Shown here in pieces: positions 1 to 64,000 of a stretch of 64,000 bases of DNA. Source of the DNA: Selenomonadales bacterium. Lineage in GTDB: Bacteria > Bacillota > Negativicutes > Sporomusales > UBA7701. Each line of letters starts with the position of its first letter. Positions within the stretch are counted from its first letter, which is position 1. Below the pieces are notes generated by a model, which did not search any database, was not told the origin of the DNA, and saw only the letters and a program-made list of their open reading frames with translations. Position numbers and translations under genes: made by a program. The stretch spans positions 1-64,000 of the forward strand of contig JARKNV010000079.1 in the NCBI GenBank assembly GCA_029976065.1, given 5' to 3'.

Positions 1-27
1 CAGGTTCAAATCCTGCCCCCGCAACCA
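1..27 (+). tRNA. Initiator tRNA-fMet, 3' end only
   Basis: The window opens inside a tRNA: a T-loop (TTCAAAT) flanked by CAGG/CCTG, then an acceptor strand CCCCGCA, discriminator A and encoded CCA. An acceptor 3' strand CCCCGCA paired with the usual CGCGGGG gives the C1-A72 mismatch typical of initiator tRNA, which is why I assign fMet. It lies 2 nt before the 5S gene, as part of an rRNA operon. The anticodon is outside the window, so identity rests on the acceptor stem alone. Confidence 0.7.
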
Positions 28-29
28 AA

Positions 30-145
30 TCCGGTGGCGATAGCTGGGGGGATCCACCCGTTCCCATACCGAACACGGCAGTTAAGCCCCTATACGCCGA
101 AAGTACTTGGCTGGTAACGGCCCGGGAGGATAGGTAGCCGCCGGT
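30..145 (+). rRNA. rrf: 5S ribosomal RNA
   Basis: The conserved 5S core is plain (GATCCACCCGTTCCCATACC and CGAACACGG at about 50-77, then GGCAGTTAAGCCC), and the ends TCCGGTGGCG and GCCGCCGGT pair to form helix I. About 116 nt, the normal length. It follows a tRNA and precedes a strong terminator, so this is the tail of an rRNA operon. The exact ends are estimated to within a few nucleotides. Confidence 0.95.
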
Positions 146-187
146 TAAGACAAAACCCGCTCGCATTTGCGAGCGGGTTTTGTCTTA
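146..187 (+). terminator. Rho-independent terminator of the rRNA operon
   Basis: A nearly perfect 20-bp inverted repeat (TAAGACAAAACCCGCTCGCA and its complement) with a 2-nt loop; the 3' arm carries the T-run GTTTTGTCTT. It starts right at the 3' end of the 5S gene. Confidence 0.9.
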
Positions 188-258
188 ACCGATGCCAGGC
201 AGGATATGGGCGGCGAGGCTAGAAGGAATACTTACACATAATTGGGAGGGGGTTAGTC

Positions 259-1329
259 ATGAAATACGGCCTCAGGTTGAAAGGGCGCCTCGTCCTGACC
301 ATCCTCGCGATATTGCTTGCCGTCGCTCTGCCGGTAAATGCCGCACCGCCTGACATCCCGCCGGCGATAAAGCAGCTTATCGGTTTGTACGAAGCCGAGG
401 GAACACGTTTTCTGTTGCGGGAAAATGACGGTAGGGTCGAAATGGTATACGATCTCGGAGGGGAGGACGGTCCCGCCTTTTCCGTTTACGCGGTCTACCC
501 CTTGCAGACGGTAGCGGACAATGAATATCAATTGAATATTGTCAGTCCGCTGGGACAGGCTTCGGGACGGATAAGCATCGGGCGCGATGCGGCCGGCTAC
601 GGAACGGCCTGCCTGATCGGATCGAATACATATAGCCGGAGGTTCTTCGGTCCCGAGCTAGGGCAGACGTATCGTATTGAGGCCCAGTACTCCGTGAATG
701 AGCTGCGTCAGATGGCGGTAGCGGCAAGCCCGCCCCGCCTCCAGGGAGAGCTTGTAACCCCCGACCTCGTCAACGTTGCGGCGCTTGATCCAACCATACG
801 GCTCGATATACGGTATGCAACAACCAACAACTTCATGGGAGCCGCGTTCTACGACCGCCCGCGGGCCTTCCTGCAGCGGCCGGCGGCGGAGGCACTAGTG
901 CGCGTGCACAAAAAGCTGACTCTCCATGGGTACGGCATCCTCATCCACGACGCCTATCGCCCGTGGACGGTGACGAAAATGTTCTGGGACGCCACGCCCG
1001 CCGCGCAGAAAATCTTTGTCGCCGACCCGGAGAAAGGCTCCCGTCATAATAGGGGCGGCGCTGTTGACGTGTCCCTGTACGAACTGGCCACCGGGCAACC
1101 GGCGGAAATGATCAGCGGCTATGACGAGTTCTCGCTGCGGGCCCATGCGGAGTATCCCGGCGGCACGGCTCACCAGCGTCGGCTCCGTGAGATATTGGGC
1201 ATATATATGCTATCAGAAGGATTCAGCGTGTACGAGGAGGAATGGTGGCACTACGATTACAGGGATTGGCAGATATATCCGTTGATGAACATTTCGTTCG
1301 CCGAATTGGATGCAGCCGCGAACAAGTGA
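259..1329 (+). CDS. Secreted D-alanyl-D-alanine dipeptidase-like protein (VanX/DdpX family, M15D)
   Basis: 356 aa. Residues 1-28 form a signal peptide (basic start, hydrophobic run, VNA end), so the protein acts outside the membrane. Residues 170-350 match the zinc dipeptidases that cleave D-Ala-D-Ala: SRHNRGGAVD at 261-270 supplies His263 and Asp270, and EWWH at 328-331 supplies the catalytic Glu and last His ligand; the RYATTNNF block at 185-192 and DAYRP at 231-235 are also family marks. VanX itself is about 200 aa and cytoplasmic, so the exported form with about 140 extra N-terminal residues (30-170) is unusual. A ribosome binding site (GGGAGGGGG) sits 9 nt before the ATG. It probably works in peptidoglycan turnover rather than vancomycin resistance, since no vanH or vanA is nearby. 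Confidence 0.85.
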   Translation: MKYGLRLKGRLVLTILAILLAVALPVNAAPPDIPPAIKQLIGLYEAEGTRFLLRENDGRVEMVYDLGGEDGPAFSVYAVYPLQTVADNEYQLNIVSPLGQASGRISIGRDAAGYGTACLIGSNTYSRRFFGPELGQTYRIEAQYSVNELRQMAVAASPPRLQGELVTPDLVNVAALDPTIRLDIRYATTNNFMGAAFYDRPRAFLQRPAAEALVRVHKKLTLHGYGILIHDAYRPWTVTKMFWDATPAAQKIFVADPEKGSRHNRGGAVDVSLYELATGQPAEMISGYDEFSLRAHAEYPGGTAHQRRLREILGIYMLSEGFSVYEEEWWHYDYRDWQIYPLMNISFAELDAAANK

Positions 1330-1395
1330 AAACGTACTTTTCCGAAGTTTGCTTTCCTAAACGCTACATCGGTAGCGGTAAACTATAGCACAGAC

Positions 1396-1435
1396 GAGGA
1401 AAGCCCCGCGGCATCATAGCCGCGGGGCTTTCCTC
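1396..1435. terminator. Bidirectional terminator between convergent genes
   Basis: A perfect 17-bp inverted repeat (GAGGAAAGCCCCGCGGC, loop ATCATA) between the convergent dipeptidase and mannosyltransferase genes. A short A-run on one side and T-run on the other are built into the arms, so it can serve both. Confidence 0.8.
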
Positions 1436-1450
1436 GCCACTGGCCAAGTT

Positions 1451-2575
1451 TCATCCGACCCAATACCAGTTCACAAACAGAATGGTGCAGAGCGACAGCA
1501 ACAAAGCGTTGACGAACAGGAAGCATGCAAACAGGTCTTTCGGCATGGTGGCGAAGACGATGTAAAGCGGAAATACAACAAGCAGGAAACGCGACATGCT
1601 GTACAGCGGCAAAAAGGGGGCGGTGGAGAAAAGGGGCATAAGCAGCCACAACCAGCCAACAAGCAAATAGGAAACCGGCATAGCCAGCCGGCGGCAAAGG
1701 GTTGCCGCCCCGAGAGCGACGAAGCCGCCTGTCACCAAAAAGGTATCGAGGGCAATGCCTGCCTGGGTATTCGGCCAAAGAACGCCCAGCAGGCCAAGGT
1801 TGCGGATATAGTTATCCACCGGCCAGCCGAACGTCCGGCCCCAGGCCTGCTGGGAATGGACAAAAGCCAGCGGATCGCCGAAAGCAACGGCGTTGTAAAC
1901 CATAAATGCCAGCAATGCCAACGGGGCCAGTGCGGGCGAAAGGACCGTCAAGGTCAGCCGGAAAGTCTTCTGCCGGCTGCAGAACAGCTCATAGGCGACG
2001 ACAGAAAAGAGAAAAACGCCGACGCTGCGGGTCAGGGCGGCCAGAGCCGCGCAGGCACCCGCCGGCCACCAGTTGCCGCGGCGGGAAAAATAAACGCATG
2101 TGAGGGCAAAGGTCAGAAACAGCGGTTCGGTATAAACACTGTTCAAAAAAAACGAGGTCGGCATCACCGCATAAGCAAAAAGAGCGCGGTTAGCCACCTC
2201 GGCGGAGAAGTCGCGGCGAAAGGCGGCCTGCATGGCAACAAAACTCAGGAAGGCGAACAGGTTGCAGACCAGCAGCCCGGACGCGGCATAGCTCAAGCCC
2301 AATCCGGCGACGGACCGGATGAGCACGACAAGCACCGGGAAAAACACCACGCTGTGTTCGTCGTAGCCCTGGAAGGCAATGTAAGTATACCAATGGGCAT
2401 CCCATTTGAGCAACGCGGCGGACAGCGGCGGAACCTCGGCAAGATAGGGATTGATGAACCCGGCGGGAACATGCGCGGGCAGGCCGGCGGCCAGCCAGGC
2501 GGACAAAATAACGAGCAACGAATGCAGGAGAAAAGGGTGCCAAACGCCCCTGACCGAGGCAAGAAAAATGTTCAT
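1451..2575 (-). CDS. Integral membrane mannosyltransferase-like protein (PIG-V-like)
   Basis: 374 aa with about nine hydrophobic segments. WDAHWY near residue 59, the N-S-V-Y-T-E-P-L-F stretch near 145 and LTRSVG near 182 match the PIG-V-like lipid-linked sugar transferases of bacteria, which use a polyprenyl-phosphate sugar donor on the outer face of the membrane. It lies 18 nt downstream of a polyprenyl-phosphate glycosyltransferase gene on the same strand, which would make that donor. The acceptor cannot be told from sequence. Confidence 0.75.
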   Translation of the reverse strand: MNIFLASVRGVWHPFLLHSLLVILSAWLAAGLPAHVPAGFINPYLAEVPPLSAALLKWDAHWYTYIAFQGYDEHSVVFFPVLVVLIRSVAGLGLSYAASGLLVCNLFAFLSFVAMQAAFRRDFSAEVANRALFAYAVMPTSFFLNSVYTEPLFLTFALTCVYFSRRGNWWPAGACAALAALTRSVGVFLFSVVAYELFCSRQKTFRLTLTVLSPALAPLALLAFMVYNAVAFGDPLAFVHSQQAWGRTFGWPVDNYIRNLGLLGVLWPNTQAGIALDTFLVTGGFVALGAATLCRRLAMPVSYLLVGWLWLLMPLFSTAPFLPLYSMSRFLLVVFPLYIVFATMPKDLFACFLFVNALLLSLCTILFVNWYWVG

Positions 2576-2593
2576 ATAGCTCTATCCTGGCGG

Positions 2594-3724
2594 TCAGTAC
2601 GGCGTGTCGCCCGCGTACTCGCGGGTAACGACGAGGTCCGGAGCTGGCTCGGGGCGGCCCCAGGTCCAGCGGTCGTTGGCGGTAAAGCTCCACCACGTCG
2701 CGATTATAATGCCGACAAGCTGACCGGCCACGGGACTCCAGCCGTTGACATAGAACGTATGGGCAAACGCGGCGGTAATGACGATGCTAAGGGTCGAGAC
2801 AAAGGCAAACTGGATGAATTGCTTCCAGCGGCGCCATACGGCCGGCCTTTTCTGCACTCTCCAGGTGACGCTGTCGTTCCAAAGGAAATTATGCACCATC
2901 GCCACAAAAGACGCTGCAACCGAAGCGAAAGCCACGTCAAAAGCGAAAAAATCGAGCAGCACCGTAAGTCCCAGCAGGTTCACGGGGACCCCGGCAGCAC
3001 CCACCAGGCAAAAGGTGAAAAAGCGGGCATCCTCGGGATTATGGCGCGCCAGGCGGACGATATGGCGCAAATAATCGTATTGATCCTTCCAGGTCATTTT
3101 CGACGCTCCGCTGTCGCGGGCGACAAACGCGTACGGTAACTCATGGACGGCATGGTAATCACCCTTTACCAGCACCTCCATAAGAATCTTCCAGCCGACC
3201 GGATTGAGCTTGGCATTTGCGATAACGCTGCGATGAAGACCAAAATAGCCGCTCGTGCAGTCGGAAATCGCCCGCAGCCGTCTTATAGACACGCGGCCGA
3301 TCATTCTCGCCGTCCAGGAGACAAGTTTGCGGAACAGATTAAGGCCACCGTCCGAACCTCCGCCGATAAAGCGGCTGGGGATCACCACTTCCGACCGGGC
3401 GAGCCGTTTCATAATTATTGGCAGCAGCTCCGGCGGATGCTGCAAATCGGCATCCATGACGACGATATTTTTGCCGGCGGACATCTCGAACCCCCGCACC
3501 ACCGCGGAAGCAAGGCCCCGCTCGCCCCTGCGGTGAAAGAACCTCACACAGGGATACTGCGCGCATAACGCGGCCAGCACAGCCGGAGTATCGTCGCGGC
3601 TATCGTCGACGAAGAAAATCTCATACGAATAGCCGGTTCCCGCCAGCGCCCCGATAATCCTTTCCGTAAGCGGACGTACATTGCCGCATTCATTATAAGT
3701 AGGCACGACGATGCTCAGATCCAT
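2594..3724 (-). CDS. Polyprenyl-phosphate glycosyltransferase (GT2) fused to a GtrA domain
   Basis: 376 aa. Residues 1-235 are a GT2 domain of the dolichyl-phosphate mannose synthase type: IVVPTYNE at 5-12, VMDADLQHPPE around 93-103 with the DxD metal site. Residues 240-365 contain four hydrophobic segments of the GtrA type, thought to flip or anchor lipid-linked sugar. It would transfer a hexose from a nucleotide donor to polyprenyl phosphate at the inner membrane face. It is the first gene of a two-gene operon with the PIG-V-like transferase, which makes a donor-plus-acceptor-transfer pair likely. Confidence 0.85.
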   Translation of the reverse strand: MDLSIVVPTYNECGNVRPLTERIIGALAGTGYSYEIFFVDDSRDDTPAVLAALCAQYPCVRFFHRRGERGLASAVVRGFEMSAGKNIVVMDADLQHPPELLPIIMKRLARSEVVIPSRFIGGGSDGGLNLFRKLVSWTARMIGRVSIRRLRAISDCTSGYFGLHRSVIANAKLNPVGWKILMEVLVKGDYHAVHELPYAFVARDSGASKMTWKDQYDYLRHIVRLARHNPEDARFFTFCLVGAAGVPVNLLGLTVLLDFFAFDVAFASVAASFVAMVHNFLWNDSVTWRVQKRPAVWRRWKQFIQFAFVSTLSIVITAAFAHTFYVNGWSPVAGQLVGIIIATWWSFTANDRWTWGRPEPAPDLVVTREYAGDTPY

Positions 3725-3907
3725 ATGCGTGCACCCTTTCGGCCGGGAGCGGCCAATTTGTCTGGGACAGCCCGCTATTAGTATGGACCGTTTGCCTGAA
3801 CGTACACCCCTGCGGCTGTGGCAAATACCGCCAAAACATCCCGCGTTGCGCAGGATTCAGGGAATTCTTAACGAACAAGTATTAAAACAAAAATTGGTGG
3901 TGACAGT

Positions 3908-4240
3908 ATGATTGTATCCAAAGACAGCAAACAGATCATCCAGCTCGACGACAAGAACACGCGCCGGGTTCTCGTCTACGGGCCGTCGTTGATGCTGGTC
4001 GAGTTCGGCTTTAAAAAGGGCGGTATCGGTAAAATGCACAGACACGAAGACCACGAACAGGTCGGCTATGTGGCCAAGGGAAGCTTCGAAATAACCGTCG
4101 GCACCCAAACGAAAATTGCCCGCGCCGGGGACTGCTACTATGCCGACCGCAACGTCCTCCACGGCGTCGTCGCCCTTGAAGACGACTCGGTGCTAATCGA
4201 CACCTTCACCCCCATCAGAGAGGATTTTCTGCCGCAGTAG
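3908..4240 (+). CDS. Small cupin-domain protein
   Basis: 110 aa, a single cupin barrel. The first cupin motif is visible as MHRHEDHEQVGYVAKGSFE around residues 42-60 (two His and Glu as metal ligands), and the second around 76-90 (GDCYYADRNVLHGVV) with a His. Such proteins bind a metal and a small ligand, or act as sugar isomerases or dioxygenases; the substrate is not evident. Single gene followed by its own terminator. Confidence 0.8.
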   Translation: MIVSKDSKQIIQLDDKNTRRVLVYGPSLMLVEFGFKKGGIGKMHRHEDHEQVGYVAKGSFEITVGTQTKIARAGDCYYADRNVLHGVVALEDDSVLIDTFTPIREDFLPQ

Positions 4241-4294
4241 CCGCGGGCGGCGGCGTCATTGCCGCGGCGGAACGCAATCTTTTATTATAGTAAA

Positions 4295-4333
4295 CGAAAT
4301 CCCCGGGGCGGTTTGCCTGGGGATTTCGCTTTT
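4295..4333 (+). terminator. Terminator after the cupin gene
   Basis: Inverted repeat CGAAATCCCC / GGGGATTTCG with a 14-nt interior, followed by CTTTTA. It separates the cupin gene from the regulatory region downstream. Confidence 0.75.
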
Positions 4334-4335
4334 AT

Positions 4336-4353
4336 GTGTATGCATAATTGCAT
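4336..4353 (+). promoter_or_regulatory. Putative enhancer site (UAS) 1 for a sigma54 activator
   Basis: GTGTATGCATAATTGCAT. The same pattern GTGTATGCA-N4-TGC occurs at 4405-4422 and, as a divergent pair, just upstream of the sigma54 activator gene at 11180. It lies about 150 bp upstream of the start predicted from the sigma54 promoter at 4475, a usual enhancer distance. Confidence 0.6.
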
Positions 4354-4404
4354 AAGGGCTGGTGATAACCGGATAGAGCCTTATCTCGGCTGTAGCGTCT
4401 ACTC

Positions 4405-4422
4405 GTGTATGCAGTATTGCCC
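4405..4422 (+). promoter_or_regulatory. Putative enhancer site (UAS) 2 for a sigma54 activator
   Basis: GTGTATGCAGTATTGCCC, the second copy of the pattern, 69 bp downstream of the first (about six and a half helical turns) and about 80 bp before the sigma54 promoter. Confidence 0.55.
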
Positions 4423-4474
4423 ATGCGGGGAGCAGATGAAAGGCTCTGATCACGCAATTTTCGTACATTTCGGG

Positions 4475-4492
4475 CTGGCACAATTCTTGCAT
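4475..4492 (+). promoter_or_regulatory. Sigma54 (-24/-12) promoter
   Basis: CTGGCACAATTCTTGCAT: a near-perfect match to TGGCAC-N5-TTGCA with GG (4477-4478) and GC (4489-4490) exactly 10 nt apart. The predicted start is near 4502, 34 nt before the ATG of a 39-codon gene. The sequence just downstream (ATTATTATA) resembles that after the other sigma54 promoter at 10978-10995. Confidence 0.85.
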
Positions 4493-4535
4493 TATTATAC
4501 AAGCGCAAAGAACCGTTTTGAACGGAGGCCTCGCA

Positions 4536-4655
4536 ATGAAAAACGCTGGCCGGTTTAATGACGAAATCGAATTCTTGTGGGACGGATACGAATATGTAGT
4601 TCTCCAGGAACAACCCCCTGTTGTCAGGGCGGAGCCAGTTGTCGCAAACTGCTAA
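4536..4655 (+). CDS. Small 39-aa protein of unknown function, sigma54-driven
   Basis: Open frame of 39 codons starting MKNAGRFNDEIEFLWDGYEY and ending in ANC, with a good ribosome binding site (CGGAGG, 9 nt before ATG). It is acidic in its first half and has one C-terminal Cys; no membrane segment. It matches no family I recognise. The support is its context: the only open frame directly after a strong sigma54 promoter with two putative enhancer sites. Its stop overlaps by 4 nt the stop of the convergent XRE gene, so read-through would be antisense to that gene. A short inverted repeat (CCGTTTTGAACGG) touches the ribosome binding site and could modulate translation. Confidence 0.6.
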   Translation: MKNAGRFNDEIEFLWDGYEYVVLQEQPPVVRAEPVVANC

Positions 4656-5041
4656 CTATTCGGGCTCCTGCGTTTACGCTGGGTTTTGATGATGGCGTCG
4701 ACGACGGCTTCAACCGTTTCCGCGGATACGCCGTGGGTCAAAGCCTTCTTGGTAAGCTGTAGGAAAGGCATGCTCTCCGACTTGGCCAACAAGGCGATGA
4801 ATTCCGGATCGAGGTTGGGCAGACAATCAGTCGGCAGTTGCGCGTCGCTGATGCGGAAATAATCGGCGTTAATGCCGAGGGCTCCCGCCAGATTGGCGAT
4901 TACGCGGGAAGAAACCTCCGTCTTGCGGCCATTCTCGATATTCGTTATATAAGAACGGGACACACCGGACCGCTGCGACAGTTCCTCAACGGTCATTTCG
5001 CGCAGTTTCCGTAAGGAACGAAGCTTAGCACCGATTTCCAC
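4652..5041 (-). CDS. XRE-family transcriptional regulator (SinR-like HTH, 129 aa)
   Basis: N-terminal helix-turn-helix of the Cro/CI type spans about residues 5-60 (LRSLRKLREMTVEELSQRSG, then SRSYITNIENG as the recognition helix region); the C-terminal half is a charged helical tail of unknown role. I choose the GTG at 5041 because GGGAGGTGG lies 8 nt upstream; the upstream in-frame ATG at 5071 has no ribosome binding site and falls in the promoter (-10-like TATAAT on the minus strand at 5070-5075 and 5080-5085). It is divergent from the second XRE gene at 5290 and shares its control region. Confidence 0.85.
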   Translation of the reverse strand: MEIGAKLRSLRKLREMTVEELSQRSGVSRSYITNIENGRKTEVSSRVIANLAGALGINADYFRISDAQLPTDCLPNLDPEFIALLAKSESMPFLQLTKKALTHGVSAETVEAVVDAIIKTQRKRRSPNS

Positions 5042-5172
5042 CTTCTTAACCACCTCCCGGCACAGTAACATTATACATTATTATATCCAACGTTTCCACT
5101 AGAGGTTTGCGCACGCCTTGGCAAGGCAGGGCCGACCCCTTGATGCCGGAGGAGGAAATTATCTGAAATTAC

Positions 5173-5202
5173 TTGACAAATGTTTCTTTTGGAAACTATA
5201 AT
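5173..5202 (+). promoter_or_regulatory. SigmaA promoter of the 77-aa XRE gene
   Basis: TTGACA (5173-5178), 18-nt spacer, TATAAT (5197-5202): a consensus housekeeping promoter. The spacer is almost filled by the operator-like palindrome at 5182-5196. Confidence 0.85.
5182..5196. promoter_or_regulatory. Operator-like palindrome GTTTC-N5-GAAAC, site 1
   Basis: GTTTC TTTTG GAAAC lies between the -35 and -10 boxes of the XRE promoter, where a bound repressor would block RNA polymerase. The same 15-bp layout recurs at 5247-5261 and 6710-6724. Confidence 0.65.
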
Positions 5203-5219
5203 TAAGGTAGATAGAGCCG

Positions 5220-5277
5220 CAGAAGGCATTTTTTTAGACCCGAAACGTTTCCGGCGGAAACGGAATGCTGCCTTCTG
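5220..5277 (+). promoter_or_regulatory. Leader hairpin containing operator-like palindrome site 2
   Basis: In the 5' leader of the 77-aa XRE gene, arms CAGAAGGCA (5220-5228) and TGCCTTCTG (5269-5277) pair and enclose a second perfect inverted repeat CGTTTCC-GGC-GGAAACG (5246-5262). The inner repeat contains GTTTC-N5-GAAAC (5247-5261), identical in layout to site 1. It may act as a DNA operator, an RNA structure, or both; it ends 13 nt before the start codon. Confidence 0.6.
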
Positions 5278-5289
5278 TTTCTAGGGGGG

Positions 5290-5523
5290 ATGCCGTTGAG
5301 CGGGTCGCGGATAAGAGAACTAATGCGCAGAAGAAGTCTCAACATCACCGAATTTGCCAAACTGGTAGACGTTGAGCGATCCCACATCTCCAACATTCTG
5401 GCCGGCCGCAAAAAGCCGTCGATAGACCTGGCGCTCAGGATGTCAAAAGTTTTGGGGGTCACGGTAAACGAACTGATGCGTAAGGATGGCTTCCGCAATT
5501 TCGGAACAAGGCCAAAACGGTAA
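5290..5523 (+). CDS. Small XRE-family regulator (77 aa, Cro/CI HTH)
   Basis: Almost the whole protein is one helix-turn-helix domain: IRELMRRRSLNITEFAKLV then DVERSHISNILAGRKKPSID and a helical end LALRMSKVLGVTVNELM. Such one-domain proteins usually bind DNA as dimers. It is expressed from a strong sigmaA promoter that contains a palindrome, so autoregulation is likely. The same palindrome overlaps the promoter of the transporter/decarboxylase operon at 6.7 kb, making this a candidate repressor of that operon. The start may be ATG 5290 or TTG 5296; the G-run just upstream fits the TTG slightly better. Confidence 0.85.
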   Translation: MPLSGSRIRELMRRRSLNITEFAKLVDVERSHISNILAGRKKPSIDLALRMSKVLGVTVNELMRKDGFRNFGTRPKR

Positions 5524-5660
5524 GACAGAAGTGAATGTATGCTGAATAAGTCGCTCGACCCGGCTGGAATGCCGGACGACGTGGTGTGGCGATTACTAAC
5601 CGTAATTCCGGCGAAGTGACGGCGACGACAGCTAGAGACGGAGGGAAAGGAGGAGCAACG

Positions 5661-5870
5661 ATGGTGACGATGTCAATCGACCCGGCCGGAACGCTGGGGG
5701 CAAGGGAATTAGCTGTGCTCAAGGCGAAGCTGGGCAATCCCGACGGCGTTTCGTCAGTGCCGGTAAAGGTCGAGGACAACACCCTGTGCATCGGTATAGA
5801 CGACCGGGAATTCGCCGATGACTGGGAATTCATCGGCCGCAAACTGGGCTATCGTGTCCACAGCGTATAA
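5661..5870 (+). CDS. Hypothetical 69-aa protein
   Basis: A frame opened by a clear ribosome binding site (AAAGGAGGA) 8 nt before ATG 5661. It is soluble, with a mixed N-terminal helix (residues 12-28) and a C-terminal half rich in Asp/Glu ending in KLGYRVHSV; it has the look of a small alpha/beta domain related to the TusA/SirA-like fold, but I do not recognise a family. The frame is open further upstream, but codons before 5661 lack a ribosome binding site. Confidence 0.6.
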   Translation: MVTMSIDPAGTLGARELAVLKAKLGNPDGVSSVPVKVEDNTLCIGIDDREFADDWEFIGRKLGYRVHSV

Positions 5871-5994
5871 TAACCGCTCGGCCGGCGCCAGCCTTGCAGC
5901 TACGCATCAAGGGTATATGAGAGGTTAGGCCCGGCCTTGGTTATTCCGCGGAAACCGACCGTTTCCGGCGGGAGAAGCAAAAAGGGGTGAACAC

Positions 5995-6687
5995 ATGGAG
6001 TTTTTACTCGCCCTAGCAGGGATCATGATGGTCAACATCGTTCTTAGCGGCGACAACGCGGTCGTTATCGCCATGGCGAGCCGCTGCCTGCCGAAAAAAC
6101 AACAGCGGCTCGCCATCCTCTGGGGCAGCGCGGGTGCTATCGGCCTCAGAGTGGTATTAACCATCGTTGCCGTCATTCTCCTGCAAATTCCCTACCTCCA
6201 GTTCTTTGGCGGGCTCCTGCTGGTCTGGATCGCTGCCAAGCTGCTCCTCGAAGAGGAAAGCTGTGAAAATGTCGAGGCGTCCGATTCGCTTTGGGCGGCA
6301 GTTAAGACCATCATTATCGCCGACATCATCATGAGCCTCGACAACACCCTGGCCATCGCGGCCATTGCCAAAGGCGACTACCTGCTGCTGATAATCGGTC
6401 TGGGGCTCAGCATCCCGCTAATCATCTTCGGCAGCCAGATCCTCGTCGTGATCATGAACAAATTCCCGATCATCGTCTACATCGGCGCCGGCCTCATCGC
6501 CTGGACAGCGGGGGAAATGATGGTCCGCGACCAGAAAATCGGCCACTATCTCTCCGCCTATACCCCTGAATGGTTTATCCCCCTCGCCATCACCGTCGGT
6601 GTAATCGCCCTCGGTGTCTGGCAGAAAAAATTCAAAAAAGAAGCCGAACCTGCCGAACAGGATAATCGGCCGGAAAAAGCCAACTAA
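5995..6687 (+). CDS. TerC-family integral membrane protein (YjbE-like, putative metal exporter)
   Basis: 230 aa with seven hydrophobic segments. Two paired acidic motifs mark the family: SGDNAVVIAMA at about 18-28 and SLDNTLAIAAIAKG at about 115-128, whose Asp residues lie in membrane segments. TerC/YjbE proteins export or buffer Mn2+ and help metalate exported proteins. Ribosome binding site AAAAGGGGTG precedes the ATG. Just upstream (5943-5962) an everted GAAAC-N5-GTTTC repeat and a half-matching GTTTC-CGGCG sequence resemble the XRE operator, so control by the neighbouring XRE protein is possible. Confidence 0.85.
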   Translation: MEFLLALAGIMMVNIVLSGDNAVVIAMASRCLPKKQQRLAILWGSAGAIGLRVVLTIVAVILLQIPYLQFFGGLLLVWIAAKLLLEEESCENVEASDSLWAAVKTIIIADIIMSLDNTLAIAAIAKGDYLLLIIGLGLSIPLIIFGSQILVVIMNKFPIIVYIGAGLIAWTAGEMMVRDQKIGHYLSAYTPEWFIPLAITVGVIALGVWQKKFKKEAEPAEQDNRPEKAN

Positions 6688-6707
6688 ACTTATTTTTTTA
6701 CCCTCCG

Positions 6708-6736
6708 TTGTTTCTCTAGGAAACATTAGCTGTAAT
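6708..6736 (+). promoter_or_regulatory. SigmaA promoter overlapped by operator-like palindrome, site 3
   Basis: TTGTTT (6708-6713), 17-nt spacer, TGTAAT (6731-6736), about 74 nt before the transporter gene. GTTTC TCTAG GAAAC occupies 6710-6724, overlapping the -35 box, with the same 15-bp layout as the two sites at the XRE gene. This suggests XRE control of the downstream operon. Confidence 0.6.
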
Positions 6737-6809
6737 GGAGGTGGTTGCTATTTAATGCGCGGCATCGGCGCCGCAGTTTTCCGAAGATTACAAAAAGGAG
6801 GTCAAATGA

Positions 6810-8366
6810 ATGGAAGCATCCTCGGCTCCCCAGGCAAAAATCGAATCCCAATCCAAAGTGACGGAAGCGGAAGAGAAATTCGACAGACGCCGCAAGACGC
6901 TCGGCTGGTTCCTCGGTCCCATCCTCGGCTTACTGGTATTCTTCATGCCGATTGATGGCCTGAAGCAGCAAGGCCACACGCTCATGGCCATCATGACGTT
7001 CGTCGCCACCTGGTGGATATGCGAGCCTGTTCCCATCCCCGTTACGTCCCTCATAGGTCCTATCCTGGCCGTTTTGGTCGGAGTCGTTGACGCGAAAGCG
7101 GCTTTCGCGCCCTTCGCCGATCCGCTGATCTATCTCTTTATGGGCAGCTTCATGCTGGCGACAGCCATGATGAGCCACGGACTTGACAAGCGCTTTGCCT
7201 ATGCCATCCTGTCGATGAAGTGGGTAGGGTCCAGCCCGACCCGCATCCTGTTCGCCCTCGGAGCCGTAACCGCATTGTGCTCCGGCTGGGTGAGCAACAC
7301 TGCAACCACCGCCATGATGTATCCCATCGCCCTCGGCCTGCTGATGGCAATCAAAGACATGTACAAAGCCAACGGCGAAGACCTCGACCTCAATACTTAC
7401 AAATACGCCACCGGCATTATGCTCATGACCGCCTATGCATCCTCGATCGGCGGCGTACTGACCCCGGTAGGCACTCCTCCCAACATCATCATGATGGGCT
7501 TCCTCGAGAAACTGGCCAACGTCAAAATCACCTTCTTCCAGTGGATGGTTTGGGGCTCCATCGCTATGGTGCTGTACTTCGTTCTGATGTTCGTTGTCCT
7601 CAAGCAAATGTTCCCGGCTGGCATCACCAGCATCCCCGGCGCCGAAAAGCTCATCGGCGAAAAACGCAAGGCTCTCGGTCCGTGGAAGACGGGCGAACGC
7701 AACGCCGTCATCGCCTTTACCGTCGCAGTAACGCTGTGGGTGCTGCCCGGCATTCTGGCAATAATCTTTGGATCCGGCGCTCCCATCCTGAAGACTTACA
7801 GCAAATACTTCCCCGAAGCAGTCGTCGCCATGATGGCCGGCCTGATGCTCTTCATCTTGCCGACTAACTGGTCGAAGCGCGAATTCACCCTCCAGTGGAA
7901 AGACGCGGTCAAAGGCATAGACTGGGGTACGCTCATCCTCTTCGGCGGCGGGCTGTCCCTCGGAGCCATGATGTACACCACCGGCCTGTCGAAGTGGATC
8001 GGCGACGCCATCGTCAAAGCCACCGGCGCCAACTCCCAGGTTGCGATAATCGCCGTGTTCTCCGTACTGTCACTGTTCATGTCCGAGCTTACCTCCCACA
8101 CCGCCGCCACCAACATGGTCGGTCCGCTCGGCATCACCGTAGCGGTCTCCGCCGGCCTCAGCCCGGTGCCGGTCGCGGTGGCCATCGCCCTCGCATCCTC
8201 GCTCGGTTTCATGCTGCCGGTGTCCACGCCGCCTAACGCCATCGTCTACGCCAGTGGTCTGATTCCGATCACCACCATGATCAGGTCCGGCGTCCTAATC
8301 GACCTGATCGGCCTGGCGGTAATCACCATCCCGCTCGTTGTCTACGTCGTTCAGTGGGTGCTATAG
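6810..8366 (+). CDS. Sodium:anion (dicarboxylate) symporter, DASS/SLC13 family
   Basis: 518 aa with about twelve membrane segments. The two hairpin signature motifs of the family are present: VSNTATTAMM near residue 155 and TSHTAATNM near 430, each holding the Ser-Asn/His-Thr that binds Na+ and the carboxylates; PVGTPPNIIMMG and PVSTPPNAIVYASG are the matching second halves. It would import a di- or tricarboxylate with Na+. A GGAGG ribosome binding site precedes the ATG. It heads an operon with Na+-pumping decarboxylase subunits, a logical pair: the acid is imported with Na+ and its decarboxylation pumps Na+ out. Confidence 0.9.
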   Translation: MEASSAPQAKIESQSKVTEAEEKFDRRRKTLGWFLGPILGLLVFFMPIDGLKQQGHTLMAIMTFVATWWICEPVPIPVTSLIGPILAVLVGVVDAKAAFAPFADPLIYLFMGSFMLATAMMSHGLDKRFAYAILSMKWVGSSPTRILFALGAVTALCSGWVSNTATTAMMYPIALGLLMAIKDMYKANGEDLDLNTYKYATGIMLMTAYASSIGGVLTPVGTPPNIIMMGFLEKLANVKITFFQWMVWGSIAMVLYFVLMFVVLKQMFPAGITSIPGAEKLIGEKRKALGPWKTGERNAVIAFTVAVTLWVLPGILAIIFGSGAPILKTYSKYFPEAVVAMMAGLMLFILPTNWSKREFTLQWKDAVKGIDWGTLILFGGGLSLGAMMYTTGLSKWIGDAIVKATGANSQVAIIAVFSVLSLFMSELTSHTAATNMVGPLGITVAVSAGLSPVPVAVAIALASSLGFMLPVSTPPNAIVYASGLIPITTMIRSGVLIDLIGLAVITIPLVVYVVQWVL

Positions 8367-8440
8367 CAGAACCTGGCACAAAATGACGCATATTTTTGAA
8401 TAGTGCAGGAAAAAGGTCCCTGCTGTAGAAATAGTACCGA

Positions 8441-8476
8441 GTTGTTCCGGCACAGTTCATGCTGTGCCGGAACAAC
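8441..8476 (+). other. Strong intercistronic hairpin
   Basis: A perfect 15-bp inverted repeat (GTTGTTCCGGCACAG, 6-nt loop TTCATG) between the transporter gene and the decarboxylase genes, with no T-run after it. It is more likely an mRNA-stability or partial attenuation element that sets unequal expression of transporter and pump than a full terminator. Confidence 0.65.
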
Positions 8477-8506
8477 CGATACGGCATATGAGTGAGGTGA
8501 AAACGA

Positions 8507-8863
8507 ATGGGATCTCCGGTTACTACAAACCCGATAACGATTATGCTCATCAACATGACCGTCGTATTTGCGGTTCTTTACGGACTGAGCTTGATAATCA
8601 GATTGATTAAAATGGCCGATCCGACGCAAAAAAAAAAGCTGAATGAACCTTCTCAGCCTGAACCGGCCGTAAGCAGCCAGGCTGTGGAAGCGGACAGCTG
8701 GGATGAAGATGAAGAGGCTGTCGTTGTCATCGCCGCCGCCGTGGCCGCGTGCGGATACAGCGTCGTCAGCATCACGGCCGTTCGCCCGGAAAGCAGCAGG
8801 GCATGGCGACAGGCAGCCAGGCTCGAAGCGATTGGCAATAAGCTTCAGGCTATGCGTAAATAG
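8507..8863 (+). CDS. OadG-like gamma subunit of Na+-translocating decarboxylase
   Basis: 118 aa. One membrane segment near the N-terminus (about residues 10-32, MLINMTVVFAVLYGLSLII), then a charged linker and a C-terminal tail rich in Ala and Arg. This small anchored subunit holds the alpha and beta subunits together in oxaloacetate, methylmalonyl-CoA and glutaconyl-CoA decarboxylases. Low conservation is normal for this family; the assignment leans on the biotin and beta subunit genes that follow within 20 nt. Confidence 0.75.
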   Translation: MGSPVTTNPITIMLINMTVVFAVLYGLSLIIRLIKMADPTQKKKLNEPSQPEPAVSSQAVEADSWDEDEEAVVVIAAAVAACGYSVVSITAVRPESSRAWRQAARLEAIGNKLQAMRK

Positions 8864-8879
8864 CCAGAGAGGTGATAAC

Positions 8880-9290
8880 ATGGAAAAATTGCGGATAACT
8901 TTTAACGGCAAATCATATGAAGTCGAAGTTGAAAGACTGACAGGGACGACTGGTGCGGCCCCGAAACCGTGCGCGGCTCCGGTTGCCGCTGCCGCATCAC
9001 CGGCCCCCGCACCCAAGGCTGCTGCACCCGCTCCCGCACCTGCGGCCGCCAAAGCTGCCGCGCCGGCCGCTGCCGGTGGACAGCAAGTCTGCGCGCCGAT
9101 GCCTGGCAAAATTCTGTCCGTGAATGTTAAGGCTGGGGATACGGCCAAACGCGGCGACGTACTGCTCGTTCTCGAAGCGATGAAAATGCAGAATGAAATA
9201 ATGGCGCCCGCCGACGGAAAAGTGGCCGATGTTCGCGTTTCCGCCGGGCAAACCGTCTCGACCGGCGACGTTATGGTCGTGTTGGCCTAG
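8880..9290 (+). CDS. Biotin carrier subunit of Na+-translocating decarboxylase
   Basis: 136 aa. Residues 1-20 form a short beta start, 25-65 an Ala-Pro-rich flexible linker, and 66-136 a biotinyl domain with the biotin-lysine motif EAMKMQNE. The carrier moves CO2 from the carboxyltransferase to the membrane beta subunit. The ATG at 8880 is chosen because GAGAGGTG lies 5-10 nt upstream; the frame is open further back but overlaps the gamma gene. Confidence 0.92.
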   Translation: MEKLRITFNGKSYEVEVERLTGTTGAAPKPCAAPVAAAASPAPAPKAAAPAPAPAAAKAAAPAAAGGQQVCAPMPGKILSVNVKAGDTAKRGDVLLVLEAMKMQNEIMAPADGKVADVRVSAGQTVSTGDVMVVLA

Positions 9291-9312
9291 CGTCGAATGA
9301 GGAGGGTATTTA

Positions 9313-10437
9313 ATGTTCGAGGCATTCAACGTAGCGTTGCAGGCCGTATATAACGACAGCGGTTTTACCGCGTTTACCACCGGCAACGCCATTATGATCG
9401 CGGTGGGCTTGGTGCTCATATACCTGGCGTTCGCCAAGGGCTTCGAGCCCTTGCTGCTTTCGCCGATAGCCTTCGGCTGCATTCTCGCCAACCTGCCGAA
9501 AACCGGTTTCTTCGAAGACCCGGGTGTAATGCAGCTTATCATGAAAGGCATTGAGCTCGAGGTCTTTCCGCCCTTGATCTTCCTCGGAGTCGGGGCAATG
9601 ACCGACTTCGGTCCGATGCTCGCCAACCCGTCGACCCTGCTGCTCGGCGCTGCGGCCCAGATCGGCGTATTCGTATCCTTGGGTGGCGCCATGCTGCTAG
9701 GGTTTAACGTCCAGGAATCCGCCTCCATCGGCATCATCGGCGGGGCGGACGGGCCGACAGCCATCTACCTCACCGTCAAGCTGGCCCCTCATCTGCTGGG
9801 TGCCATCGCGGTAGCCGCCTACTCCTACATGTCGCTCGTGCCGCTTATCCAGCCGCCGATTATGAAGCTCCTCACCACTCAAAAAGAGCGCGAATGCGTC
9901 ATGGAACAGCTGCGGCCCGTTTCGAAATTCGAGCGGATCGCCTTCCCCATCGTCTGTACGCTGGTAATCAGCCTCCTGCTGCCGCCGATCGCAGCCCTGA
10001 TGGGCATGCTTATGCTCGGCAACCTCTTCCGCGAATCCGGCGTGACCGATCGTCTGTCCGACACCGCCCAGAACGCCCTGATCAACACCGTGACGATATT
10101 CCTTGCCTTAGGCACCGGCTTGACGATGTCGGCCGAAAGCTTCCTCAACATCAAGACGATCGAAATCATCGGCCTCGGCCTGGTGGCTTTCGCCGGCGGC
10201 ACCGCGGGCGGCGTCTTGTTAGGCAAGGTTATGTATTATGCCACCGGCGGCAAAGTCAACCCGCTCATCGGTTCGGCCGGTGTGTCCGCCGTGCCGATGG
10301 CGGCCCGTGTCAGTCAGGTGGTCGGCCAGAAAGCGAATCCGGGCAACTTCCTCCTCATGCATGCCATGGGTCCGAACGTAGCTGGCGTTATCGGCACAGC
10401 CGTTGCCGCCGGCACCATGCTGGCGATGCTGAAATAG
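9313..10437 (+). CDS. Na+-translocating decarboxylase beta subunit (OadB/MmdB/GcdB family)
   Basis: 374 aa, about ten membrane segments. The family core is visible: [17 protein letters not shown] around residues 144-160, with the essential Asp that takes part in Na+ binding, and [13 protein letters not shown] near the C-terminus. It releases CO2 from carboxybiotin and pumps Na+ outward. A GGAGGGT ribosome binding site precedes the ATG, and a terminator follows. The alpha (carboxyltransferase) subunit that would fix the substrate is not in this operon or window, so substrate (malonate, oxaloacetate, methylmalonyl-CoA or other) is open. Confidence 0.93.
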
Positions 10438-10470
10438 CTCCTCGCCCTGCTGAAGAGAAACTCTTAACTC

Positions 10471-10505
10471 AGCCCCCGGTGCCGGATAAGCACCGGGGGC
10501 TTTCG
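10471..10505 (+). terminator. Terminator of the transporter/decarboxylase operon
   Basis: AGCCCCCGGTGC / GCACCGGGGGCT with a short loop and TTTCG after it, 34 nt beyond the beta subunit stop. Confidence 0.85.
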
Positions 10506-10522
10506 CATGGCCCCGCATAGAC

Positions 10523-10547
10523 AAAAAAAAGACCGCATTACGCGGTC
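10523..10547 (-). terminator. Minus-strand intrinsic terminator
   Basis: On the minus strand, GACCGC-GTAAT-GCGGTC is followed by eight T residues. No annotated gene precedes it on that strand, so it marks the end of a transcript coming from 10968. Confidence 0.75.
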
Positions 10548-10968
10548 ATGAATAGGGTAGGCTCACCCAGAAACGGAGGATGCCTCCCTATGTGGGGAGC
10601 ATTTGAATCGTTTGCCGGGAAAACCGGCAGCGAAAAATACCGTAAGACAAGGCGGGGAAGAATAGCAGGAAAAATTCCCTGTGGGCAAGAACACATACAA
10701 ATAGTATTGATTCAATCCCAAAGCCCCGATCTTCGTGAAAAGAATCTATCTGTTGGCACAGGGAACGCATTCCGCCAGAAACGTGCTTCCGCACGCGAGA
10801 CTAACTGCGGGGCCGCCAAGGAAGACACCGTCTCCTCGGAAGCCCTGGCAAACCCGGCTAACCGGCTCCGGATGAGCATGTCTACCGGAGGTGAGTGCTA
10901 GCCTTATCGGTTCGCCACTATCCCCGGCCGGGTTTAGCGGCACGGTAGCGGATTAAGTTGGACACCAA
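10524..10968 (-). ncRNA. Putative sigma54-dependent structured RNA, about 440 nt, unassigned
   Basis: Minus-strand region bounded by a sigma54 promoter (10978-10995) and an intrinsic terminator (10523-10547). No open frame in it has a convincing ribosome binding site. Several stems are visible: CTCCGG/CCGGAG with a 13-nt loop (10858-10890 region), CGTGC-GGAA-GCACG near 10790, GCCGG-TTTT-CCCGGC near 10620, GGAGGC-ATCCTCC near 10580, and a long-range pairing AAACCCGGC/GCCGGGTTT that encloses about 80 nt. It does not match RNase P, tmRNA, SRP RNA, 6S or a riboswitch that I recognise. An mRNA for a very small protein is the alternative. Confidence 0.55.
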
Positions 10969-10977
10969 CCTATTATT

Positions 10978-10995
10978 ATGCAAAAATCATGCCAA
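10978..10995 (-). promoter_or_regulatory. Sigma54 (-24/-12) promoter, minus strand
   Basis: Read on the minus strand: TTGGCATGATTTTTGCAT, with GG and GC exactly 10 nt apart. The expected start is near 10968. It points away from the sigma54 activator gene at 11180, and a pair of enhancer-like sites lies 150-195 bp upstream of that start. Confidence 0.8.
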
Positions 10996-11124
10996 AACCG
11001 CGACGCCCGTGCGGCAACGCTTTGGCAAGGACGCTCCGGCGGAATGTCGGCAAAAACGCCTACAGACTTCCCGGCCGGACCAATGATCTTGTCGGAAACG
11101 ATTGTGTCTGCTGCCCACGAAATT

Positions 11125-11142
11125 GTGTATGCAAAACTGCAT
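11125..11142 (+). promoter_or_regulatory. Putative enhancer site 3 (shared sigma54 activator motif)
   Basis: GTGTATGCAAAACTGCAT, the same pattern as 4336-4353 and 4405-4422. Located between the divergent sigma54 promoter and the activator gene. Confidence 0.6.
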
Positions 11143-11149
11143 GACAAAA

Positions 11150-11167
11150 AAGCATCTTTGCATACAA
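11150..11167 (-). promoter_or_regulatory. Putative enhancer site 4, inverted
   Basis: On the minus strand TTGTATGCAAAGATGCTT. With site 3 it forms the larger inverted repeat TGTATGCAAA / TTTGCATACA (11126-11166). It ends 13 nt before the activator start codon, so binding could also block the activator's own translation start or transcription. Confidence 0.6.
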
Positions 11168-11179
11168 CGGAGGCTAATA

Positions 11180-12574
11180 ATGCCATATCTTGAGATTGAG
11201 AAAGAAAACAAACTGCTGTGGAAAATTATCGATTCTTCCTATGACGGGATATTTCTCACCGACGCCGACTGCAATATCCTCTACTGCAACGAGGCTTATC
11301 TCAAGATATCGGGGCTTGACAGGGAGATGCTCAAGGGGAGGAAGCTCGACGATCTCGTCAAGGCCGGGGAAATACCCGACGCCTGCTCCCCCGACGTCAT
11401 CCGGACCCTAAAGCCGATGACCAAGGTGATCGACTATTACCACGGCGTGTCCGCCCTCGTCACGAGCATCCCGGTGCTCGGCGACGACGGCCAGCTGCTC
11501 AGGGTTTTCTCCAACGTCCGCGACATCACCGAGCTCGTCGGCATCAGAGAACAGCTGAAAAGCAGCACCGACCTCAACGAGGAATACCGGCGCCTCCTCT
11601 GGCAGGCGGAACGGACCGGACGCGACGGCAATTTCATTGTCGCCAGCCCGGTAATGGAAAATATCTTCAAGCTGGCGGCCAGGGTCGCCCAGGTATCTTC
11701 GCCCGTGCTTATCCAGGGGGAATCGGGCGTCGGCAAGGACGTGCTGGCCCGCTACATTCACGACAGCGGCGAAGACGCCGCCAAAAGGCCGTTCGTGCAG
11801 ATAAACTGCAGCGCCATCCCCGAGACGCTGCTCGAGTCGGAGCTGTTCGGGTACGAAGCCGGCGCCTTCACCGGCGCCGCCAAAAAAGGCAAGATCGGTC
11901 TTATCGAACTCGCCAACAACGGAACCCTCTTTCTCGACGAAATCGGCGATATGCCGATGCCTCTGCAGGTCAAGCTGCTCGACGTCCTCCAGACCAATCG
12001 GATGTTCCGCCTCGGCGGCACCAAGATGGTCGAGACGAAAACCCGCATCATCGCCGCCACGAACACCAACCTCGAAAAAATGATCGAGGAAGGGCGCTTC
12101 CGCCGCGACCTTTATTACCGCCTCAACGTCATCCCCATCTATATACCGCCGCTACGCGAGCGCCGTGAGGACCTCGTGCCGATGATCCTCAGCTTTCTGA
12201 ACCAGAACAACCGCAAGTACAATATCACCAAAAAAATCTCTCCCAAAGTCGTCGACATCCTTACCCACTACTCCTGGCCGGGCAATGTCCGCGAACTGCG
12301 CAACATCATTGAACACATGGCCGTACTCGCCGAAGGCGAAACCATCGACGAAAAATGCGTGCCGCTCAGTGTCGCGCGAGCCGCGGGCAAATCGTTGTTC
12401 ATCGAGACCCCGGATTACTTTTCCTCCTTCAACCTGCAGGAAATCAACGATGTCGTCGAAAAGGCGGTTATCGAAAAAGCGCTGGCCGCCTTCGGCTCAA
12501 TGCGCAACACGGCCGCGCACCTGGGGATCGACCTTTCGACCCTTGTTCGCAAAAAGCGCAAATACGGTTTATAA
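11180..12574 (+). CDS. Sigma54-dependent transcriptional activator (PAS-AAA+-Fis HTH)
   Basis: 464 aa from ATG 11180 (CGGAGG 8 nt upstream). Residues 12-120 form a PAS sensor (DSSYDGIFLTDADCNILYCN start, DITEL end). The AAA+ domain (about 155-390) has Walker A GESGVGKD, the sigma54-contact loop GAFTGA, Walker B GTLFLDEIGD and the arginine-finger stretch RRDLYYRLNV. The C-terminus is a Fis-type HTH (NTAAHLGIDLSTLVRKKRKY). It would melt sigma54 promoters in response to a small ligand or redox cue sensed by PAS. Shared 18-bp sites tie it to the sigma54 promoters at 4475 and 10978. Confidence 0.93.
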   Translation: MPYLEIEKENKLLWKIIDSSYDGIFLTDADCNILYCNEAYLKISGLDREMLKGRKLDDLVKAGEIPDACSPDVIRTLKPMTKVIDYYHGVSALVTSIPVLGDDGQLLRVFSNVRDITELVGIREQLKSSTDLNEEYRRLLWQAERTGRDGNFIVASPVMENIFKLAARVAQVSSPVLIQGESGVGKDVLARYIHDSGEDAAKRPFVQINCSAIPETLLESELFGYEAGAFTGAAKKGKIGLIELANNGTLFLDEIGDMPMPLQVKLLDVLQTNRMFRLGGTKMVETKTRIIAATNTNLEKMIEEGRFRRDLYYRLNVIPIYIPPLRERREDLVPMILSFLNQNNRKYNITKKISPKVVDILTHYSWPGNVRELRNIIEHMAVLAEGETIDEKCVPLSVARAAGKSLFIETPDYFSSFNLQEINDVVEKAVIEKALAAFGSMRNTAAHLGIDLSTLVRKKRKYGL

Positions 12575-12596
12575 CCCGAATTGTTTACCAACAGAA

Positions 12597-12630
12597 ACAA
12601 GGCTCTGCAGAGGTAGAGCCTTGTTTTTTA
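12597..12630 (+). terminator. Terminator after the sigma54 activator gene
   Basis: CAAGGCTCT-GCAGAGGT-AGAGCCTTG followed by TTTTTTATT. Confidence 0.9.
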
Positions 12631-12651
12631 TTGATGTTTAGGGCATAATAC

Positions 12652-12666
12652 GTTTCTAATAGAAAA
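12652..12666. promoter_or_regulatory. Operator-like palindrome, site 4 (imperfect)
   Basis: GTTTC TAATA GAAAA: one mismatch from the GTTTC-N5-GAAAC layout seen near the XRE gene, upstream of the hemerythrin-like gene. May be chance. Confidence 0.35.
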
Positions 12667-12737
12667 CTTTTTTGTTTCCCACGGAGGAGATCCCGCTACG
12701 TTTGGCAAAATAATGATGCGTGTGGGGAGGTGAATAT

Positions 12738-13205
12738 ATGACCACCTATAGATTTGGTGGCGAAACCGCGATGGGCATGGCCGCCCTTGCAAACAGGCGC
12801 GCCGGCCTAGTTTCTCTTGCCAACCGCTTTTACCGCCAGGCTCGCGACTGCCATTCCTTCGACGAGGAAGAAGAGCTTACCAGCCGTTTCCTCAGCAAGT
12901 TCATGGAAGGAATCTTCGGCTGCTTCGCCTGCGAGGAAGAGCTGATGGCCGCAACCTATTATCCCGACCGCGAAGATCACCGGCAGGAACACGACGACTT
13001 TATCGAACAGCTCTATGCCCTGCGGCGGCGGCACAAACTCGGTGAACCGGTTATGGCGATCGAGATTTTCTTCGCAGTCCGGGATTGGTTTCTCGATCAC
13101 TGGGAGTACGCCGACGGCCGGCTGTTGCCCTATCTGGACCGGACGACAACCCTTGTCCTGCGCCGCGCCGAAACCGGTACCGCACCGGAATCCGTGCCGG
13201 CCTAG
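12738..13205 (+). CDS. Hemerythrin-like protein with lost metal ligands
   Basis: 155 aa from ATG 12738, with GGGAGG 7 nt upstream. The four-helix layout of bacteriohemerythrin is clear: EEELM on helix B, HRQEHDDF on helix C and WFLDHWEYAD on helix D supply Glu, two His, and His/Asp. The helix A His (expected in a D-x-x-H motif) is absent from the segment ANRRAGL, and the His before the helix B Glu is replaced by Cys (CFACEE). With two of five His gone, a normal di-iron, O2-binding site is unlikely. It might bind one metal, sense redox through Cys, or be structural. Single gene with its own terminator. Confidence 0.7.
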   Translation: MTTYRFGGETAMGMAALANRRAGLVSLANRFYRQARDCHSFDEEEELTSRFLSKFMEGIFGCFACEEELMAATYYPDREDHRQEHDDFIEQLYALRRRHKLGEPVMAIEIFFAVRDWFLDHWEYADGRLLPYLDRTTTLVLRRAETGTAPESVPA

Positions 13206-13305
13206 CCCGGACGGGCCCGTAACCCTTGCGGAAATAATGCGAAAATCATTCTCGCGTGGCGGGTGGCCAAAGGCCAGCCGCCTTCCTCTTTGCCCGGGCA
13301 ACAAA

Positions 13306-13338
13306 ACCGGCCCGCAATAGCGGGCCGGTGTCATTTTT
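13306..13338 (+). terminator. Terminator after the hemerythrin-like gene
   Basis: ACCGGCCCGC-AATA-GCGGGCCGGT followed by TGTCATTTTT. It lies between convergent genes. Confidence 0.85.
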
Positions 13339-13346
13339 CGTGGCGT

Positions 13347-13634
13347 TTACCAGCCTTCCCGCGCCGGCCGCTTTACCATCCGCACGAAGAAATACGGCGG
13401 TGAAGAGGCGAGCCAGTCGCGCATTGTTTTTTCGGTAATCGTGCGGAAGTGGGAAACTTCGAATTGGCAGTGCATAATCATCCTGTCGGGGGCGCAGACC
13501 TGCGAAGTAATCTTAAAGCCCCCAAAATTAGAAACTTTTCCGTCCAGCCGCTCCTCGAGCCATTGCTGCACGTCAGGCCCCGCCAGATCCAGAAGCTCGG
13601 GGTATTCCAACGTTATCAGGAATTTACACTTCAC
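13347..13634 (-). CDS. Hypothetical 95-aa protein
   Basis: Starts with GTG (13634) behind a GGGGGAG ribosome binding site. The sequence looks like a small alpha/beta domain: a hydrophobic strand KCKFLITLEYP, a helix VQQWLEERLDG, strand-rich middle and a helical MRDWLASS. No membrane segment, no known motif. Single gene, convergent with the hemerythrin-like gene. I do not recognise the family. Confidence 0.65.
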   Translation of the reverse strand: MKCKFLITLEYPELLDLAGPDVQQWLEERLDGKVSNFGGFKITSQVCAPDRMIMHCQFEVSHFRTITEKTMRDWLASSPPYFFVRMVKRPAREGW

Positions 13635-13839
13635 GATACTCCCCCTAGGCAGAACTGCGAAAAAATAAAAGGAAGCCGTCTTTGACAGCCTCCACCATTA
13701 GCACCCGTTCGATTTGCCTTAAATTTATTATATGTTACCGGAGCAAAGATGGCAATAGATTCCAAGAATATTTTGTCTTTTTGTCGAGAGAACGCAACCC
13801 GACGGATGAAATCGGGAAAAGCCAAAAGACAGCGAAGAA

Positions 13840-13868
13840 TTGACACTTAAGCGCGGTGGGATTAAAAT
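13840..13868 (+). promoter_or_regulatory. SigmaA promoter of the thiolase operon
   Basis: TTGACA (13840-13845), 17-nt spacer, TAAAAT (13863-13868), about 60 nt before the thiolase start. Confidence 0.8.
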
Positions 13869-13928
13869 GAAAATGACTTTTACAATGTGATAATTGATGG
13901 GGCAAACAGCCAAATCGGGCGAGGAGGA

Positions 13929-15125
13929 ATGGTAAGCTTGGAAATCAGGGAAGCAGTTGTCGTAAGCGGCGTGAGGACGCCGACCGGGGCCTTCGGCGGC
14001 ACGCTCAGCGAAATAAACGCGCCGCAACTGGGCGCCGTCGTCGTGAAAGAGGCTCTTGGCCGGGCCGGGCTCAGCGGCGGGCAGGTCGACGAAGTAATCA
14101 TCGGCACCCACTTCCAGGCCGGCATCAAGGCCAACTCGGCGCGGCAGGCAGCGATCGGCGCCGGGCTGCCGGTCGAAGTGCCGGCCTGGACGCCCAATAA
14201 AAATTGCGGCACCGGCCTCAAGGCCGTAAACCTCGCGGCCCAGATGGTGATGCTCGGCGAGGCCGACGTCGTCGTGGCTGGCGGCTGCGAAACCATGAGC
14301 CGCATCCCGTACCTGATCGAAAAGCACCGTTTTGGGGCCAGGATGGGCAACGGACAGCTGCTGGACTCGCTCATGTACGACGGGCTGATCGATCCCTTCA
14401 TGGACTACCACATGGGCGTCACCGCCGAAAATGTCGCCGCCAAGTGCGGCATAACCCGCCAACAGCAGGACGAGTTCGCGCTCGCCAGCCACCGCAAAGC
14501 CGCCGCGGCGCGCCAGGCCGGCCGGTTCGCGCCGGAAATCGCCGCCGTCGAGGTAAAACAGCGCAAAGGGACCATCCTGTTTGCCGAGGACGAGACGATC
14601 CGCCCAGACCTCACCCTCGACCAACTGGCGAAAATGAAACCCGCCTTCCGGGACGGCGGCACGGTTACCGCCGGCAACGCCTCCGGCATCAACGACGGGG
14701 CGGCCGCGGTCGTCATCATGTCCCGCGCCAAGGCGCAGGAGCTCGGTCTGAAGCCTATCGTGGCCCTGCGCGCTTTCGCCGCCGCCGGCGTCGACCCGTC
14801 CATCATGGGCTACGCCCCCGTGCCCGCAGTCTGCAAGCTACTGGCCAAAGCCAGCCTGAGGAAGGAAGACATCGACCTCTTCGAACTCAACGAAGCGTTC
14901 GCCGCCCAGGCCGCCGCCTGCGTCAAAGACCTCGAGCTTGACCCCGGGCGGGTCAACGTCAACGGCGGCGCCATCGCCCTCGGCCACCCGGTCGGCTGCA
15001 CCGGCGCGCGCCTGCTCGTAACCATCATGCACGAAATGGTTCGCCGCGAAGCGAAATACGGCGTCATCAGCCTCTGCATCGGCGGCGGACAGGGCATCGC
15101 CACCCTCGTCGAGCGCTGCCGGTAA
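13929..15125 (+). CDS. Acetyl-CoA acetyltransferase (thiolase)
   Basis: About 398 aa. Thiolase catalytic residues are in place: the nucleophile Cys93 in NKNCGTGLKAV, the His in NGGAIALGHPVGCTGAR, and the second Cys in SLCIGGGQG. It condenses two acetyl-CoA to acetoacetyl-CoA or cleaves the latter. Start choice is uncertain: ATG 13929 is very close to GAGGAGG, and in-frame TTG 13938 has better spacing. It leads a thiolase, 3-hydroxyacyl-CoA dehydrogenase, enoyl-CoA hydratase, IclR operon with a sigmaA promoter, the classic C4-acyl-CoA set. Confidence 0.93.
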   Translation: MVSLEIREAVVVSGVRTPTGAFGGTLSEINAPQLGAVVVKEALGRAGLSGGQVDEVIIGTHFQAGIKANSARQAAIGAGLPVEVPAWTPNKNCGTGLKAVNLAAQMVMLGEADVVVAGGCETMSRIPYLIEKHRFGARMGNGQLLDSLMYDGLIDPFMDYHMGVTAENVAAKCGITRQQQDEFALASHRKAAAARQAGRFAPEIAAVEVKQRKGTILFAEDETIRPDLTLDQLAKMKPAFRDGGTVTAGNASGINDGAAAVVIMSRAKAQELGLKPIVALRAFAAAGVDPSIMGYAPVPAVCKLLAKASLRKEDIDLFELNEAFAAQAAACVKDLELDPGRVNVNGGAIALGHPVGCTGARLLVTIMHEMVRREAKYGVISLCIGGGQGIATLVERCR

Positions 15126-15164
15126 CCGTATAGACCGGAATATTACGAGAAAGAGGGAATTGGC

Positions 15165-16013
15165 ATGGACAGCAAGAAAATATTCATCGCCGGCGCCGGA
15201 CAGATGGGCGCGGGCATCGCCCAGACGGCGCTGCAGGCCGGCTACCGCGTAGCCCTTTACGACATGCAGGAGGCGCTCGCGGCCAAGGGCGCCAAAAAGA
15301 TCGCCGACAACCTCCAGAAAAGCGTCGACAAAGGGCGGCTGGCGGCCGCCGACAAAGACGCCTGCCTCGGCCGCCTGGCGATTGCCGCGTCCCTGGAGGC
15401 CGCCGCCGAGGCCGCCCTCGTCATTGAGGCGATCTTCGAAGACGCCGCCGCCAAAAAGCAGCTGTTCGCCAGCCTTGACGACCTCTGCGGCCCGGATACC
15501 ATCTTCGCCAGCAACACCTCGTCGATCTCCATAACCGAACTCGCGTCCGCCACCAAAAGGCCCGCAAAATTCATCGGCATGCACTTCTTCAACCCCGTGC
15601 CGGTCATGAAACTGCTCGAAATCACCAGAGGCCTGCGCACCGCCGAGGAAACGCTGCAATTCGCCCTGGCGGCCGGAGAAAAGCTGGGCAAAGTCACCGT
15701 CGTCGCCAAAGACGTGCCCGGCTTCGTCGTCAACCGCATCCTCGACCCGATGCTCAACGAAGCCATCGGCATGCTCGACGAAGGCGTCGCCTCCGCCGAA
15801 GACATCGACAAGGCGATGGTCAACGGCTGCAACCACCCCATGGGCCCGCTCGCCCTCACCGACATGATCGGCCTCGACGTCCTGCTCGCCATCATGGAAG
15901 TGCTGTACAACGAATACGGCGACCCCAAATACCGCCCCGCCCCGCTGCTCAGGAAGATGGTGCGGGCCGGCTACCTTGGCCGCAAAAGCGGCCGCGGCTT
16001 CTACCAGTATTGA
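15165..16013 (+). CDS. hbd: 3-hydroxybutyryl-CoA dehydrogenase
   Basis: 282 aa, the standard length. N-terminal NAD-binding motif [11 protein letters not shown] at 6-16; the catalytic His is in the [14 protein letters not shown] motif near 140, and the C-terminal domain carries the usual [12 protein letters not shown] block. It interconverts acetoacetyl-CoA and 3-hydroxybutyryl-CoA. It follows the thiolase by 39 nt with GAAAGAGGGA as ribosome binding site and precedes the enoyl-CoA hydratase. Confidence 0.95.
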
Positions 16014-16027
16014 GAGGGAGGGTTAAA

Positions 16028-16813
16028 ATGACATACGGCACCAACGTCACCATGACGAACGAAGACGGCCTGGCGCTCATCACCGTCAACCGGCCGCAGG
16101 CCCTCAACGCCCTCAACTGCGACACCCTTGAGGAACTCCGGGCCGCCGTCCTGGCCGCTGACAAGGACCCCGCCGTGCGCGTCATCATCATCACCGGCGC
16201 CGGCGCCAAAGCCTTCGTCGCCGGGGCGGACATCGCCCAAATGCGCGGCCTCAGCCCCCTCGAAGGCCGGGACATGACCATCCTCGGCCAGGAAGTCTTC
16301 GCCGCGATCGAAAACCTCGCCAAACCGGTCATCGCCGCCATTAACGGGTTCGCCCTCGGCGGCGGCTGCGAACTGGCCATGGCCTGCGATATCCGCGTGG
16401 CGGCCGCCACCGCCAAATTCGGCCAGCCGGAAGTCAACCTCGGCATCATCCCCGGCTTCGGCGGCACCCAGCGCCTGTCCCGCCTCATCGGCAAAGGCCG
16501 GGCCAAATACTGCATATTCACCGGCCGGATGATGTCCGCCCAGGAAGCGTACCAGCTCGGCCTCGCCGACAAAGTCGTCGAACCGGACGAACTCCTGCCC
16601 GTCTGCCGGGAAATCGCCGCAACGATAATGAGCAAAGCGCCGGTCGCGGTTATGATGGCGAAAAAAGCCATAAACCACGGACTCGACATGGACCTCGGCT
16701 CCGCGGTGGCCTACGAAGCCGAAGCATACACCACCTGCTTCGCCACCGCCGACCGCGTCGAAGGCATGACCGCCTTCCTGGAAAAGCGCCCCGCCGCCTT
16801 CGCCGGCAAATAA
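16028..16813 (+). CDS. crt: Enoyl-CoA hydratase (crotonase)
   Basis: 261 aa from ATG 16028 (GGAGGG upstream). Crotonase fold motifs: the oxyanion-hole stretch AFVAGADIAQM near 66-76 and NGFALGGGCELAMACD near 106-121 with the first catalytic Glu; QPEVNLGIIPGFGGTQRL near 138-155 holds the second Glu. It hydrates crotonyl-CoA to 3-hydroxybutyryl-CoA. Third enzyme of the C4 set; no butyryl-CoA dehydrogenase follows, so the operon stops at crotonyl-CoA. Confidence 0.93.
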   Translation: MTYGTNVTMTNEDGLALITVNRPQALNALNCDTLEELRAAVLAADKDPAVRVIIITGAGAKAFVAGADIAQMRGLSPLEGRDMTILGQEVFAAIENLAKPVIAAINGFALGGGCELAMACDIRVAAATAKFGQPEVNLGIIPGFGGTQRLSRLIGKGRAKYCIFTGRMMSAQEAYQLGLADKVVEPDELLPVCREIAATIMSKAPVAVMMAKKAINHGLDMDLGSAVAYEAEAYTTCFATADRVEGMTAFLEKRPAAFAGK

Positions 16814-16852
16814 CGCCAGCCCGTACTCCCGCGATATTGACCGAGGAGAGAG

Positions 16853-17683
16853 GTGCAACCATTGAACAAACCGCTGAACAAGCCGCGGAGGAATATGGAC
16901 AGCAAATTCTACGTCCAGTCGATCGCCCGCGCCTTTACCATTCTCGACGAGGTAAGCAGGGCCAACGACCACGGCCTCAGCCTGAGCGAAATCGCCGAAA
17001 AAATCAGCCTGCCCATCAGCACCGTCTACCGCATCGTCCAAAACCTGATCGCCTGGCAGCATCTGACCGAAAAAGACAACGGCAACTACACCCTCGGCTT
17101 CGCCTATCTCACCTACGGCAACATCGTCAAACGCGACCTCGTCCTCACGAACTACGCCCGCAAGCACATGGAAGACCTCAACCAGAAGACCAAGGAAACC
17201 ATCTACCTCGCCATCCTCGACAAAATGGCGGGCGACATCATCTACATCGACAAACTGGAAAGCCACCGCAACATCAAACTCGCCGCCGGGGTGGGCTCCC
17301 ACAACTACATCCACTCCACCGCCAACGGCAAATGTCTTGCATCCAAACTGGGCAACGACAAACTGCGCGAACTGCTCGCCGTCCGCGGGATGCCCGCGCT
17401 CACGCCCAACACCGTCACCGACTTCGGCAAGTTCGTCGAAGAGATCAAAAAAGTGCGCAAAACCGGCTTTGCGCTCGACGACCTCGAAAACGAGCCCGGG
17501 GTCCGCTGCGTCGCCGCCCCCATCTGCGACTACACCGGCAACGTCGTCGCCGCCGTCAGCATCTCCGGCGTCGAAGCCAATATGACCCCCGAAATAATCA
17601 ACAACGAATACAGCAAGCTCGTCCAAGAAGCGGCCCTGAACATATCCCGGCAAATGGGCTACGACGGCGGCGGGCGGCAGTGA
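16853..17683 (+). CDS. IclR-family transcriptional regulator
   Basis: About 276 aa. Winged HTH at residues 20-80 (AFTILDEVSRAN, then LSEIAEKISLPISTVYRIVQ) and a C-terminal ligand-binding domain at 95-265 ending in the usual VAAVSISG and ISRQMGY. It lies 40 nt after the crotonase gene in the same direction and probably controls the operon or a related one in response to an organic acid or acyl-CoA. Start: GTG 16853, or TTG 16862, which is better spaced from GAGAGG. The first 14 residues include a duplicated LNKP. Confidence 0.9.
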   Translation: MQPLNKPLNKPRRNMDSKFYVQSIARAFTILDEVSRANDHGLSLSEIAEKISLPISTVYRIVQNLIAWQHLTEKDNGNYTLGFAYLTYGNIVKRDLVLTNYARKHMEDLNQKTKETIYLAILDKMAGDIIYIDKLESHRNIKLAAGVGSHNYIHSTANGKCLASKLGNDKLRELLAVRGMPALTPNTVTDFGKFVEEIKKVRKTGFALDDLENEPGVRCVAAPICDYTGNVVAAVSISGVEANMTPEIINNEYSKLVQEAALNISRQMGYDGGGRQ

Positions 17684-17698
17684 AATCGTCCGGCGGCC

Positions 17699-17745
17699 GA
17701 AAAACCGGCGCGGCGCTCTTGGCAGCGTCCGTCCGGTTTTTTCCT
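17699..17745 (+). terminator. Terminator after the IclR gene
   Basis: AAAAACCGG ... CCGGTTTTTT with a partly paired 24-nt interior (GCGCT/AGCGT region). Confidence 0.65.
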
Positions 17746-17832
17746 TTGCGCCGGTTATGTCCGCCGTATCCGCCGGCGGCAGGATAACGCCCCTGCCGGG
17801 GCGAAGTGAACAGCAACGGAGGAGGTAGAACG

Positions 17833-19581
<1,749 letters not shown>

Positions 19582-19592
19582 AAGGGAACAAA

Positions 19593-19611
19593 TTGTATAC
19601 AAAGTAAACAA
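19593..19611 (+). promoter_or_regulatory. Putative enhancer site A for the mevalonate operon
   Basis: TTGTATACAAAGTAAACAA, 17 of 19 bases shared with 19661-19679. It contains the perfect palindrome TTGTATACAA. Located about 250 bp upstream of the predicted sigma54 start. Confidence 0.6.
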
Positions 19612-19660
19612 AAGAGAAAATGTTGAATTTTCAGTCTTTTAACGCTGTGTCCGGGTGAGA

Positions 19661-19679
19661 TTGTATATAAAGTATACAA
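19661..19679 (+). promoter_or_regulatory. Putative enhancer site B for the mevalonate operon
   Basis: TTGTATATAAAGTATACAA, an inverted repeat TTGTATA-N5-TATACAA. It lies 68 bp from site A and about 185 bp upstream of the predicted sigma54 start. Confidence 0.65.
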
Positions 19680-19820
19680 CTTCGCGCGGTTTTTTATTTC
19701 CGCCCGCCGCCCCCGGCGCTGGCGCCGCGTCTTGGCCAAAGCCCGCGAACGCCGGACTGTCGGCGTTTTCCCCGCAGGCGGCCTCTCCTGCCGCCGCCCA
19801 ATTTGCTCCCAGATATTAAC

Positions 19821-19837
19821 TGGAATGGTTCGTGCAT
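19821..19837 (+). promoter_or_regulatory. Sigma54 promoter of the mevalonate operon
   Basis: TGGAATGGTTCGTGCAT: GG (19822-19823) and GC (19834-19835) are 10 nt apart, and TGCA is kept. The match to the -24 box is weaker than at 4475. Start near 19847, 62 nt before the first ATG. The nearby activator gene and paired upstream sites support it. Confidence 0.65.
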
Positions 19838-19908
19838 AATACATGGGCAGACTGTCCCGGAGGGTCTGCGGACAGCCGGGACAAGAACAGAGAAAAAGGG
19901 GGAACAAC

Positions 19909-20331
19909 ATGGAAAACTCCAGATTGGCTGACATCTGGGGAGACACTGTCGACCTGCGGCATCTGGCTTACGGAATGATCCTCGGCATCATAATCGCCCT
20001 CGCCAGCTACCTCGGCGGAGTAGCCTACCTGAAAGCCAACTACCCGAAGCTGCCCGCCAACCTGATCACCGGCTACTCCCTGCTGGTCGGCATCGTGGGC
20101 TGCCTGGTCTCGGCCTTCATCGCCGCCAAGGTGTTCCCGCCCAAGCGCGAGCTCAAAGAAGCGGAACTCAGCGCTGAAGACCGGCTGCTTGTCATCGAGG
20201 AACTCAAACTCGACCAGGATGCCGAACGCCGGGAACTGGAAACCCTGCCGCCGGAAATCGTCGCAGAGATGCAACAGCTGAAGCTTTACGACCTGTTCGC
20301 GGGACAGGCGGATGCGAAGGGAAAGAGGTGA
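19909..20331 (+). CDS. Small membrane protein, possible TctB-like partner of the permease
   Basis: 140 aa from ATG 19909 (AAAGGGGGA upstream). Two membrane segments, about 22-45 and 52-77, then a charged, helical, Glu/Leu-rich cytoplasmic tail (80-140). It directly precedes a TctA-like permease by 8 nt, the place where TctB sits in tripartite tricarboxylate transporters, but it has two rather than four membrane segments. It may be a small accessory subunit. Confidence 0.6.
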   Translation: MENSRLADIWGDTVDLRHLAYGMILGIIIALASYLGGVAYLKANYPKLPANLITGYSLLVGIVGCLVSAFIAAKVFPPKRELKEAELSAEDRLLVIEELKLDQDAERRELETLPPEIVAEMQQLKLYDLFAGQADAKGKR

Positions 20332-20339
20332 GCTGAGCC

Positions 20340-21713
20340 ATGGAAGGAATTATGGGTGAACTCATTTGGGGTATCGGCGCCGCGTTGCTGGGCTCGGTTG
20401 TCTTCTCCGGCGTCGGCCTCATCTCCGGCACCGACGAAACCGCCACCATCGCCCCCGTCACGCTGCTCGTCATCCTGCTGGGCTTTCCGCCGGTCGCCGT
20501 GTTCTCCTTCTTCATCGCTGCCGCCGTTTCCAAGCACATGACCCACGCCATCCCCACCGCCCTGATGGGCATCCCCGGCGACACCATGGCCGTGCCGATG
20601 CTCGAGCAGGCCACCATCCTCCGCCGCCTGGGCGTTCCGCACATCGCCCTTCGGAAAATGATCTCCGGCGCCATTCTGGCGGCCTTCATCGCCCTGCCCG
20701 TATCCGTGGCCTTCGCCTCGCTCCTCGCCCCCTACGCCGACGCCGTCCGCAAATGGGCGCCCTACATCTTCACCCTTGCGGCCCTCATCATCGCCTACAC
20801 CTCCAGTGCCCGCTGGGCGGCCGTCTTCGCCCTCATCCCCTTTGCCGTCCTCCTGCAGGGCCTGAACAAATTCGCCATCGCCGGCGCCGGCAAGGGCCTC
20901 TTCATCAGCTTCTTCCTCGGCATCGCCATCGGGCCGATGTTCGCCGACCTCATCACCGTCCTGTCGCCGATCGCCCGCCACCGGCTGCTGCGCACCGTGC
21001 CGCGCGAATTCTGGCTCGCACCCGAACTCAAGATGTGGGAAGGCTACTTCCCCAACCCGATCAAAATACTCAGCGGCGGCCAAAAACTCTACACCGTACT
21101 CGCCGCCTTCGTCTCCTCCCTCACCTTCACCTTCAGCCCCGTCGGCATGACCGTCATGGTGGGCGAATTCGTAAGCTCGCGGGTGAAAAGCACCTACCAG
21201 AAACTCACCACCTCGCTGGCGGTAATGAACGGCGTCACCGAAGCCACCTACATCGCCGAAACGATCATCCCCCTGATGGCCTTCGGCCTGCCGCTCTCGC
21301 CCATGGCTCTCGGCCCGGCCGCGCCGCTGTTCAACGCCCCGCCCGTCTACACCCTCCAGCCGACCGTCAACAACCTCCACAATCTTCTTGTCCCCTACCA
21401 GTACATCGTTTTCGGCTTCATCGGCATCGTCATGGCCGCGGTCGTCGCCTATCCGCTGTCGATGAACTACGCCCGCCGCGCCAGTGCCTGGGTGCTCCGC
21501 AACGTCAGCCAGGAAGCGATCATCAGCATGTTCACCGGCCTGATCGTCGTCCTGTCCTACTCCGAAGGCGGCTGGACCGGCGTCGCCGTCGCCATCACCA
21601 TCGCCATCGTCGGCGGCATCATGAACAAGTACTTCGGCATTCACACCGGCGTACAGTACATGACCTACTACGCCTCGACCTTCATCGTCCTGCAGCTGTT
21701 CGGAGTCAAGTAA
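20340..21713 (+). CDS. TctA-like permease, probable mevalonate (or related acid) transporter
   Basis: 457 aa with about eleven membrane segments. The block HAIPTALMGIPGDTMAVPML (residues 63-82) is equivalent to the SIPAILLNIPGTPAS signature of TctA, and the following RLGVPHIALRKMISGAILA also aligns; similarity is otherwise distant. The substrate is inferred from the next two genes, which degrade mevalonate. No periplasmic TctC binding protein is present. ATG 20340 overlaps nothing; ATG 20352 is an alternative start with GGAAGGA upstream. Confidence 0.65.
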   Translation: MEGIMGELIWGIGAALLGSVVFSGVGLISGTDETATIAPVTLLVILLGFPPVAVFSFFIAAAVSKHMTHAIPTALMGIPGDTMAVPMLEQATILRRLGVPHIALRKMISGAILAAFIALPVSVAFASLLAPYADAVRKWAPYIFTLAALIIAYTSSARWAAVFALIPFAVLLQGLNKFAIAGAGKGLFISFFLGIAIGPMFADLITVLSPIARHRLLRTVPREFWLAPELKMWEGYFPNPIKILSGGQKLYTVLAAFVSSLTFTFSPVGMTVMVGEFVSSRVKSTYQKLTTSLAVMNGVTEATYIAETIIPLMAFGLPLSPMALGPAAPLFNAPPVYTLQPTVNNLHNLLVPYQYIVFGFIGIVMAAVVAYPLSMNYARRASAWVLRNVSQEAIISMFTGLIVVLSYSEGGWTGVAVAITIAIVGGIMNKYFGIHTGVQYMTYYASTFIVLQLFGVK

Positions 21714-21728
21714 AAAGGAGGCCTCCCC

Positions 21729-22997
21729 ATGAAGAAAACCTCGATCGTGCCCGGCTTTTACAAACTCAGTGTCGACGAGCGGGTAAAAATCCTGCAGGAT
21801 TTCGCCGCGCTCACCGCTGACGACGTCGCCCTGCTCAAAGGCGAAAAAGGTCTGGCCCTCGAATCGGCGGCCAAAATGGTCGAAAACGTCGTCGCCAAAA
21901 TGGAGCTGCCGTTCGGTCTGGCCGCCAACTTCCTCATCAACGGCAAGGAATACTTCGTGCCGATGTGCACCGAAGAGCCGTCCGTCATCGCCGCCGCCAG
22001 CCACGCCGCCAAGCTCACCATCAGCAAGGGCGGCTTCAAGACCAGCAACTCCGGCCCGGTGATGATCGCCCAGATCCAGGCGGTCAACATCAAAGACCCC
22101 TTCCGGGCCAAGCTCGCCATCCTCGAGCATAAGGACGAGATCATCGCCCGCGCCAACGAAATGGACCCCGTGCTCGTCAAATTCGGCGGCGGCTGCCGCG
22201 ACGTCGAAGTCCGCGTCCTCGACTCCGACCTCGGTCCGATGGTCGTCACCCACCTCATCGTCGACACCCGCGACGCCATGGGCGCCAACGCCGTCAATAC
22301 CATGGCCGAAGGGCTCGCCCCCTTCATCGAAAACATCACCGGCGGCCGCGTATTCCTCCGCATCCTCTCCAACCTTGCGGTCAGGCGCCTGGCCAGGGCC
22401 CGCTGCACCATCGCCAAAGAAGAACTGGGCGGCGAAGAAATCGTCGACGCCATCCGCTTCGCCTACTGCTTCGCCAAAGCCGACCCCTTCCGGGCCACCA
22501 CCCACAACAAAGGGGTCATGAACGGCATCACCGCCGTCGTCCTCGCCACCGGCAACGACACCCGCGCCATCGAAGCCGGCTGCCATGCCTACGCCGCCCG
22601 CGACGGCCGCTACACCTCGATGTCGGTCTGGGAAAAGGACGCCAACGGCGACCTTGTCGGCTCCCTCGAATGCCCGATGGCGGTCGGCATCATCGGCGGC
22701 GCCACCGCCACCCATCCCCTCGCCAAGCTGGCGGTCAGAATCCTCGGCATCAAAAACGCCGTCGAACTCGCCGAAATCATCGTCGCCACCGGCCTGGCGC
22801 AAAACCTCGCCGCCATCCGCGTCCTAGCCACTGAAGGCGTCCAGCGCGGCCACATGGCCCTCCACGCCCGCAACATCGCCATCAATGCCGGCGTGCCGGC
22901 CGAACTGGTCGACGAAGTGGCGGCCGTCATGGCCAAAGAGCACAAGGTCAATGTCGTCCGGGCCCAGGAAGTCCTCGCCGGGTTGAAGAAAAAATGA
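21729..22997 (+). CDS. mvaA: Hydroxymethylglutaryl-CoA reductase, degradative (class II)
   Basis: 422 aa, close to the 428 of the Pseudomonas mevalonii enzyme. Family marks: TEEPSVIAAASHAAK near 80-94 with the catalytic Glu, DTRDAMGANAVNTM near 178-191, and GHMALHARNIA near 374-384 with the catalytic His. Class II enzymes work in the direction mevalonate + CoA + 2 NAD+ to HMG-CoA in organisms that eat mevalonate, though some Gram-positives use them for synthesis. The partner transporter and lyase-like gene favour breakdown here. AAAAGGAGG precedes the ATG; its stop overlaps the lyase-like start by 4 nt (ATGA). Confidence 0.92.
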   Translation: MKKTSIVPGFYKLSVDERVKILQDFAALTADDVALLKGEKGLALESAAKMVENVVAKMELPFGLAANFLINGKEYFVPMCTEEPSVIAAASHAAKLTISKGGFKTSNSGPVMIAQIQAVNIKDPFRAKLAILEHKDEIIARANEMDPVLVKFGGGCRDVEVRVLDSDLGPMVVTHLIVDTRDAMGANAVNTMAEGLAPFIENITGGRVFLRILSNLAVRRLARARCTIAKEELGGEEIVDAIRFAYCFAKADPFRATTHNKGVMNGITAVVLATGNDTRAIEAGCHAYAARDGRYTSMSVWEKDANGDLVGSLECPMAVGIIGGATATHPLAKLAVRILGIKNAVELAEIIVATGLAQNLAAIRVLATEGVQRGHMALHARNIAINAGVPAELVDEVAAVMAKEHKVNVVRAQEVLAGLKKK

Positions 22998-24040
22998 GCG
23001 CGAAAATGAAGCTGCCGCCCAGAGTCCAAGTCTGCGACATTACCGTCCGCGACGGCTTCCAGAATCTCGACACCTTCATCCCCACGGAAGCCAAGCTCTT
23101 CCTCATCGAAGAACTGTCCCAGTGCGGCTTCAAGAACATCGAGGTCACCTCCTTCTCCAATCCCAAGCGAGTGCCGCAGTTCCGCGACGCCGAAGCCGTC
23201 CTCAGGGGCATAAGAAGACGGCCGGACATCAAGTATCAGGCCGTCGCCCTCACCGAAGCGGCCATCAGGCGGGCCGTCGAAGCCAGGGAAAATGGCTACG
23301 GACCGGACAAGATCGTCACGATGATCTCCACCAGCCAGAGCCACAACCTCGTCAATGCCGGCGAGCTTCACGACCAGCACTTCCGCAATCTCGAGAAATG
23401 GGGCAGAATGATCAAAGACGCCGGCATGATCTTCTGCGGCACCGTCGGCACCGTATTCGGCTGCCCGATCGAAGGCCCGGTACCCCTGGAACGGGCGTGG
23501 GAATTCGCCCGTCGCCAATTCGACATCGGCGTCGACGAAATCGAATACGGCGACACCACCGGCGAAGGCACCCCCGACCGGGTATGGGAATTCTACGACG
23601 AACTGCTCGCCCGCCTGCCGTGGCCGGAGAAGCACATCGTTCACTTCCACGAATCGCGGGGCTGGGGGCTGGCCAACTGCCTGGCCGCCCTGCAGGCGGG
23701 CATGATCCGCTTCGAGGCCTCCATGGGCGGACTCGGCGGCCAGCCGGCCTCGATGGTCGACCGCGTCCCCGTGCTCGGCACCGGCGAATCCTACACCCCC
23801 AGCGATCTCACCGGCAACGTCCGGGCCGAAGACCTCGTCGTGCTGCTCGACGAAATGAACATCGCCACCGGCATCGACGTCGACCGCTATATCCGCATCG
23901 GGGCGACGCTGGAACGGATCGTCGGCCGCCGGCTGCGCTCCTGGACCGTCCTCTCGGGGCGGATACCCAAAACGCCGACCCCGTTCATGGAAAAAGTCCG
24001 CCAGCGCTATGCCGACAAAATAGCCCGCGGGGCGGACTGA
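22994..24040 (+). CDS. HMG-CoA lyase-like protein lacking the catalytic Cys
   Basis: 348 aa. TIM-barrel lyase motifs: VRDGFQN at 18-24 (Arg19, Asp20), ATSF-like VTSFSNPKRVPQ at 51-62, metal ligands His217 and His219 in VHFHE, and Asn275 in GNVRAED. HMG-CoA lyases carry an active-site loop GLGGCP; here it reads GLGGQP with Gln250 in place of Cys, followed by an insertion of about 15 residues (MVDRVPVLGTGESYTPSDLT). It is co-operonic and overlapping with HMG-CoA reductase, so it should act on HMG-CoA or a near relative. Whether it cleaves HMG-CoA to acetoacetate and acetyl-CoA without this Cys is not certain. Confidence 0.8.
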   Translation: MSAKMKLPPRVQVCDITVRDGFQNLDTFIPTEAKLFLIEELSQCGFKNIEVTSFSNPKRVPQFRDAEAVLRGIRRRPDIKYQAVALTEAAIRRAVEARENGYGPDKIVTMISTSQSHNLVNAGELHDQHFRNLEKWGRMIKDAGMIFCGTVGTVFGCPIEGPVPLERAWEFARRQFDIGVDEIEYGDTTGEGTPDRVWEFYDELLARLPWPEKHIVHFHESRGWGLANCLAALQAGMIRFEASMGGLGGQPASMVDRVPVLGTGESYTPSDLTGNVRAEDLVVLLDEMNIATGIDVDRYIRIGATLERIVGRRLRSWTVLSGRIPKTPTPFMEKVRQRYADKIARGAD

Positions 24041-24070
24041 CAAGGGCGCATACCGAGCCGGAAAAACAAG

Positions 24071-24108
24071 GCTGCCGCGGGACGCAAGCGCCCGCGGCAG
24101 CTCTTTTG
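24071..24108 (+). terminator. Terminator of the mevalonate operon
   Basis: GCTGCCGCGGG / CCCGCGGCAGC with a 9-nt loop, then TCTTTT. Confidence 0.9.
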
Positions 24109-24242
24109 CCATTTTAGCGGCCCGCCGGAAAATTTACAGGATTTTGCCGTGCTGGCTAGAAATAGTAAAGCAATATTTCGGGGATCGCATTCCTGATACC
24201 GGCAACGGGCGCATAGTCATATTTTCGGAGGGAGAGACGGCT

Positions 24243-25184
24243 ATGGGAAAAACACTTGTCCTGGCCGTGGGCGGCAATGCGATCACACGGGCCAAGGAAA
24301 AGGGCACCAGAGACGAGCAATGGTTAAACATCAGAACCACCTGTCGCTACATCGCCGAACTCGTCGGCCAGGGGCACCGCATCCTCATCACCCATGGCAA
24401 CGGACCGCAGGTCGGCAACCTGCTGCTCAAAAACGAACTCACCAAGGACGTCGTCCCGCCGATGCCGCTTGACGTATGCGTCTCCAACACCCAAGGCTCG
24501 CTGGGCTACGGCATCTGCCAGAACCTCCGCAACGCCCTGGCGGCGCTCGGGTCGAAAGTCCCCGTCGCCGCCGTCGTCACCCAGGTCGTCGTCAGCGGCG
24601 ACGACCCCGCCTTCCAAAATCCGACGAAATTTATCGGCCCGTTCTTCAGCGAGGAACAGGCCGCGGCCATCATGGCCGAAAAGAAATACACTCTCAAAGA
24701 AGACAGCGGCCGGGGCTGGCGGCGCGTCGTCCCTTCCCCCGAGCCGCAGGAAATCCTCGAAAAAGACGCCGTAAAGGCGCTGCTGGGCGCGGGCTTCGTC
24801 GTCGTCGCCGGCGGCGGCGGCGGCATCCCGGTGGTGCGTACCGCCGAAGGAACCCGCGGCGTCGAGGCGGTGGTCGACAAAGACATGGCCGGCCAGCTGC
24901 TGGCGGGCGGCATCGGCGCCGACGCCCTCTTCCTCCTTACCGACGTCGACCGGGTCTGCATAAACTTCGGCCGCCCCGACCAGCGGCCGTTTTCCCGCCT
25001 TACCGTGGCGGAAGCGCGGCGCTACCAGGCCGAGGGGCACTTCCCGCCCGGCAGCATGGGCCCGAAAGTCGAGGCCGCCATTCGTTTCGCCTCCTCCGCC
25101 CCCGGCCGGGAGGCCGTCATCGTCGCCCTGGAAAACGCCCACCTGGCATTCAGCGGCGAAAGCGGCACCGTTATCAGCCAGTAG
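24243..25184 (+). CDS. arcC: Carbamate kinase
   Basis: 313 aa from ATG 24243 (CGGAGGGAGAG upstream). Amino-acid kinase fold: VLAVGGNAIT at 5-14, THGNGPQVGNLLL near 50-62, and ADALFLLTDVDRVCINFG near 220-237. It makes ATP and carbamate from carbamoyl phosphate and ADP. No arginine deiminase or ornithine carbamoyltransferase is nearby; the next gene is a purine permease, so the carbamoyl phosphate may come from purine or allantoin breakdown. Confidence 0.93.
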   Translation: MGKTLVLAVGGNAITRAKEKGTRDEQWLNIRTTCRYIAELVGQGHRILITHGNGPQVGNLLLKNELTKDVVPPMPLDVCVSNTQGSLGYGICQNLRNALAALGSKVPVAAVVTQVVVSGDDPAFQNPTKFIGPFFSEEQAAAIMAEKKYTLKEDSGRGWRRVVPSPEPQEILEKDAVKALLGAGFVVVAGGGGGIPVVRTAEGTRGVEAVVDKDMAGQLLAGGIGADALFLLTDVDRVCINFGRPDQRPFSRLTVAEARRYQAEGHFPPGSMGPKVEAAIRFASSAPGREAVIVALENAHLAFSGESGTVISQ

Positions 25185-25211
25185 ATAAGCCGACAGAAAG
25201 GGATTGGGACA

Positions 25212-26921
25212 ATGACCTCAGGTAAAAAAGCGGCCGAGCTCGACTATGGCGTCGACGACAACCCGCCGCTCCTCGTCGCCCTGCCGCTTGCCTTCCAGCA
25301 AGTCGTCATGATGTCCATCGACCTCATCTTCCCGGTGCTCGTCGTCCAGGCCGTCACCGGCGGTCTTCAGCTGGCGCAGAGCTACGTCAGCCTCACCATG
25401 CTCGCCATCGGCGCCGGCACGCTGCTGCAGTCCCTCCACAAAGGGCCGGTAGGCTCGCGCTATTTCTGCCCCCAGGAGGCGGGCGCCCTCTACTTCCCGG
25501 CGTCCGTGCTGGCGGCCCAGAAAGGCGGCATGCCGCTCGTGCTCGGCATGACCGCGCTCGCCGGGATGGCCGAAATCTTCCTGTCGCAGATCATCCACCG
25601 CTTCCGCTCCCTTTTCCCGCCCGAACTGGCCGGGCTTGTCGTCGTCATGATCGGCGTCACCATCATCCCTGTCTCGATCACCAACTTCCTCGGCGTGGAC
25701 AATGGCGTCATCGACCCGCCCGCCATGTCCGTCGGCGTCATAACCCTCGCCGTCATGGTGGGGACCAACGTCTGGGGTCGCGGGCATCTGCGCCAGTACT
25801 CCATCCTCGTAGGCATGCTCGCCGGCTACCTGGCGGCCTATATCCTCGGCAACCTCACCGGCGCCCACCTCGCGCAGCTCGGCGAGCTGCCCGTCATCGC
25901 CGCCCCCGACTTCAGCTTCGTCGGCTGGTCGTTCGACGCGGGGCTCGTCCTCCCCTTCCTGCTCGCCGTCGTCTGCTCCTCGCTCAAAACCATCGGCAAC
26001 GTCACCACCTGCCAAAAGGCCAATGACCCCGACTGGAAGCGGCTCGACATGAAAAGCACCAAAGGCAGCCTGCTGGCCGAAGGCCTCTCCACCACGTTCG
26101 GCGGCCTGATCGGCGGCATGGGCCTCAACACCAGCTCCGGCAGCATCGGCCTGTCGATCGCCACCGGCGTCACCAGCCGCCGTCTCGGCTTCTTCGTCGG
26201 CGGCATGTTCCTCGTCCTCGCCTTTTTCCCCAAGGCGTCCGCCCTGGTCGCCGTCATGCCCAGACCGGTAATGGGCGCCACCCTCATCGTCGTCATCTGC
26301 TTCGTAATCGTCACCGGCTTTCAGATCATCCTCTCCCGGATGCTCGACAACCGCAAAATATACATAATCGGCCTTTCCCTCGTGTTCGGCCTCAGCGTCA
26401 GCATGGTCCCCGGCCTCCATCAGGTCGCCCACCCCGGCCTGCAGCCGCTGTTCAACTCCGCCTTCTCCCTGGCGACCGTCACCGCCATCCTCCTCAACCT
26501 GCTGTTCCGCATCGGCGTCGCCCAGCGGCGCAGCGCCGCAATCGCGCCGGGGCCGGCGGCTTCGGCAGCGGTGTTCGAATTCCTCGAAAGCGCCGGCGCC
26601 AGCTGGGGCGCCCGCCGCGACGTCATCCACCGCGCCGAGTCGGCCCTGACCGAGTTCATGGAATCGGCCGGCTCCCTTGGCCTGGCCGACGGCAAAGTTC
26701 AAATCGCCGCCAGCTTCGACGAATTCGACGTCAATATCGACCTCGCCTATAGCGGCCGGATGATGGAATTCAGCCTCGACCGCCCCACCCAGAACGAACT
26801 CATGGAAGACGACGACGCCTTCATCCGCCTTTCCGGCTTCATGATCCGCCAGTACACCGACAGCATCAAAACCTCCCAGGGCGACGGGGTCTGTAAAATA
26901 AGGCTGCACTTCGCCCACTGA
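25212..26921 (+). CDS. NCS2-family purine permease with C-terminal GHKL-like extension
   Basis: 569 aa, about 120 longer than the usual NCS2 carrier. Residues 1-440 hold about fourteen membrane segments with the substrate-site motif GLIGGMGLNTSSGSIGLS near 297-314. Residues 445-569 are soluble; the stretch RAESALTEFMESAG and the end GDGVCKIRLHF resemble a degenerate GHKL/anti-sigma-type ATPase fold, an assignment I hold loosely. It is 27 nt after the carbamate kinase gene and likely imports xanthine, urate or uracil-type bases. The extension could gate transport or bind a partner protein. Confidence 0.85.
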   Translation: MTSGKKAAELDYGVDDNPPLLVALPLAFQQVVMMSIDLIFPVLVVQAVTGGLQLAQSYVSLTMLAIGAGTLLQSLHKGPVGSRYFCPQEAGALYFPASVLAAQKGGMPLVLGMTALAGMAEIFLSQIIHRFRSLFPPELAGLVVVMIGVTIIPVSITNFLGVDNGVIDPPAMSVGVITLAVMVGTNVWGRGHLRQYSILVGMLAGYLAAYILGNLTGAHLAQLGELPVIAAPDFSFVGWSFDAGLVLPFLLAVVCSSLKTIGNVTTCQKANDPDWKRLDMKSTKGSLLAEGLSTTFGGLIGGMGLNTSSGSIGLSIATGVTSRRLGFFVGGMFLVLAFFPKASALVAVMPRPVMGATLIVVICFVIVTGFQIILSRMLDNRKIYIIGLSLVFGLSVSMVPGLHQVAHPGLQPLFNSAFSLATVTAILLNLLFRIGVAQRRSAAIAPGPAASAAVFEFLESAGASWGARRDVIHRAESALTEFMESAGSLGLADGKVQIAASFDEFDVNIDLAYSGRMMEFSLDRPTQNELMEDDDAFIRLSGFMIRQYTDSIKTSQGDGVCKIRLHFAH

Positions 26922-26941
26922 TCCGCGCGGACTCCTCCGCG

Positions 26942-27250
26942 CTAGCTACCGAATGGCTTATCGGCGGCGACTATTTCCTTCATGGCCGCATCTACCGCTT
27001 CGTTGCTGCCGAAGAAAGCAATGGTGCTCACGTGCTGGGGGCAACTGCCGGTGATTTCGACGGCAATAACATTGCCCGCCTTTTGGGCGATATCGGCATA
27101 ATAAAATAAGCAGGGGAGATTGGTCTGCACCAGTCCCACGGCATCAAAACGCCTGTCCTTTAACTGTTCCTTTGCTTCGTTCGCCATCCTGCGCGTCAGC
27201 ATGGCCAGGGTGCCGGGGCGGGGGGCCCGGATGGTACGGGCGAAGATCAA
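26942..27250 (-). CDS. Lone bacterial microcompartment (BMC) shell protein
   Basis: 102 aa from TTG 27250, with GGGAGG 8 nt upstream. The BMC fold is readable: FDAVGLVQTNLPCLFYYADI, then the AGNV strand and GSNEAVDAAMKEI as final helix. It is diverged from PduA/EutM types and has about 38 extra N-terminal residues (RTIRAPRPGTLAMLTRRMAN). It stands alone on the minus strand, 220 bp from the B12 riboswitch and 5 kb before the pdu operon. It may be a specialised facet or vertex-associated shell protein of the same compartment. Confidence 0.8.
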   Translation of the reverse strand: MIFARTIRAPRPGTLAMLTRRMANEAKEQLKDRRFDAVGLVQTNLPCLFYYADIAQKAGNVIAVEITGSCPQHVSTIAFFGSNEAVDAAMKEIVAADKPFGS

Positions 27251-27467
27251 TATCGTCACCTCCCTTTTTTTGTAGGGTTTCGCAACAGCAGAGGAAATCC
27301 TTGGGGTTCTTTTGCTGCATTTTCCCATTATCTTGTTTTCAGTTTTTCCTATAAGACAATTTTAAGCGGTAATGTGAATATCTTGCCATGTTGTTTTTTT
27401 CGGCAGGATAATTCGGCCCGGCCGGGGAAGCAGTCCCCAGAGTTTGGCAATTGAATAGCGATCCACC

Positions 27468-27641
27468 GATCAGGTGCCTCTTCGACGAAGAGGTGAAAAG
27501 GGAAGTTCGGACGGGATTTGCCTGACAGATCCCGAAACGACGCGGTCGCGCCACTGTAAGCGGGGAACAGCCTTGCGGGAACCCACCGGCAACGGGAAGG
27601 GGCATGGCTGTGATGAGCCGTAGCCAGGAGACCTGCCTGTG
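27468..27641 (+). promoter_or_regulatory. Cobalamin (adenosylcobalamin) riboswitch
   Basis: The conserved elements appear in order: CAGGTGCC with AGGTGAAAAGGGAA (27470-27504), the GCGCCACTGTAAGCGGGG core (about 27548-27565), and the B12 box GCCAGGAGACCTGCC (27623-27637). It lies upstream of cobT with an intrinsic terminator between, so B12 excess should stop cobT transcription. Confidence 0.95.
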
Positions 27642-27698
27642 AGGCTGTCATGTGTCCCCGCGCCAGGGATAGTGCCAGAAGGATAGGATTTTGACAAG

Positions 27699-27735
27699 CA
27701 AAAGCCCTAGCCTTTTTTGGCTCGGGCTTTTCATA
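27699..27735 (+). terminator. Riboswitch-controlled terminator
   Basis: CAAAAGCCCTAGCC / GGCTCGGGCTTTT around a T-rich loop, placed between the B12 riboswitch and cobT: the expression platform. Confidence 0.8.
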
Positions 27736-27765
27736 TGCGGCTACAAATGAGGAGGAGGAGACCAT

Positions 27766-28806
27766 ATGGCCTATCAGGAAAGTGTTGACGCCCTTATCGA
27801 CGGGATGGCTAAACCGCCGGGGAGCCTCGGTCTGCTGGAGAAGCACGTAAAACGCGTTTTGCTGTGCTGGGGAGAACTGCGGGAGCTCAAGCCCTACCAT
27901 TTGGTTTTTGCCGCCGACAACGGCGTGGTGGAAGAAGGGGTAGCCGCGTTTCCGCCGGTGATCACATACCTTCAGGCCAAAAACATGCTCGCCGGCCGGG
28001 CCACGATCAACGCTTTCTGCCGCTGCTTCGGCATACCGTGTGAAGTCGTCGACGTAGGCGTCGATGCGCCCGAGCCGGCCGGCACCAACCTCAAGCCCGC
28101 CAACGGCAGCAAGAATTTTACCAGGGAACCGGCGATGAGCGAAACCGAGTATGAATACGTGCGGGCGGCTGTGGCCGGCCGGGTCCGGACGCTGGCCGAA
28201 CACGGCTGCAACCTGTTTTCGTTCGGCGAGATGGGCATCGGCAATACGACCACGTCCTCGGCCGTATTGCACGGGCTTACCGGCATCGAGCCCGAATTCG
28301 TCGTCGGTTACGGCGCGAGCCCGCCGAGCGGTGAACTAGTGAAAAGAAAGCGCAGCGCCATTGTCAAAGGGATGGAGCTGCACAAGGAGAGCATGCTCTC
28401 TGTTCACGACATTTTGCGCTGCCTGGGCGGTTTCGATATCGCGGCAATGTGCGCCGCGATGCTGAAATGTACGGAACTGCGCATTCCTTTCGTGATCGAC
28501 GGCTTTATCAGCGCCGTGGCCTTTGCCTGCGCCAGCCGCATCGATGAGCAGGCGAAACGCTACGCCATACCGTCCCATCTTTCCAAGGAGCCGGGGATGA
28601 TCTATGCTTTGCTGCTGGGCGGAATCCTGGCGGACGAGGTGCCGATAAGGGCCAACATGGCCCTTGGCGAAGGCACCGGCGCGGTGCTGATGGTGGGGCT
28701 GCTGAAGGCGATGCTGCACGCCGTCGAATCCACTGCCAGGATGGCCGACTTCGACCTGGGCGGGGACGCGGCGGTGAAGGCGGCGGAGCAAATAGGCTCG
28801 GCATAA
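27766..28806 (+). CDS. cobT: Nicotinate-nucleotide-dimethylbenzimidazole phosphoribosyltransferase
   Basis: 346 aa, the family's usual length. KPPGSLGLLEKH at 16-27, FAADNGVVEEGV at 47-58, FGEMGIGNTTTSSAV near 148-162 and the catalytic Glu in ALGEGTGAVLM near 304-314 are typical. It makes alpha-ribazole phosphate for the lower ligand of B12. AGGAGGAGG precedes the ATG. A B12 riboswitch controls it; B12 supply is needed by the pdu diol dehydratase encoded downstream. Confidence 0.96.
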   Translation: MAYQESVDALIDGMAKPPGSLGLLEKHVKRVLLCWGELRELKPYHLVFAADNGVVEEGVAAFPPVITYLQAKNMLAGRATINAFCRCFGIPCEVVDVGVDAPEPAGTNLKPANGSKNFTREPAMSETEYEYVRAAVAGRVRTLAEHGCNLFSFGEMGIGNTTTSSAVLHGLTGIEPEFVVGYGASPPSGELVKRKRSAIVKGMELHKESMLSVHDILRCLGGFDIAAMCAAMLKCTELRIPFVIDGFISAVAFACASRIDEQAKRYAIPSHLSKEPGMIYALLLGGILADEVPIRANMALGEGTGAVLMVGLLKAMLHAVESTARMADFDLGGDAAVKAAEQIGSA

Positions 28807-28924
28807 GGTAAGATTGCCAATTTATAGTTAATTTTTGCCAATGGAAGGGAAATCATTCCTTGGTGTACAAATAATCCCAACATGACGAGGGGAATCTCTC
28901 TGGTTTTGTTGGGAGGGTGGACCT

Positions 28925-30148
28925 GTGCAAAAGTATAACAGCTTTGCATTGGGTGAGATCGTCAATACCAAGATACTGCAGGAGATACAGGATAAATTCT
29001 GCGACGCGACGGGGCTGGCGGCCGTAATTGTCGACGTTGACGGCAAACCGGTCACTTCGCCCAGCAATTTCACGAATTTCTGCAAGATGATCCGCGCCAC
29101 CCCCGTCGGCCTGGCCCGCTGCATGGCCAGCGACGACAAGTACGGGCGGAAGGCGATGGAAAGACAGCAGCCGGTGATCTACCATTGCCATTCGGGGCTG
29201 ACCGATTTGGCGGCTCCCATCATCGTCAACAACGAATATCTGGGGGCGTTTTTGGCCGGGCAGGTTATCCTTCCCCAGGACGCCGACAAGAGAAATACGC
29301 TGTGGACCCAAACGGCCGACCTGGGCTTTACCGCCGAGGCCGTCGAGGACATTACCGCGACGATCGCCGTTGTTCCGGAGAACAGGGTGAAGGCCGCCGC
29401 CCAGCTGGCGTATATCATGTCCAACTATATCGTGGAGATGGGCGTGACCAATATCACCCAGCGGCAGCTGATGACGGAGATGAAAGCCAAGGCCGACCTG
29501 GAGACGATGCTCAAGGCTAGCGAACTGAAGGCCCTGCAGTCTCAGGTCAACCCCCACTTTCTGTTCAATACCCTGAACTCGATCGCCAGGCTGGCGATGC
29601 TGGAGGGTGCCGAGCGGACCCAGAATATGGTGTACGCGCTGTCCGACCTCCTCCGCAACAACCTGCGGGATTTGGACCAGTTGAGCACCTTGAAGGACGA
29701 GATCAATTCCATCAGGGACTATCTGCTGATCCAGCAGGTTCGTTTCGGCGAAAGGGTCCAGGTCCAGATCGACGTGCGGGAAGATTTGCAGGAAATGCTT
29801 GTGCCGGTGATGACCCTGCAGCCGTTGGTGGAGAACGCAATAATCCACGGGCTGGAGCCGAAAAAGGAAGGCGGGGTCGTTCGCGTTTCCGCCGATGTCC
29901 GGGACGGGCGCGCCGTGGTAACCGTCGCCGACAGCGGCGTCGGCATGAGCCCGGAACGTGTTCGGGAAATCTTCCGGGAAGAGAAGCGGGCGGTTTCCAG
30001 GGGCCAGACCACCGGCCTGGGGATTATCAATGTCCACAAGCGCATTCAGAACCATTTCGGCGGCGAATACGGGGTTATCATCGACGGGCAGCCGGGAAAG
30101 GGTACGCTCATTCACGTTCACTTGCCTTTTTCGCGCTGTAATTTATAG
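28925..30148 (+). CDS. Sensor histidine kinase with PocR ligand-binding domain (LytS/YesM type)
   Basis: 407 aa from GTG 28925 (GGGAGGGTGG upstream). Residues 10-170 match the PocR domain (CDATGLAAVIVDVDGKPVT, GLARCMASDD, DLAAPIIVNNEYLGAFLAGQ). Residues 185-400 are a LytS-type kinase: phospho-acceptor His in QVNPHFLFNTLN, then LVENAIIHGLEP and DSGVGMSP/TGLGIINV of the ATPase. No membrane segment, so it senses a cytoplasmic ligand. In Salmonella a PocR domain fused to AraC HTH activates pdu and cob with propanediol; here the sensor and HTH are split into a two-component pair with the next gene. Confidence 0.93.
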   Translation: MQKYNSFALGEIVNTKILQEIQDKFCDATGLAAVIVDVDGKPVTSPSNFTNFCKMIRATPVGLARCMASDDKYGRKAMERQQPVIYHCHSGLTDLAAPIIVNNEYLGAFLAGQVILPQDADKRNTLWTQTADLGFTAEAVEDITATIAVVPENRVKAAAQLAYIMSNYIVEMGVTNITQRQLMTEMKAKADLETMLKASELKALQSQVNPHFLFNTLNSIARLAMLEGAERTQNMVYALSDLLRNNLRDLDQLSTLKDEINSIRDYLLIQQVRFGERVQVQIDVREDLQEMLVPVMTLQPLVENAIIHGLEPKKEGGVVRVSADVRDGRAVVTVADSGVGMSPERVREIFREEKRAVSRGQTTGLGIINVHKRIQNHFGGEYGVIIDGQPGKGTLIHVHLPFSRCNL

Positions 30149-30162
30149 GCCGGAGGACGGAC

Positions 30163-31797
30163 ATGTACAGGCTGCTGATTGTCGAGGACGAGCAACTGGA
30201 GCGGCAGGCGATCAGATATATCGTCGAAAAATACTGTACGGATATCGGCATCATCGGCGAAACCGGCGACGGCGACAGTGCGGTCGAGATCGCCGTCAGG
30301 GAGCAGCCCGACATCATCGTCATGGATATCCGCATCCCCGGAATCAACGGCTTGGAGGCCATCAAGCGCATCAAACGCTTTACGCCCGAATGCGCCATCA
30401 TCATCCTGACCGCCTTCGACGAATTCAATTACGCCCGCGAGGCCGTCACGCTGGGGGCGGCCGAATATCTTCTCAAGCCTGTCCGCCCCGAAGAACTGGC
30501 CAGGGTTCTGCAGCAGGTTGTCGGCCAGTTGAAAATAAGCGACGAAAAAAAGACGGAAGAAGCCCAACTCAGGCAATATCTGAACGGGGCGATGCCTTTT
30601 ATCCAGATGTCCTTCGCCCATGATTTGCTGTCGGGGTATTTCGACGACTTGGCGCTGCTGCGCCAGCGGGCCGCCTTTTTAGGCTTGCGGACCGACCCGG
30701 GCTTGGTTATCGTGCTCGGGGTCGACCAGTTCAATCTGCTGGCCCTAGACGAAGACGAGCTCAAAAAACAAGTGATGAAGCAGAAGATATACCGCAGCGT
30801 GTGCGAGGCGGTCGGGGCAGAAGCGCTGGTTACGCCCTTCGCCAATGATAAGATTATCGTCATATTGGGAGTGGAGCGGGGGAAAAGCCGGCAGGAAGTC
30901 AAGGACAAGGCGCGCGGGGCTGCCGAGAAGATTCGCGAGCGCCTTATGGCCGAACTGCACCAGACGGCCACGGTCGGCGTCGGCTGCTATCACGAGGATG
31001 CCCGCGATATTTACAAATCTTATTCGGAGGCGATGCGCGCCTATCAACAAAGCTTTTTCTTCGGCACCGACCAGCTGCTCTTTTTCGACGAACTGCCGGC
31101 AAGCAACTTTGGCCCTTTTGCCTATCCGTTCCAGAATGAAAGGGCGGTTTTGGAACAGGTCCGCTGCGGTTATCGCGAGACAGCCAAAGAAAAGCTGAGC
31201 TCTTTGCTCGAGCAGATTTTTCGCGACAATACCACTATCGAGACGGCCAAGGCCTGTGCCCTCGAGCTGTTGATAGTTCTTTCGCGGGCGGCGGTCGAAG
31301 GGGGCGGCAGCATCGAGAAGATGACGCTGCAGAATTTCGCCCTCATAAACCGGCTGGCGGAATGCCAGAACCACGGCCAGGTCTGCGGCCTGCTCATGAG
31401 CTCGCTGGACGAGCATATGAACAACATGATCGAGACGAGAAACACTGTCAACGGTAGGGTGATCAACAGAGCCTGCAACTTCATCGCCGACAACTGCAAC
31501 CGCAATCTGACCCTGGAGGAAGTTGCCCATAACGTTCATCTCAGTCCTTTTTATTTCAGCAAGGTCTTCAAAAAGGAAAAGGGCTGCAATTTCGTGGACT
31601 TTCTGACGAGAACCCGCGTGGAGCGATCCAAGAAACTGTTGCGCGACCCTGACCTGAGCGTCGTCCGGATCGCCCAGGAATCGGGCTATCAGGATGCCAG
31701 CTATTTCTGCAAGGTGTTCCGCCACGAGGAAGGCATGACACCCAACGAATACCGGAAAAAATACCTCAGGCAAAAGGCCCCGCCGGCGACGAAATAG
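30163..31797 (+). CDS. Response regulator, REC plus AraC-type HTH
   Basis: 544 aa. Receiver domain at 1-120 with the phospho-acceptor Asp in IIVMDIRIPGING near 54 and the conserved Lys in YLLKPVRP near 104; a long YesN-type middle domain (130-430); and a C-terminal AraC HTH at 440-540 (LTLEEVAHNVHLSPFYFSKVF, then IAQESGYQDASYFCKVFR). It starts 14 nt after the PocR-domain kinase and is its partner. The pdu operon begins 245 nt downstream and is the clear target, possibly with cobT. Confidence 0.94.
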   Translation: MYRLLIVEDEQLERQAIRYIVEKYCTDIGIIGETGDGDSAVEIAVREQPDIIVMDIRIPGINGLEAIKRIKRFTPECAIIILTAFDEFNYAREAVTLGAAEYLLKPVRPEELARVLQQVVGQLKISDEKKTEEAQLRQYLNGAMPFIQMSFAHDLLSGYFDDLALLRQRAAFLGLRTDPGLVIVLGVDQFNLLALDEDELKKQVMKQKIYRSVCEAVGAEALVTPFANDKIIVILGVERGKSRQEVKDKARGAAEKIRERLMAELHQTATVGVGCYHEDARDIYKSYSEAMRAYQQSFFFGTDQLLFFDELPASNFGPFAYPFQNERAVLEQVRCGYRETAKEKLSSLLEQIFRDNTTIETAKACALELLIVLSRAAVEGGGSIEKMTLQNFALINRLAECQNHGQVCGLLMSSLDEHMNNMIETRNTVNGRVINRACNFIADNCNRNLTLEEVAHNVHLSPFYFSKVFKKEKGCNFVDFLTRTRVERSKKLLRDPDLSVVRIAQESGYQDASYFCKVFRHEEGMTPNEYRKKYLRQKAPPATK

Positions 31798-31842
31798 CAT
31801 AGTCCCCATCGCGAGGCAATAATATATAAGGTTGGCGTAAAA

Positions 31843-31869
31843 AAGGACCGGGGGGTCCTTATTTTTTTG
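31843..31869 (+). terminator. Terminator after the response regulator gene
   Basis: AAGGACC-GGGG-GGTCCTT followed by ATTTTTTT. It isolates the regulator pair from the pdu operon. Confidence 0.88.
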
Positions 31870-32042
31870 CCAAAAGAAAACCAAATATTCGCAAAAATAT
31901 CCGATGCCTCCGCCTGAGCGAAAACTCGCCGGCGGATCACATGACAAGATAATGCCGCAAGACGGCAAAAGGGCCTCAAGGGGAGACGGCGCGCTGCGCC
32001 AATTTGTTTTAGCATGGAATCTGCGCCGGGGTGGGGGACGCC

Positions 32043-32384
32043 ATGAGTGCCGAAAAACCGCGGGTCATTCAAGAATACGTGCCGGGAAAACAGGTTACGC
32101 TGGCGCATCTGATCGCCCATCCCAAGCAGGAATTATGCGAAAAGCTGGGCATTGCCTCCTGCCAGGCGGTCGGCATTCTTACCATTACGCCGTGCGAAGC
32201 GGCGATCATTGCCGCTGATGTCGCCACCAAAACGGCGGCGGTGGAAATCGGTTTCCTCGACCGCTTCACCGGCTCGCTGGTGATAACCGGCAGCGTGTCG
32301 GCGGTAGAGACGGCCCTGGGCCAGGTAACCGCGCTGTTGTCGGAGCGGCTGGCTTTTACCGGCGCCCGCTTGACGACGTCCTGA
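32043..32384 (+). CDS. pduU: BMC shell protein, EutS/PduU type
   Basis: 113 aa from ATG 32043. The N-terminal [20 protein letters not shown] is the beta-barrel-forming start of EutS/PduU, followed by a circularly permuted BMC domain ([39 protein letters not shown]). It forms hexamers with a capped pore. First gene of the microcompartment operon. Confidence 0.9.
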
Positions 32385-32385
32385 C

Positions 32386-32826
32386 ATGAAGATTATGGTT
32401 GTCGGTCCGGCAGGTGTGGGCAAGACGTCGCTTATCCACGCGCTGGCAAAAAACAGCGCCGCAGTATTGAAGACCCAGGCCATCACCTTTAGCGGCGGCG
32501 CCATCGATACGCCGGGAGAATACGCGCAGATTCCCCGGTTTTATTCCGCCCTGCTGGTAACCTCGCTGGCGGCGGACGTCGTTCTGCTGCTGAGCGATGC
32601 CGCCAAGCCCGCGTTTGCCTTACCGCCGAACTTCGCCGGAATGTTCGTCAGACCAGTCGTCGGCGTGGTTACGAAAATCGACCTGCCTGGCGCCGACCCG
32701 GCGAAAGCCGAGAGTTGCCTCCGGCAGGCGGGGGTCGCATCGTCGGTCTTTCCGGTTTCGGTGGTGTCCGGTGAAGGGATCGGTGCGCTTTATCAGTTTC
32801 TCGAGGAAAGGAGGTGCGATTTATGA
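32386..32826 (+). CDS. pduV: EutP/PduV-like small GTPase
   Basis: 146 aa. Walker A GPAGVGKT at 7-14, switch motif DTPGEY at 44-49 and the base-recognition TKID at 95-98. PduV-type GTPases link to the shell, perhaps through PduU, and to compartment movement or positioning; its gene is here directly after the PduU-type gene, 1 nt apart, which fits. Its stop overlaps the next start. Confidence 0.88.
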
Positions 32827-33098
32827 GCGAAGCGTTGGGCCTGGTAGAGACCAAAGGCTTGGTCGGCGCAATCGAGGCTGCCGACGCGATGGTAAAGGCT
32901 GCGAATGTTCTTCTGGTAGGTTATGAGAAAATCGGTTCCGGTCTTGTCACCGTCATGGTGCGGGGTGACGTGGGGGCCGTCAAGGCCGCTACCGACGCCG
33001 GAGCCGCCGCCGCCCAGAAAGTGGGCGAAGTCGTTTCGGTTCATGTCATTCCGCGGCCGCACGCCGATGTGGAAAAAATCCTTCCCAAGTTAAAGTAA
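32823..33098 (+). CDS. pduA: BMC-H shell protein, PduA type
   Basis: 91 aa from ATG 32823, preceded by AAAGGAGG. A minimal BMC hexamer protein: [40 protein letters not shown] and the [15 protein letters not shown] end. Its pore would pass propanediol. It is almost identical to the shell gene at 39666, a second copy in the same operon. Confidence 0.95.
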
Positions 33099-33122
33099 GC
33101 AGAAAAATGGAGGTGGATATCC

Positions 33123-33908
33123 GTGCAAGAGCAGATTATCGAGAAAGTAATGGATGAGATCAAAAAGCGGATGGAAACCCAGGCCCCGGCTGCCGCCGCC
33201 CCGGAAAAGCCCCGGTTCGCCCTGGGCATCACCGAATTCGTCGGCACCGCGATCGGCGACACGGTCGGGCTGGTGATCGCCAACGTCGATCCCGCGCTGC
33301 ATGAAAAAATGAAGCTTGACGCCAAATTCCGCTCGATCGGCATTCTCGGGGCCCGCACCGGCGCCGGCCCGCATATCATGGCCGCCGACGAAGCCGTCAA
33401 AGCCACCAACACGGAAATCGTCAGCATCGAGTTCGCCAGGGACACGAAGGGCGGCGCCGGCCACGGCTGCCTGATCATCTTCGGGGCCGAGGAGGTTTCC
33501 GACGCCCGGCGGGCCATCGAAGTGGCGCTGAAAGAGCTTAACCGGACCTTCGGCGACGTTTACGCCAACGACGCCGGCCATCTCGAGCTGCAGTACACCG
33601 CCCGGGCCAGTTTTGCCATCAACAAGGCCTTCAACGCCCCGGTCGGCAAGGCTTTCGGCCTGGTGGTCGGCGCGCCGGCGGCGATCGGCGTGCTGATGGC
33701 CGATACCGCGGTGAAGACCGCCAACGTCGAGTTGGTCGGCCATGCCAGCCCGGCCAGCGGCACAAGCTTTTCCAACGAGACGATCATCATGGTCACCGGC
33801 GATTCCGGCGCGGTCCGCCAAGCGGTCATCGCCGCCCGGGAAATCGGCAAAAAAGTGCTGGAAGCAATGGCCGGCCCGGCGCCTTCGTCCACGATCCCGT
33901 ATATTTAA
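33123..33908 (+). CDS. pduB: BMC-T shell protein PduB (tandem BMC trimer)
   Basis: 261 aa from GTG 33123 with GGAGGTGG upstream. An N-terminal amphipathic helix (QEQIIEKVMDEIKKRMETQ) links the shell to the lumen in PduB; then two BMC halves (FVGTAIGDTVGLVIANVDPA and the second starting near residue 150, AINKAFNAPVGKAFGLVVGA). It forms a pseudohexameric trimer, one of the major shell parts. Confidence 0.95.
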   Translation: MQEQIIEKVMDEIKKRMETQAPAAAAPEKPRFALGITEFVGTAIGDTVGLVIANVDPALHEKMKLDAKFRSIGILGARTGAGPHIMAADEAVKATNTEIVSIEFARDTKGGAGHGCLIIFGAEEVSDARRAIEVALKELNRTFGDVYANDAGHLELQYTARASFAINKAFNAPVGKAFGLVVGAPAAIGVLMADTAVKTANVELVGHASPASGTSFSNETIIMVTGDSGAVRQAVIAAREIGKKVLEAMAGPAPSSTIPYI

Positions 33909-33929
33909 CCGCCAGGGAGGGATGGAAAC

Positions 33930-35597
33930 ATGAATAAGTCGAAACGCTTCGCGGCGTTGGCTGCCCGCCCTGTGAACCAGGACGGTTTTGTGGTCGAATG
34001 GCCCGAGGTCGGCCTCATCGCCATGGGAAGCCCCAACGACCCGGTGCCCGGCATCAGGATCGACAACGGCAAAGTGGTGGAGATGGACGGCGTGCCGCGG
34101 GCCAAATTCGATTTCATCGACCAGTTCATCGCCGACTACGCCATCGATATCAAGGCGGCGGAAAAGGCGATGGCGATGGGCGACACCGAGATCGCCAGGC
34201 TGCTGTGCGACGTCAACGTCCCGCGGGAGGAGGTCGTTAAGGTCGCCGCCGGCCTCACCCCCGCCAAGATCGTCGCCGTCCTCAACACCATGAATGTCGT
34301 GGAAATGATGATGGCCCTCCAGAAGATGCGGGCCCGCAAGCTGCCGTCCAACCAGTGCCACGTGACCAACGTCACCGACAACCCGGTGCTGATCGCCGCC
34401 GACGGCGCCGAGGCCTCCTACCGGGGCTTCGACGAAATGGAGACGACGGTGGGGGTTGTCCGCTACGCGCCCTTCAACGCCCTGTCGCTGCTTATCGGCG
34501 GGCAGACGGGCCGCAGCGGCACCCTCATCCAGTGCGCGCTGGAAGAGGCGACCGAGCTGCAGCTCGGCATGCGCGGCATCACCGCTTACGCGGAAACCAT
34601 TTCCGTCTACGGGACGGAGAACGTGTTCATGGACGGCGACGACACGCCCTGGTCGAAAGCTTTCCTGGCATCCGCCTACGCCTCCCGCGGCCTGAAGATG
34701 CGCTTCACGTCCGGGACGGGGTCGGAAGTGCAGATGGGCTACGCCGAGGGCAAGTCGATGCTCTATCTGGAAGTGCGCTGCGTCATGGTCACCAAGGGGG
34801 CCGGCGTGCAGGGCCTGCAGAACGGCTCGGTCAGCTGCGTCGGCGTGCCGGCGGCCGTTCCCTCGGGCATCCGGGCCATACTGGCGGAAAACCTCTGCAC
34901 GACCATGCTCGACCTGGAGGTCGCCTCCAGCAACGACCAGACCTTTACCCATTCCGACATCCGCCGCACCGCCAGGACGCTGATGCAGATGCTGCCTGGC
35001 ACCGACTTCATCTGCTCCGGCTACAGCGCCGTTCCCAACTACGACAACATGTTCGCCGGCTCGAACTGGGACGTGGAGGACTATGACGACTGGAACATCA
35101 TCCAGCGCGACCTGATGGTCGACGGCGGCCTGCGCCCCGTTCCCGAGGAAGCGGTCATCGCCGTGCGCAACAAGGCGGCCAAAGCCCTGCAGGCGGTATT
35201 CCGGGAACTGGGGTTCCCGGTTATCAGCGACGCCGAGGTGGAAGCCGCGACCTACGCCCACGGCAGCAAGGACATGCCGCCGCGCAACGTCGTGGAAGAC
35301 CTCAAAGCCGCCCAGGACATGATGAAGCGCGAGATCACCGGCCTGGACGTGGTGAAGGCCCTGGCCAAGAACGGCTTCGAGGACCTGGCCGGCAGCGTGC
35401 TCAACCTCCTGAAGCAGCGCATCTCCGGCGATTACCTGCACACGTCGGCGATCCTGGACAAGAACTTCAACGTTATCAGCGCCGTCAACAACCGCAACGA
35501 CTACCGCGGCCCGGGGACGGGCTACCGCCTCAGCCCCGAGAGGTGGGACGAGATCAAGAATATCAGCCAGGCCATCAAGCCGTCCGACTTCGATTAA
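33930..35597 (+). CDS. pduC: Propanediol dehydratase large subunit
   Basis: 555 aa, the standard length. MNKSKRFAALAARPVNQDGF at the start, the substrate/B12 barrel with ETISVYGTE and GMRGITAYAE near 210-225, and SAVPNYDNMFAGSNWDVED near 370 are typical of B12 diol and glycerol dehydratases. It turns 1,2-propanediol into propionaldehyde by a radical reaction with adenosylcobalamin. Followed by medium and small subunits and the reactivase. Whether it also takes glycerol is not decided by sequence reading. Confidence 0.96.
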   Translation: MNKSKRFAALAARPVNQDGFVVEWPEVGLIAMGSPNDPVPGIRIDNGKVVEMDGVPRAKFDFIDQFIADYAIDIKAAEKAMAMGDTEIARLLCDVNVPREEVVKVAAGLTPAKIVAVLNTMNVVEMMMALQKMRARKLPSNQCHVTNVTDNPVLIAADGAEASYRGFDEMETTVGVVRYAPFNALSLLIGGQTGRSGTLIQCALEEATELQLGMRGITAYAETISVYGTENVFMDGDDTPWSKAFLASAYASRGLKMRFTSGTGSEVQMGYAEGKSMLYLEVRCVMVTKGAGVQGLQNGSVSCVGVPAAVPSGIRAILAENLCTTMLDLEVASSNDQTFTHSDIRRTARTLMQMLPGTDFICSGYSAVPNYDNMFAGSNWDVEDYDDWNIIQRDLMVDGGLRPVPEEAVIAVRNKAAKALQAVFRELGFPVISDAEVEAATYAHGSKDMPPRNVVEDLKAAQDMMKREITGLDVVKALAKNGFEDLAGSVLNLLKQRISGDYLHTSAILDKNFNVISAVNNRNDYRGPGTGYRLSPERWDEIKNISQAIKPSDFD

Positions 35598-35618
35598 GGC
35601 GGAGAGGGTGAGAAAGTT

Positions 35619-36266
35619 ATGCAAATAACCGAACAGGCAATCAGGGAGATCGTGGTGCAAGTGCTGCAGGGCATGGAGCTGCCGGCGGCGCCGGCAACGC
35701 CGCAAGCAACGGCCGCAGGCCGGCCCATGACGCTTGCCGAAAAAGGGGAAGCCCGTTCCGCCGCCAAGGCTGACGAGGTCGTCATCGCGCTGGCGCCGGC
35801 GTTCGGCAAGTTCCAGCATAAAACCATCGTCAATATTCCCCACAGCGATGTTTTGCGGGAGCTGATCGCCGGCATCGAGGAGGAGGGCCTGCGGGCGAGG
35901 GTCGTGCGGGTCCTGCGCTCCTCCGACGTGGCGTTCGCCGCCCATGACGCGACGAAGCTGAGCGGCTCCGGCATCGCCATCGGCATCCAGTCCCGCGGGA
36001 CCACGGTGATTCACCAGAAGGACCTGCCGCCGCTGAGCAATCTGGAGCTTTTCCCGCAGTCGCCGCTCCTCGATCTGGAAACTTACCGGGCGATCGGCCG
36101 CAACGCGGCCAAATACGCCAAAGGCGAATCGCCGACGCCCGTGCCGACGAGGAACGACCAGATGGCGAGGCCCAAATACCAGGCCAAGGCGGCGGTGCTG
36201 CATATCAAGGAAACCGAACACGTCGTTCCCGGCGCCAAGCCGCTGGAACTCGACGTGCGGTTTTGA
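35619..36266 (+). CDS. pduD: Propanediol dehydratase medium subunit
   Basis: 215 aa. The N-terminal helix [17 protein letters not shown] followed by an Ala/Pro linker is an encapsulation peptide; the core begins near 50 ([20 protein letters not shown]) and includes [20 protein letters not shown] and [14 protein letters not shown], part of the B12 site. It pairs with the large subunit in the (alpha-beta-gamma)2 enzyme inside the compartment. Confidence 0.95.
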
Positions 36267-36284
36267 GAGGCGGAGGTGAGCGAG

Positions 36285-36800
36285 ATGGTAGAGCAAAAAC
36301 TGGTCGAAGATATTGTCCGCGAAGTGCTGAAGAGCGTCTATCAGGAAGCCGGCGCCGCACCAAAAGCGGCCGCGGCCCCCGCCGCCGCCCTCAACCCGGA
36401 GCGGGATTATCCGCTGGCCGCCAAACGGCCGGACCTGGTAAAAACGCCGACCGGGAAGCAGCTGGCCGACATAACCCTGGATAAGGTGCTCAAGGGCGAG
36501 ATCGGCCCGGAGGACGTGCGGATCACGCCGCAGACCCTGCGGATGCAGGGCGAGATCGCCGCCGGCGTCGGCCGGGTGCAGTTCGCCCAGAATATGCGGC
36601 GGGCGGCCGAACTGACGGCCATCCCCGACAACCGCATCCTCGAAATCTACAACGCCCTCCGCCCCAAACGGTCGACCAAGCAGGAACTGCTGGCGATCGC
36701 GACCGAGATGGAGACCAAGTACAACGCAACGATCAACGCCGCTTTCGTCCGGGAAGCCGCCGACGTTTACGAGCGCCGCAACTGCCTCCGGACGGACTAG
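36285..36800 (+). CDS. pduE: Propanediol dehydratase small subunit
   Basis: 171 aa from ATG 36285 (GGAGG 8 nt upstream; the GTG at 36276 lies inside the ribosome binding site). The start VEQKLVEDIVREVLKSVYQE is an amphipathic, encapsulation-type helix; the core has RDYPLAAKRPDLVKTPTGK, RITPQTLRMQGEIA and VYERRNCLRTD at the end. Confidence 0.95.
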   Translation: MVEQKLVEDIVREVLKSVYQEAGAAPKAAAAPAAALNPERDYPLAAKRPDLVKTPTGKQLADITLDKVLKGEIGPEDVRITPQTLRMQGEIAAGVGRVQFAQNMRRAAELTAIPDNRILEIYNALRPKRSTKQELLAIATEMETKYNATINAAFVREAADVYERRNCLRTD

Positions 36801-36812
36801 GGTGGGAGACTG

Positions 36813-38639
36813 ATGACAATCGTCGCAGGCGTCGACATCGGCAATTCGACGACCGAGGTATGCCTCGCCAGGTGTACCCGCGGCCAACCGGCCGAGTTCC
36901 TGGCCAGCGGGATAACCAAGACCACTGGCATCAAGGGGACGGTAGCCAACCTTCCGGGCATCATGACGGCCGTGGGAGAGGCGCTCCGGGCGGCAGGGCT
37001 GACAGCCGCCGACCTCGGGGAGCTCCGCCTCAACGAAGCCACGCCGGTGATCGGCGACTTGGCAATGGAAACCATTACCGAGACCATCATCACCGAATCC
37101 ACTATGATCGGGCATAACCCGTCCACCCCCGGCGGCGTGGGGCTTGGCGTGGGCATCACCCACCCGTGTGCCCGCCTCGGGGCCGTCGGCCGGGGCGAAA
37201 AAGTGATCTGCGTCATCCCGAAGGGCGTCGACTACGAGGACGCGGCCCGCGACATCAATGCGGCCGCGGCCCGGGGCGTCGACGTCCAGGGAGCGGTCGC
37301 CAGGCAGGACGACGCGGTGCTGATCGCCAACCGCCTGGAGCGGAAAATTCCCGTGGTCGACGAGGTCACCCTCATCGACAGAGTGCCGCTGGGCATGCTG
37401 GCGGCGGTGGAGGTGGCCGAGCAAGGCCAGTCCATCAGGACGTTGTCCAACCCGTACGGAATTGCGACCGTCTTCGGCCTGTCGGCCGACGAGACCAAGC
37501 TGGTCGTCCCTATCGCCCGGGCGCTCATCGGCAACCGGTCGGCGGTGGTCGTGCGCACGCCCCAGGGGGACGTAAAGGCGCGGACCATCCCGGCCGGCGT
37601 GGTGACCGTGGCCGGTGCTAAGGGCAAGGCCGACATCGACGTCGACGCGGGCGCCGCCAGGATCATGGAGGCCGTCGAGCGCGTCCAGCCGGTGGAAGAC
37701 GTCCGGGGGGAGGCCGGCACCAACGTCGGCGGCATGCTGGAGCGGGTCCGGCAGGTGATGGCCGATCTTACCGGCCAGGCGCCGGGCGAGATGAGGATTC
37801 AGGATGTTCTCGGCGTGGATACCTTCATCCCCCAGAAAGTCCGCGGCGGCCTGGCCGGCGAATTCGCCCTGGAAAACGCGGTGGCGTTGGCGGCCATGGT
37901 AAAGACCAGCCGCCTGCCGATGACGCAGATCGCCGACCAATTGGCCGCAAAGCTGGGAATCAGGGTGATAATCGCCGGTGTGGAGGCTCATATGGCGATA
38001 GCCGGGGCGATGACGACCCCGGGCACGGCAAAGCCCCTGGCCATCCTCGATATGGGCGGCGGCTCGACCGACGCCGCCATCGTCACCCGCGACGACAAGA
38101 TCCACGCCATCCACCTGGCCGGCGCCGGCGGCATGGTCACCATGCTCATCAATTCCGAGCTCGGCCTGGGCGATGCGGAGCTGGCGGAAAATATCAAGAA
38201 GTATCCGCTCGCCAAGGTGGAAAGCCTGTTTCACATGCGGCTGGAAGACGGGACGGTGCGGTTCTTCGCCGAAAGCCTGCCGCCGGATGTTTTTGCCCGG
38301 GTGGTGATCCTGGGAGAGGGCGGCCTGACGCCCATTCCCGCCGACCATCCGCTGGAAAAAATCCGCTATGTCCGCCGGGAAGCGAAGAAGAAGGTGTTCG
38401 TGACCAACGCGCTGCGGGCGCTGGCCCGGGTGGCGCCGACCGGCAATATCCGCCACATCGACTTTGTCGTGCTCGTGGGCGGGTCGGCCCTGGACTTCGA
38501 GATCGCCGACATGGTGACCGACGCACTGGCCGAGTACGGCATCGTCTGCGGCCGCGGCAACATCAGGGGGACCGAGGGGCCGCGGAACGCGGTGGCTACC
38601 GGCCTGGTGCTCTCTTACCTCGACGGGGAAGAGGCCTGA
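36813..38639 (+). CDS. pduG: Diol dehydratase reactivase, large subunit
   Basis: 608 aa, the family length. Actin-like ATPase motifs: VAGVDIGNSTTEVCLA at 4-19, LDMGGGSTDAAIV near 412-424. It swaps damaged cobalamin for fresh adenosylcobalamin in the dehydratase, with the small subunit encoded next. GGTGGGAG precedes the ATG. Confidence 0.96.
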   Translation: MTIVAGVDIGNSTTEVCLARCTRGQPAEFLASGITKTTGIKGTVANLPGIMTAVGEALRAAGLTAADLGELRLNEATPVIGDLAMETITETIITESTMIGHNPSTPGGVGLGVGITHPCARLGAVGRGEKVICVIPKGVDYEDAARDINAAAARGVDVQGAVARQDDAVLIANRLERKIPVVDEVTLIDRVPLGMLAAVEVAEQGQSIRTLSNPYGIATVFGLSADETKLVVPIARALIGNRSAVVVRTPQGDVKARTIPAGVVTVAGAKGKADIDVDAGAARIMEAVERVQPVEDVRGEAGTNVGGMLERVRQVMADLTGQAPGEMRIQDVLGVDTFIPQKVRGGLAGEFALENAVALAAMVKTSRLPMTQIADQLAAKLGIRVIIAGVEAHMAIAGAMTTPGTAKPLAILDMGGGSTDAAIVTRDDKIHAIHLAGAGGMVTMLINSELGLGDAELAENIKKYPLAKVESLFHMRLEDGTVRFFAESLPPDVFARVVILGEGGLTPIPADHPLEKIRYVRREAKKKVFVTNALRALARVAPTGNIRHIDFVVLVGGSALDFEIADMVTDALAEYGIVCGRGNIRGTEGPRNAVATGLVLSYLDGEEA

Positions 38640-38640
38640 T

Positions 38641-39090
38641 ATGGTTACCGAAAACGCAGCGGTCAGACCGAAGATCGTGATATACGTCGACGCCCATTTC
38701 GGGCAGGAAGCCAAGCTGCGGGAAGTGCAGGCAGGCATCGAGGAAGAGGGCGTTCCCAGCTCGTGGTGTGTCGGGGCGGGAGACGCCTACAGCCTCGCCT
38801 GCCGGGGCGCCGCCGAATCCCCGCTGGGAGTCGGCATCGGCATCGGCGCCGAGGCGATGAGCGTTCATTATCACAAGCTCCCCGCCGACAAGCCGCTGTT
38901 CGTCCTGCCGGCCGGAGAGTCGCCAGCCTGGCGCCGGCTGGGCGGCAACGCCGCCCGCCTCGTCAAGGGCACCCCCTTCAAGGACCTAGCCGCGGAGGGA
39001 GCGGACAGCGGCGACGATGACCTGCGGCGCCGGCTGACTGACATAGTCATGGAGATTATCCAACAGAAACTGGAGGGCCATGGGAGGTGA
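38641..39090 (+). CDS. pduH: Diol dehydratase reactivase, small subunit
   Basis: 149 aa. [30 protein letters not shown] and [15 protein letters not shown] are the family's usual blocks; the fold copies the dehydratase medium subunit so it can displace it. Starts 1 nt after the large subunit stop. A Gly/Asp-rich insertion near 125 precedes the C-terminal helix. Confidence 0.92.
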
Positions 39091-39094
39091 AAGC

Positions 39095-39664
39095 ATGGTC
39101 AAAGACGCGCTCGGCCTGATCGAAACGGTCGGGCTGGTGGCGGCCGTGGAAGCCGCCGATGCGGCGGTCAAGGCGGCCAACATCAAGCTGCTCGGCTACG
39201 AACTTACGCGCGGCGGCGGGCTGGTGGCCGTCAAGCTGCAGGGCGACGTGGGGGCGATCAAGGCCGCAGTGGACGCCGGCGCAAACGCCGCCGGCAAAGT
39301 CGGCACGGTATGGGCGACCCACGTCATCCCGCGGCCCCATCACGAGCTGGTCGGCATGGTCGCAAGCCGGGATACCGTGGGGAGAGAGGCAAAAGCATCG
39401 TCGCCCGCCGCCACCGCCGCACCGCCGGAGGGCGGGGACGGCGCGCCGCAGGAGCAGGCGACGCCGGCAGGAGAGGAGCCGGTCCCGACGGACGCGGCCG
39501 AGGAAACGGCGACGGTACTGCCGGAAGCCGAAGTTTCCCCGCTCCCGGCCGAGAAACCAAGCCCGGAAGTGTGCAATTTGTGCGGCGACCCCGCATGCCC
39601 CCGCAAAAAAGGCGACCCGAAAGTAACGTGCCTGCATTACGGAAAAGACAAGGAGGATGAGTGA
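39095..39664 (+). CDS. pduK: BMC-H shell protein with C-terminal Cys-rich extension, PduK type
   Basis: 189 aa from ATG 39095 (GGGAGG upstream). Residues 1-90 are a BMC domain ([20 protein letters not shown]); 95-160 an Ala/Pro/Glu-rich linker; the tail has [15 protein letters not shown] and a further Cys, a CxxCxxxxC...C set fit to bind an Fe-S cluster or zinc, as in PduK. It may carry electrons or attach to lumen enzymes. Confidence 0.9.
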
Positions 39665-39665
39665 C

Positions 39666-39947
39666 ATGCGCGGTGAGGCGTTGGGAATGGTTGAAACCAA
39701 GGGGCTGGTCGGCGCGATCGAGGCGGCCGACGCGATGGTGAAGGCGGCCAATGTCATGCTGGTCGGCTATGAAAAAATCGGTTCCGGGCTGGTTACCGTG
39801 ATGGTGCGGGGCGACGTGGGCGCGGTCAAGGCCGCCACCGACAGCGGCGCGGCCGCGGCGGGGAAAGTCGGCGAACTGGTCTCGGTCCATGTGATTCCCC
39901 GTCCCCATGCCGACATCGAGAAGATACTGCCGAAACTGGAAGGCTGA
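39666..39947 (+). CDS. pduJ: BMC-H shell protein, PduJ type
   Basis: 93 aa from ATG 39666 (AAGGAGG 9 nt upstream). Nearly the same protein as the shell gene at 32823, with differences mainly at the start and in the C-terminal end. As in other pdu operons, two close BMC-H paralogs (A and J) occur in one operon. Confidence 0.95.
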
Positions 39948-39976
39948 AGGGGCGGCCGAGCGAGGAGGCAGGGGTA

Positions 39977-40624
39977 ATGGACCCCAAATTGATCGACACG
40001 GTCGTCGCCTGCATCGCGCAACAGCTGGCGGACATTTCCCCGGCGGCCGCGTCCCCGGGCATACCTGTGGGCGTATCGAACCGGCACATCCATCTTGCCG
40101 TCCGGGATGCGGCCGTCCTGTTCGGGGCCGGGCGGGAGCTGACCAAGGTCAAGGACCTCAAACAGGTGGGGGAATTCACCGCCGCCGAAACGGTCACCCT
40201 CGTCGGACCCAAAGGGGTCATCCAGGGGGTGCGTGTGCTCGGTCCGCTGCGGCGGATCAGCCAGGTGGAGATATCCCGCACCGACGGCTTTCTCCTCGGG
40301 ATCGCGCCCCCTGTCCGCGACTCCGGGCAGCTCGCCGGCTCGGCCGGCGTCACCCTGGTGGGGCCGGCAGGCGCGCTGACGCTGAAAGAGGGCGTCATCC
40401 TCGCCGCCCGGCATGTCCATATGAGCGAGGCGGACGCGGCCGCCTACGGCGTGGCGGACGGCAATCGCGTTACCCTGGAGGGGCCCGGCCCGCGGTCGGT
40501 ATGCTTTAGGAATGTGCTGGTGAGAAGCGGCGCCGCTTTCCGCCTGGAGTTCCATATCGACACCGACGAGGCCAACGCCGCCGGGCTGAGCAACGGCGAC
40601 CTGGTCAGCCTCGCCAAGGGGTAG
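39977..40624 (+). CDS. pduL: Phosphate propanoyltransferase
   Basis: 215 aa. N-terminal DPKLIDTVVACIAQQLADI is an encapsulation helix. PVGVSNRHIHLAVRDAAVLF near 29-48 and AARHVHMSEADAA near 142-154 hold the His residues that bind the two zinc ions. It converts propionyl-CoA and phosphate to propionyl phosphate and returns CoA inside the compartment. The kinase step is not in this operon. Confidence 0.95.
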   Translation: MDPKLIDTVVACIAQQLADISPAAASPGIPVGVSNRHIHLAVRDAAVLFGAGRELTKVKDLKQVGEFTAAETVTLVGPKGVIQGVRVLGPLRRISQVEISRTDGFLLGIAPPVRDSGQLAGSAGVTLVGPAGALTLKEGVILAARHVHMSEADAAAYGVADGNRVTLEGPGPRSVCFRNVLVRSGAAFRLEFHIDTDEANAAGLSNGDLVSLAKG

Positions 40625-40635
40625 GGGGTGAGCCC

Positions 40636-41421
40636 TTGCATCACGGGGAACTGGTGGACATAATTACCCGCGAAGTGCTGCGGCGGCTGAACGGCGGAGC
40701 GCCGGCCGCCGGCCCGCAGGGCAACCGGAAGGTCCTCGCCCTGATCTGCGGCGGGACCATCGGCCTGGAGCAGGGCCTGGCGGCGCTGGCGGAGCTCCGC
40801 GCTTATCCGGCGGACGTCGCCGTCGTGCTGTCGGCCGCAGCCGAAAAGGTCGTGGGGGCGCAGCGGGTGCGCGAAACCCTGGGGACGGATGCCGTCATCG
40901 TCACCGCCCGGGAGCCTTATCCCGGCCGGCTGCTGCGGGAGGCCGACGTCGTCGCCGTCCCTGTGCTGACCCAGAATACGGCCGCCAAACTGGCCCATAC
41001 CTTTGCCGACACCCTGGTCGCCACTGTGGCGCTGCAGGCGCTGATGCTGGGCAAGCCGGTGGTCATGGCCGTCAACGCCGCCGATCCGCAGGACGGCGGA
41101 CGGGCCGGCATTGGGATGGGGCGGGCGCCGGTGAACCTGACGCGGGCGCTGCAGGACAACCTCCGGCGGCTCGAAAGCTACGGCGTCAGGCTGGTGGACG
41201 TGAAGCTGCTGGCGGCCGAGGTCGGAAAATGTTTCCGGCCGGGGCCTAAGCCGGCGGCGATAGCCCGGGAGAAAAAGGTTTTGATCGACGCCGCGGCCGT
41301 CAAGGCGGCGCTCGCCGGCGGCAGCAGGCGATTGGTCGTGCCCCGGGGCGCCCTCGTCACCCCGCTGGCGGCGGACGCCGCGCGGGAGCTGGGCGTCGAG
41401 CTCGTACGGAGCGACAACTGA
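40636..41421 (+). CDS. HFCD-type flavoprotein with encapsulation-like N-terminus
   Basis: 261 aa from TTG 40636 (GGGGGTGAG upstream). The first 20 residues (HHGELVDIITREVLRRLNGG) form an amphipathic helix like those of PduD, PduE, PduL and PduP, followed by a Gly/Ala/Pro linker; this suggests it is packed into the compartment. Residues 30-170 resemble the flavoprotein family of phosphopantothenoylcysteine decarboxylase: VLALICGGTIGLEQGLAAL, then VLTQNTAAKLAHTFADTLVA with the NT-A-K site that binds FMN. The reaction is unknown; a role in flavin or electron supply for B12 reduction is possible. Confidence 0.7.
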   Translation: MHHGELVDIITREVLRRLNGGAPAAGPQGNRKVLALICGGTIGLEQGLAALAELRAYPADVAVVLSAAAEKVVGAQRVRETLGTDAVIVTAREPYPGRLLREADVVAVPVLTQNTAAKLAHTFADTLVATVALQALMLGKPVVMAVNAADPQDGGRAGIGMGRAPVNLTRALQDNLRRLESYGVRLVDVKLLAAEVGKCFRPGPKPAAIAREKKVLIDAAAVKAALAGGSRRLVVPRGALVTPLAADAARELGVELVRSDN

Positions 41422-41446
41422 TGAGCATTGCATGGGAGAGGATACC

Positions 41447-41737
41447 ATGTGGGTAGGAAAAGTCATCGGTACACTGGTGGCGACCCCCAAGGATGAAAGC
41501 CTGACAGGCAGCAAGCTGCTGATCGTCCAGCCGCTGGCTTTCGACGGCGGGAACGCCGGCTCGCCGCTGGTCGCCGTCGACACCATCGGGGCCGGCACCG
41601 GGGAAACCGTGCTGGTGGTGGAGGGGAGCTCGGCCCGGCATGTCCACGGCAAGCCCAATTCGGCGGTGGACGCCGCCATCGTCGGCATCATCGACACCAT
41701 CGAACTGGACCGGTCGTTGCTTGCCGGGGAGCGGTGA
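41447..41737 (+). CDS. pduN: BMC-P pentameric vertex protein, PduN/EutN type
   Basis: 96 aa from ATG 41447 (GGGAGAGG upstream). GKVIGTLVATPKDESLTGSK at the start, GAGTGETVLVVEGSSARH and the end AVDAAIVGIID are the EutN/CcmL marks. Pentamers close the vertices of the shell. Confidence 0.95.
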   Translation: MWVGKVIGTLVATPKDESLTGSKLLIVQPLAFDGGNAGSPLVAVDTIGAGTGETVLVVEGSSARHVHGKPNSAVDAAIVGIIDTIELDRSLLAGER

Positions 41738-41740
41738 GCC

Positions 41741-42712
41741 ATGAAGGTATATACCAGGACGGGCGACCAAGGCGAAACAAGCCTGTTCTCGCGGCAGCGG
41801 GTGACGAAGGACCACCTCCGGGTGGAAGCGTACGGCACGGTGGACGAAGCCAACGCGGCCATCGGCCTGGCGAGGGCGCTGCTTGGCAACCGGCCGTGGA
41901 CGGAAAAGCTGCAGGCCATCCAGCGGCAGCTGGTCGGGGTGAACGCCGACCTGGCCACCGCCGGTGAAGCGGCGCGGGGCGCCTGGCTGACCGACGAAAG
42001 CCATGTCGCCGGGCTGGAAGGGCTGATCGACGAGCTGGAGCGGGTGCGCATCCCGCAGCCGTATTTCGTCGCGCCGGGCGACTGCCCGGCCGGCGCGGCC
42101 CTCGACCTGGCCCGCACGGTGGTGCGCCGGGCGGAAAGGTGCGTCGTCCGGCTGAGAAAAGCCGAAGCGGTCGCCGCGACGACGCTCGTTTACCTGAACC
42201 GCCTCTCCGACCTTCTGTACGTTATGGCCCGCTGCGTGGAGCAGGAAGAACTGGTCGCGACGATCACCAGCAGAGTACAGTCAGTATTGGGAGGGGATAG
42301 TGTGGCAACCGGAGATAGCATACTCGCGAAGGCCAAGCGCGCCATCGACGCGGCCGAAGACAAAGCCGGGGAAATCGGCGTGCCGATGGTCATCGCCGTC
42401 GTGGACCAGGGCGGAAACCTGGTGGCGCAGCACCGGATGGACGGGGCGCTGCTGGCCAGCATCGCCATATCCCGCGATAAGGCCTATTCGGCCGTGGCCC
42501 TCAAGATGGCCACCGAGCAGGCCGCGGCGCTGGCGCAGCCCGGCCAGTCGCTGTACGGATTGAATACAACGGATGGCTGCCGTTTGGTGGTGTTCGGCGG
42601 CGGCCTGCCCATCGTCGAGGGCGGGGCCGTGATCGGCGGCCTGGGCGTCAGCGGCGGCGCGGTGGAGGAGGACATCCGCGTGGCGAACGCCGGGTTGGCC
42701 GCCTGGCGGTAA
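41741..42712 (+). CDS. pduO: Corrinoid adenosyltransferase with GlcG/HbpS domain
   Basis: 323 aa. Residues 1-180 are the PduO adenosyltransferase: YTRTGDQGETSLFSRQRVTK at 4-23, EAYGTVDEANAAIGLARALL, and the ATP/cobalamin end NRLSDLLYVMARC. Residues 188-323 are a GlcG/HbpS (DUF336) domain with PMVIAVVDQGGNLVAQHRMD. It makes adenosylcobalamin from reduced B12 and ATP, next to the dehydratase that uses it. Confidence 0.95.
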   Translation: MKVYTRTGDQGETSLFSRQRVTKDHLRVEAYGTVDEANAAIGLARALLGNRPWTEKLQAIQRQLVGVNADLATAGEAARGAWLTDESHVAGLEGLIDELERVRIPQPYFVAPGDCPAGAALDLARTVVRRAERCVVRLRKAEAVAATTLVYLNRLSDLLYVMARCVEQEELVATITSRVQSVLGGDSVATGDSILAKAKRAIDAAEDKAGEIGVPMVIAVVDQGGNLVAQHRMDGALLASIAISRDKAYSAVALKMATEQAAALAQPGQSLYGLNTTDGCRLVVFGGGLPIVEGGAVIGGLGVSGGAVEEDIRVANAGLAAWR

Positions 42713-42735
42713 TGATTTGCCGGGGGAGGATGGCA

Positions 42736-44166
42736 ATGGACGATCAACTGATTTCCAGAATCGCGGCGCAAGTGCTCGCCAGGCTGCAGGACCAGGGGCC
42801 GGCCACCCGGGAGAGCCTTGGCATCTTCACCGAGCTGGACGACGCCGTGGCGGCGGCCAGGCAGGCTTACCGGCAGCTGAAAACGCTGTCGCGGGAAAAA
42901 CGCGAAAGCCTCATCCGGGCCGTGCGGGAGGCCGCCTGCGCCAACGCGGCGCTGATTTCAGAACTGGCGGTGCAGGAAACCGGCATGGGCCGGGTAGCGG
43001 ACAAGATCATCAAGAATAAGCTGGCGGCGCAGAAAACCCCCGGGACGGAGGATCTGCACACCGAGGCCTGCTCCGGCGACCGCGGGCTGACCATCGTGGA
43101 ACGGGGGCCTTACGGGGTGATCGGCGCGATCACGCCCACCACCAACCCGTCCGAAACCATCATCAACAACTGCATCGGCATGATCGCCGCCGGCAACGCC
43201 GTGGTTTTCAGCCCTCATCCCTCGGCGGTGGAGACGTCCCGCAAGACGCTGGAGATAATGAACGAAGCCATCGTCAGGGCGGGGGGGCCGGCAAACCTCC
43301 TCACGGCGGTGGCCCGCCCGTCCATCGCAACAGCCGAACGGATGATGAAGCATCCGGACATCAGCATGCTCGTGGCCACCGGCGGGCCGGCGGTGGTAAA
43401 AGCCGTGCTTTCCTCCGGGAAAAAAGCCATCGGCGCCGGGGCCGGCAATCCGCCGGCGGTCGTCGACCAGACGGCCGATATCGCCAAAGCGGCCCGGGAT
43501 ATCGTCGCCGGCTGCTCCTTCGACAACAACCTTCCCTGCATCGCCGAAAAGGAAGTCATCGCCGTCGGCGCGATCGCCGACGAGCTGATGGCCTACATGC
43601 GGAAGGCCGGCGCGTACCAGCTTACCGCACGCCAGACGGAGGAGCTGCTGAGAGTCATCGTGACCGAAAAAGAGGCGGAGATGGCCGCCGGCTGCAGCTC
43701 CCGGCCCCGTAAGACCTACGCCGCCAACAAAGCGTTCATCGGCAAGGACGCCGGCTACATCCTCCGTCACATCGGCATCGAGGGCGCCGACGCCGCCAAG
43801 GTGATCCTGTGCGAAACCGACGCCGACCATCCCTTCGTGCTGGAGGAGCTGATGATGCCGGTGCTGCCGCTGGTCCAGGTCAAAGACGTCGACGCCGCCA
43901 TCGAGCTGGCGGTCCGGGTGGAGCACGGCAACCGCCACACCGCCACCATGCATTCGAAAAACGTCGACAACATGACCAGACTGGCCCGCGCCATCGAAAC
44001 GACCATCTTCGTGAAGAACGGCCCGTCCTTCGCCGGGATCGGCGTAGGCGGCGAGGGGTTCACGACCTTCACCATCGCCGGCCCGACCGGCGAAGGGCTG
44101 ACCTCGGCGCGCAGCTTCACCAGGCAGCGCCGCTGCGTCCTGGTCGACGCGTTCTCCATCGTATGA
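42736..44166 (+). CDS. pduP: CoA-acylating propionaldehyde dehydrogenase
   Basis: 476 aa from ATG 42736 (GGGGGAGG 6 nt upstream). Encapsulation helix DQLISRIAAQVLARLQDQG; then an aldehyde dehydrogenase fold with PYGVIGAITPTTNPSETIIN, GAGAGNPPAVVDQTADI and the catalytic Cys in FDNNLPCIAEKEV. It oxidises propionaldehyde with NAD+ and CoA to propionyl-CoA. Confidence 0.95.
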   Translation: MDDQLISRIAAQVLARLQDQGPATRESLGIFTELDDAVAAARQAYRQLKTLSREKRESLIRAVREAACANAALISELAVQETGMGRVADKIIKNKLAAQKTPGTEDLHTEACSGDRGLTIVERGPYGVIGAITPTTNPSETIINNCIGMIAAGNAVVFSPHPSAVETSRKTLEIMNEAIVRAGGPANLLTAVARPSIATAERMMKHPDISMLVATGGPAVVKAVLSSGKKAIGAGAGNPPAVVDQTADIAKAARDIVAGCSFDNNLPCIAEKEVIAVGAIADELMAYMRKAGAYQLTARQTEELLRVIVTEKEAEMAAGCSSRPRKTYAANKAFIGKDAGYILRHIGIEGADAAKVILCETDADHPFVLEELMMPVLPLVQVKDVDAAIELAVRVEHGNRHTATMHSKNVDNMTRLARAIETTIFVKNGPSFAGIGVGGEGFTTFTIAGPTGEGLTSARSFTRQRRCVLVDAFSIV

Positions 44167-44208
44167 GTATGTAGTCTGCCGGCCGACAGACGGGGAGAGG
44201 GTGAGGAA

Positions 44209-45561
44209 TTGCAGCAGGAAATCATCGCCGCGGTCCGGGACGCCGGCGTCGTGGGTGCGGGGGGCGCGGGCTTCCCGACCCATATCAAGCTCAACGCCAT
44301 GGTGGACACCGTCATCGCCAACGGCGCCGAATGCGAGCCGCTGCTCCGGGCGCACCAGCAGGTTATGGCCGCCGAGAGCGACAAGGTCGTCGCCGGCCTG
44401 GCGGCGGTCATGCTTGCCACCGGCGCCGGCCGCGGCGTCATCGGCCTGAAGCGGAAATACGCCGACGCAGCGGCGAAGCTGACGGCCGCCCTTGAAAAAC
44501 TGGGCGACCGCCGGCTGGAACTCTTCTTTTTGCCGGACTTCTACCCGGCCGGCGACGAACAGGTGCTCGTCCACGAGGTGACGCGGCGCATCGTGCCGGA
44601 AGGCGGCATCCCGCTGAACGTCGGCGCCGTCGTGGCCAACGTCGAGACGCTGGTGAACGTGGCCGGAGCGCTGGCCGGCAAGGCGGTTACCGGGAAATAC
44701 CTGACCGTGACGGGGGAGGTGGCGCAGCCGCTGACCATAAAGGCGCCGGTGGGCATCTCCGTCCGGGCGGCGATTGCGCTGGCCGGGGGCGCCACCGTCG
44801 GCGACTTTGCGATTATCGACGGCGGCCCGATGATGGGGAAGCTCGTCGCCCCGGAAGCGGTCGTCACCAAAACCACCGGCGGCTTCATCGTCCTACCGCG
44901 GCACCACCCGGTCATCGCCCAGAAGGCCGCATCGCTCAAGATTATCGCCAACCGGGCGAAGGCGGCCTGCTGCAACTGCCGGGGCTGCACCGACAGCTGC
45001 CCGCGCTACCTGCTGGGCCACGGGCTGGAGCCCCACCGCATCATGCAGGTCATCGGTGGCGGGCTGCAGGACAGCGCCGCCGTCACCCGCGCGCTGCTGT
45101 GCTCCGAATGCGGCGCCTGCGAAGCCTACGGGTGCACCATGGGGCTGTCGCCGCGGCGGATCAACGCGGAGCTGAAAGCGCAGCTGGCGAAAGCGGGCGT
45201 CAAAAACCCCCACCGGGCGGAAATCACGCAGGCGAGGTGGGAACGGGACTACCGCCGGATACCGACGAAACGCCTGGTAGCGCGGCTGGGGCTGGAGAAA
45301 TACGACCGGCCGGCGCCGCTGGTCACGGCGGGCGTCGCTCCCGCCGAGGTCCGGCTGCCGCTCGCCCAGCATATCGGCGCCCCGGCGTGCCCGGTCGTCA
45401 GGATCGGCGACCAGGTTGCGGCCGGCGACCTCGTGGCCGTTATTCCGCAGGGCGCGGCGGTCGGGGCCAATCTGCACGCCAGCATTGCCGGGGAGATTTT
45501 TGCCGTAGAAGGGTTTATCGGCATCAGGGCAGGAAACCGGGCGGGGAGGGATGGACAATGA
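44209..45561 (+). CDS. pduS: Cobalamin reductase, RnfC-like Fe-S flavoprotein
   Basis: 450 aa from TTG 44209 (GGGGAGAGGGTG upstream). RnfC-like NADH/FMN part at the start (GVVGAGGAGFPTHIK, NGAECEPLL), a SLBB domain in the middle, and two 4Fe-4S motifs CCNCRGCTDSCPR and CSECGACEAYGC around residues 245-310. It reduces cob(III)alamin to the form used by PduO. Its stop overlaps the start of the next gene (ATGA). Confidence 0.95.
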   Translation: MQQEIIAAVRDAGVVGAGGAGFPTHIKLNAMVDTVIANGAECEPLLRAHQQVMAAESDKVVAGLAAVMLATGAGRGVIGLKRKYADAAAKLTAALEKLGDRRLELFFLPDFYPAGDEQVLVHEVTRRIVPEGGIPLNVGAVVANVETLVNVAGALAGKAVTGKYLTVTGEVAQPLTIKAPVGISVRAAIALAGGATVGDFAIIDGGPMMGKLVAPEAVVTKTTGGFIVLPRHHPVIAQKAASLKIIANRAKAACCNCRGCTDSCPRYLLGHGLEPHRIMQVIGGGLQDSAAVTRALLCSECGACEAYGCTMGLSPRRINAELKAQLAKAGVKNPHRAEITQARWERDYRRIPTKRLVARLGLEKYDRPAPLVTAGVAPAEVRLPLAQHIGAPACPVVRIGDQVAAGDLVAVIPQGAAVGANLHASIAGEIFAVEGFIGIRAGNRAGRDGQ

Positions 45562-46106
45562 AAGCGGCCATCGGTTTGTTGGAAATCAAAAACGTGACCA
45601 GGGGGATTCAGGTCGCCGATACCATGCTGAAGGCAGCCAACGTGGAACTGGTGCTCGCCCAGCCGTTCTGTCCCGGCAAGTTCATCGTCATGGTGTCGGG
45701 CGACGTGGGCGCGGTTCAGAGCGCCGTCCGGGCCGGCAAGGGTTTGAGCGCCGACTGCGTGGTGGACGAGTTTATCCTGCCCAACATCCATCCCAGCATT
45801 TTCCCCGCTTTGTCCGGGTGTACGGAAATTAAGGAACTAAGGGCCCTGGGAATGATCGAGAGTTTTTCGGTAGCTTCGGGCATAACCGCAGCCGATGCCG
45901 CCGTAAAGGCGGCGCCGGTGGAATTGATCGAAATTCGTCTGGCCCGGGGCATGGGCGGTAAGGCCGTGGTGCTTTTCACCGGCGACGTAGGCGCGGTCAA
46001 CGCCGCGGTTCGCGTCGGGACACAGGCCATCGCGGACAGCGGCTTTCTCGTCGATCAGCTGGTCATTGCCGCTCCCCATCCCGGACTGCATGGGCTGTTA
46101 TTCTAA
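45558..46106 (+). CDS. pduT: BMC-T shell protein, PduT type
   Basis: 182 aa from ATG 45558. Two BMC domains in tandem (AIGLLEIKNVTRGIQVADTM and the second from residue 97, ALGMIESFSVASGITAADAA). PduT trimers hold a 4Fe-4S cluster at the pore through a Cys in the second domain loop; the Cys residues visible here are in the first domain (QPFCPGKF, DCVV), so the cluster Cys position is not obvious. Confidence 0.9.
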   Translation: MKAAIGLLEIKNVTRGIQVADTMLKAANVELVLAQPFCPGKFIVMVSGDVGAVQSAVRAGKGLSADCVVDEFILPNIHPSIFPALSGCTEIKELRALGMIESFSVASGITAADAAVKAAPVELIEIRLARGMGGKAVVLFTGDVGAVNAAVRVGTQAIADSGFLVDQLVIAAPHPGLHGLLF

Positions 46107-46128
46107 AATGGTAGGGAGTGATTTCTTC

Positions 46129-46899
46129 GTGTTTCCCGTGGCAGAGTTAGCAGCTGCGTTTGGCAGCGGGATGTTCGCGGCAGCCGTGGGGGCGCTGCCG
46201 GCCTTCATCATGTGCGGGTTCCTCGTGTTGGCCAACCTGCCGGAAATGGCCTTCGGCCCTTATTTCGGCCCGCATATCTCCTTCGCCGGCGCCGTGGCGG
46301 CAACCGCTTTCGCCGGGCGCAAGGATCTGGTCAATTCTAAAGACATCCTGGCGCCGCTGGTGAAATACAACAACGGTTCGGTATTATTCGTAGGCGGCCT
46401 GTTTGCCGCCGGCGGCATGGCGGTGAACAAACTTCTGGCCAATTTCGCCACCCCCGTCGACACCATCGCCTTGACGGTGGGGATATCGGGGCTTGTCGCC
46501 GGCTTGATATTCGGCCGGGGAAAACTGCTGGCACCCTACAAACTGCCGGATGCCAGCACCGCTTTCTTCCTCCTGCTGCTGGGCCTGGGCGTGGGCCTGA
46601 TTTCCGGCTACGCGGCTGTAGTAGGCAAAAATGTCCTGCTCGGGTTCGGTGTGGCGGCCGCGTCGCTGATTTTCCTACAGTTCTTGGGCGTAGGGCCGGT
46701 CACCCATCATATCGCCTTGTCGGCAGCCTACGCCGCGGCTGCCGTCGGCAACATATGGATAGGCGGCCTGTTCGGCATCCTGGGGGCCTTTATGGGCGAC
46801 TTTTTCGGGAAGACGCTGAACAGCGGCGACACCCATGTCGATCCGCCGGCCATTACCATCGCCGTCCTATCGGCTGTCGTCTTTATCTTTTTAAAGTAA
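46129..46899 (+). CDS. Membrane protein of unknown family at the end of the pdu operon
   Basis: 256 aa from GTG 46129 (AGGGAG 10 nt upstream); ATG 46108 is an alternative. About eight hydrophobic segments rich in Gly and Ala, with GPYFGPHISFAGAVAATAFA near 40-60, LFAAGGMAVNKLLANF and GGLFGILGAFMGDFFGK near 220-236. It starts 22 nt after pduT and is the only transport-like gene in the operon, which lacks a PduF-type glycerol/propanediol facilitator. I do not recognise the family; substrate uptake or product release is a guess from position. Confidence 0.7.
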   Translation: MFPVAELAAAFGSGMFAAAVGALPAFIMCGFLVLANLPEMAFGPYFGPHISFAGAVAATAFAGRKDLVNSKDILAPLVKYNNGSVLFVGGLFAAGGMAVNKLLANFATPVDTIALTVGISGLVAGLIFGRGKLLAPYKLPDASTAFFLLLLGLGVGLISGYAAVVGKNVLLGFGVAAASLIFLQFLGVGPVTHHIALSAAYAAAAVGNIWIGGLFGILGAFMGDFFGKTLNSGDTHVDPPAITIAVLSAVVFIFLK

Positions 46900-46938
46900 G
46901 CGCCTTTGTTGGTCAGAATATAAGTTTAGGCAGCTCCC

Positions 46939-46972
46939 CGCGATAGTCCCGACTGAAGCCGGGACTATCGCG
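46939..46972. terminator. Hairpin between the pdu operon and cobS
   Basis: A 13-bp perfect inverted repeat (CGCGATAGTCCCG, 8-nt loop). No T-run follows, so it may only partly terminate and allow some cobS read-through. Confidence 0.55.
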
Positions 46973-47003
46973 CGTTGCCGGCAGTTCCGGCGAAGAAAGC
47001 AGT

Positions 47004-47765
47004 GTGAGCGATGTGAAAGCCTTCATCGTTGCCTTGCAGTTCTTGACCCGCTTTCATCTTTCCAACAGGGTTGAGGTCACTGTCGAAGACCTCGGGCGCA
47101 GCGTCGGGTATTTTCCGCTGGTGGGCGTCGTTGTCGGCTTCTTTTTAGCCGGCATAAGTATCCTGGCGGGAGAATTTATGCCGACGGGGTTTTTTGCCGT
47201 TCTTCTGATTTTACTGGAGATTGTAATAACAGGGGGCTTGCATTGCGACGGATTGATGGACACGATGGACGGAATTTTTTCCGGACGGTCGCCGGCGCGC
47301 ATGCTGGAAATTATGAAAGACAGCCGGGTCGGCGCTTATGGAGTGATGGGCTTCGGCGTGTTCCTGCTGGCCAAGTGGTCGTTGCTGACGGAATTGCTGC
47401 GATATGAAGCTGCACCGGCGCTGTTTATGATGCCGGTGCTGGGACGGTTTGCGGCTGCGACGGCGATCTGCCTTTTTCCCTACAGGCGAAGCGAAGGGTT
47501 GGGGAAAGCCTTTGCCGAGTACGCCGGTCCCGGTACGCTATGCACGGCCCTGGCCTGGACGCTGATATTTACTGTGCCGTTCGGTTGGGCAGGAATATGC
47601 TGCATGGCGGTTGCCGGCGGGGTTGCCCTCGCGCTGGCACGATATGTCCACGGCTTGCTGGGCGGGCTAACGGGTGATACATACGGCTTTATTATTGAGC
47701 TGACGGAAGTTGCTGTGTTAATAGCCTCTTTGTTTGCCCACCCTAACATAAGCTATACAATGTGA
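47004..47765 (+). CDS. cobS: Adenosylcobinamide-GDP ribazoletransferase (cobalamin synthase)
   Basis: 253 aa from GTG 47004. FIVALQFLTRFHL at the start and the motif GGLHCDGLMDTMDGIFSGR near 74-92 with the metal-binding Asp residues are diagnostic; about six membrane segments. It joins adenosylcobinamide-GDP and alpha-ribazole, the last step of B12 assembly, using the product of cobT located upstream of the pdu operon. Confidence 0.95.
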   Translation: MSDVKAFIVALQFLTRFHLSNRVEVTVEDLGRSVGYFPLVGVVVGFFLAGISILAGEFMPTGFFAVLLILLEIVITGGLHCDGLMDTMDGIFSGRSPARMLEIMKDSRVGAYGVMGFGVFLLAKWSLLTELLRYEAAPALFMMPVLGRFAAATAICLFPYRRSEGLGKAFAEYAGPGTLCTALAWTLIFTVPFGWAGICCMAVAGGVALALARYVHGLLGGLTGDTYGFIIELTEVAVLIASLFAHPNISYTM

Positions 47766-47828
47766 AAGCAGGTCGTACACGTTATGGGGAAAACAGAATG
47801 TGCGACCATGCAATCCGGACAAAACGAA

Positions 47829-47855
47829 AAGCCACGAAATTCGTGGCTTATTTGT
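47829..47855. terminator. Terminator between cobS and the LPS operon
   Basis: AAGCCACGAATTCGTGGCTT, a palindrome followed by ATTTGTTG on the plus strand and preceded by AAAACGAA, so it can work on both strands between convergent genes. Confidence 0.75.
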
Positions 47856-47899
47856 TGTCTGAGGACGCGGTTGGTGGGGTAGGGGGGAACAGACTGGTG

Positions 47900-48985
47900 T
47901 TAGCCTTTAGCCAGTACTTCGTGGTAAATGCTGCAGGTACTAGTAAGCATATTTCTAATATTATATCTCTTGGCTGCGCTTAGGCCGCCCTGTTTAAGCC
48001 TCTCGGCCAACTTATCGTCAGTCAGCACCTTTATTACCGCTTGGGCCAGTTTTATCGGATCGCCGGGAGGAAAAAGAAGACCGGTTTCACCATCGGTAAT
48101 TATTTCTACGGTACCGCCGGTATTGGTCGCTACAACGGGTGTACCTGCGGCCATAGCTTCTACCGTCACTAACCCGAAAGCTTCTCTTTGGGAAGCCATG
48201 ACAAGCACGTTTAGGTCTTTCATTATTTCCGGGATATTGCTGCGCGCTCCCAAAAAGTGCACCTCACCGTTCATCCCTTGTAACGTAGAGATGTCGCCGC
48301 CGCCAGCAATAATAAAGGCCGTATCGGGGTTGGCGGCTAGTATCTCCGGGATGCTGCGGAGAAAAGTCGCGTGTCCTTTGACAGGATGAACGCGACCGAC
48401 CATACCAACGATTCGCGTTGTTGCGGATAGGCCAAGCTCTTTCCGCAGCGTTCCCGCCGGGGCGGCCAAAAACTTTTCCGTTTCGATTCCATTATAAATT
48501 ACAGTTATTTTTTCCGAAGGAAATACCGTAATCGCATTTTTTACTGCTTGCGATACAGCGATGACCCTGTCTACTTTTTTGTATGCCCACCGGTGCAGCG
48601 GCGTGTTCTTGAAAGGACCTAATCTATGTCTGGTTATTATTACTTTCACTTTTGGGTTAAATAGTTTTGCCAAGTTTGCCAGCCAGTAGTCGCGCCCGGT
48701 ATGCGCATGGATAATGTCGATGGAGTTGTCGCGGCAATAATTGGCTATCGCTCGGGCGCTCTTTATATCGAGGGCGTTTCGCAGCGGCAAGGTAAGCACC
48801 GGTATATTGGCGGCTCTGGCTTTTTGGTTGATGGCGCTTTTGTCACGGCACGCCAAAACCACGCTTATTCCCGCCAACATCAGTTGCTGGCACAGCATAA
48901 AAACATGGGCTTCGCCGCCGCGCCAGAAATTCATGGAGTTTATTTGCATCACTTTCATGGAAGTAGTCTTGCCCACGCCTACCAC
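47900..48985 (-). CDS. Glycosyltransferase family 4 protein
   Basis: 361 aa, or 352 if the ATG at 48958 (MKVMQINSM) is used; that start fits the family better but lacks a clear ribosome binding site, while GTG 48985 overlaps the upstream gene. GT4 marks: GGEAHVFMLCQQL near 23-35, VGRVHPVKGH near 203-212 and the donor-site E-x7-E in REAFGLVTVEAMAAGTP near 280-296. Last gene of the polysaccharide operon; transfers a sugar with retention of configuration. Confidence 0.88.
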   Translation of the reverse strand: MVGVGKTTSMKVMQINSMNFWRGGEAHVFMLCQQLMLAGISVVLACRDKSAINQKARAANIPVLTLPLRNALDIKSARAIANYCRDNSIDIIHAHTGRDYWLANLAKLFNPKVKVIITRHRLGPFKNTPLHRWAYKKVDRVIAVSQAVKNAITVFPSEKITVIYNGIETEKFLAAPAGTLRKELGLSATTRIVGMVGRVHPVKGHATFLRSIPEILAANPDTAFIIAGGGDISTLQGMNGEVHFLGARSNIPEIMKDLNVLVMASQREAFGLVTVEAMAAGTPVVATNTGGTVEIITDGETGLLFPPGDPIKLAQAVIKVLTDDKLAERLKQGGLSAAKRYNIRNMLTSTCSIYHEVLAKG

Positions 48986-50010
48986 TCCCGCTCATGTGAA
49001 AGTTGGATATTCCCGGCGGCCGCCTTTTCCTTCCTCCGCTGCTGAATATACGGTACCAGCCAGTGTAGCGCCGGAAATACCTTTCCTTCCGCGACCAGGA
49101 TTTTGATATATTGCCGCATTTCCCGGTAAGTCTTCGGGTCGGCCAAGGGCACTTCCCCCCAGAGAGAAAGCGCGGCGTAGTCGTGATAATAATGCCGCAG
49201 GGGGTGACGGCAGAATTTTTGCCATGGTTTAGTGCCGGCGTAGTGGATTAATACGGTTTCTAACGTATCACAGTCCCCCTGTTTCCCCAAAATCAAATTC
49301 CACTTCGGATCGATAAACCTTGTATTTCCGGCCAGAACAACATTAAGGGCATCCTGATCATGAAACCTGGTGTCAAAAGCTTCATCATTCAGCAAGGCTA
49401 TTGCTCTTTCCGAAACCTGCGCCGCACACCACTGGTCGACATCGATATATAGCACCCCGGAATTAAAATATTGCGGCAGCCCGAATTTCGCGGCCAGTTT
49501 TCCAACTTCGTCCGCACGATCAGACACAACGGCGACCATCTTTCCCTCAAGTTCAAGTGTTGCAAGCTCCGTCAGCTTCCCGACGCAGATAATATCCGCA
49601 TCCAGGTACAGAATGCGCCTTGTTGCGCCGCGGACAACGTGGGGAATAATCAGGCGGTAATAATAGGCGAAAGAAAAATTTGCCGGAGTGGAGAAGCGTC
49701 CCGGCACAATTTCATCGAGGCCGATGGCATTTTCGGCGAGGGTATAGACTTGAACCCCGACCCCATGCTTTCTGGCCAGTTCCGTCAGCCGCCCGAAATC
49801 GTCTGCGGGCAGACCGGCGGTGAATATATGAAAAAACAGCTCCATCGCCGGATTGTTTAAAATTATTGAGGTCATGCAGGCCCCCATGTGCCGGGCGTAG
49901 GCCGCATCCGTCCCAAAGGCTATGTGGAGCCATCCGCTCTTATTCCGTGGCATTTTGGGCTCAGCGACGATGACGCTGCTTTTTACTGCCGCAGCAATAT
50001 TTATGCTCAT
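48979..50010 (-). CDS. Glycosyltransferase family 8 protein
   Basis: 343 aa. HIAFGTDAAYARHMGACMTS near 29-48 and the DxD site in RILYLDADIICVG near 130-142; QYFNSGVLYIDVDQW and HDQDALNVV follow as in LPS core galactosyl/glucosyltransferases. Overlaps the next gene by 7 nt. It likely adds a hexose to the outer core. Confidence 0.9.
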   Translation of the reverse strand: MSINIAAAVKSSVIVAEPKMPRNKSGWLHIAFGTDAAYARHMGACMTSIILNNPAMELFFHIFTAGLPADDFGRLTELARKHGVGVQVYTLAENAIGLDEIVPGRFSTPANFSFAYYYRLIIPHVVRGATRRILYLDADIICVGKLTELATLELEGKMVAVVSDRADEVGKLAAKFGLPQYFNSGVLYIDVDQWCAAQVSERAIALLNDEAFDTRFHDQDALNVVLAGNTRFIDPKWNLILGKQGDCDTLETVLIHYAGTKPWQKFCRHPLRHYYHDYAALSLWGEVPLADPKTYREMRQYIKILVAEGKVFPALHWLVPYIQQRRKEKAAAGNIQLSHEREW

Positions 50011-50031
50011 AGTAGAGGTGGTTCCTCTCGT

Positions 50032-51030
50032 TCAACAGTGGACGCGCTGACCTGCATCAGCTAAGATTCTCCTGGCAATACTGATTACTTCAGCCGGCTT
50101 GATGTCTTTTAGGCACCGATTGTTATTGTGACATTCCGCGGCATGATATATGCATGGCGAACACGGCATATCGTGACGTATAATGCTGCAATTGGCATAT
50201 GGGGCCCAACGTTCCGGGGTTGTGGGGCCATATATCGCGACGCTGGGCGTCGATGTTGTCGATGCTAAATGGAGAGGAAAACTGCAACCGCAAATAATAA
50301 GTTTAGCAAGCGATATAATGTAAGTCGATTGACGGGGATTAAATATAGCAGGAATATATATTGCGTTCGGAAATACAGCGGCGTTGGCCTTAATTTCTTT
50401 TCCGCCTAATAGTAGCAACGCATAACCGATGCTGTGAAAGTAATCAATCACTTCATTGTAATATTTTTCCGGCCAGTTTTTTAATCGGTTTGAAGAATAA
50501 GGTGCGATAATGATAAATTTATCGGCATCAGGAAAAACATATTGTTGCAGTAGCTTATCAACCGTAACTTTTTCATCGTTTCTGCAAGGCGGTATTTCTA
50601 GCCGCAAATCGCTCGTATCGAACCCCAACGATTTAGTTAATTTAAGATTTGTTGCCGCTTCATAAATATTATTTTTGTCGCCGATATCTTTCAGTTGATG
50701 GGTCAAAAACAGGCCGCTTTTCAAATCAATGGCAGCTCTTATGCGCACCCTTGCAAGCCAGGCTATTAGGCGGGGACGCCAGTTGGGGCTAAAGAACAGA
50801 GCTAAATCGGCTCTCCACAATTTTTTTAGCAAAGAGAGACTGGCGTCCGTTTTTTTTACATAGACTATTTCATCCACGTAGCGATTATATTCAAAAATGT
50901 CTTTGCTTGCCGGCGATAGCATAACAATGGTTTTGCAATGGGGATATTTCTTCTTTACCGCTTTAATTGCGGGAAAAATAAGAAATGCATCCCCAAGTGA
51001 ACCGACTTGGAAAAATAGCGCTTTGTTCAA
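50032..51030 (-). CDS. Glycosyltransferase family 9 (heptosyltransferase-like)
   Basis: 332 aa. LFFQVGSLGDAFLIFPAIKA at 5-24 and the C-terminal donor site (TIISLAKLIICGCSFPLHLA region with AIYGPTTPERWAPY) fit the ADP-heptose:LPS heptosyltransferase family. Base composition is clearly more AT-rich than its neighbours, which suggests separate acquisition. In most GT9 proteins a GGDTG-like motif occurs at the donor site; here it reads CGCSF, so donor specificity may differ. Confidence 0.85.
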   Translation of the reverse strand: MNKALFFQVGSLGDAFLIFPAIKAVKKKYPHCKTIVMLSPASKDIFEYNRYVDEIVYVKKTDASLSLLKKLWRADLALFFSPNWRPRLIAWLARVRIRAAIDLKSGLFLTHQLKDIGDKNNIYEAATNLKLTKSLGFDTSDLRLEIPPCRNDEKVTVDKLLQQYVFPDADKFIIIAPYSSNRLKNWPEKYYNEVIDYFHSIGYALLLLGGKEIKANAAVFPNAIYIPAIFNPRQSTYIISLAKLIICGCSFPLHLASTTSTPSVAIYGPTTPERWAPYANCSIIRHDMPCSPCIYHAAECHNNNRCLKDIKPAEVISIARRILADAGQRVHC

Positions 51031-51089
51031 TATTGGAGCGTTTCCCTTCGTAGCGTTTGGGCCGTTCGGTCGTACTCAAAATAGCACCG

Positions 51090-52052
51090 TTATAAAAATG
51101 AGGCCATCTTCCACCATACGCCGTCTTTCGAGCAGACAATCTTATATTTTAATCTGTCGACGACTTTTAGTTGGCTTGGTTCCAAACGGGAAAGATAAAC
51201 GTGATATGTCGCATTGTCCAGTAGCTGCCGCGCTTCCTCGCGGTAGCCGTACTTGATCATCCGCCAGATGATCTTGTACAGTTTATAGGCTATCCGTTCG
51301 GATAGCGCCTGGTTTAGCCGCTGGCGGTCGTAATCCCGGGGCGTATCCCGGAGAATATATTCCGCGGCCCGGTTAAAACCGTAAAAAGCGTGGATGTGCT
51401 TTTGCCACGTCCACTTCTCGTTTAGGACCGAGCCGCTGCGGATGCGGTAGATCAGGAGCTCTTGGGGGACGGCTTGCACTTTCGCGTAGGGAACAAGCTT
51501 CCAGAGGAATTCCTGATCCTGCCCGACAAGGCATCCTTCCGTAAATTGCAGCCCCAATTTATCGACGAGCTCTTTCTTGACCAGGATCGACCCGATATGG
51601 ATCTGCGTTTTTCCTTGGATTACATCGAACAAAATGGCGCCGCTGGCATAGGGGTAGCTGAATTTCCGCCGCAGTCCGCCGGTATACAGGTGCGTATAGC
51701 CTGAGTAGGCCATGTCGGCATTGGCGGCCTCGACCGCCGCCAACAGTTCCGCCAAAAAGGTCGGCGCCCACATATCGTCGCCGTCAAGAAACGCCAGGTA
51801 CTTTCCCGTTGCCGCCAGCAAGCCGGTATTCCTCGCTTTGGAGACCCCGCCGTTCGGCTGCCGGATCAAGCGGAAACGGTTATCGTGCTGAATTATCGTT
51901 TGGATAACGGCGGCAGTTTCGTCGGTAGAACCGTCGTCGACAATTATTGCCTGCCAGTTGGCAAAGGTTTGCTGTTGGACCGATGCAAGACCTTCACCGA
52001 TGTATTTTTCAACATTATATGCAGGGACAACGATTGACACAAGGTTATTCAT
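51090..52052 (-). CDS. Glycosyltransferase family 2 protein
   Basis: 320 aa from ATG 52052 (GAAGGG 7 nt upstream; a TTG 18 nt earlier is the longest frame). SIVVPAYNVEKYIGEGLASV near the start, VDDGSTDETAAVI, and the DxD in YLAFLDGDDMWAPTFL near 85 are typical of GT-A inverting transferases. Member of the LPS/polysaccharide operon. Confidence 0.9.
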   Translation of the reverse strand: MNNLVSIVVPAYNVEKYIGEGLASVQQQTFANWQAIIVDDGSTDETAAVIQTIIQHDNRFRLIRQPNGGVSKARNTGLLAATGKYLAFLDGDDMWAPTFLAELLAAVEAANADMAYSGYTHLYTGGLRRKFSYPYASGAILFDVIQGKTQIHIGSILVKKELVDKLGLQFTEGCLVGQDQEFLWKLVPYAKVQAVPQELLIYRIRSGSVLNEKWTWQKHIHAFYGFNRAAEYILRDTPRDYDRQRLNQALSERIAYKLYKIIWRMIKYGYREEARQLLDNATYHVYLSRLEPSQLKVVDRLKYKIVCSKDGVWWKMASFL

Positions 52053-52105
52053 GGACAGCCCTTCTTTCAATACGCAGGGTCATCTCGCCCATTTCTCGTC
52101 AAAAA

Positions 52106-53110
52106 CTACACTTCGTTAAAAGCGGTGCCGATTTCGCCTATCACTTGTTCGACGCTGATATCTTCGGTCAGACTTCCTCGCGGCGGTTTTACAGCCCATT
52201 CGGGGTGTCCGTACGGGCCGGCTCTGTAGTAATTGGTCGGGCCGACAAGCATGATGGTTCGCTTGCCTGCGGCTGCGGCGGCATGCAGCAGACCGGTGTC
52301 GCCGCCCAGCACGATCGAAGACAGTGCTGTCAAGGCTACCGATGTGACAAAATCGGCTTGCCCGGCGGCGACCGGGTAGCGACTTGCTAGCGCATTCAGT
52401 TTTTCCCGTTCCGACGGCCCACCGCCGAACAAGACCTGGAAGCCCCGTTCCTGCCAATAGTCGGCGATCATCGCATAACGGTCCAGCGGCCACATTTTTC
52501 CGGGAACACCGTCACCGGTAAAGGGTTGGATAAACAGGGTGGGCTCTTGCAGGGACAGCCCCCAGCGACTAAACAGGGCTTTCGCCTTCGCCAAATTTTC
52601 TGTCGGTATCGCGTATTGGTTTTTGACCGGGAAAGGGGTTAACCCTCCTTTTTCCAGCAGTTTGCGATGTTGATCGGCAATATGAACGTTCTTCAAATCT
52701 CTTATAAAATAATTAGTATAAAACAACTGCCGCACGGGTTTGCGTGTTTTAATCGAGCCCCAACGGTGGTTTATCCTACTAAGCCAAAGAAGCAGGGCGT
52801 GCTCGCCGTGGCCGACAAAATCAACCGCCAGCTGGAAATTACGGCTGCGGACGGTGTGAAGAAGATCGGCGCTCATGTTCCAGAGCGTAAATATATTGCG
52901 GGAAGCAAGCGCTTCTTTTCTTATAACCAGCACTTCATCAAGACCGGGAAAGCCTTTCAAGACCTGCGAATAGCTGTCCTTAACCAAAAAGCTGATTTTG
53001 CTGTCGGGGAAATTGGCCTTGAGCATATGATAGGCGGGTAGGGTAAAAATGATATCGCCGATGGCGCCCCGTCTTATCATTAAGATGTTTTGTATATTAT
53101 CCGGCATCAT
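52106..53110 (-). CDS. Glycosyltransferase family 9 (heptosyltransferase-like)
   Basis: 334 aa. ILMIRRGAIGDIIFTLPAYH near 8-27, FIQPFTGDGVPGKMWPLDRY near 198-217, and the donor motif LGGDTGLLHAAAAAGKRTIM near 272-291 are clear ADP-heptose transferase marks. It would extend the inner core of lipopolysaccharide. Confidence 0.9.
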   Translation of the reverse strand: MMPDNIQNILMIRRGAIGDIIFTLPAYHMLKANFPDSKISFLVKDSYSQVLKGFPGLDEVLVIRKEALASRNIFTLWNMSADLLHTVRSRNFQLAVDFVGHGEHALLLWLSRINHRWGSIKTRKPVRQLFYTNYFIRDLKNVHIADQHRKLLEKGGLTPFPVKNQYAIPTENLAKAKALFSRWGLSLQEPTLFIQPFTGDGVPGKMWPLDRYAMIADYWQERGFQVLFGGGPSEREKLNALASRYPVAAGQADFVTSVALTALSSIVLGGDTGLLHAAAAAGKRTIMLVGPTNYYRAGPYGHPEWAVKPPRGSLTEDISVEQVIGEIGTAFNEV

Positions 53111-53112
53111 AC

Positions 53113-54300
53113 TTACTCCTTATCCAGGAACCCCTTTTTTAGACAAATGTCCTCAAAAGGTTTGCGACCGGGTGCCTGTAAAGAACGGTAGAGGGCTGCC
53201 AGGCGTTGCGCGACGGAGTGAATTTCATACTCGGCGGCAATCAAGGCATGGGCGCTCTCGCCGACCATTTGCGCCAGGGATTCGTCGCGCAGTAGGCGGA
53301 CGGCGGCGGCGGCCATGGCCTCGGCATCTTCCGCCGGGAAAAGCAGCCCGGTCTTGTCCGCGGTAATTAAATCGACGCAGCCGCCGATATCCGCAGCAAC
53401 ACAGGCGCAGCCGCAGGACATCGCCTCCAACAGGGCGTTGGGCAGACCTTCCCGTCTGGACGGGAAAAGGTATACGTCGGCCGCCGCCAAGTAAGGCGCC
53501 GGGTCCGGCACACTGCCGACGTATATAATCGTGTTTCCGCCCATTTCGGCCTCTAGCTGCTCCAAGGCCCCAACGCTTTTCTTGCTGCCGCCGCCGATTA
53601 CAACCAACCGGGCAGCCGGATAAGCGGCCTGAATCCGCGGCCAGGCTGCCAGTGCCAAATCGAAACCCTTACGGTTTATAAGACGGCCGGAATATAAGAC
53701 AATCTTTTTGTCAACCGGCAGCCCCAAGTTGCCCCGCAAAGCATCTTTTTCCGCCGCCGTAAAGAACTGTTTCATATCCACGCCGTTGGGCACGCGCTTG
53801 ATCCGGTCCGGATAATACCCTTCGGCGGCCAGTTGAGCGGCTATTTCGGCGCTTATGGCAATATAGGCCGAGGCCTGCCGCATAATGAGGTTTTCCAGTT
53901 TGCGGGCCAGGCCTCTGTAAAATTGTTTCCAGGTAAAACGGCTGCGGGAAATGGGAATCTTAACCACCGTCGGGATAGCGAAAAAGCGGCAGAGAATCAG
54001 CGTGATCAAAGTGGGGAGGCGTTGCCCCAGAATATGGACGACGTGCAGGTTGTGCCTCAGCCGCCACAATATCAAGGATATCCAAAGCCAATACGTCCCT
54101 GACGGGCCGATCCGGTAAACATGTATATCATCGATTATTTCCTGGAATTTGCTTGTGAGACTTCTTTTTTTGGCGATCACGGTAATGTCGTGCCCGGCAT
54201 CCTTTAAGGCCCGAATCTGGGTTATCGCCTGCAGATCCACACCGGTAATCGGCTGGCTGTCCTCGCAGTATTTAGCCAGTAACAGCATGCATATGTGCAT
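53113..54300 (-). CDS. Glycosyltransferase family 4 protein
   Basis: 395 aa. GVDLQAITQIRALKDAGHDI near the start, VLYSGRLINRKGFDLALAAW near 210-229 and FPSRREGLPNALLEAMSCG near 288-306 with the E-x7-E donor site. It is 2 nt from the next operon gene. Retaining hexosyltransferase; acceptor unknown. Confidence 0.92.
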   Translation of the reverse strand: MHICMLLLAKYCEDSQPITGVDLQAITQIRALKDAGHDITVIAKKRSLTSKFQEIIDDIHVYRIGPSGTYWLWISLILWRLRHNLHVVHILGQRLPTLITLILCRFFAIPTVVKIPISRSRFTWKQFYRGLARKLENLIMRQASAYIAISAEIAAQLAAEGYYPDRIKRVPNGVDMKQFFTAAEKDALRGNLGLPVDKKIVLYSGRLINRKGFDLALAAWPRIQAAYPAARLVVIGGGSKKSVGALEQLEAEMGGNTIIYVGSVPDPAPYLAAADVYLFPSRREGLPNALLEAMSCGCACVAADIGGCVDLITADKTGLLFPAEDAEAMAAAAVRLLRDESLAQMVGESAHALIAAEYEIHSVAQRLAALYRSLQAPGRKPFEDICLKKGFLDKE

Positions 54301-54333
54301 ATGGTTCCTTCTCTTCCGCCTCCCGGTGAAGGC

Positions 54334-55317
54334 TTACATATCATCCCGGTTGGCAGTCGCTCTTCCCCGGTACCATTCCCAAAATCGCCTTACGCCGTCT
54401 TCGATCGGCGTGGACGGCCTGAAACCAAGAAGGTCCTTCGCCTTGGCGATGTCGGCGAAAGTCTGGGGGACGTCTCCCGGCTGCTCCGGCAGGCGGGCAA
54501 TCTGCGCCGATTTTCCCAAGGTCGTTTCCAGAACGGCAATCAGCCTGTCTAAAGAAACGGTGGCGGAATTCCCCAGGTTGATAACCTCGTAGCGGGTTCT
54601 GTCATAGGCCAGGGCACCCATAAATCCCGCTATTATGTCGTCAATATAGGTATAGTCCCTTCGCGACGTGCCGTCGCCGAACACCGGAATCGCTTTCCCG
54701 TCGCTAATCAGGCGGGTAAATTTATAAATGGCGAGGTCGGGCCGCTGACGCGGTCCGTAAACGGTGAAAAGGCGCAGACAGAGAATTTGCATGTCATATA
54801 AATGAGCATAAACGTGCGCCAACAGTTCCCCCGCCGCTTTTGTCGCTGCGTAAGGGCTTATGGGGTGAACCGTGGAATCGCTTTCGGAGAAGGGTACTTT
54901 GGCGTTAAGGCCATACACGGAACTGGAAGAAGCAAAGAGGCACTTTTTTACATTGAAGTTTCGGCAGCATTCGAAGATATTATGCGTGCCGCCAATATTA
55001 ACTTCCTGATAAAGTACGGGCTGTTCGAGAGACGGCCGCACACCGGCTCTTGCCGCAAGATGGATCACCGCGTCAATTGTGCGGCCGGCAAAACTTGCGT
55101 TCATAAATTGCAGGTCGCGGATATCCCCTTCCAACAGCTTATAGGCCGGATTTTTTAGATGCATCCTCACATTTTCCCGTTTCAGCGCCGGATCGTAGTA
55201 ATCGTTGAAATCGTCTACGGCAAGTACCTGGAAGTCTTGGGCCAGCAACCTGTCTACCAGATGACTGCCGATAAAGCCGGCTGCTCCTGTTACTAATATC
55301 GTTTTCATGCCGGCCAT
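54334..55317 (-). CDS. NAD-dependent sugar nucleotide epimerase (UDP-glucuronate 4-epimerase-like)
   Basis: 327 aa. Rossmann motif TGAAGFIGSHLVDRL at 10-24, catalytic SSSSVYG and the Y-x3-K pair in SPYAATKAAGE near 152-162. Its start overlaps the end of the UDP-glucose dehydrogenase gene, so UDP-glucuronate to UDP-galacturonate is the natural reading. Confidence 0.85.
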   Translation of the reverse strand: MAGMKTILVTGAAGFIGSHLVDRLLAQDFQVLAVDDFNDYYDPALKRENVRMHLKNPAYKLLEGDIRDLQFMNASFAGRTIDAVIHLAARAGVRPSLEQPVLYQEVNIGGTHNIFECCRNFNVKKCLFASSSSVYGLNAKVPFSESDSTVHPISPYAATKAAGELLAHVYAHLYDMQILCLRLFTVYGPRQRPDLAIYKFTRLISDGKAIPVFGDGTSRRDYTYIDDIIAGFMGALAYDRTRYEVINLGNSATVSLDRLIAVLETTLGKSAQIARLPEQPGDVPQTFADIAKAKDLLGFRPSTPIEDGVRRFWEWYRGRATANRDDM

Positions 55318-56687
55318 CTTCCGAAACCGATATATTTCAGTCCCGCCGCCTTGACATGTGAGGGCTTCATGATATTACGGCCGTCAATCAATATCTTCTC
55401 TTTGGTCATCCGACGGGCGATTTCCCTAAGCGGCAGCCGAAGAAACTCTTCCCATTCGGTCACGAGCACGACAGCGTCACAGTCCTCGGCAAGCAATAAT
55501 GGATTCTCGCAATATTCGACGGCAAGTGCGCCATATTGCTCCCGGAAGTTGTCCATCGCCACAGGATCATAAACCTTGACCCGGCAGCCCATTTCCAGCA
55601 GAGCCTTGGTAATATCAATAGCGGGGGCGTCACGCAGGTCATCGGTATTAGGCTTAAAAGCCAACCCCAATATTCCGACTGTCCGGCCCCGCACGACCTT
55701 CAGCGATTCCTGCAGCTTTTCGATCACTCTCATCCGCTGCCGACGGTTAACTCTAACGGCGCCCTCCAGGAGGGGCATCGGGTAGCCGTACTCGTACCCG
55801 ATGCTGCTCAGCGCGGCCGTATCCTTGCCGAAACAGCTTCCTCCCCAACCCAGCCCGGCTTCGAGAAACCGTGAGCCGATCCGCTTGTCAAGCCCAATGC
55901 CCCGCGATACTTCCTCGACGTCGGCGCCAACCTTTTCGCACAAGCCGCTGATTTCGTTGATGAAACTTATCTTTGTGGCCAGAAAAGCATTGGCGGCATA
56001 CTTAATCATCTCCGCGCTTGTGCCGTCGGTGGTGACAAATGCGGGGAGCGGGAAACCTTCCGGACGCGGGCAGCAGTTAGGCGCGACAAAGGTCTGTTCC
56101 AGAATGGGGATATACATTACCCGCAGGATGTTGATTGCTTCTACATCATCGCCGCCGACGACAATTCTGTCAGGATACAGGGTATCGTGAATCGCTGCCC
56201 CTTCCCGCAAGAATTCGGGGTTGGACGCGATAGCAAATTGGCATGCCGATTTTTTTCCGGTCAAAATCTGATCGATAATTAGCTTCACTCTCAGCGAAGT
56301 ACCGATGGGAACCGTGGATTTGTTTACAATGACCTGCAGTTTACCATTTCCCAGGTTTTCTGCTATACTGGTTACGGCAGTTTCTATATACGACAAATTG
56401 GCCTTGCCGGTTTCCGTCGATGGGGTACCTACCGCTAAAATAATTACATCTGCGCCCCGGCAGTCGGAGAACTCCGCAGTAAAGGTGAGTCGATCCTCCG
56501 CCAACTGCAGTAGTTCAACTATCCCCGGCTCGCAAATGGGTGACTTGCCCTCACGTAGCAGCGCGACTTTTTTTGCGTCAATGTCAATACAGGTTACTTT
56601 ATGGCCGACGAATGCCAGGCAAACTCCGGTGGTAAGCCCGACATAACCTGTGCCTATTATACATACCCTTAATGGCCAGCCTCCCAT
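55305..56687 (-). CDS. ugd: UDP-glucose 6-dehydrogenase
   Basis: 460 aa. NAD-binding IIGTGYVGLTTGVCLAFVG near 10-28, catalytic Cys in GLGWGGSCFGKDTAAL near 264-279, and NVMILGLAFKPNTDD-like GILGLAFKPNTDDLRDAPA near 333-351. It oxidises UDP-glucose to UDP-glucuronate for the LPS/capsule operon, of which it is the first gene (AAGGAGG 8 nt upstream). Confidence 0.95.
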   Translation of the reverse strand: MGGWPLRVCIIGTGYVGLTTGVCLAFVGHKVTCIDIDAKKVALLREGKSPICEPGIVELLQLAEDRLTFTAEFSDCRGADVIILAVGTPSTETGKANLSYIETAVTSIAENLGNGKLQVIVNKSTVPIGTSLRVKLIIDQILTGKKSACQFAIASNPEFLREGAAIHDTLYPDRIVVGGDDVEAINILRVMYIPILEQTFVAPNCCPRPEGFPLPAFVTTDGTSAEMIKYAANAFLATKISFINEISGLCEKVGADVEEVSRGIGLDKRIGSRFLEAGLGWGGSCFGKDTAALSSIGYEYGYPMPLLEGAVRVNRRQRMRVIEKLQESLKVVRGRTVGILGLAFKPNTDDLRDAPAIDITKALLEMGCRVKVYDPVAMDNFREQYGALAVEYCENPLLLAEDCDAVVLVTEWEEFLRLPLREIARRMTKEKILIDGRNIMKPSHVKAAGLKYIGFGRWPA

Positions 56688-56806
56688 TGAGTGGATCCTC
56701 CTTACGCAAAATATTTTGCTACATAAAGGGACCGTCGATCAATTTCGCCTATCCCATGCTGGTAAATGTTTTAATATATGGTAAAATATGTAAATATTAC
56801 AATATA

Positions 56807-56835
56807 ATTCTATATTCCTGTTTGGGCTTTGTCAA
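56807..56835 (-). promoter_or_regulatory. SigmaA promoter of the LPS operon
   Basis: On the minus strand: TTGACA (56835-56830), 17-nt spacer, TAGAAT (56812-56807), about 115 nt before the dehydrogenase start, in an AT-rich leader. Confidence 0.8.
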
Positions 56836-57031
56836 TAGATGGACTTGTAAATTGAATAGACCAGAAAAAGGAGTATTTGGGGGTTGGATATTCTTAACCC
56901 GATACAGCGATTTTGTTCCGGACAGAGCGGCTGCCGACAGCTGCCGCCCGGTGACGTATCGGGCGGCGGGTGGCATGTAATTATTTTCAAGTCGCGCACT
57001 TGACCGCCCGAAATTAAGAGAGTCACAAGAG
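56836..57031. other. Intergenic region with a strong hairpin, no gene seen
   Basis: No supportable gene. A GC-rich hairpin GCCGCCCGG-TGACGTAT-CGGGCGGCG (about 56942-56968) stands out and is followed 60 nt later by a terminator. This may be a short leader or small RNA on the plus strand, but I recognise no riboswitch. Confidence 0.35.
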
Positions 57032-57064
57032 AGCCACCGTCATATCGACGGTGGCTTTTGTTTG
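57032..57064 (+). terminator. Intrinsic terminator, parent transcript unknown
   Basis: AGCCACCGTC-ATATC-GACGGTGGCT followed by TTTGTTTGT. No gene lies upstream on the plus strand, so it ends an unrecognised transcript that starts in 56.8-57.0 kb. Confidence 0.75.
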
Positions 57065-57394
57065 TACTTTCCTAGAAAATAGCATTGCGGATTACTTAAT
57101 TAAGGAATAAAGCTGATCAACCACTTCCAAGTATACGTAAGGATTTGTATAAACTCGTGCATAAATGACGTCGGCAGATAATCACACAAAAGGGCATTTT
57201 TAGCAGCGCCAAAACGGTTCTTTCGGGAAAACTTGCGAGTTAGATTGCCGTACGCCTAGCAAGAATAAAAAGATTTACAGTCTGTGGGCACCGTTTTCAT
57301 CTTTCGTTATGTTTTATAATTATAAAAAATCATAAAATTCAAGGAGGAATTACAAAACAAATAGCGAAACTAATCATCACAAAAATAAAACATC

Positions 57395-57411
57395 GTTTCA
57401 TTTAATGAAAC
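57395..57411. promoter_or_regulatory. IclR-type operator palindrome 1
   Basis: GTTTCATTTAATGAAAC, a perfect 8-bp palindrome around a central T, about 100 bp upstream of the nitroreductase start. It shares its layout with the site at 59094-59110; the IclR-family regulator is encoded between them. Confidence 0.75.
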
Positions 57412-57499
57412 AAAGCTTGGCGAGCTGTAGGGACTGATTCTCGGTTTTTGCTATGGTGGTTGTAAAACTACGGTGAACGAGATTTGGGAGGTAATCTAC

Positions 57500-58123
57500 T
57501 TGGATTTTAAGGAACTTGTGGGCAGCAGGAGAACTATTCGTAGCTTTCTTCCCGAGCCAATCGCTAAGGACGATATCAAGGAGATTATTCGAACAGCTAC
57601 AAGTGCATGTAATTCAGGCAATAAGCAAAACTGGCGGTTCATTATTATTCAAAATGAAACTGTAAAAAATAAGCTGGCGCAGATTGTCCGGGAAAAGGCA
57701 GCATGGCTAATTGATGAAGTAGGCAAAGTTAAGACAACGGATAAGCCTTCCTATACTCCGCAGGAATTCTTTTTGGAAGCGCCAATCGTTATCGGGGTAG
57801 TGGCGACATCCAAGTATTGGACAAAGCCGGATTTGCTGATGCTTGATCTCGGATATAGCGAGAAGGACGTTGCTGATTTAAGGTGTAGAAGTGATTTGCA
57901 GACAATTGGTGCGGTTATACAATTGATACTATTGGCTGCTTGGGAAAAGGGGCTAGGCGGGTGCTGGATGACCGGACCATTATTTGCGCGCAAAGAACTG
58001 GAAAAGTTATTCGGGCTCAAAGCTGAGGAATCTCTGGCCGCATTAATTCCTATTGGAAAACCAGTAGTCATACCCGCCGGCACGGGAAGAAAGCCGGTGG
58101 AGGAAGTAATTAGTTTTCTATAA
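57500..58123 (+). CDS. Nitroreductase-family flavoprotein
   Basis: 207 aa from TTG 57500 (GGGAGG 8 nt upstream). FMN-site Arg residues in GSRRTIRSFLPEPI near the start, SACNSGNKQNWRFII near 38-52, and GGCWMTGPLFARKELEKLFG near 155-174. Enzymes of this family reduce nitro groups, quinones, enones or other electron-poor compounds with NAD(P)H. First gene of the AT-richer 57-64 kb module. Confidence 0.88.
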   Translation: MDFKELVGSRRTIRSFLPEPIAKDDIKEIIRTATSACNSGNKQNWRFIIIQNETVKNKLAQIVREKAAWLIDEVGKVKTTDKPSYTPQEFFLEAPIVIGVVATSKYWTKPDLLMLDLGYSEKDVADLRCRSDLQTIGAVIQLILLAAWEKGLGGCWMTGPLFARKELEKLFGLKAEESLAALIPIGKPVVIPAGTGRKPVEEVISFL

Positions 58124-58328
58124 TAACCGATTTCAGCGATGCAAACCCGCATCTGACCGACGGAACCTGATGCCTTGATGGATAAATTCTATGTTTAGTA
58201 TAAGGGAAAAAAGGCCTGATATAGTGCAGTACCACGCGAAGGCGGAATAAGGATTTATCTTAATGAAGGATTTTTTCTTTGCTCGAATAATAAATAGATT
58301 CAATCGATATTGAAGTAGGAGGATTCAA

Positions 58329-59024
58329 GTGTACAATATTCGAGCAATAGAGCGGGCATTCAAATTGTTAGAGTGCTTTTCGGTGAAAAGACCCCAAATG
58401 GGTGTTACCGAACTCGCTGAGCATATCGGGTTGTCGAAAGCAACTACTTTCCGTATAGCGGAGACCTTGGAGCAATTGGGTTATTTGCATAAGGACGATT
58501 CGACGCAGAACTATTCCATTGGCGCAAAAGTATTAGGTTTAGGACAGGTTTTTCTCGATGATTTAGACTTTAGGGCCATCTCACTTCCCTACATGAAAGA
58601 AATACGAGATAGATTAGATGAAACTATCAGTTTATACATCGTAGTTAGTAATAAAAGAGTCTGTATTGAGCGGATTCACAGTTCCCTGTCTTTGCGAAGG
58701 GTAGTTGCGGTAGGCGAAGAGGTGCCTCTAGAGAGGGGTGCGTCAGGAAGAATACTGTTAGCATTTTCGGACATAAATCACAACATTGATCAGGCGATTA
58801 TGGAGAAAGTCAGGGAAGATGGTTACACCTACAGCGCTAATGAAAGAGGCGAGGGGATATCTGCTATCTCGGTTCCCATTCGAAATCATAAAGGAAAAGT
58901 TATAGCGGCATTAACCATTTCTGGTCCATCGTTTCGCTACAATGAAGAGACGGTACCGCGTTATATAAAGGTCATGAAAGACACCTCCGTGGAAATATCA
59001 GCCAAGCTTGGATACAAGAGCTGA
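58329..59024 (+). CDS. IclR-family transcriptional regulator
   Basis: 231 aa from GTG 58329 (AGGAGG upstream). Winged HTH at 4-65 (RAFKLLECFSVKRP, LAEHIGLSKATTFRIAETLE) and ligand-binding domain at 75-230 (LYIVVSNKRVCIERIHSS, GRILLAFSD). Two matching GTTTC-based palindromes, one before the nitroreductase gene and one before the aconitase gene, are its probable operators. Confidence 0.92.
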   Translation: MYNIRAIERAFKLLECFSVKRPQMGVTELAEHIGLSKATTFRIAETLEQLGYLHKDDSTQNYSIGAKVLGLGQVFLDDLDFRAISLPYMKEIRDRLDETISLYIVVSNKRVCIERIHSSLSLRRVVAVGEEVPLERGASGRILLAFSDINHNIDQAIMEKVREDGYTYSANERGEGISAISVPIRNHKGKVIAALTISGPSFRYNEETVPRYIKVMKDTSVEISAKLGYKS

Positions 59025-59093
59025 GTGGGTGAGTTAATACGCGCACTTAGCAGAAGAGGTGCATTTATTTTTGTGCATATGAAATGAAACGGT

Positions 59094-59110
59094 GTTTCGT
59101 TTAACGAAAC
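59094..59110. promoter_or_regulatory. IclR-type operator palindrome 2
   Basis: GTTTCGTTTAACGAAAC, a perfect palindrome around a central T, with an extra half-site GAAATGAAAC just before it (59081-59090). It lies 43 bp before the aconitase start codon. Confidence 0.75.
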
Positions 59111-59152
59111 AAAATAACGCTGAATTTTAGTACCAATAAAAGGGGTCTGACT

Positions 59153-61078
59153 ATGGGACAGAATTTATTTGAAAAAATCATTTCCACTCATTTGGTAAGC
59201 GGCGAAATGGTCGCCGGCAAAGAAGTCGGGGTCAGAATAGACCAGACGTTGACCCAAGAATCGCTTGGCGCAATGGCGTATCTCCAGTTCGAGGCCTTGA
59301 ATATCCCGCAGGTAAAAACAAAATTATCGGTGGCGTACTGTGACCATCTTCTGGCGCAGTTTGGTCCGGCAAACGCTGATGTTCATCGTTATCATGAGAC
59401 TGTAACGGACAAATACGGCATCGTATTTTCAAAACCTGGAAACGGCATTTGTCATCAAGTGCACCTTGAGCGCTTCAGCCGTCCGGGACAGACGCTGATC
59501 GGTGGCGACAGCCATACTGTGACCTGCGGCGCCGCAGGGATGGTGGCGATCGGTGCCGGTGGCCTGGATGTAGCTTTGGCTATGGGCGGTAGTCCGTTTT
59601 TTATGACATATCCCAAGGTCAAAAAAGTAATTTTGCGTGGAAAGCTCAAGAACTGGGTGACTGCCAAGGATATAATCCTTGAAGTTTTGAAAAAGCTCAC
59701 AACCAAAGGTAATGTGGGTACTGTTCTGGAATACGGCGGGGACGGGATTGCGTACATGACGGTTCCTGAGCGTTCAACCATTGCCAACATGGGAGCGGAA
59801 ACCGGTGTTACCACCTCGCTTTTTCCGAGTGACGAAATGACCCGCAAGTTCTTCGTCGCCCAGGACCGTGAAGACCAGTGGCAGGAATTGTTGCCGGACG
59901 CAGACGCCAAGTACGACGACGTAATCGAAATTGATTTGGCTGCTATCGAACCCAATGTTGCCCTGCCTCATTCGCCGGACAAAGTTGTAACCGTGAGGGA
60001 AGCGGGAGAAATTGCTGTGGATCAAGTCTTGATTGGCAGTTGTACAAACTCCTCTTACCTTGACCTGATGCTGGTTGCTGAGATGCTGAAAGGAAGGAAA
60101 GTTCATCCGCATGTCAGCTTCGGAGTGGTCCCGGGGTCCCGGCAAGTTTTGTCGATGATCACCGAGAATGGTGCCTTGAGTCACATTATAGCCGCGGGAG
60201 CCAGGATTCTGGAATCCGGGTGCGGCTTCTGCGTGGGGCAGGGACAATCGCCTCAGACCGCTGGTGTGTCAGTGCGTACTAACAACCGTAACTTTGCGGG
60301 CAGAAGCGGAACCCAGGATGGAGCTGTATATCTTACAAGTCCGGTGGTTGCTGCGGCGACAGCGCTGACAGGCAAGCTGACCGATCCGCGTGACCTTGGC
60401 ATGGAATATCCTACCATTATTCTGCCGGCAAAATATAATGCTGATGATTCGCAGGTCTTGTTTCCGACAGGGAAAAAGGAGGTTTTCCGTAGTGAGATTA
60501 TCGGTACCCCTCCTTATAATACGCCAATGCCGGCTGAGCTTAAATCGGAAGTTGCGATCAAAGTCGGCAATATGCTTAATACGGATGATATCATTCCCGG
60601 CGGGGAAGCGATGAATTATCGCGCTAACATACCTAAGTCCTGTGAGTTCATCTTCCAATTTATCGACCCGCAATTCCCGAAAAACTGTAAAGATATAGTT
60701 GCGCGAGGAAAAGCGCCTGTTATTGTTGGCGGAGAAAGCTACGGGCAGGGATCTTCGCGGGAGCACGCCGCGGTTTGCCCGATGTACATGGGAGTGCGCA
60801 CCTTGATTGCCATAAGTATAGAGCGCATTCACAAGGCCAATTTGATAAACTTCGGCATACTCCCCTTGCGGTTGGCTGACGCTGCTGATTACAACAGAAT
60901 TGAAAAAGGCGATGAACTGGTAATAGAAGATATCTACAAAACCATCTATTCCGATCAAATCACTGTCCGCAACGTTACGAAAGGCGCCAGCTTCATCGCA
61001 ATGAACGAGACGACGAAGAGACAACGCGATATCATTCTAAAAGGCGGACTGCTTAACTATGCAATTGCACAGAAATAA
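59153..61078 (+). CDS. Aconitate hydratase-family enzyme (single chain)
   Basis: 641 aa. Fe-S cluster Cys residues in IGSCTNSSYLDLM near 300 and GCGFCVGQGQSP near 362; GGDSHTVTCGAAGMVAIGAG near 121 and the swivel domain with NTDDIIPGG and GGESYGQGSSREHAA near 530-545 complete the fold. The length fits the compact anaerobic aconitase type. It interconverts citrate, cis-aconitate and isocitrate, or a methyl or dimethyl analogue; two MmgE/PrpD genes next to it leave the true substrate open. Confidence 0.9.
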   Translation: MGQNLFEKIISTHLVSGEMVAGKEVGVRIDQTLTQESLGAMAYLQFEALNIPQVKTKLSVAYCDHLLAQFGPANADVHRYHETVTDKYGIVFSKPGNGICHQVHLERFSRPGQTLIGGDSHTVTCGAAGMVAIGAGGLDVALAMGGSPFFMTYPKVKKVILRGKLKNWVTAKDIILEVLKKLTTKGNVGTVLEYGGDGIAYMTVPERSTIANMGAETGVTTSLFPSDEMTRKFFVAQDREDQWQELLPDADAKYDDVIEIDLAAIEPNVALPHSPDKVVTVREAGEIAVDQVLIGSCTNSSYLDLMLVAEMLKGRKVHPHVSFGVVPGSRQVLSMITENGALSHIIAAGARILESGCGFCVGQGQSPQTAGVSVRTNNRNFAGRSGTQDGAVYLTSPVVAAATALTGKLTDPRDLGMEYPTIILPAKYNADDSQVLFPTGKKEVFRSEIIGTPPYNTPMPAELKSEVAIKVGNMLNTDDIIPGGEAMNYRANIPKSCEFIFQFIDPQFPKNCKDIVARGKAPVIVGGESYGQGSSREHAAVCPMYMGVRTLIAISIERIHKANLINFGILPLRLADAADYNRIEKGDELVIEDIYKTIYSDQITVRNVTKGASFIAMNETTKRQRDIILKGGLLNYAIAQK

Positions 61079-61148
61079 GCCAAGGTATTCCCCGGCTGAT
61101 TGATGAATAAGACCCGAATCAAAATAAATAGGCGAGTGGTGAGATTTG

Positions 61149-62516
61149 ATGGGATTGGTAAGGTTATTGGCTAAGTATGTAGTGAATGAAAAATTTGCGA
61201 ATTTGCCGCCTGAAGTTGTAACGCATACAAAAAAATGCTTGCTTGATTGTTGCGGAACGATGATCAGTGGCCGTTATATGCCTGAAGGTAGGGATATAGC
61301 CAAATACGCCGCAGGAGCAAAGGGCATTCCGGAAGCTACTGTGTTAGGCTGCGGTAAAGTACAAAAAGAAGTAGCCGCATTTTCTAATGCCTTTATGATC
61401 CGCGTTTCCGATTTGGATGATGGACATCGCGAGGCTATGGGACATCCCGCCGGTGTTGTTGTTGCGACCGCCCTGGCAATAGGGGAAGACATCCGCGCCA
61501 GTGGCGCCGAAGTAATCACCGCCATTGTGGCGGGTTATGAAGTCTATGTACGGGTAGGTAAGGTAATCAACCCGTCGGCCTACATTGACGGAGGATTTGA
61601 TGCCACAGGCATTTGTGGCGCAATAGCTGCCGCTGCCGCTGCTGCCAAACTGTACAATATGGATGAGGAGCAAACCAAAAATGCCCTAGGCATAGCTGCT
61701 TTGCATGCCGGCAGTCTGAATGAATATGTAACAGACGGGTCTATGGGCAAAGCGCTGTCGCCTGCATGGGCCGCCGCCAATGGGGTAAAGGCTGCGGAAC
61801 TAGCCAAATTTGGCCTTACAGGGCCAGAAACGATTTTAGAAGGCAAGAAAGGTTTTTTCCAAGCCTTTGCCGAGGCTTATGATAAAACCGGTTTTGCCAC
61901 TGATCTGGGAAGTAATTATGAAATTCTGCGCAACTACTTTAAAATACATGCGTGTGTAAGAAGACTTCATCCGGCGATTGATGTGCTGGTGGCGTGGCGG
62001 TCAGAATATGCGCTGACGCCAGCAAATGTCGAAGGCATCCTGATTAGGGCCGGAAACTTTTTGAGTCAAGCAAATAAACCCCATCCCAAGACATTGGTGG
62101 GAACTCAAACCAGTATGCCGTATTGTCTTGCCGTAGCTTTGAAACATGGTTTTATAACTGAAGAAACGATGCACAAAAGTCTGCATGATGAAGAAATCGC
62201 AGCCATTGAGGATAAGGTCAGCATTGTTTTGGATCAAAAAGTGGTGGACCACGAGGTGGCTAACCCAAGTCATTGGGGCGCTGCCGATGTGGAGTTAGTC
62301 ACAACTGACGGCAGAAAACTGAGGAAATGGGCGCCGTTGGCGTTGGGCGAACCGGAAATGCCGCTTTCTTGGGAGCAATTGCAAGCCAAGTTCGATAAGT
62401 TGGTGGGTGAAACGGAATTAGCTCCTTTCGCTGGGGAAATTGCCAGTATGATTAACTGTTTCGAAGAATACAACTCGGTCGTTGATTTTATCACTGATTT
62501 AAATATGATGAAGTAA
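61149..62516 (+). CDS. MmgE/PrpD-family protein, copy 1
   Basis: 455 aa from ATG 61149 (GAGTGGTGAG upstream). The family (2-methylcitrate dehydratase, cis-aconitate decarboxylase, iminodisuccinate epimerase) is plain: LLDCCGTMISGR near 30-41, VSDLDDGHREAMGHPAGVVV near 82-101, GFDATGICGAIAAAAAAAKL near 147-166, and NYFKIHACVRRLHPAIDVL near 260-278. The reaction is not fixed by these motifs; the neighbouring aconitase-family gene suggests a tricarboxylate substrate. Confidence 0.88.
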   Translation: MGLVRLLAKYVVNEKFANLPPEVVTHTKKCLLDCCGTMISGRYMPEGRDIAKYAAGAKGIPEATVLGCGKVQKEVAAFSNAFMIRVSDLDDGHREAMGHPAGVVVATALAIGEDIRASGAEVITAIVAGYEVYVRVGKVINPSAYIDGGFDATGICGAIAAAAAAAKLYNMDEEQTKNALGIAALHAGSLNEYVTDGSMGKALSPAWAAANGVKAAELAKFGLTGPETILEGKKGFFQAFAEAYDKTGFATDLGSNYEILRNYFKIHACVRRLHPAIDVLVAWRSEYALTPANVEGILIRAGNFLSQANKPHPKTLVGTQTSMPYCLAVALKHGFITEETMHKSLHDEEIAAIEDKVSIVLDQKVVDHEVANPSHWGAADVELVTTDGRKLRKWAPLALGEPEMPLSWEQLQAKFDKLVGETELAPFAGEIASMINCFEEYNSVVDFITDLNMMK

Positions 62517-62655
62517 CCAAGCAGCAAAGCTTATCCGTCCTTTTGGGCAATGCTCCAAGCGGGTTAACTCGGCACCGGGGATGCGGCTCCTTTCTAGAAT
62601 TATTACTGAAGCATAAACGCGAGAGTCAAAGACAGTACGGAAATGAGTGAGTACA

Positions 62656-64000
62656 ATGAGCCTCGTACGAATACTGGCAAACCATGTAACAGCAATGGAG
62701 TATGTTCAATTACCGATAGCGGTAATTGAACAGGCAAAAAGATGTTTGCTCGACTGCACAGGCAATATGATTGGCGGACGTTATACGAACAAGGGTGAGG
62801 CGATTATCCAATATGCGTCACGCTGGGGCAATACTCTTGAAGCAACAGCCATTGGCTACGGCAGGGTATCAAGAGAGGCGGCCGCGTTTGCTAATGCTGC
62901 CTTAACGCGAATATTGGATTTAGATGATGGTCACCGTTTCGCCTTTGGACACCCCGGAGGAATACTTGTACCCACCGCTTTGGCAATCGGAGAGGTAACA
63001 GGAGCCAGCGGACCTGATGCAATTGTCGCACTCACGGCGGGATATGACGTATATGCTCGGCTGGGTGCGGCGATCAACCCCTCGTCCTATAATGAACGGG
63101 GTTTCGACGCCACTGGCGTCTGTGGTTCTGTGGCCGTGGCGGCGGTGGCGGCAAAGCTATATAAGCTGGACCCGGAAAAGACGAAAGATGCTTTGGGTAT
63201 TGCCGGACTGCAAGCCGGAGGAATTATTGAATATCAGAATGACGGCACTATGGGCAAAGTGCTTTGTCCCGGCTGGTCCACATCAACCGGGATTAAGGCG
63301 GCGGATTTGGCAGAGCTTGGGTTCACCGGGCCGGAAAAAATTCTGGAAGGAAATAAAGGGTTCTTCCAGGCATTCTCTAACAAATATGACCCTGATCGCC
63401 TAACCGTTGGGCTAGGGAGCACATACGGGATCACGCAAAACTACTTCAAAGTTCATGCATGCATGCGGGGGCTTCATTGCGCGCTTGATGCGATGCTGTC
63501 ATTACGTTCTCAATATTCGTTGACGCAAGATCAAGTTCAAAAGATACTAATTCGAACTTCTACTTTTGTTAACCGGCTCAATAAACCTCACCCTAAAACA
63601 ATGGTTGGGGCTCAGTGTAGTCTTCCCTTTACCATTGCAGTAGCCCTGAAATATGGTTTTGTCGATGAAGTGTCTCTGGCGCGCGGCCTAAATGATATTG
63701 AGATTAGTACTATTGAAGATAAAGTGGAAGTTATTGTTGACGAAAAAGTTCAAAATTATTGGGCAGCAAATCCTGATAGCTGGACAGCGGTGGAATTGGA
63801 AGTGCAAACAAAAGACGAAAAACAAGTGAGTGAATGGGCGCCAATAGCTTTAGGCGAACCGGAAAAACCTCTTTCCTGGGAACAACTGCAAGACAAATTC
63901 ATGAAATTGGTTCATGCTACCGAGTTCCAAACGACTAGTGACACCATTATTAACTCTATTCAACAATTTGATGAGCATGAGTCAATTAAGGAGTTTACAG
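62656..64000 (+). CDS. MmgE/PrpD-family protein, copy 2 (3' end outside window)
   Basis: 448 codons are open from ATG 62656 to the window edge, so the stop is missing. Same family as the preceding gene and roughly half identical to it: LLDCTGNMIGGR, ILDLDDGHRFAFGHPGGILV, GFDATGVCGSVAVAAVAAKL and NYFKVHACMRGLHCALDAM match block by block. Tandem paralogs may form a heteromer or act on different stereoisomers. Only the last few residues are lost, judging from copy 1. Confidence 0.88.
   Translation, partial: MSLVRILANHVTAMEYVQLPIAVIEQAKRCLLDCTGNMIGGRYTNKGEAIIQYASRWGNTLEATAIGYGRVSREAAAFANAALTRILDLDDGHRFAFGHPGGILVPTALAIGEVTGASGPDAIVALTAGYDVYARLGAAINPSSYNERGFDATGVCGSVAVAAVAAKLYKLDPEKTKDALGIAGLQAGGIIEYQNDGTMGKVLCPGWSTSTGIKAADLAELGFTGPEKILEGNKGFFQAFSNKYDPDRLTVGLGSTYGITQNYFKVHACMRGLHCALDAMLSLRSQYSLTQDQVQKILIRTSTFVNRLNKPHPKTMVGAQCSLPFTIAVALKYGFVDEVSLARGLNDIEISTIEDKVEVIVDEKVQNYWAANPDSWTAVELEVQTKDEKQVSEWAPIALGEPEKPLSWEQLQDKFMKLVHATEFQTTSDTIINSIQQFDEHESIKEFT

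Follow-up and report, generated by a model that had tools for sequence, protein, structure and literature searches.

A likely sigma54-dependent regulatory RNA, apparently non-coding, divergent from its candidate activator gene in Selenomonadales

In silico analyses of a stretch of 64 kb (64,000 nt, referred to below as the window) point to what looks like a new regulatory RNA, structured, conserved, ca. 446 bases long and apparently non-coding, that would be transcribed from a sigma54 promoter divergent from the gene of its candidate activator. The window corresponds to contig 34 of genome G000 (3.42 Mb, 82 contigs); G000 to G004 belong to the same genus, G005 to a sister genus, and class-wide searches covered 380 genomes. 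The features discussed are listed in Table 1. The RNA locus is flanked by the divergent activator gene and by a convergent OAD_beta gene ending at position 10437; in the congeners, where frames of at least 190 codons were listed, OAD_beta appears next to the RNA in G002 and not in G001, G003 or G004. Elsewhere in the window, a cobalamin riboswitch was detected at 27455-27654 (+; 82.3 bits).

Table 1. Coordinates of predicted features in the window
Feature	Position	Strand	Remark
Upstream site of second promoter, TATGCATAATTGCATA	4339..4354		motif search
Weaker upstream site of second promoter	4408-4423		by eye
Second sigma54 promoter, TGGCACAATTCTTGCA	4476..4491	+	pattern match
Gene of 39-aa peptide	4536..4655	+	GGAGG ribosome site; conserved
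Predicted RNA, 446 nt	10523..10968	-	predicted ends
Intrinsic terminator, GACCGCGTAATGCGGTC plus eight T	10523..10547	-	stem unchanged in 5/5 genus genomes
3' module consensus hairpin, ATAGGG...CCCTAT	10552..10591	-	97.5% of 3'-structure cells pair
C-rich stretch, GCTCCCCAC	10592..10600	-	candidate seed; identical in 5/5
Block TTTGTATGNNTTCTTGCC	10684..10701	-	kept in G000, G001, G002 and G004; first bases vary
Stretch GTTTCTGGCGGAA	10770..10782	-	by eye, appears to align with start-codon region of the small gene of G005
Second hairpin	10811..10844	-	window fold; by eye similar in G001 and G005, unlike G002 and G004
5' domain, three-tier hairpin	10845..10946	-	covariation; model matches in G005, weakly in G316
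Sigma54 promoter, TGGCATGATTTTTGCA	10979..10994	-	pattern TGGCAYRN4TTGCW
Two upstream sites, TATGCA-N4-TGCATA type	11128..11143 and 11149..11164		21 bp apart; candidate activator sites
Candidate sigma54 activator, 464 aa	11180..12574	+	PAS, AAA+ (Sigma54_activat) and Fis-type HTH matches

Promoter, activator and predicted transcript

The sigma54 promoter pattern given in Table 1 occurs twice in the window when compared to a mean of 0.07 in 100 shuffled versions, none of which reached two matches. This bears out the near-consensus minus-strand promoter that had been proposed from the sequence-only reading and places -24/-12 elements at the predicted transcript start, as expected for a sigma54-dependent RNA. 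The intrinsic terminator with eight T residues that the same reading had located at the expected transcript end is also present, terminator-like sites as a class showing no clear enrichment there (9 versus 6.3 expected). The region in between, which had been described as rich in stems, indeed folds at -173.1 kcal/mol (strand 10968-10522; z -3.61) and none of 100 shuffled sequences folded as low. The strongest signal comes from the last 78 nt of the RNA (z -4.86), that of the 5' domain being weaker (z -2.11; 8 of 200 shuffles as low), and positions 10700-10601 display no signal above shuffles (z -0.69).

The assignment of the neighbouring gene to the sigma54 activators is upheld by its domain matches, and a sigma54 gene occurs in the window genome (PF04552, 206.7 bits). 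The activator shares 79-93% identity with its counterparts in the four congeners, and a search of genome contigs with the activator yielded distant relatives only (best segments 33-49% identical). The enhancer-like inverted repeat previously noticed between promoter and activator resolves into two putative activator sites, lying 160-196 bp ahead of the predicted start, and paired sites separated by the same 21 bp also precede the activator in G004. When one mismatch is allowed, the motif is found at 10, 5, 6, 6 and 3 places in G000 to G004, versus 2, 0, 1, 2 and 1 for a control. A sigma54-dependent RNA would require such a set of components, namely sigma54 itself, encoded in the genome, and a candidate activator whose putative sites lie upstream. 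A double site-like match on contig 72 of G000 was considered as a further target and rejected, no sigma54 promoter being found nearby.

Conservation of the RNA and its structured 5' domain

A DNA search of six genomes of the family matched five, all from the genus of the window, and G005 remained unmatched. As a result of the comparison with related genomes that the sequence-only reading had proposed, the RNA was found conserved beside the activator throughout the genus: the activator, the divergent promoter and the 3' end of the RNA are kept in 5/5 genomes while other neighbours vary. The RNAs of G004, G001 and G002 (430, 430 and 429 nt, respectively) can be aligned throughout with that of the window; in G003, the RNA occurs as a 227-nt form comprising only the 3' part, without the 5' domain. 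The sequence GCTCCCCACATAGGG is identical in all five genomes (the divergent promoter of G003, which has a final G, was read by eye). Across the genus, the central part of the RNA is highly variable, and exact copies of TTCTTGCC are found in four of the five genomes, G003 being the exception. No Rfam family was matched, whether at the gathering threshold over the whole window or at a permissive threshold over positions 10400-11300.

The 5' domain extends beyond the genus. A model built from four genus sequences detected it in G005 (32.2 bits, E 8.4e-5), where it begins 24 nt past the predicted start as compared to 23 nt in the window. One compensatory change can be read directly, GGCTA/TAGCC being replaced by GGTCA/TGACC in G005. 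Over five rows, 97.5% of the cells are paired, with two-sided changes at 9 of 24 pairs; over six rows, the values are 96.5% and 13 of 24. These figures were reached by none of 500 shuffles, and a shift of the partners by 1-3 columns left 24-50% paired, yet the counts lean towards structure because the rows were fitted to it, and the shuffles ignore relatedness, so that the figures flatter the structure. Of the covarying stems that had been anticipated, those of the 5' domain are supported and its helices, apparently kept by compensatory change, point to a conserved structured RNA; the 3' hairpin, conserved without any variation, is uninformative by covariation.

When the model including G005 was run unfiltered on six further loci (45 kb), G316 came first (24.6 bits, E 2.5e-4; next match, E 0.082). 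This match, which appears only with filters off and is absent from the class-wide list, was credited because of its place, ca. 30 nt past the predicted start of the G316 transcript; the same model gave no leader match in G021, G317 or G003. Among the 380 genomes, strong matches were obtained in G000, G001, G002, G004 and G005, with weaker ones in G056 (27.3 bits, E 0.002), G003 (24.0 bits) and G049 (22.7 bits).

Coding potential and the 3' module

At an E value of 1e-140, the activator was found in 11 of the 380 class genomes, at 12 loci, ten of which have divergent -24/-12 elements. The promoters fit the pattern in G000, G001, G002, G004, G005 and G021, and were read by eye in G003, G316 and at both G317 loci. 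By eye, neither divergent promoter nor RNA was seen in G006 and G012, the contig of the latter offering 808 bases upstream, and the stretch from promoter to activator showed no upstream site in G316 or at one of the G317 loci. Behind the divergent promoter lie homologous small genes in G005 (69 aa), G021 (66 aa) and at one G317 locus (61 aa); a profile of these proteins matched only the three input places among the 380 genomes. In G005, the 5' domain forms the leader of the mRNA for the 69-aa protein. At the other locus of G317 (L130), which holds a second, 57% identical activator copy (4441-5853), a separate divergent sigma54-like promoter at 4278 (-) is followed, with no long leader, by a small ORF of a different kind. 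In G316, frames occur on the strand of the divergent promoter, none of which was seen by eye to have a ribosome site inside the transcript.

Because the same promoter precedes a small-protein gene in G005, G021 and G317, the RNA reading has to be widened, and these genes also raise the question of whether the window transcript is itself a messenger for a small protein missed by sequence reading. Its frames include one that opens at RNA position 141 with a GTG, behind a fair ribosome site, but this start is not shared. The small-protein profile scored at most 6.3 bits (15 translations compared; E 0.011), in a frame of G004, which may faintly hint at a remnant. We nevertheless regard a messenger as unlikely: no start codon that recurs in three or all four of the long RNAs combines a ribosome site with a frame whose length is conserved, and the profile found nothing in G000 to G004 at E 0.001. 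A conserved small open frame, which had been named as the observation that would overturn a non-coding transcript, was looked for across the genus and none was found, suggesting that the transcript is not translated there. The proposal that this is an RNA rather than a tiny mRNA is hence favoured by its conservation in the genus, by the covarying 5' domain and by the lack of a conserved frame.

An ancestral ORF may nonetheless have existed. The stretch that aligns by eye with the start codon of the G005 gene keeps a TTG in G001 only and has no clear ribosome site, and on this basis the ORF was probably lost. We tentatively consider, as a possible though doubtful history, that a small-protein messenger was turned into a regulatory RNA that retains the old leader, has lost the frame within the genus, while some lineages keep it, and has gained a new, seed-bearing 3' module; the activator would drive it alongside tiny genes, which are its recognisable targets with a site and a sigma54 promoter. 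The loss could also have left a mere relic of a leader-plus-ORF mRNA, with a 5' domain that formerly worked in cis and a present transcript devoid of function in trans, as the leader position of the domain in G005, the strongly varying middle of the RNA and the apparent loss of the ORF might suggest. This is rather improbable, since the 3' module, which is absent from other genera, is conserved in all five genomes, including G003 which lacks the 5' domain: its 15 leading bases are identical and 57 of 79 alignment columns are invariant, which calls for present selection. A model of this module, whose class-wide search rests mainly on sequence, scored 82-103 bits in the five genus genomes; at E 0.05, 36 of the 380 genomes were matched, and matches outside the genus, none above 22.8 bits, were taken as chance.

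The regulatory RNA that we favour would carry its candidate seed in the C-rich stretch of the 3' module. With the module folded alone, this stretch is unpaired in G001, G002, G003 and G004; in the window, another fold that pairs it is the most stable. When the four long RNAs are folded as an alignment, part of it pairs with the 5' domain. Since it is identical in G003, where that domain is missing, an outside partner seems likely. The stretch resembles the seeds by which other Gram-positive RNAs cover ribosome sites.

A second promoter and possible partners of the RNA

In the window, a site of the same type precedes a second sigma54 promoter and the gene of a small peptide, and this arrangement (site, promoter and a gene of 39-40 aa preceded by a GGAGG ribosome site) is found in four of the five genus genomes (G000, G001, G002 and G004), making it a putative second target of the activator. 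The peptide also occurs in G012 (E 1.7e-4), where two such sites and a sigma54 promoter again precede its gene; it had no match in G003, and matches in G065 and G084 (17 bits) were taken as chance. The peptide gene overlaps at its end with a regulator gene that converges on it (4652-5071, -; helix-turn-helix, XRE-like by eye), so that the peptide mRNA may continue into an antisense transcript of this regulator. The locus of G012 is arranged in a similar way. Two other loci deserve mention. In G005 (L124, 3742-3992, +), a site and a sigma54 promoter precede a gene whose 65-aa product contains CTCG and CRHC motifs and looks zinc-ribbon-like by eye; this gene is convergent with the small-protein gene of that genome. 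In G316 (L129, 5883-6240, +), a site-like sequence and the sigma54-like promoter TGGCACGCATTATGCA lie downstream of the activator and are followed by very short frames.

The search for targets of the RNA by duplex energy gave no signal, the predicted duplexes being no better than those of random stretches. Values were -28.4, -15.6, -26.7 and -24.4 for the peptide mRNA (G000, G001, G002 and G004, respectively) and -27.0, -24.1 and -24.3 for the mRNA of a hemerythrin-like gene (G000, G002 and G004), versus medians of -27.0, -25.3 and -22.6 for 400 random stretches in G000, G002 and G004 (no background for G001). The hemerythrin-like gene, located after the activator (12722-13205), scored 22.0 bits in Pfam, below the cut-off of 25.3. 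Its ribosome site GTGGGGAGG, at 12722, is complementary to CTCCCCAC of the RNA and is the nearest target candidate; it is common to G000, G002 and G004, the gene not being found in G001 and G003. The pattern GTGGGGAG-N2-12-ATG occurs 9, 16, 15, 12 and 15 times in G000 to G004 versus 2, 8, 9, 3 and 10 times for the reversed pattern, an excess that ordinary ribosome sites can suffice to explain. Finally, the loop CCTCCGTT pairs exactly over 8 bases with AACGGAGG of the peptide only in the window genome, the pairing extending by eye over 5-6 bases in G001, G002 and G004, and is regarded as a lead only.

The transcript might instead serve as a sponge that titrates an RNA-binding protein, in the manner of CrcZ for Hfq/Crc or of CsrB. 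CrcZ, too, has an activator-controlled sigma54 promoter, and sponges carry many copies of their motif, that of Crc/Hfq being AAYAANAA. In the RNAs of G000, G004, G001, G002 and G003, this motif is found 0, 0, 1, 1 and 0 times and ANGGA 2, 1, 2, 3 and 0 times. Such counts do not place the RNA among the CrcZ-type sponges and make this explanation very improbable.

Taken as a whole, the proposal to which we give a little better than even credence is as follows. The activator encoded at 11180 would sense a signal via its PAS domain, bind the paired TATGCA-N4-TGCATA sites and drive sigma54 polymerase at two promoters, one yielding the RNA (10968-10523) and the other, at 4476, the mRNA of the 39-aa peptide. 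The RNA, untranslated in the genus, would combine two parts: a structured 5' domain, which in the sister genus appears to lead the mRNA of a small protein, and a 3' module specific to the genus (GCUCCCCAC, rich in C, followed by hairpin and terminator) that is expected to pair in trans with Shine-Dalgarno regions. Action in trans is proposed with moderate confidence.

If true, this would offer a compact testable system of one activator, two promoters, one RNA and one peptide, and might show a conversion of mRNA to non-coding RNA of which both forms are still visible in related genera. To our knowledge and as far as our searches go, it would also be the first sigma54-driven regulatory RNA outside Proteobacteria. 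None was found for this group in the literature searched (with few subscription journals), and the terms small RNA, sRNA and non-coding do not occur in PMC6615313 and PMC12316311.

CrcZ of Pseudomonas and Qrr of Vibrio are the sigma54-driven RNAs to which the present one is best compared. On our analysis, it would resemble them in its sigma54 promoter, its dependence on an activator, the lack of a conserved frame and its intrinsic terminator. It differs by the absence of an Rfam match, by few CrcZ-type motifs and by the bacterial group, as well as by an activator gene that is divergent and adjacent and by a 5' domain shared with a small-protein mRNA. In the literature searched, as far as its texts were available, the known sigma54-linked RNAs were proteobacterial, as the earlier reading had held; they include Qrr1 of V. 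fischeri (PMC10162802) and GlnZ, SroC and NrsZ of Enterobacteriaceae and Pseudomonas (PMC9731577). According to the available part of the latter source, GlnZ and SroC derive from mRNAs made from sigma54-dependent promoters, messenger and RNA sharing a transcript as would be the case here, but in those cases the RNA comes from the 3' UTR of a protein gene that is retained (PMC9731577), whereas here the frame seems to be missing in the genus with the 3' module. In the SigL (sigma54) regulons of Clostridia, activator genes adjoin their sigma54 targets, as here; in the available part of that report, however, the targets are protein operons and no RNA was seen among them (PMC7438776). Regulatory RNAs under sigma54 control would thereby reach a lineage for which the available literature reports protein operons. 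As far as seen, RNAs of this kind are known already; what is new is the family, its lineage and the sharing of a domain with small-protein messengers.
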